From the NCBI GenBank assembly GCA_003819975.1, contig RPPU01000077.1:1-11971 (forward strand): a stretch of 11,971 nt of DNA. The letters run 5' to 3'. A program made the position numbers and the translations under genes. Numbering within the stretch: position 1 is the first letter of the stretch; each line of letters starts with the position of its first letter. Below the pieces are notes generated by a model. It searched no databases, had not been told where the DNA came from, and saw nothing but the letters and a program-made list of their open reading frames with translations. The stretch is from Desulfobacteraceae bacterium. GTDB lineage: Bacteria > Desulfobacterota > DSM-4660 > Desulfatiglandales > HGW-15. Below are positions 1 to 11,971 of the stretch, one piece after another.

Positions 1-216
1 AAATTCTTCAATGGCTTGATCGTGATCATTGGACAGGATGTATTGAATGCCTTTAAAAAAAGCTCCATCCCCCTCCCGGTCCAGTTTGCTCCGGCGCTGT
101 TGCCGCAAACGGCCCAAACGACCCAAAATCATGCCGAGCATGAAGGCACCTGCAATAATGAGCTCCCAGCGCAGATGCGCCGGATTCGAAACCCATTGCC
201 AAAGGTGCTGAAGCAT
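1..216 (-). CDS. lapB: Lipopolysaccharide assembly protein B (LapB/YciM), N-terminal part
   Basis: The first 72 codons of a minus-strand gene run off the left edge. Residues about 17-34 are hydrophobic and form an N-terminal membrane anchor (LIIAGAFMLGMILGRL). A basic stretch follows (RLRQQRRSKLDREGD), then the first TPR-like helix (FFKGIQYILSNDHDQAIEEF), which is how LapB/YciM proteins begin. LapB is a membrane-tethered TPR/rubredoxin-like protein; in enterobacteria it guides FtsH-dependent control of LpxC and so of lipopolysaccharide synthesis. The start is ATG at 216. An AAGG ribosome-binding site overlaps the lapA stop codon, and only 11 bases separate the two genes, so they are probably cotranscribed and translationally coupled. 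The lapA neighbour strongly supports the call. The C-terminal TPRs and metal-binding tail lie outside the window and cannot be checked. Confidence 0.82.
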   Translation of the reverse strand, partial: MLQHLWQWVSNPAHLRWELIIAGAFMLGMILGRLGRLRQQRRSKLDREGDGAFFKGIQYILSNDHDQAIEEF

Positions 217-227
217 TGACGCTTACC

Positions 228-569
228 TTATTTCATTTCCTCTTTATATCCGGGTAACTCATTGGAAGTAATCGGCAGGTTTCTGAGGGAGTTTAATTCT
301 TTGTCTTTTTCCTTAATGGCCCGCTTGATGGCGTTAATATCCCTCTTTAGGTTGTAATGGTCCATCACGCTGAAAATGGCCATGGCCACAAGCCCAGCGG
401 CAAAGAATACACCGATAATCGCCCAAAGCGGCACGGACAAACTGAAATTTAAGAGGATCAGTTTACCCTCGAACGGCACGCTGGTCGTCAAAGATTCGAT
501 ATTCTGAACCGCTAAAGCCAGTAAGATAATGAACAAGATAATAACCGCAAAGCCTTTCGCAATTTTCAT
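228..569 (-). CDS. lapA: LapA-domain (DUF1049) inner-membrane protein
   Basis: This 113-residue protein has the LapA layout. TM helix 1 is at about 7-23 (FAVIILFIILLALAVQN), followed by a short polar loop, TM helix 2 at about 48-68 (PLWAIIGVFFAAGLVAMAIFS), and a charged coiled-coil tail at about 72-97 (LKRDINAIKRAIKEKDKEL). The AVQN at the end of TM1 is typical of the family. LapA acts with LapB in lipopolysaccharide assembly and its regulation at the inner membrane. A strong AGGAGGT ribosome-binding site precedes the ATG at 569. lapB follows after 11 bases. The HIT-family gene lies upstream on the same strand, 79 bases away; I see no clear promoter in that gap, so readthrough from the promoter near 1675 is possible. 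The family call is firm; the exact role in this organism is inferred. Confidence 0.85.
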   Translation of the reverse strand: MKIAKGFAVIILFIILLALAVQNIESLTTSVPFEGKLILLNFSLSVPLWAIIGVFFAAGLVAMAIFSVMDHYNLKRDINAIKRAIKEKDKELNSLRNLPITSNELPGYKEEMK

Positions 570-648
570 GATGGACCTCCTCAGAACTGATATGGATGAT
601 TTATTTTAATAACTGATCCAAAATGGATAGTTTTAATATTCTTTGCTT

Positions 649-1125
649 CTAATAATGCTCCAGCAGTTTTTTATATGTTTGTTCAATGTGCTCGGGAATA
701 ACCCGGACATCCCCCATAACCGTCATCAGGTTCGTATCCCCATTCCACCGCGGAACCACGTGAAAATGAAGGTGGTCTTCCATCCCGGCGCCGGCCACGC
801 GGCCCAGGTTCAACCCCACGTTAAACCCTTCGGGCTTCATCACTTTCTTCAATATCAAAATGCTTTCGCTGACCAAATGCATTAACTCCGCCAATTCCGC
901 TTCCGTCAGGATTTCCAGACCCGCGGCATGTTTTAGAGGCGCAACAAGCAGGTGCCCGTTGTTATAAGGATAGCGATTCATCATCACCAGGCTGTGCAGC
1001 CCGGTTTTTAAAATGAGTCTTTCTGCATCGCTCTTGCGATTCTCAACCGGACAAAATATGCAACCGTTCTCCTTATTGTCGGAAAGAACATATTCCACTC
1101 TCCAGGGCGCCCACATTACTTTCAT
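649..1125 (-). CDS. HIT family protein, probable Ap4A/nucleotide phosphorylase-hydrolase
   Basis: The 158-residue protein begins MKVMWAPWRVEYV, typical of the bacterial Ap4A phosphorylase-like branch of the histidine triad family. A zinc-type CIFC pair sits at residues 22-25. The triad HLHFHVVPRW has His118, His120 (expected nucleophile) and His122. The preceding NVGLNLGRVAGAGMEDH segment matches the family nucleotide-binding loop. Such enzymes cleave dinucleoside polyphosphates or nucleoside phosphoramidates in the cytoplasm; the true substrate cannot be read from sequence. The frame stays open 43 codons upstream, but that stretch overlaps the next gene and is not HIT-like. The ATG at 1125 has AAAGGA placed correctly before it, so I use that start. 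It lies 17 bases after the metallophosphoesterase stop, so the two are very likely one operon. The family call is sure; the activity is moderately sure. Confidence 0.9.
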   Translation of the reverse strand: MKVMWAPWRVEYVLSDNKENGCIFCPVENRKSDAERLILKTGLHSLVMMNRYPYNNGHLLVAPLKHAAGLEILTEAELAELMHLVSESILILKKVMKPEGFNVGLNLGRVAGAGMEDHLHFHVVPRWNGDTNLMTVMGDVRVIPEHIEQTYKKLLEHY

Positions 1126-1141
1126 AAAAAAAGGTCCTTTT

Positions 1142-1618
1142 TCAGATCCGAATGATCTCGCCTTGTATGTGCTCCCCGATATGCAACAGGCCGATGGAAT
1201 GGGCGCCGGAAGAGGAATACCCGAAAGCCGCTCCCGGGTTGAAAAAAAGCACACCGTCTTTCAGATGATTGGCGGCCCGATGGGAATGGCCGTAAACGAT
1301 CACATCCACATCGTCGAATTCAGGACTAATCCGGTCCTCGATCAGGTCCGGAGCTCCCCAACCATGGATCAAACCCAGGCGATAAGCATCGATTTGGATC
1401 ACTTTTTTAACCGGCAAAGCCGCTTTAACCTCCGGATGGTCCATGTTGCCCTGAACCCCATGAAAGCCTTTGCGATTAAAATAGGCCCAGAGGTCTTTGC
1501 CGATAAAATCGCCGGCATGAAAAATAAGATCCACATCCTTTAAATAATGTTCGCAAACTTCAACAACCCTGGTTTCGACTTTTTGCAGGTGCGTATCCGA
1601 CAAAACGCCTATCTTCAT
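1142..1618 (-). CDS. YfcE/MJ0936-type metallophosphoesterase
   Basis: A compact 158-residue calcineurin-like phosphoesterase carrying every metal-site motif in order: SDTH (Asp8, His10), HAGD (Asp37), GNMD (Asn58), IHGWG (His85) and YGHSHRA (His111, His113), then FNPGA near the end. The length fits the YfcE/MJ0936 family of manganese- or nickel-dependent phosphodiesterases, which act on model substrates such as bis-pNPP and whose physiological substrate is usually unknown. The ATG at 1618 opens directly into the MKIGVLSDTH strand, so the start is well placed, although the ribosome-binding site is weak (a GAGG about 13 bases upstream). A promoter-like site lies about 45 bases upstream. The HIT-family hydrolase follows 16 bases downstream, suggesting a small operon for nucleotide or phosphodiester housekeeping. 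Confidence 0.9.
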   Translation of the reverse strand: MKIGVLSDTHLQKVETRVVEVCEHYLKDVDLIFHAGDFIGKDLWAYFNRKGFHGVQGNMDHPEVKAALPVKKVIQIDAYRLGLIHGWGAPDLIEDRISPEFDDVDVIVYGHSHRAANHLKDGVLFFNPGAAFGYSSSGAHSIGLLHIGEHIQGEIIRI

Positions 1619-1661
1619 GGCAAAGATGGGTAACCTCGCTTAACTCCTTAATTTCTTTAAG

Positions 1662-1689
1662 AGTATAGCAGCCTTGAAAAAAAAGACAA
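1662..1689 (-). promoter_or_regulatory. Sigma70-like promoter for the phosphoesterase-HIT operon
   Basis: Read on the minus strand, TTGTCT (1689-1684) and TATACT (1667-1662) are separated by 16 bases. A TG dinucleotide sits one base before the -10, making an extended -10 (TGCTATACT). It lies in the 136-base gap upstream of the metallophosphoesterase gene, giving a leader of roughly 35-40 bases. An AAGGAG lies in that leader but about 25 bases from the ATG, too far to serve it. Confidence 0.55.
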
Positions 1690-1754
1690 GCATTATCCGA
1701 GTTCGATCCTAACTATTTATAAAATAGAGAATTTTTAAATAATTACAGCTGGTT

Positions 1755-2477
1755 TTATCTAAAATGGACAAGTTCCACATCACCCCAAGCCGCTATTTTA
1801 TCTTGCATAATAGCCACAACACCGCTGACCCCTTTTAATGGTTGGGCCCATTGGGCAATATGATCCAGATCGGCTTTTTGCTTGATCCGATTGCCTAAAG
1901 CCGTGGCCGCGCTGTCCGCAAGAACCGCTGATGCCGCCAAAATACAAATCGCATCCGCCCGGCCGAAACTAAGCGAATGACCTACGGTTCCTGACGAACA
2001 ACAGACACCCAGAGGCATTTGTTTTTTATGAACTTGGATGCCGATTCGGCCGCTAAAGGGGGATGAACCGGCTGATATGGAAACAGTCGTATCCCGATCG
2101 ACCTTTAAAAAAATATCCCCGCCGTTTTCAATAATAACTTGTTTTGTAAAATCTTTGAGAAGCGCCCGGCCGACAAATTGCGCGATGGCGCCGGCCACGG
2201 CCGCCATGGGGCCTACACCGGCGGTTCGGGTGGCCTCAATCATCTCTTGAATCATCTGGGGGGCAAAAGGATCAATCGGATAGGGTTCCAGAGTGGTTAA
2301 AAAAAGCGGATAGGCCTGGATATAGGTCTCAAGTTGATGACGATATTCCAAGACCAGATCATGGGTTGTTTTAAATAAGTCATGGTCGGCACTCACCCAT
2401 AAATCCGTTTCTTTGACCATGACCTGAAATGAAACCAGTCCGCGCGCCTTAACCTGTTTACGATAAATGCGTTCCAT
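1755..2477 (-). CDS. UPF0280 (ApbE-like) family protein
   Basis: A 240-residue protein of the UPF0280 family, distantly related to the ApbE flavin transferase fold. Hallmark segments in order: a Thr/Ala/Gly loop at 84-100 (RTAGVGPMAAVAGAIAQ), ENGGDIFL at 117-124, SAGSSPFSGRIGI at 135-147, SSGTVGHSLSFGRADA at 161-176 and DSAATALGN at 188-196. The Gly-Asp of NGGD and the TVGHS/GRADA segments match ApbE-type nucleotide-binding positions, but no member I know of has an established reaction, so I claim none. The frame is open 37 codons further upstream, but that part crosses an inverted repeat and hairpins and is not family-like. The ATG at 2477 opens MERIYRKQVKARGLVSF, the expected N-terminus, with a modest AAGAAG ribosome-binding site. 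It stands alone, about 150 bases downstream of fabH and 136 bases upstream of the phosphoesterase. Confidence 0.85.
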   Translation of the reverse strand: MERIYRKQVKARGLVSFQVMVKETDLWVSADHDLFKTTHDLVLEYRHQLETYIQAYPLFLTTLEPYPIDPFAPQMIQEMIEATRTAGVGPMAAVAGAIAQFVGRALLKDFTKQVIIENGGDIFLKVDRDTTVSISAGSSPFSGRIGIQVHKKQMPLGVCCSSGTVGHSLSFGRADAICILAASAVLADSAATALGNRIKQKADLDHIAQWAQPLKGVSGVVAIMQDKIAAWGDVELVHFR

Positions 2478-2499
2478 CTTTAGACTTCTTATTCCAAAA

Positions 2500-2517
2500 T
2501 ATCGACAGTTGTCGATA
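2500..2517. promoter_or_regulatory. 18-bp inverted repeat upstream of the UPF0280 gene, possible operator
   Basis: TATCGACA-GT-TGTCGATA is a perfect 8-bp inverted repeat around a 2-bp centre, starting 23 bases upstream of the chosen UPF0280 start. Its size and symmetry fit a dimeric repressor site. No matching regulator is in the window, so the role is inferred from symmetry and position only. Confidence 0.35.
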
Positions 2518-2559
2518 ACCGGAAGGTAAGTAATGATCGATACTCTATCATACGGATAT

Positions 2560-2584
2560 ATTCCGGCAATTCCTTTGCCGGAAT
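2560..2584. repeat. Perfect 10-bp stem hairpin between fabH and the UPF0280 gene
   Basis: ATTCCGGCAA (2560-2569) and TTGCCGGAAT (2575-2584) are perfect inverted repeats around a 5-base loop. In the minus-strand transcript the hairpin lies downstream of fabH and about 80 bases upstream of the UPF0280 start. No U-run follows, so it is not a textbook terminator. It may stabilise an mRNA end or act in the leader. Confidence 0.5.
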
Positions 2585-2589
2585 GCATG

Positions 2590-2623
2590 TTTTATTGATC
2601 CTGGATTTTCAGGATCGATAAAA
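2590..2623 (-). terminator. 14-bp hairpin just after fabH, probable transcript end
   Basis: TTTTATTGATCCTG (2590-2603) pairs with CAGGATCGATAAAA (2610-2623) over 14 positions with one G-T pair and a 6-base loop. It begins 3 bases after the fabH stop codon, the usual place for a terminator. The outer A/T pairs make it look the same on both strands, but there is no separate U-tract, so intrinsic termination is only probable. Confidence 0.4.
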
Positions 2624-2626
2624 CAT

Positions 2627-3628
2627 TTAGATGGCCCATTTGACGATTGAGGAACCCCAGGTCAATCCGGCTCCGAAAGCAGCCAGTAAAATATGGTCCC
2701 CCTTTTTAAAATATCCCAACCGGTTGGCTTCATCAAGAGCGATCGGCACGGAAGCGGAAGAAGTATTTCCATACTTATGAACATTGGTATAAACTTTTTC
2801 CATGGGGAATTTCAAAGCCTTGGCCATGGCTTTGATGATTCTAAGATTGGCTTGATGGGGAACAAAAAATGAAATGTCATCACTGCTTAACCCATTATGC
2901 TTCAAGGCCTCTTCGGCAATGCCGGCTAAATATTCAACCGCTCTTTTAAAAAGGGGGTTGCCGTCCATATGCAATTTAAACGGTTTTTGCGCCACATCGC
3001 GCAAAATATCCGGGACCGGGTTGTTCCCGTCCGAGGCATACAGCAATTCCCAAAGATTGCCGTCGGCCTTCAGATGCGTGGACAGAATACCGGTTTGTTC
3101 CTGACCGGCGCGCAACACGACCGCGCCGGCGCCGTCGCCTAATAATACGCAGGTACTCCGGTCTTGCCAGTTCAGGATAGAGGAAAGCCGTTCAGCCCCC
3201 AAAACAAGAGCGATTTTACCGGATCCGACTCGAATCGCATTATCCGCCATGGCCAAGGCATATAAAAAACCGGTGCACCCGGCCGAAATATCGAACGCCG
3301 CCGCATGCACGGCTCCCAACTCCTTTTGCACCATACAGGCGATGGAAGGAAATTGCATATCCGGCGTGACCGTACCCACAACAATCATATCGATTTGATC
3401 AGGTGAAATCCCCGCCATTTCAAGGGCTTTTTGAGCAGCGCGCGTTCCTAAATCCGTGGTCGATTCTTTTTCGTTTTTTGAAGCGATCCGGCGTTCCTTT
3501 ATCCCGGTTCGTTTCACAATCCACTCTTCATCGGTCTCGACAAATGATTCAAGCTCTTTGTTCAAAAGGATTCTTTTGGGCGTGCTTGAACCGGTTCCTA
3601 TAATTTGGGCCCTTAGCGCCATTTTCAT
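2627..3628 (-). CDS. fabH: 3-oxoacyl-ACP synthase III (KAS III, FabH)
   Basis: This 333-residue protein has the complete KAS III catalytic triad: Cys118 in DISAGCTGF, His258 in VPHQANLRI and Asn288 in YGNTSSAS. Other family segments are IIGTGSSTPKR near the N-terminus, EWIVKRTGIKERRIA, LLGDGAGAVVL and the C-terminal AAFGAGLTWGSSIVKW. FabH condenses an acyl-CoA primer with malonyl-ACP to start type II fatty acid synthesis in the cytoplasm. It is not within a fab operon here: its neighbours are an HDOD protein and UPF0280, and it has its own promoter-like site and a hairpin after the stop. Two starts are possible, ATG at 3628 (AGGA 8 bases upstream) and ATG at 3622 (GAGG 7 bases upstream). Length and motifs are normal. 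Orthologues outside fab clusters sometimes use non-acetyl primers, which cannot be judged here. Confidence 0.95.
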   Translation of the reverse strand: MKMALRAQIIGTGSSTPKRILLNKELESFVETDEEWIVKRTGIKERRIASKNEKESTTDLGTRAAQKALEMAGISPDQIDMIVVGTVTPDMQFPSIACMVQKELGAVHAAAFDISAGCTGFLYALAMADNAIRVGSGKIALVLGAERLSSILNWQDRSTCVLLGDGAGAVVLRAGQEQTGILSTHLKADGNLWELLYASDGNNPVPDILRDVAQKPFKLHMDGNPLFKRAVEYLAGIAEEALKHNGLSSDDISFFVPHQANLRIIKAMAKALKFPMEKVYTNVHKYGNTSSASVPIALDEANRLGYFKKGDHILLAAFGAGLTWGSSIVKWAI

Positions 3629-3671
3629 ACCTCATTTCCTGTGAAAAAATTCACTATTTTGAGAAAAATTG

Positions 3672-3700
3672 AAGATAGGAAAAAGATGAAGGGCTGTCAA
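3672..3700 (-). promoter_or_regulatory. Sigma70-like promoter of fabH
   Basis: On the minus strand a consensus -35 TTGACA (3700-3695) and a -10 TATCTT (3677-3672) are separated by exactly 17 bases, in the 117-base gap between the HDOD gene end and the fabH start. Expected initiation is near 3665, giving a leader of about 37 bases. Confidence 0.65.
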
Positions 3701-3745
3701 GAAATAAACAGGTAGGATCTAAAACCTTCCAAAAACCTTTGGGGA

Positions 3746-4774
3746 TCAATCTTTTTTCTGAACCTCTTCCGACACTTTCTGAACCGATTCAACCACTTCG
3801 GCGATCAGGCTTGGAATATCTTCCTCGCCCAATTGCAGAAAAGGCATGGTCTCGGGATCGACGGAATACTGCATCCCGTCTATGCCGGTGCCGATACCGC
3901 TCATCAGGGTGATGACATCGGCCATATGGATGATATGCGCCAGCTTGCTTTCCCCGGAACGCGAGGGCTGATGATGGTAGCGGATGGCGACGGCAAAGGA
4001 GTCGGGAATATTCCAATTCTTGCATAATTCCGCGGCGATTTCAGCGTGGTCAAAACCCAGCGCCTGTTTTTCAGCCGCCAGAAAATTTCCCGCGGCACTC
4101 AGCAGAACGTGCTGAAAATCGGTCCGCCTTTCAACCACATACTTATCGAGCACCAGTTTGCCCATGTCGTGAATAAGCCCTGCGGCAAACGAGTCATCTT
4201 CCAAAGCAGGTTCCTTTTTTCTGGCGATCATTTTTGAAGCAAAAGCGACTCCCAATGAATGTTGCCACAATTCACCCGGGTCCAGACCGTAACCCGGCAT
4301 CTCGTTTCCTAAAACACTTAAAGATCCGGCCATGGTGACTATTTCATTCAAGGTCTTGTGGCCCAAAACCATTGTGGCATGTTGAATCGAGGAAATCTTG
4401 CCCACAAACCCGTAATAAGCGGAATTGGCTAATTGCAGGATTTTGGTCGCAATGGCGGGATCGGTTTCAAGTACTCTGGCCAGAGTATCGAAACCGGAAT
4501 TGGGATCCGCCATAATTTCCCGAGCCTTGAAAACAGTCTGCGGCATGGGCGGCAGGTCTCGGACGGTCTTTAAAATTTTCTTCTTCAACTCATCGCCCAC
4601 CGGATGATTCGGTTCGGTCGGGTCGCTTCCGGCCGCTTCAGGCAGCACGGAACGAAGATCGATCTCCACAACGGTCTTACAAGCCTGACAAGGAAAAGCA
4701 AACGATTGATCCTTCGGTAACCGCTCTTCGGGAATATTGTAGATTTTTTTACAGTTGGAGCACTCTATTTTCAA
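3746..4774 (-). CDS. HDOD-domain signalling protein with N-terminal zinc finger
   Basis: A 342-residue protein. The first 40 residues form an MJ0042-type zinc finger with Cys5/Cys8 (CSNC) and Cys29/Cys32 (CQAC). After a linker, residues about 65-275 are an HDOD domain: VRDLPPMPQTVFKAREIMADP, ILQLANSAYYG, LWQHSLGVAFASK, AGLIHDMGKLVLDKY, DHAEIAAELCKNW and YHHQP. HD-type histidines and aspartates are retained (His172, His202-Asp203, His243, His267/268, Asp286). HDOD proteins are cytoplasmic output or adaptor modules of bacterial signalling; a specific enzymatic role cannot be assigned. The ATG at 4774 opens the usual MKIECSNC start. A TTG two codons upstream has better spacing from a GAGGG and remains possible. 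The CheD-like gene lies 79 bases upstream on the same strand, so the two probably share a promoter. Confidence 0.88.
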   Translation of the reverse strand: MKIECSNCKKIYNIPEERLPKDQSFAFPCQACKTVVEIDLRSVLPEAAGSDPTEPNHPVGDELKKKILKTVRDLPPMPQTVFKAREIMADPNSGFDTLARVLETDPAIATKILQLANSAYYGFVGKISSIQHATMVLGHKTLNEIVTMAGSLSVLGNEMPGYGLDPGELWQHSLGVAFASKMIARKKEPALEDDSFAAGLIHDMGKLVLDKYVVERRTDFQHVLLSAAGNFLAAEKQALGFDHAEIAAELCKNWNIPDSFAVAIRYHHQPSRSGESKLAHIIHMADVITLMSGIGTGIDGMQYSVDPETMPFLQLGEEDIPSLIAEVVESVQKVSEEVQKKD

Positions 4775-4853
4775 ACCGGCAAACCCTCGTGAACGCGCGA
4801 AAGCATTTGTTTTTCAATAAAGGCGGCCAAACGATGACGGCCTGTTTCTCCTT

Positions 4854-5291
4854 TTAAGTTACTTTGATCTTACCGTTGTCAATATCCAACACCATGGACC
4901 TGATACTGTTGCCTCCGGTCTTATCGAGTTTGATGTCGAGATGCACGCTGGCCATGGCCTCTTTGACCGCCGCGATGATCTTCCCGCTCATATTGGCCGA
5001 ATCCTGCATCCCCAGCATGGTTGCTCCGCCGGCAATGGCAACCGAAAAAGGCGGCTTGCTGCTTTTGGATTCCATCAATTTCACGGCATGCGGAATGGCC
5101 GTATTGGCATACATAATCGGGTTTTGATTTTTAATCGTTGCGGCCCTTGCCGCCAGGATGTGTAAACCGATTCCCACTTTGTGAGCCGGATCAAAAAAAA
5201 TTACACCCACTCCATAGCCGATATGGTCGATGCGCAACAGGCCCGAAGTGGCTAATACACACTGCAAAGCTTTAACGGAAGTTTCACTCAT
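4854..5291 (-). CDS. CheD-like protein lacking the catalytic cysteine
   Basis: The 145-residue protein aligns along its length with chemoreceptor glutamine deamidase CheD: a G-x-x-VGVIFFDPAHKVGIGLH core strand and loop, YANTAIPHAVKLM, AIAGGATM, and a C-terminal TGGNSIRSMVLDIDNGKIKV matching the CheD TGGN..R.V....TGK..V end. The active site is broken. Where CheD has GSC, this protein has GYG (residues 25-27), so the nucleophilic Cys is Gly27. The conserved Thr six residues earlier is Ile21. Only His44 remains. It should therefore not deamidate receptors and may act as a binding protein; CheD also binds CheC-type phosphatases. No chemoreceptor, cheC or cheA is in the window; the downstream partner is the HDOD gene. 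The ATG at 5291 has a weak ribosome-binding site. The homology is my alignment by eye, but the pattern is distinctive. Confidence 0.72.
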   Translation of the reverse strand: MSETSVKALQCVLATSGLLRIDHIGYGVGVIFFDPAHKVGIGLHILAARAATIKNQNPIMYANTAIPHAVKLMESKSSKPPFSVAIAGGATMLGMQDSANMSGKIIAAVKEAMASVHLDIKLDKTGGNSIRSMVLDIDNGKIKVT

Positions 5292-5337
5292 GAATGAAAA
5301 GTTTTCTCACACGATAATCATGATTGGTTAATGATTA

Positions 5338-5366
5338 ATTTTATCAAAATTGTTTAGAATTGTCAA
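5338..5366 (-). promoter_or_regulatory. Sigma70 promoter of the CheD-like/HDOD pair
   Basis: On the minus strand TTGACA (5366-5361) and TAAAAT (5343-5338) are separated by 17 bases, close to consensus. Initiation near 5331 gives a leader of about 40 bases. A perfect 10-bp palindrome AATCATGATT (5316-5325) lies just downstream, in the initial transcribed region. Confidence 0.7.
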
Positions 5367-5418
5367 TAATTATTAAGTTAAACAAAATATTTCAAATTTT
5401 TACATAATTTTATAAGCA

Positions 5419-5447
5419 TTGACTGTTCTAAGTGTATTGAGTATAAT
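5419..5447 (+). promoter_or_regulatory. Sigma70 promoter of the nucleotidyltransferase-ABC unit
   Basis: TTGACT (5419-5424) and a perfect TATAAT (5442-5447) are separated by 17 bases in the AT-rich divergent region. Initiation near 5454 leaves about 49 bases before the ATG at 5503, with no recognisable ribosome-binding site. This is the likely main promoter for the accessory block on the plus strand. Confidence 0.72.
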
Positions 5448-5502
5448 GATTCATAATATTTACACTTTTAAATAATCCATTTAATACAAATTGTCAAATA
5501 TC

Positions 5503-6624
5503 ATGGAATCACATAAAAAATATCTAATTGATCTTCTTACTCCTAATATTCATGCAAACCTGAGTCCAAACACCTCGATGAAGTGGGATAAATTTATAAA
5601 AACAGCATTCGACCAAGGCGTGGCCGCTGCGATTTATCCGGAAATCAGAAATCTCCCGATTCCATTGCCGATTAAGTCTGTTTTCGAAAAAACGTATGAA
5701 ACCGCCCTGGTCTTGAATTTGTCGAATTTGCAGGTCATTGAGCAATTGGAACAGTTTTGCCTGAAAGAACATATCGAGGTCATGACCCTCAAAGGCCTAT
5801 CGCTCTTGGACCAGGTTTACCCCCAAATAGGGTTGCGACCCATGGCCGATATCGATTTGATGATTCGCCCCGATGACCGCTCCCGTTTCGAAACATTGTT
5901 GAATCAATGGGGTTATCGACGATCCGCGCCCTTGGCCCGCCTATTCAACAAAGGTCATAGTACCATCGACCTCCATACTCATGCTTTAAACATTGACCGC
6001 ATTGCCGGCCGGGTTCTGCTCTTTCCCAAAGGCATGGACCCGATTTGGGATCACGCGCAACCCTGGAAACCCGGTTTTCGGTTTGTCAAAAAACCGAATA
6101 AGCCGGATAATCTCCTTTTGCTGAGCCAGCATTTCATGAAACACTCTTTTTCAAAACTAATTTGGCTGGTCGATATTTATCGGTTGCTGCAATCGTTTGA
6201 AAAGCAGGACTGGCAGATATTACCGGAAAGGACCTCGTTTCTGAAACAGGAAAAATGCCTGGCTTATGCCCTTTTTCTTTTAAAGGTGTGTTTCGATTAC
6301 CGCCCGCCGCCCGGAGCCAAGTTTGTTCCCGGCCGGTTGAAATTAAGCCGAATTGAAAAAACGATTTTAAAAAACAGTCTATGGAACCCCGTTCAGACCC
6401 GCACAGGCCCTTTGACCGCTCTTTTTTGTATTCCGGGCATTAAAAACCGAACTCGGTTCGCATGGGAGAACCTGTTTCCCGATAAAAAAGTCGTGAATCA
6501 TGAGTTTAAAAGATATTATGCCGGAAAAAGAATACGGCTTTACCCCATGCGTCTGGTTCAGGCACTAGGCATGACAACCCGTCAACTGATTGGGTTTTTC
6601 ATAACCGGTTTTTTTAAAAAATAA
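5503..6624 (+). CDS. Nucleotidyltransferase-fold family protein (PF14907 type)
   Basis: A 373-residue protein of the uncharacterised nucleotidyltransferase family PF14907. The diagnostic part is at residues about 91-165: VMTLKGLSLLDQVYP, then RPMADIDLMI with the metal-binding Asp116-x-Asp118 pair, a spacer ending in WGY, and IDLHTHAL with the expected aspartate and histidine. Flanking parts are helical and variable, as is usual. Members are common in peptide-modification and polysaccharide loci, including some lasso peptide clusters; the transferred group and acceptor are generally unknown. It is probably in one operon with the ABC exporter 19 bases downstream. The ATG at 5503 is preferred; an in-frame TTG at 5491 is the alternative, and neither has a ribosome-binding site. 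The AT-rich start contrasts with the more GC-rich body. The family call is good; the role in peptide tailoring is inferred from its neighbours. Confidence 0.75.
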   Translation: MESHKKYLIDLLTPNIHANLSPNTSMKWDKFIKTAFDQGVAAAIYPEIRNLPIPLPIKSVFEKTYETALVLNLSNLQVIEQLEQFCLKEHIEVMTLKGLSLLDQVYPQIGLRPMADIDLMIRPDDRSRFETLLNQWGYRRSAPLARLFNKGHSTIDLHTHALNIDRIAGRVLLFPKGMDPIWDHAQPWKPGFRFVKKPNKPDNLLLLSQHFMKHSFSKLIWLVDIYRLLQSFEKQDWQILPERTSFLKQEKCLAYALFLLKVCFDYRPPPGAKFVPGRLKLSRIEKTILKNSLWNPVQTRTGPLTALFCIPGIKNRTRFAWENLFPDKKVVNHEFKRYYAGKRIRLYPMRLVQALGMTTRQLIGFFITGFFKK

Positions 6625-6643
6625 AACGGATTGCGCTTTGCAT

Positions 6644-8338
6644 ATGTCTAAAACCTTCACACTGCTGACTCGCATCATCCGACAGGGAAAATCTTATATT
6701 CCCTATTATATTCTCCAAGGTTTTATCGGATTGGCGACCACGCCTTTGGACGCTTATGGGATACTCCTCTCCATCCGATTGATCGACAAAGGGCTCTTGA
6801 TGCAGGATTGGCCTGTCGTCCAAAAAACGCTGCTGACCTTGTTTATGCTTTTCATGGTACGCACCGCATTAACTTCAACAACGCCGTTGTTTTTCACCCG
6901 GGTGCAACTGCGGGTCAACCGCTCTTTTCAGGACACACTTTTTGCCTATCTGTTGCATTTACCGATCCGCTTTTTTTCAAAGGAACCGACCGGCCGGCTG
7001 TTGTCCAGGATTTTTTCGGATGCGACCCTTTTTTCAAATATTTTCACGATTCTTTTCAACAAAGCCTTGCAGGATCCCCTCAAACTGATTTTTTGGATCG
7101 CGGTTCTCTCCTATTTTAACCTGCAACTATGCGCTTTGACCCTCGTCTCTTCGGTTTTCTTCTTCCTGATCATCCGTTATACCGGCCGGAAATTTCATTT
7201 TAATGCCCAGGAGTACCAAAAACAAAACGCCGCCGCCTTCAGCTTTGCGGAACAGGTCCTGGCCAATATCGAACTGATTAAAATAAAATCCACGGAAAAG
7301 CGGACAGCGGCGGCTTTCGGCAAAATCCTGGATCAAATGATCCAGTCATCGTTAACCATTCTCAAAATTTCCCTGATCACCCAGCCCGTGCTGCAAGCGA
7401 TCACATTCTGCGTTCTCGGGATCGTTTTCGTCTACGGCAGTTGGCTGCAATCCCAAGGCGTTCTGACGATCGGAACCCTGGTCACGTTTCTTCTGATTGC
7501 CTATCAATTCTTTTTTAAAACCATTCACTCTTTCGGAAGTTCATACGGATCGTTACGCGAATACCTGGCGCGTTTGGAAATGATTTATGCGATCTTGGAT
7601 ACGCCTCCGGAACAAACGGCAAAACAGAGCGGTTCATCGTCGCCCCTCAAAATCGCGACCCTGGCCTTCGAACGGATTTGTTTCTCTTATGAACCCGGCC
7701 GGCCGGTGCTCCGGGACATCTCATTCCAAGTACGGAGCGGCGCTATGTTGGGCCTCACCGGGCAAAGCGGCAGCGGTAAGACGACCCTGCTCCGGCTTTT
7801 GGCTCGTTTTTACGAACCGGATTCCGGTGAAATCAAATTAAACGGCCGCCCGTATCGCGATTGGGACCTGCCTGCCCTCCGGTCGGCCCTGGGGGTTGCT
7901 TTTCAGGAAAACCTTATTTTAGCCGATACCGTCTTGAATAATATCCGTTACGGCAATGAAAACCTTTCCGAGACCCGAATCGAAGCGGCCGCGCAAATCG
8001 CGGGGATCGACGATTTTATCCGTTCCCTGCCGAATCAATATGCCACCCTGATCGGCGAAGGCGGCAAAAGCCTCTCCGGCGGCCAGCGTCAACGCTTGGC
8101 CATTGCCCGCGCGCTGGTTTCCGATCCGGAAATACTCCTTCTGGATGAATCGACTTCTTTTATCGAAGTAGAACAGGAATCGCGGATTCTGAGAAAAATT
8201 AAAGAAATCCGCAAAGACAAAATAACCATTCTGATCTCCCACCGGCTTTCCGCCATGCAAATCGCCGACCGCATTCTGACTTTGGATCAAGGCCAATTAA
8301 TGGATGTGGATTTTCATGCCTTGCAGAAAACCCTTTAG
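6644..8338 (+). CDS. Type-1 ABC exporter, fused permease-ATPase
   Basis: A fused half-transporter of 564 residues. The N-terminal half (to about residue 310) has six predicted membrane segments of the exporter fold, and the C-terminal half is the ATPase: Walker A GQSGSGKT (373-380), Q-loop FQEN (Gln421), signature SLSGGQRQR (476-484), Walker B ILLLDEST (497-504, catalytic Glu502) and H-loop SHR (His533). There is no N-terminal C39 peptidase domain, so any leader removal must be done by another protein, and an S26-type peptidase is nearby. The D-loop is unusual: SFIE replaces the common SALD after Walker B. It likely works as a homodimer exporting a modified peptide; this is inferred from context, as the fold alone also fits lipid or drug export. 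Starts: ATG 6644, or TTG 6638, which has better spacing from an ACGGA. The nucleotidyltransferase gene ends 19 bases upstream. Confidence 0.88.
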   Translation: MSKTFTLLTRIIRQGKSYIPYYILQGFIGLATTPLDAYGILLSIRLIDKGLLMQDWPVVQKTLLTLFMLFMVRTALTSTTPLFFTRVQLRVNRSFQDTLFAYLLHLPIRFFSKEPTGRLLSRIFSDATLFSNIFTILFNKALQDPLKLIFWIAVLSYFNLQLCALTLVSSVFFFLIIRYTGRKFHFNAQEYQKQNAAAFSFAEQVLANIELIKIKSTEKRTAAAFGKILDQMIQSSLTILKISLITQPVLQAITFCVLGIVFVYGSWLQSQGVLTIGTLVTFLLIAYQFFFKTIHSFGSSYGSLREYLARLEMIYAILDTPPEQTAKQSGSSSPLKIATLAFERICFSYEPGRPVLRDISFQVRSGAMLGLTGQSGSGKTTLLRLLARFYEPDSGEIKLNGRPYRDWDLPALRSALGVAFQENLILADTVLNNIRYGNENLSETRIEAAAQIAGIDDFIRSLPNQYATLIGEGGKSLSGGQRQRLAIARALVSDPEILLLDESTSFIEVEQESRILRKIKEIRKDKITILISHRLSAMQIADRILTLDQGQLMDVDFHALQKTL

Positions 8339-8426
8339 GCTTTTAATCCACACATCGACATGGGGATTTATAGAAATAAGCTTTTGAGAATTTTACGATT
8401 CGATTCTCAAGGCCGTTGCCGATAAA

Positions 8427-8558
8427 GTGTATTTTGAAAAAGAGTTGCTCAAACCGAAATTTTTTTTGTGTCCGACGCGTCCGCGCTGGACGCATGACAC
8501 GCAGAACCGCCCGCCGGCGCTTGGACGGGGGAATGGGTTTGATCATTTGATTTTTTAA
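8427..8558 (+). CDS. Doubtful 43-codon ORF in the gap before scmE
   Basis: A GTG-initiated frame of 43 codons (V/M-YFEKELLKPKFFLCP, then a Pro/Arg/Trp-rich part TRPRWTHDTQNRPPALG, ending in LIF), stopping 52 bases before the scmE ATG. The acidic/hydrophobic N-terminal YFEKELLKP looks leader-like and the tail is rich in Pro, Arg and aromatic residues, so it could be a peptide substrate. Against it: no proper ribosome-binding site (AAGG is 14 bases away), a non-ATG start, one Cys only, and other frames that are also open here. It does not resemble any precursor I know. Recorded as a candidate only. Confidence 0.18.
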   Translation: MYFEKELLKPKFFLCPTRPRWTHDTQNRPPALGRGNGFDHLIF

Positions 8559-8575
8559 AAGGAATTTGATAGACT
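8547..8575 (+). promoter_or_regulatory. Possible promoter of scmE
   Basis: TTGATT (8547-8552) and TAGACT (8570-8575) are separated by 17 bases, each matching 4 of 6 consensus positions. Initiation near 8582 would give a leader of about 29 bases to the ATG at 8611. It would also place the in-frame TTG at 8566 upstream of the transcript start, supporting the ATG. Confidence 0.35.
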
Positions 8576-8610
8576 CTTTTCCACGTAGACCGAGAAAAGA
8601 TCAGGCTCCC

Positions 8611-9732
8611 ATGACCGAAGTGATGAAAACCCCGCGTTCGATAGACATTGCCGTCACCAATCGCTGCAACTTGCGCTGCCGGTACTGCAGCCATTTTTCG
8701 AGCCCGACCGATAGCGGTTCGGACCTGCCGCTTCGGGATTGGCAACGATTTTTCGAAGAACTCGGGCAGTGCGCCGTCCTGGAGGTGACCCTTTCGGGCG
8801 GCGAGCCTTTTTTGCGTCCGGACCTTAAGGAACTGATCAAGAGCATTGCCCGAAATCATATGCGCTATTCCGTTCTCAGCAACGGCACCCTCATTGACGA
8901 CGATTTGGCCGCTTTCCTGGGCGCAACCGGACGCTGCAACCGCGTTCAGGTTTCGATTGACGGTTCCGTCCCCGGCACCCATGATGCTTTTCGCGGACAA
9001 GGCAATTTTAAAAAGGCCGTTTCCGGAATCAAGCTTCTCAAAAAGCACAAAGTACCTGTTGCGGTCCGCGTCACTATTCATCGTCAAAATGTGCGAGATC
9101 TCGAAAATATCGCCAAATTACTATTGGACGATATCGGCTTGAACGACTTTTCCACCAATGCCGCCTCTTTTATGGGACTGTGCCGGCAAAATAAAGAAAT
9201 GGTTCAACTCCAGGTATCCGAACGCAGCCTGGCCATGCAGACTTTATTAAAACTGAACAAAAAATATAACGGCCGCATCAGTGCCGCCGCCGGGCCGTTA
9301 GCCGAGGCTCAACACTGGATGAACATGGAAAAAGCGCGTCTCGAAAAACGGGCAATGCTGCCGGGCCGCGGATATCTGACGGGCTGCAACGGACCGAAAA
9401 AGACCTTAGCCGTGCGCGCCGAAGGAACCCTGGTCCCTTGCATGCAGCTGAGTCACTTGGAACTCGGTCGAATCAACCGGGATTCCGTGCGGGACATCTG
9501 GCAAAACCATCCCGAATTGGTGCGCCTGAGAAAACGCGAGCAAATTCAGCTGAGTGCTTTCGATTTTTGCCGGGATTGCGTCTACATCCGGTATTGCACC
9601 GGGAACTGCCCCGGTTTGGCTTATACGTTGACCGGCAATGACGAACATCCGAGTCCCGATGCTTGTCTAAAAAGATTTCTCGAAAGCGGCGGGACCCTGC
9701 CGGAGCAAGCAGATCCGGCCCAAAACGCGTGA
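8611..9732 (+). CDS. scmE: Radical SAM/SPASM peptide-modifying enzyme, ScmE-like (SynChlorMet cassette)
   Basis: A 373-residue radical SAM enzyme. The SAM-binding [4Fe-4S] motif is CNLRCRYC (Cys19, Cys23, Cys26), followed by LSGGEP and SNGTL. The C-terminal SPASM domain has seven cysteines (259, 277, 320, 323, 329, 333, 352) in the CxxC-x5-C-x3-C pattern, enough for two auxiliary Fe-S clusters. SPASM enzymes with a PqqD partner modify ribosomal peptides, for example by C-C or thioether crosslinks. The segments CSHFSSPTDSGSDLP, NAASFMGLCRQNKEMVQL and YCTGNCPGLAYTL match what I remember of ScmE from the SynChlorMet cassette. I chose ATG 8611 (CAGG upstream); ATG 8623 and TTG 8566 are alternatives, and the conserved part begins only at about codon 7. 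It runs towards scmF and the stops are 13 bases apart. Product chemistry is unknown. Confidence 0.85.
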   Translation: MTEVMKTPRSIDIAVTNRCNLRCRYCSHFSSPTDSGSDLPLRDWQRFFEELGQCAVLEVTLSGGEPFLRPDLKELIKSIARNHMRYSVLSNGTLIDDDLAAFLGATGRCNRVQVSIDGSVPGTHDAFRGQGNFKKAVSGIKLLKKHKVPVAVRVTIHRQNVRDLENIAKLLLDDIGLNDFSTNAASFMGLCRQNKEMVQLQVSERSLAMQTLLKLNKKYNGRISAAAGPLAEAQHWMNMEKARLEKRAMLPGRGYLTGCNGPKKTLAVRAEGTLVPCMQLSHLELGRINRDSVRDIWQNHPELVRLRKREQIQLSAFDFCRDCVYIRYCTGNCPGLAYTLTGNDEHPSPDACLKRFLESGGTLPEQADPAQNA

Positions 9733-9745
9733 CCCGTATGCGCCT

Positions 9746-10858
9746 TCAATTTCTCTCCTTTTTCATGCTTCTTAATCTGGATTCGGGAAACAAACCTTGT
9801 TGGGCGGCTTGTTGGCAAAACCAAAAAGGAGCCCAAAGACTGCCTTTTGAATAATAATTCTGCGCTACGCAGGAGCCCAAACATCGCGATTGCATCAAAC
9901 AATCGGCGCAGACACCTTCCAATCGGGTGGGCAAACCCTGCCGAAGGCTTTGCAATACCGGATGATACCGCCAAAGCGTTTCCAGCGGATCCCTTCCGAT
10001 GGCGCCAAAAACCAATTCCGGAATATGTTCGCCGATTCCGCAAAGAGCATAATGACCGGTGGGCAGCACACCCATGACTCCTAAAATTCCGCAAATAGTG
10101 TCGCCGTGATTCGCCAAGCGGCTCAAGGGACGAAAAGCCAAAGGATAATCGTAATGAAGCGGCAAAGGACTCGCAGAAGCCAGTTGCATGTCGATATGCC
10201 GGCCTATCCGGATGTATTCGGATAAACTCAAAACTTGACCGGTGTCCTGAAGATTTTTTCCGCGCGCGGTCGGCTGAATCAGATTGAATTTGATTGAAGA
10301 AGCGCCGAGATCGTCCGCCAGGCGGATTAAAGGTTCGACTTGATCTTTATTAAACCGTGTCAAGGTCATGATGATCTGCGGCTTAATTCCTTGAGCAACC
10401 AGATTTTCAATTCCCCGTTGGGCGGCTTCAAACGATCCCGGAACGTTGCGCAACTGTTCATGAGTTTGAGCGTCGGCTCCATCCAGGCTGACCGCTACGG
10501 ATGGATTGAGGGCGGCGCCGATTCCTTGGGCGATATCCGGCGTGCAAAGCGTGCCGTTGGTTTCCAAGGCCAATTCGATGTTTTCTTCACGCAAAATATG
10601 CAATAACCGTAAAAAATCAGGATGCAGCAGCGGTTCCCCTCCGGTCAATTTGACTTTTTTCAAACCCAGCGGCTTGCCTTCCTCAATGACCGTTCTAAAA
10701 CCACTTTTCGAGAGATGGCGGGAAAGGGCCCCGGTTAAATCCCGTTTGGGAGCGAGCCAGCAATGCCGGCACGCCAAGTTACATCCATCGGTCAAATAGA
10801 AATAAATCTGAGACAAGGCCGGGATCGAATCTCCATAAGGAGTGTCGCGCTTATTCAT
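9746..10858 (-). CDS. scmF: Radical SAM/SPASM peptide-modifying enzyme, ScmF-like (SynChlorMet cassette)
   Basis: A 370-residue PqqE-like enzyme. The radical SAM motif CNLACRHC has Cys26, Cys30 and Cys33; LTGGEPLLHPD and ALETNGTLCT follow. The SPASM domain has Cys256, 273, 317, 320, 326, 330 and 348. The strings SQIYFYLTDGCNLACRHCW, TGHYALCGIGEHIPELVFG and CLGSCVAQNYYSKGSLWAP match ScmF of the SynChlorMet cassette closely in my memory, more firmly than the ScmE call. It is expected to modify a PqqD-bound precursor peptide. The ATG at 10858 overlaps the scmD stop (ATGAATAA), giving coupled translation. ATG 10882 and GTG 10876 are longer alternatives that overlap scmD further. It is distantly related to the neighbouring scmE, so the pair could act in sequence or on different residues of one peptide. 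Confidence 0.86.
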   Translation of the reverse strand: MNKRDTPYGDSIPALSQIYFYLTDGCNLACRHCWLAPKRDLTGALSRHLSKSGFRTVIEEGKPLGLKKVKLTGGEPLLHPDFLRLLHILREENIELALETNGTLCTPDIAQGIGAALNPSVAVSLDGADAQTHEQLRNVPGSFEAAQRGIENLVAQGIKPQIIMTLTRFNKDQVEPLIRLADDLGASSIKFNLIQPTARGKNLQDTGQVLSLSEYIRIGRHIDMQLASASPLPLHYDYPLAFRPLSRLANHGDTICGILGVMGVLPTGHYALCGIGEHIPELVFGAIGRDPLETLWRYHPVLQSLRQGLPTRLEGVCADCLMQSRCLGSCVAQNYYSKGSLWAPFWFCQQAAQQGLFPESRLRSMKKERN

Positions 10859-11150
10859 CTTTTCTAAAGTGTTCACGGTCATCTTTTATGAACCCCTGTT
10901 TGCTCAATGAATCGATAAACTGCTTAACATGCTCACTTGCTTCTTCAGGGATAGGGGCATACGACTCGCCAATGGCTTCGACCATCTCTTCCAACGAGCG
11001 TTTGCCGTTCATGAGTTTCCACAAGGTCACGCCCATGGCATTGATGCCCACGCTGTGCCCGGTATCCGGATCAAAAAGGATGGCCCAATCGTCGAACTCT
11101 TCTCTTAAAACAATGCGATTAATACGTTGAGGACCTTTCAAGTCGGGCAT
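10851..11150 (-). CDS. scmD: PqqD-family peptide chaperone (RiPP recognition element), ScmD-like
   Basis: A 99-residue protein with the PqqD fold pattern: N-terminal strands (INRIVLREEFDDWAILFDPDTGHSVGINAMG), then a helical core LWKLMNGKRSLEEMVEAI, and a last helix HVKQFIDSLSKQGFI. PqqD-type proteins bind the leader of a precursor peptide and present it to a radical SAM/SPASM partner, here the overlapping scmF. The REEFDDWAILFDPDTG segment is what I recall for ScmD. GGAG lies 8 bases before the ATG at 11150. The stop overlaps the scmF start. Upstream on the same strand are a 29-codon ORF and the S26 peptidase gene. A partner-binding role is well supported by family and context; the precursor it binds is not established. 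Confidence 0.83.
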   Translation of the reverse strand: MPDLKGPQRINRIVLREEFDDWAILFDPDTGHSVGINAMGVTLWKLMNGKRSLEEMVEAIGESYAPIPEEASEHVKQFIDSLSKQGFIKDDREHFRKDE

Positions 11151-11171
11151 GACGTCATCTCCATTTAGAGG

Positions 11172-11261
11172 TCAAACTTTTTTAAGATTCATGTCGACGC
11201 TGCAGGACAAACGGTTCAAAACAATGTTTTCGCCATAGAGATCGTGAGCTCCCGTTAGCAT
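11172..11261 (-). CDS. Coupled 29-codon ORF between the S26 peptidase and scmD; candidate peptide
   Basis: The ATG at 11261 overlaps the stop of the peptidase gene as ATGCTAA, a classic arrangement for translational coupling, and the frame runs 29 codons to a TGA that lies 21 bases before the scmD start. The peptide reads MLTGAHDLYGENIVL, then NRLSCSV and a C-terminal DMNLKKV, with a single Cys at residue 20. It ends just before the scmD ribosome-binding site, so it fills the gap neatly. It could be a small precursor, a translational spacer, or chance. Against it: AAGG directly abuts the ATG, the length is short, and I recognise no family. Confidence 0.35.
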   Translation of the reverse strand: MLTGAHDLYGENIVLNRLSCSVDMNLKKV

Positions 11262-11758
11262 CCTTCATTACGCTTTTTCTTAATGCCCAACCGGTTCGCT
11301 ATGGTGCCGCCTTTTTTGTTACTAAAAAAATGAAAAAAAAGAAACCGGATGATGCGTCCCAAACGTCGTTTTAAAATTCCATACATCAAATTATTTTTGC
11401 TTAAAAGGGCCATTTTTTTTCCGGTCATGGGCCGGCATAAGTTTTTCCGCTTTCCCTGCACCAGAACGACCTTATAGAAGAATGGACCGGATAAAGCAAA
11501 GACTTCATCCATGTTTTCCAGGTTATCGCCTTTGGCCTGAAATAAAATTTTGCCCTCTTTGCGTTGAATGCGGATGACGCGATGGGTAATATAATGGTCT
11601 TCTTTCAATAGGGCGATAATATCGCCGGGCCGAGCCGTATCAATGGATATCTTCTGCAAAAAAAGGAAATCGCCCGGTTTTAGGGCGGGATACATGCTGT
11701 AACCGGTAAAGGGGACTATTTTAAGGGAATGAGATTCTGAAATAAACTGTTTTCCCAT
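11255..11758 (-). CDS. S26-family signal peptidase-like protein (Ser/His type)
   Basis: A 167-residue protein of the signal peptidase I clan. Box B is GYSMYPALKPGDFLFLQ with the nucleophile Ser21. DIIALL and THRVIRI follow, where His59 occupies the place of the catalytic base as in SipW/eukaryotic-type enzymes (Ser-His rather than Ser-Lys). Then comes KGDNLENMD, the conserved GDN box. There is no N-terminal membrane helix; the only hydrophobic stretch is short and near the C-terminus (RIIRFLFFHFF, about 136-146), followed by a very basic tail, so it may sit at the membrane surface. In this locus it is a good candidate for leader removal, since the ABC exporter lacks a peptidase domain. The ATG at 11758 has AAGGA 5 bases upstream; the ATG at 11761 is too close to it. 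The last codons overlap the 29-codon ORF. Confidence 0.78.
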   Translation of the reverse strand: MGKQFISESHSLKIVPFTGYSMYPALKPGDFLFLQKISIDTARPGDIIALLKEDHYITHRVIRIQRKEGKILFQAKGDNLENMDEVFALSGPFFYKVVLVQGKRKNLCRPMTGKKMALLSKNNLMYGILKRRLGRIIRFLFFHFFSNKKGGTIANRLGIKKKRNEGC

Positions 11759-11825
11759 CATATTCCTTGAACCCAAGCCGGCACAACCGCTCTATTGCCC
11801 GGTTTTATCGACCGGTATTGCCATG

Positions 11826-11861
11826 CAAAAAGGAACCCGGGATCGCGGATCATGCGACCGG
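11826..11861 (-). terminator. Terminator-like hairpin upstream of the S26 peptidase gene
   Basis: On the minus strand CCGG-TCGC (11861-11858 with 11846-11843 as partner side GCGA/TCGC) forms a stem: CCGG (11858-11861) pairs with CCGG (11837-11840) and GCGA (11854-11857) with TCGC (11843-11846), with a 7-base loop and a 2-base bulge. TTCCTTTTT follows on the minus-strand transcript (11835-11827). This resembles an intrinsic terminator or attenuator. It lies about 50 bases after the stop of the minus-strand frame entering from the right edge and about 70 bases before the peptidase start, so partial readthrough into the enzyme genes is plausible. Confidence 0.45.
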
Positions 11862-11911
11862 ATCGAGCAAAGCCGGAACGGCGGTCAGACCATCATGAAA
11901 ACGAAATCCGA

Positions 11912-11971
11912 TTATCCCAGCATGCCTCCGGTGGTGCAGTACCGGACATCGCTACCGGATGCGCAATTTCC
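11912..11971 (-). CDS. 3' end of a minus-strand ORF with a Cys/Gly-rich tail; candidate precursor
   Basis: A minus-strand frame enters from beyond the right edge and ends at TAA (11914-11912). The visible C-terminus is GNCASGSDVRYCTTGGMLG: 19 residues, of which 5 are Gly, 2 Cys, 2 Ser and 2 Thr, with Asn, Asp, Arg and Tyr between. Such Gly/Ser/Thr/Cys-rich tails are typical of core peptides of radical SAM-modified RiPPs. It lies on the same strand and upstream of the S26, scmD and scmF genes and is followed by a terminator-like hairpin. Only 19 codons are visible, a plus-strand frame (ATG 11823) is also open through the same bases, and the start is not in the window, so this is a candidate, not an established gene. 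Confidence 0.35.
   Translation of the reverse strand, partial: GNCASGSDVRYCTTGGMLG

What the first reader, a model, noticed from the sequence alone, without database searches (positions are those of the whole stretch)
5419..11971. SynChlorMet-type peptide-modification locus with its own nucleotidyltransferase, exporter and Ser/His peptidase
Seen: two radical SAM/SPASM enzymes with all CxxxCxxC and seven SPASM cysteines, a PqqD-like protein overlapping one of them, an S26-type protein with Ser21/His59, an ABC exporter with no peptidase domain, and a PF14907-type protein. Known: PqqD plus SPASM enzymes modify ribosomal peptides; a paired-SPASM cassette (ScmD/E/F) has been described computationally from Syntrophus, Chlorobium and methanogens, and as far as I recall its precursor and product are unknown. 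Inferred: this is a complete RiPP pathway in which the S26 protein supplies the leader cleavage the transporter lacks, and the nucleotidyltransferase-fold protein may add a further modification.
Basis: partly seen in the sequence, partly recalled or inferred. Interest (0 to 1): 0.75.

Follow-up and report, generated by a model that had tools for sequence, protein, structure and literature searches.

The report
SynChlorMet peptide-modification cassette, precursor truncated
This stretch of an uncultured bacterium's DNA carries most of a widespread but apparently unstudied gene set that looks built to chemically remodel and export a cysteine-rich peptide, and the tail end of what looks like that peptide's own gene sits at the very edge of the sequence.

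Summary
The two SPASM proteins are ScmE (610.7 bits, cut-off 400) and ScmF (492, cut-off 400); the PqqD protein is best matched by ScmD but at 91.2 bits stays under its cut-off of 100. 'Complete pathway' is not shown: the window is a whole contig, no ScmC-type kinase was found in it, and the precursor is cut off. NCBIfam already names a precursor, ScmA (TIGR04252), but that model passes its cut-off in 0 of 15 scm genomes searched. Likeliest mechanism: ScmD holds a YxxPxL leader, ScmE/ScmF modify the cysteine repeats, a kinase and the nucleotidyltransferase decorate the peptide, S26 cleaves the leader, and the ABC protein exports it. Chemistry and order are inferred. Known kind, new member.

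The parts
5503..6624 (+). PF14907 NTP_transf_5 nucleotidyltransferase-fold protein (373 aa), with RPMADIDLMI and DLH motifs
6644..8338 (+). ABC exporter, fused membrane and ATPase domains (564 aa), no peptidase domain
   Evidence: PF00664, PF00005; 53% identical to the ABC protein next to a PF14907 gene in L009
8611..9732 (+). ScmE, radical SAM/SPASM
   Evidence: TIGR04250 610.7 bits vs cut-off 400, profile 1-358/358
9746..10882 (-). ScmF, radical SAM/SPASM
   Evidence: TIGR04251 492 bits vs cut-off 400, profile 3-353/353
10851..11150 (-). ScmD-like, PqqD-family protein (presumed leader binder)
   Evidence: PF05402 54.3 bits vs cut-off 23.4; TIGR04248 91.2 bits, best NCBIfam family but under cut-off 100
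11255..11758 (-). S26-type peptidase of the Ser-His(-Asp) kind, short form without the C-terminal extension of its SCM relatives
   Evidence: TIGR02228 55.7 vs cut-off 51.85; S21, H59, D78 conserved; best solved relatives SEC11C and SEC11A
11912..11971 (-). probable 3' end of the precursor (ScmA-type) gene, cut by the contig edge: GNCASGSDVRYCTTGGMLG*
   Evidence: two CxxG units with Cys spacing 9; repeat score 20.5; of 62,796 six-frame stops 44 have a terminus scoring that or more: this one, 38 recognised precursors and five judged precursor-like by eye

Best explanation
The contig carries a SynChlorMet (SCM) RiPP cassette cut off at its right end. A precursor peptide (3' end at 11912-11971, minus strand) would consist, as in its relatives, of a leader with a Y-x-x-P-x-L motif and a core of CxxGxxA-type repeats about ten residues apart. 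ScmD binds the leader and presents the core to ScmE and ScmF, which use radical chemistry on the regularly spaced cysteines, probably forming thioethers as in sactipeptides and ranthipeptides. In related loci an HPr-kinase-like protein (ScmC) and the PF14907 protein would add phosphate and then a further group (hexose or nucleotide), as the PsmK/PsmN pair does on a lasso peptide. The S26 serine peptidase removes the leader at a small-residue A-x-G/A site just before the core, and the ABC protein exports the product. Shown here: gene identities, the precursor repeat family, co-occurrence, conserved active-site residues. Inferred: the chemistry, the order of steps, leader cleavage by S26, export of this peptide by this ABC protein, and that a kinase gene lies beyond the contig end.
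For: ScmE/ScmF far above cut-off and far above the next family (610.7 vs 156.7; 492 vs 144.4). 59 ScmE loci in bacteria and archaea (a 60th at 26% identity dropped); in the 30 with more than 8 kb on both sides: scmF 29, scmD 27, kinase 27, precursor 25, PF14907 19, ABC 18, S26 17. 55 distinct precursors: G at +3 of 89% of core cysteines, commonest Cys spacings 10 and 11. The window fragment scores as a precursor terminus and lies upstream of S26 on the same strand. ScmC family (32 sequences) keeps His132, Lys153, Asp169, Asp170 in 97-100%; a review reports a His-Lys-Asp-Asp motif in lasso-peptide kinases, PsmK phosphorylating Ser and PsmN then adding hexose (PMC9266682, passages seen). PF14907: at least one match in 15 of 15 scm genomes, 2 of 14 control genomes; 13 of the 15 have one on the held scmE locus, about 10 kb. 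A-x-[AG] within eight residues before the first core Cys in 42 of 60 precursors vs 92 of 273 later Cys. Odd core Cys counts in 34 of 55 precursors argue against an all-disulfide product (core taken from a fixed offset, so approximate).
Against: No kinase found in the contig; precursor truncated, so its leader and TIGR04252 membership cannot be tested. ScmD is under its cut-off. The window's exact gene order is seen in none of the 59 mapped loci, though scmF is also reversed in L048. PF14907, ABC and S26 are missing from 11, 12 and 13 of the 30 full-flank loci; all three occur together in 7 of 30. Similarity of ScmC to HPr kinase is weak (PF07475 21.2 bits, cut-off 33.3; HPr kinase chain E 0.0035). 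A C-terminal Ser, the site used by lasso kinases, ends 4 of 55 precursors. The A-x-[AG] signal comes from Ala/Gly-rich peptides. The window S26 lacks the C-terminal extension of its relatives.
Confidence: 0.77

Rival explanations
1. The SPASM pair makes a small cofactor from a consumed peptide, as in PQQ or mycofactocin synthesis, and the peptide itself is not the product.
For: PqqE and the mycofactocin maturase are among the weaker matches of ScmE and ScmF; a PqqD-type partner is present.
Against: Precursors differ in length and repeat number (2 to 17 core Cys), and L002 holds four copies, unlike what I recall of cofactor precursors; an exporter is often nearby (18 of 30).
Confidence: 0.1
2. 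The nucleotidyltransferase, ABC and S26 genes are chance neighbours, for example parts of a surface-polysaccharide locus; only scmD/E/F and the precursor work together.
For: Wzc-, Wza- or ExeA-like genes lie on 13 of 59 scm loci, so the neighbourhood is often a polysaccharide one; each of the three genes is absent from over a third of full-flank loci.
Against: PF14907 has 22 matches in 15 of 15 scm genomes, one to three per genome, and lies on the scmE locus in 13 of these. On the L009 contig and in one further genome (L073) a PF14907-ABC pair lies beside other PqqD/SPASM/kinase cassettes. S26 follows the kinase gene in most maps that hold both.
Confidence: 0.12
3. The 11912-11971 fragment is a chance open frame and the window has no precursor.
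For: Only 19 residues are available; with a looser pattern that also let stop codons through, 29 of 300 shuffles of the whole window had at least one hit.
Against: With the trained repeat score the best terminus not judged a precursor reached 18.5, against 20.5, among 62,796 stops (five of the 43 others at or above 20.5 were judged by eye), and the fragment sits on the right strand directly before S26.
Confidence: 0.05

Closest known systems
SynChlorMet (SCM) cassette, NCBIfam TIGR04248 ScmD, TIGR04249 ScmC, TIGR04250 ScmE, TIGR04251 ScmF, TIGR04252 ScmA
   Same: ScmE and ScmF above curated cut-offs, ScmD the best family of the PqqD protein; S26, PF14907 and ABC neighbours as in many SCM loci
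   Different: scmE faces scmF; no ScmC found in the contig; precursor only as a fragment; short S26; PF14907 and ABC proteins most like those of L009 among the 59 loci (42% and 53%)
Pseudomycoidin/paeninodin lasso-peptide tailoring module (kinase PsmK/PadeK plus nucleotidyltransferase PsmN; PMC9266682, passages seen)
   Same: In SCM relatives a kinase-like protein with the His-Lys-Asp-Asp residues and a nucleotidyltransferase accompany a PqqD-type protein
   Different: Core is a cysteine repeat; no conserved C-terminal Ser (4 of 55); lasso cyclase genes were not searched for; that PsmN belongs to PF14907 is recalled, not tested (its paper is not held; no held paper has both PF14907 and lasso)
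Sactipeptide/ranthipeptide SPASM maturases (SkfB, PapB, AlbA)
   Same: SkfB is the best solved relative of ScmE by sequence (E 5.8e-22); cysteine-rich precursors
   Different: ScmE scores far below these families' cut-offs (PapB 90.7 vs 340; SkfB 87 vs 300); precursor repeat and leader were matched by no Pfam family (50 precursors)

Membership tests
SynChlorMet cassette | ScmE above TIGR04250 cut-off | tested here: met
   610.7 vs 400
SynChlorMet cassette | ScmF above TIGR04251 cut-off | tested here: met
   492 vs 400
SynChlorMet cassette | PqqD-family partner whose best NCBIfam family is ScmD | tested here: met
   TIGR04248 91.2 bits, next family 27.4
SynChlorMet cassette | ScmD above the curated TIGR04248 cut-off (not treated as defining) | tested here: not met
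   91.2 vs 100. Of six ScmD genes from other scm loci five passed (111 to 144.7) and one, in L035 with scmE, scmF, ScmC and S26, scored 99.5, so the strict cut-off misses other members too
SynChlorMet cassette | ScmC kinase (TIGR04249) nearby | tested here: inconclusive
   none found in the contig with profiles of the relatives' kinases; the contig ends 213 bases upstream of the S26 gene. 9 of 15 relatives' genomes pass the TIGR04249 cut-off
SynChlorMet cassette | ScmA precursor (TIGR04252) | tested here: inconclusive
   only 19 C-terminal residues remain; they fit the repeat score. The NCBI model matches 18 of 50 relatives' precursors at E<=0.1
PQQ cassette | SPASM protein above PqqE (TIGR02109) cut-off | tested here: not met
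   117.7 and 57.1 vs 381.35
Heme d1/b SPASM enzymes (NirJ, AhbD) | score above cut-off | tested here: not met
   ScmE to NirJ 129.4 vs 515.45; ScmF to AhbD 144.4 vs 500
Lasso kinase/nucleotidyltransferase module | kinase with His-Lys-Asp-Asp residues beside the nucleotidyltransferase | tested here: inconclusive
   residues conserved in the ScmC family of related loci; no kinase found in this contig

The most novel reading that the evidence does not exclude
SCM cassettes make a large, unrecognised class of repeat RiPPs: strings of CxxGxxA units, each cysteine cross-linked by a pair of SPASM enzymes, then phosphorylated by an HPr-kinase relative and capped by a PF14907 transferase, released by a SEC11-like peptidase and exported, often beside surface-polysaccharide genes, in anaerobic bacteria and methanogens. 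One tailoring module (kinase plus nucleotidyltransferase) would thus serve both lasso peptides and radical-SAM peptides.
Probability: 0.35. Interest if true: 0.8.

Novelty: new member of a known kind. Interest (0 to 1): 0.52.

Why it matters
ScmE-like proteins look abundant: 2,900 proteins at E<=1e-30 from a capped list of 7,993 candidates, the best 120 being 64-69% identical apart from the window's own (the lower part of that list may hold other SPASM proteins). Searches of the held open-access papers for SynChlorMet, for ScmE with radical SAM and SPASM, and for TIGR04248, TIGR04249, TIGR04250, TIGR04251 and TIGR04252 found no paper; subscription papers are mostly not held. A repeat-based definition of the precursor finds it in 40 of 59 loci, while the NCBI model passes its cut-off in 0 of 15 scm genomes; this makes the product directly testable by co-expression and mass spectrometry. 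The link to a kinase plus nucleotidyltransferase pair suggests a concrete, testable tailoring step.

Full report
The window is one whole contig of 11,971 bases (one search lists the window's own ScmE on one contig of that length). No genome is held for it. Its left half holds FabH, an HDOD protein and a CheD-like protein among others.

Relatives. A scan of genome contigs with an alignment of 20 ScmE proteins gave 60 loci. L060 is only 26% identical and was dropped. The other 59 come from records titled Deltaproteobacteria, Desulfobacterales, Syntrophaceae, Nitrospirae, Aminicenantes, Omnitrophota, KSB1, Bacillota, Methanogenium and others. Of the 30 with more than 8 kb on each side, 29 have scmF, 27 scmD, 27 an HPrK-like kinase (ScmC or a second type), 25 a recognised precursor, 19 PF14907, 18 ABC and 17 S26; the last three together in 7. 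A common order is scmD-scmE-scmF-precursor-scmC-S26, then PF14907 and/or ABC. The window's exact order (PF14907, ABC, scmE, then scmF, scmD and S26 on the other strand) is in none of the 59 maps; scmF is also reversed in L048. PF14907 has at least one match in 15 of 15 scm genomes searched, 22 matches in all, against 2 of 14 control genomes; in 13 of the 15 one lies on the held scmE locus, that is within about 10 kb.

Precursor. Near scmD/E/F lie short genes with a leader Y(E)-x-P-x-L and a core of repeats. I counted 55 distinct precursors from 45 loci: 40 of the 59 scm loci and five loci from a PF14907 search. Of their core cysteines 89% have G at +3, Ala is commonest at +6 (47%), and the commonest Cys spacings are 10 and 11. 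Odd cysteine counts in 34 of 55 speak against a wholly disulfide-bonded product (the core was taken from a fixed offset, so this is approximate). NCBIfam has a precursor model, TIGR04252, so a precursor was already proposed there; it matches 18 of the 50 precursors from scm loci at E<=0.1, and in 15 scm genomes it gives four weak matches and none over the cut-off. Pfam matches none of the 50 at E<=0.001.

The window's own precursor. The last 60 bases, minus strand, read GNCASGSDVRYCTTGGMLG and a stop. A score trained on the relatives' repeats, the window not included, gives 20.5. Of 62,796 six-frame stops in the 59 loci and the window, 44 end a frame scoring that or more: 38 recognised precursors (which trained the score), five frames judged precursor-like by eye (L042 twice, L059, L020, L023), and this one; the best other terminus has 18.5. 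A looser pattern was found in 29 of 300 shuffles of the whole window. The frame lies on the same strand as, and directly upstream of, S26-scmD-scmF. Its leader is beyond the contig.

Mechanism. PqqD-type proteins bind leaders and SPASM enzymes act on the core in other RiPPs (recalled). The regularly spaced cysteines and the similarity of ScmE to SkfB make thioether formation the likeliest chemistry. In 32 sequences the ScmC family keeps His132, Lys153 (P-loop), Asp169 and Asp170 at 97-100%; its likeness to HPr kinase is weak by sequence (PF07475 21.2 bits, cut-off 33.3; E 0.0035). A review states that lasso-peptide kinases share a His-Lys-Asp-Asp motif, that PsmK phosphorylates the C-terminal Ser and that PsmN, an annotated nucleotidyltransferase, installs hexoses on the phosphorylated Ser, or nucleotidylates it before a host enzyme adds the sugar (PMC9266682, passages seen). 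I therefore propose phosphorylation followed by transfer by the PF14907 protein. Against a strict parallel: 4 of 55 SCM precursors end in Ser, no kinase was found in this contig, and that PsmN is a PF14907 protein is recalled. For S26: A-x-[AG] occurs within eight residues before the first core Cys in 42 of 60 precursors (the 55 plus five added by eye), against 92 of 273 later cysteines; this fits signal-peptidase-like cleavage but is no proof in an Ala/Gly-rich peptide.

Novelty. The cassette is known at the level of profile models. The held paper library returned nothing for SynChlorMet, for ScmE with radical SAM and SPASM, or for TIGR04248, TIGR04249, TIGR04250, TIGR04251 and TIGR04252; that library lacks most subscription papers. 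The window is a new member with an unusual gene order. The repeat definition of the precursor and the kinase-nucleotidyltransferase link are the useful additions.

Noticed in passing
L003, L013, L015, L018, L025, L029, L030, L031, L033, L042, L047, L052, L053: Families whose tested member is Wzc-like (GNVR/AAA_31/Wzz), Wza-like (Poly_export) or an ExeA-like AAA ATPase occur on 13 of 59 scm loci (10 of the 30 full-flank), so the cassette often sits beside surface-polysaccharide genes. One member of each family was scanned with Pfam; the name ExeA is recalled.
   Followed up: partly
L005, L008, L009, L013, L015, L018, L025, L026, L030, L040, L054: Some or all parts of a second cassette type on these loci: YEPP-leader precursors, a second HPrK-like kinase, a second PqqD protein and a PqqD-domain protein with an N-terminal signal-like stretch (Fam13), next to ScmE of the first type.
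   Followed up: partly
L081 (overlaps L009) and L073: The PF14907-ABC pairs most like the window's lie beside further PqqD/SPASM/kinase cassettes, with a DUF5838 protein and a protein weakly like squalene cyclase (L081) or a B12-binding radical SAM protein and a methyltransferase (L073).
   Followed up: partly
G002 (genome of L004): The ScmC kinase (961886-962737) and a PF14907 gene (960196-960966) lie together about 2 Mb from the scmE locus near 3.0 Mb, so kinase and transferase can form their own locus.
   Followed up: no
window 1755-2588, minus strand: A 277-aa ORF next to FabH has no Pfam match at E<=0.01.
   Followed up: no
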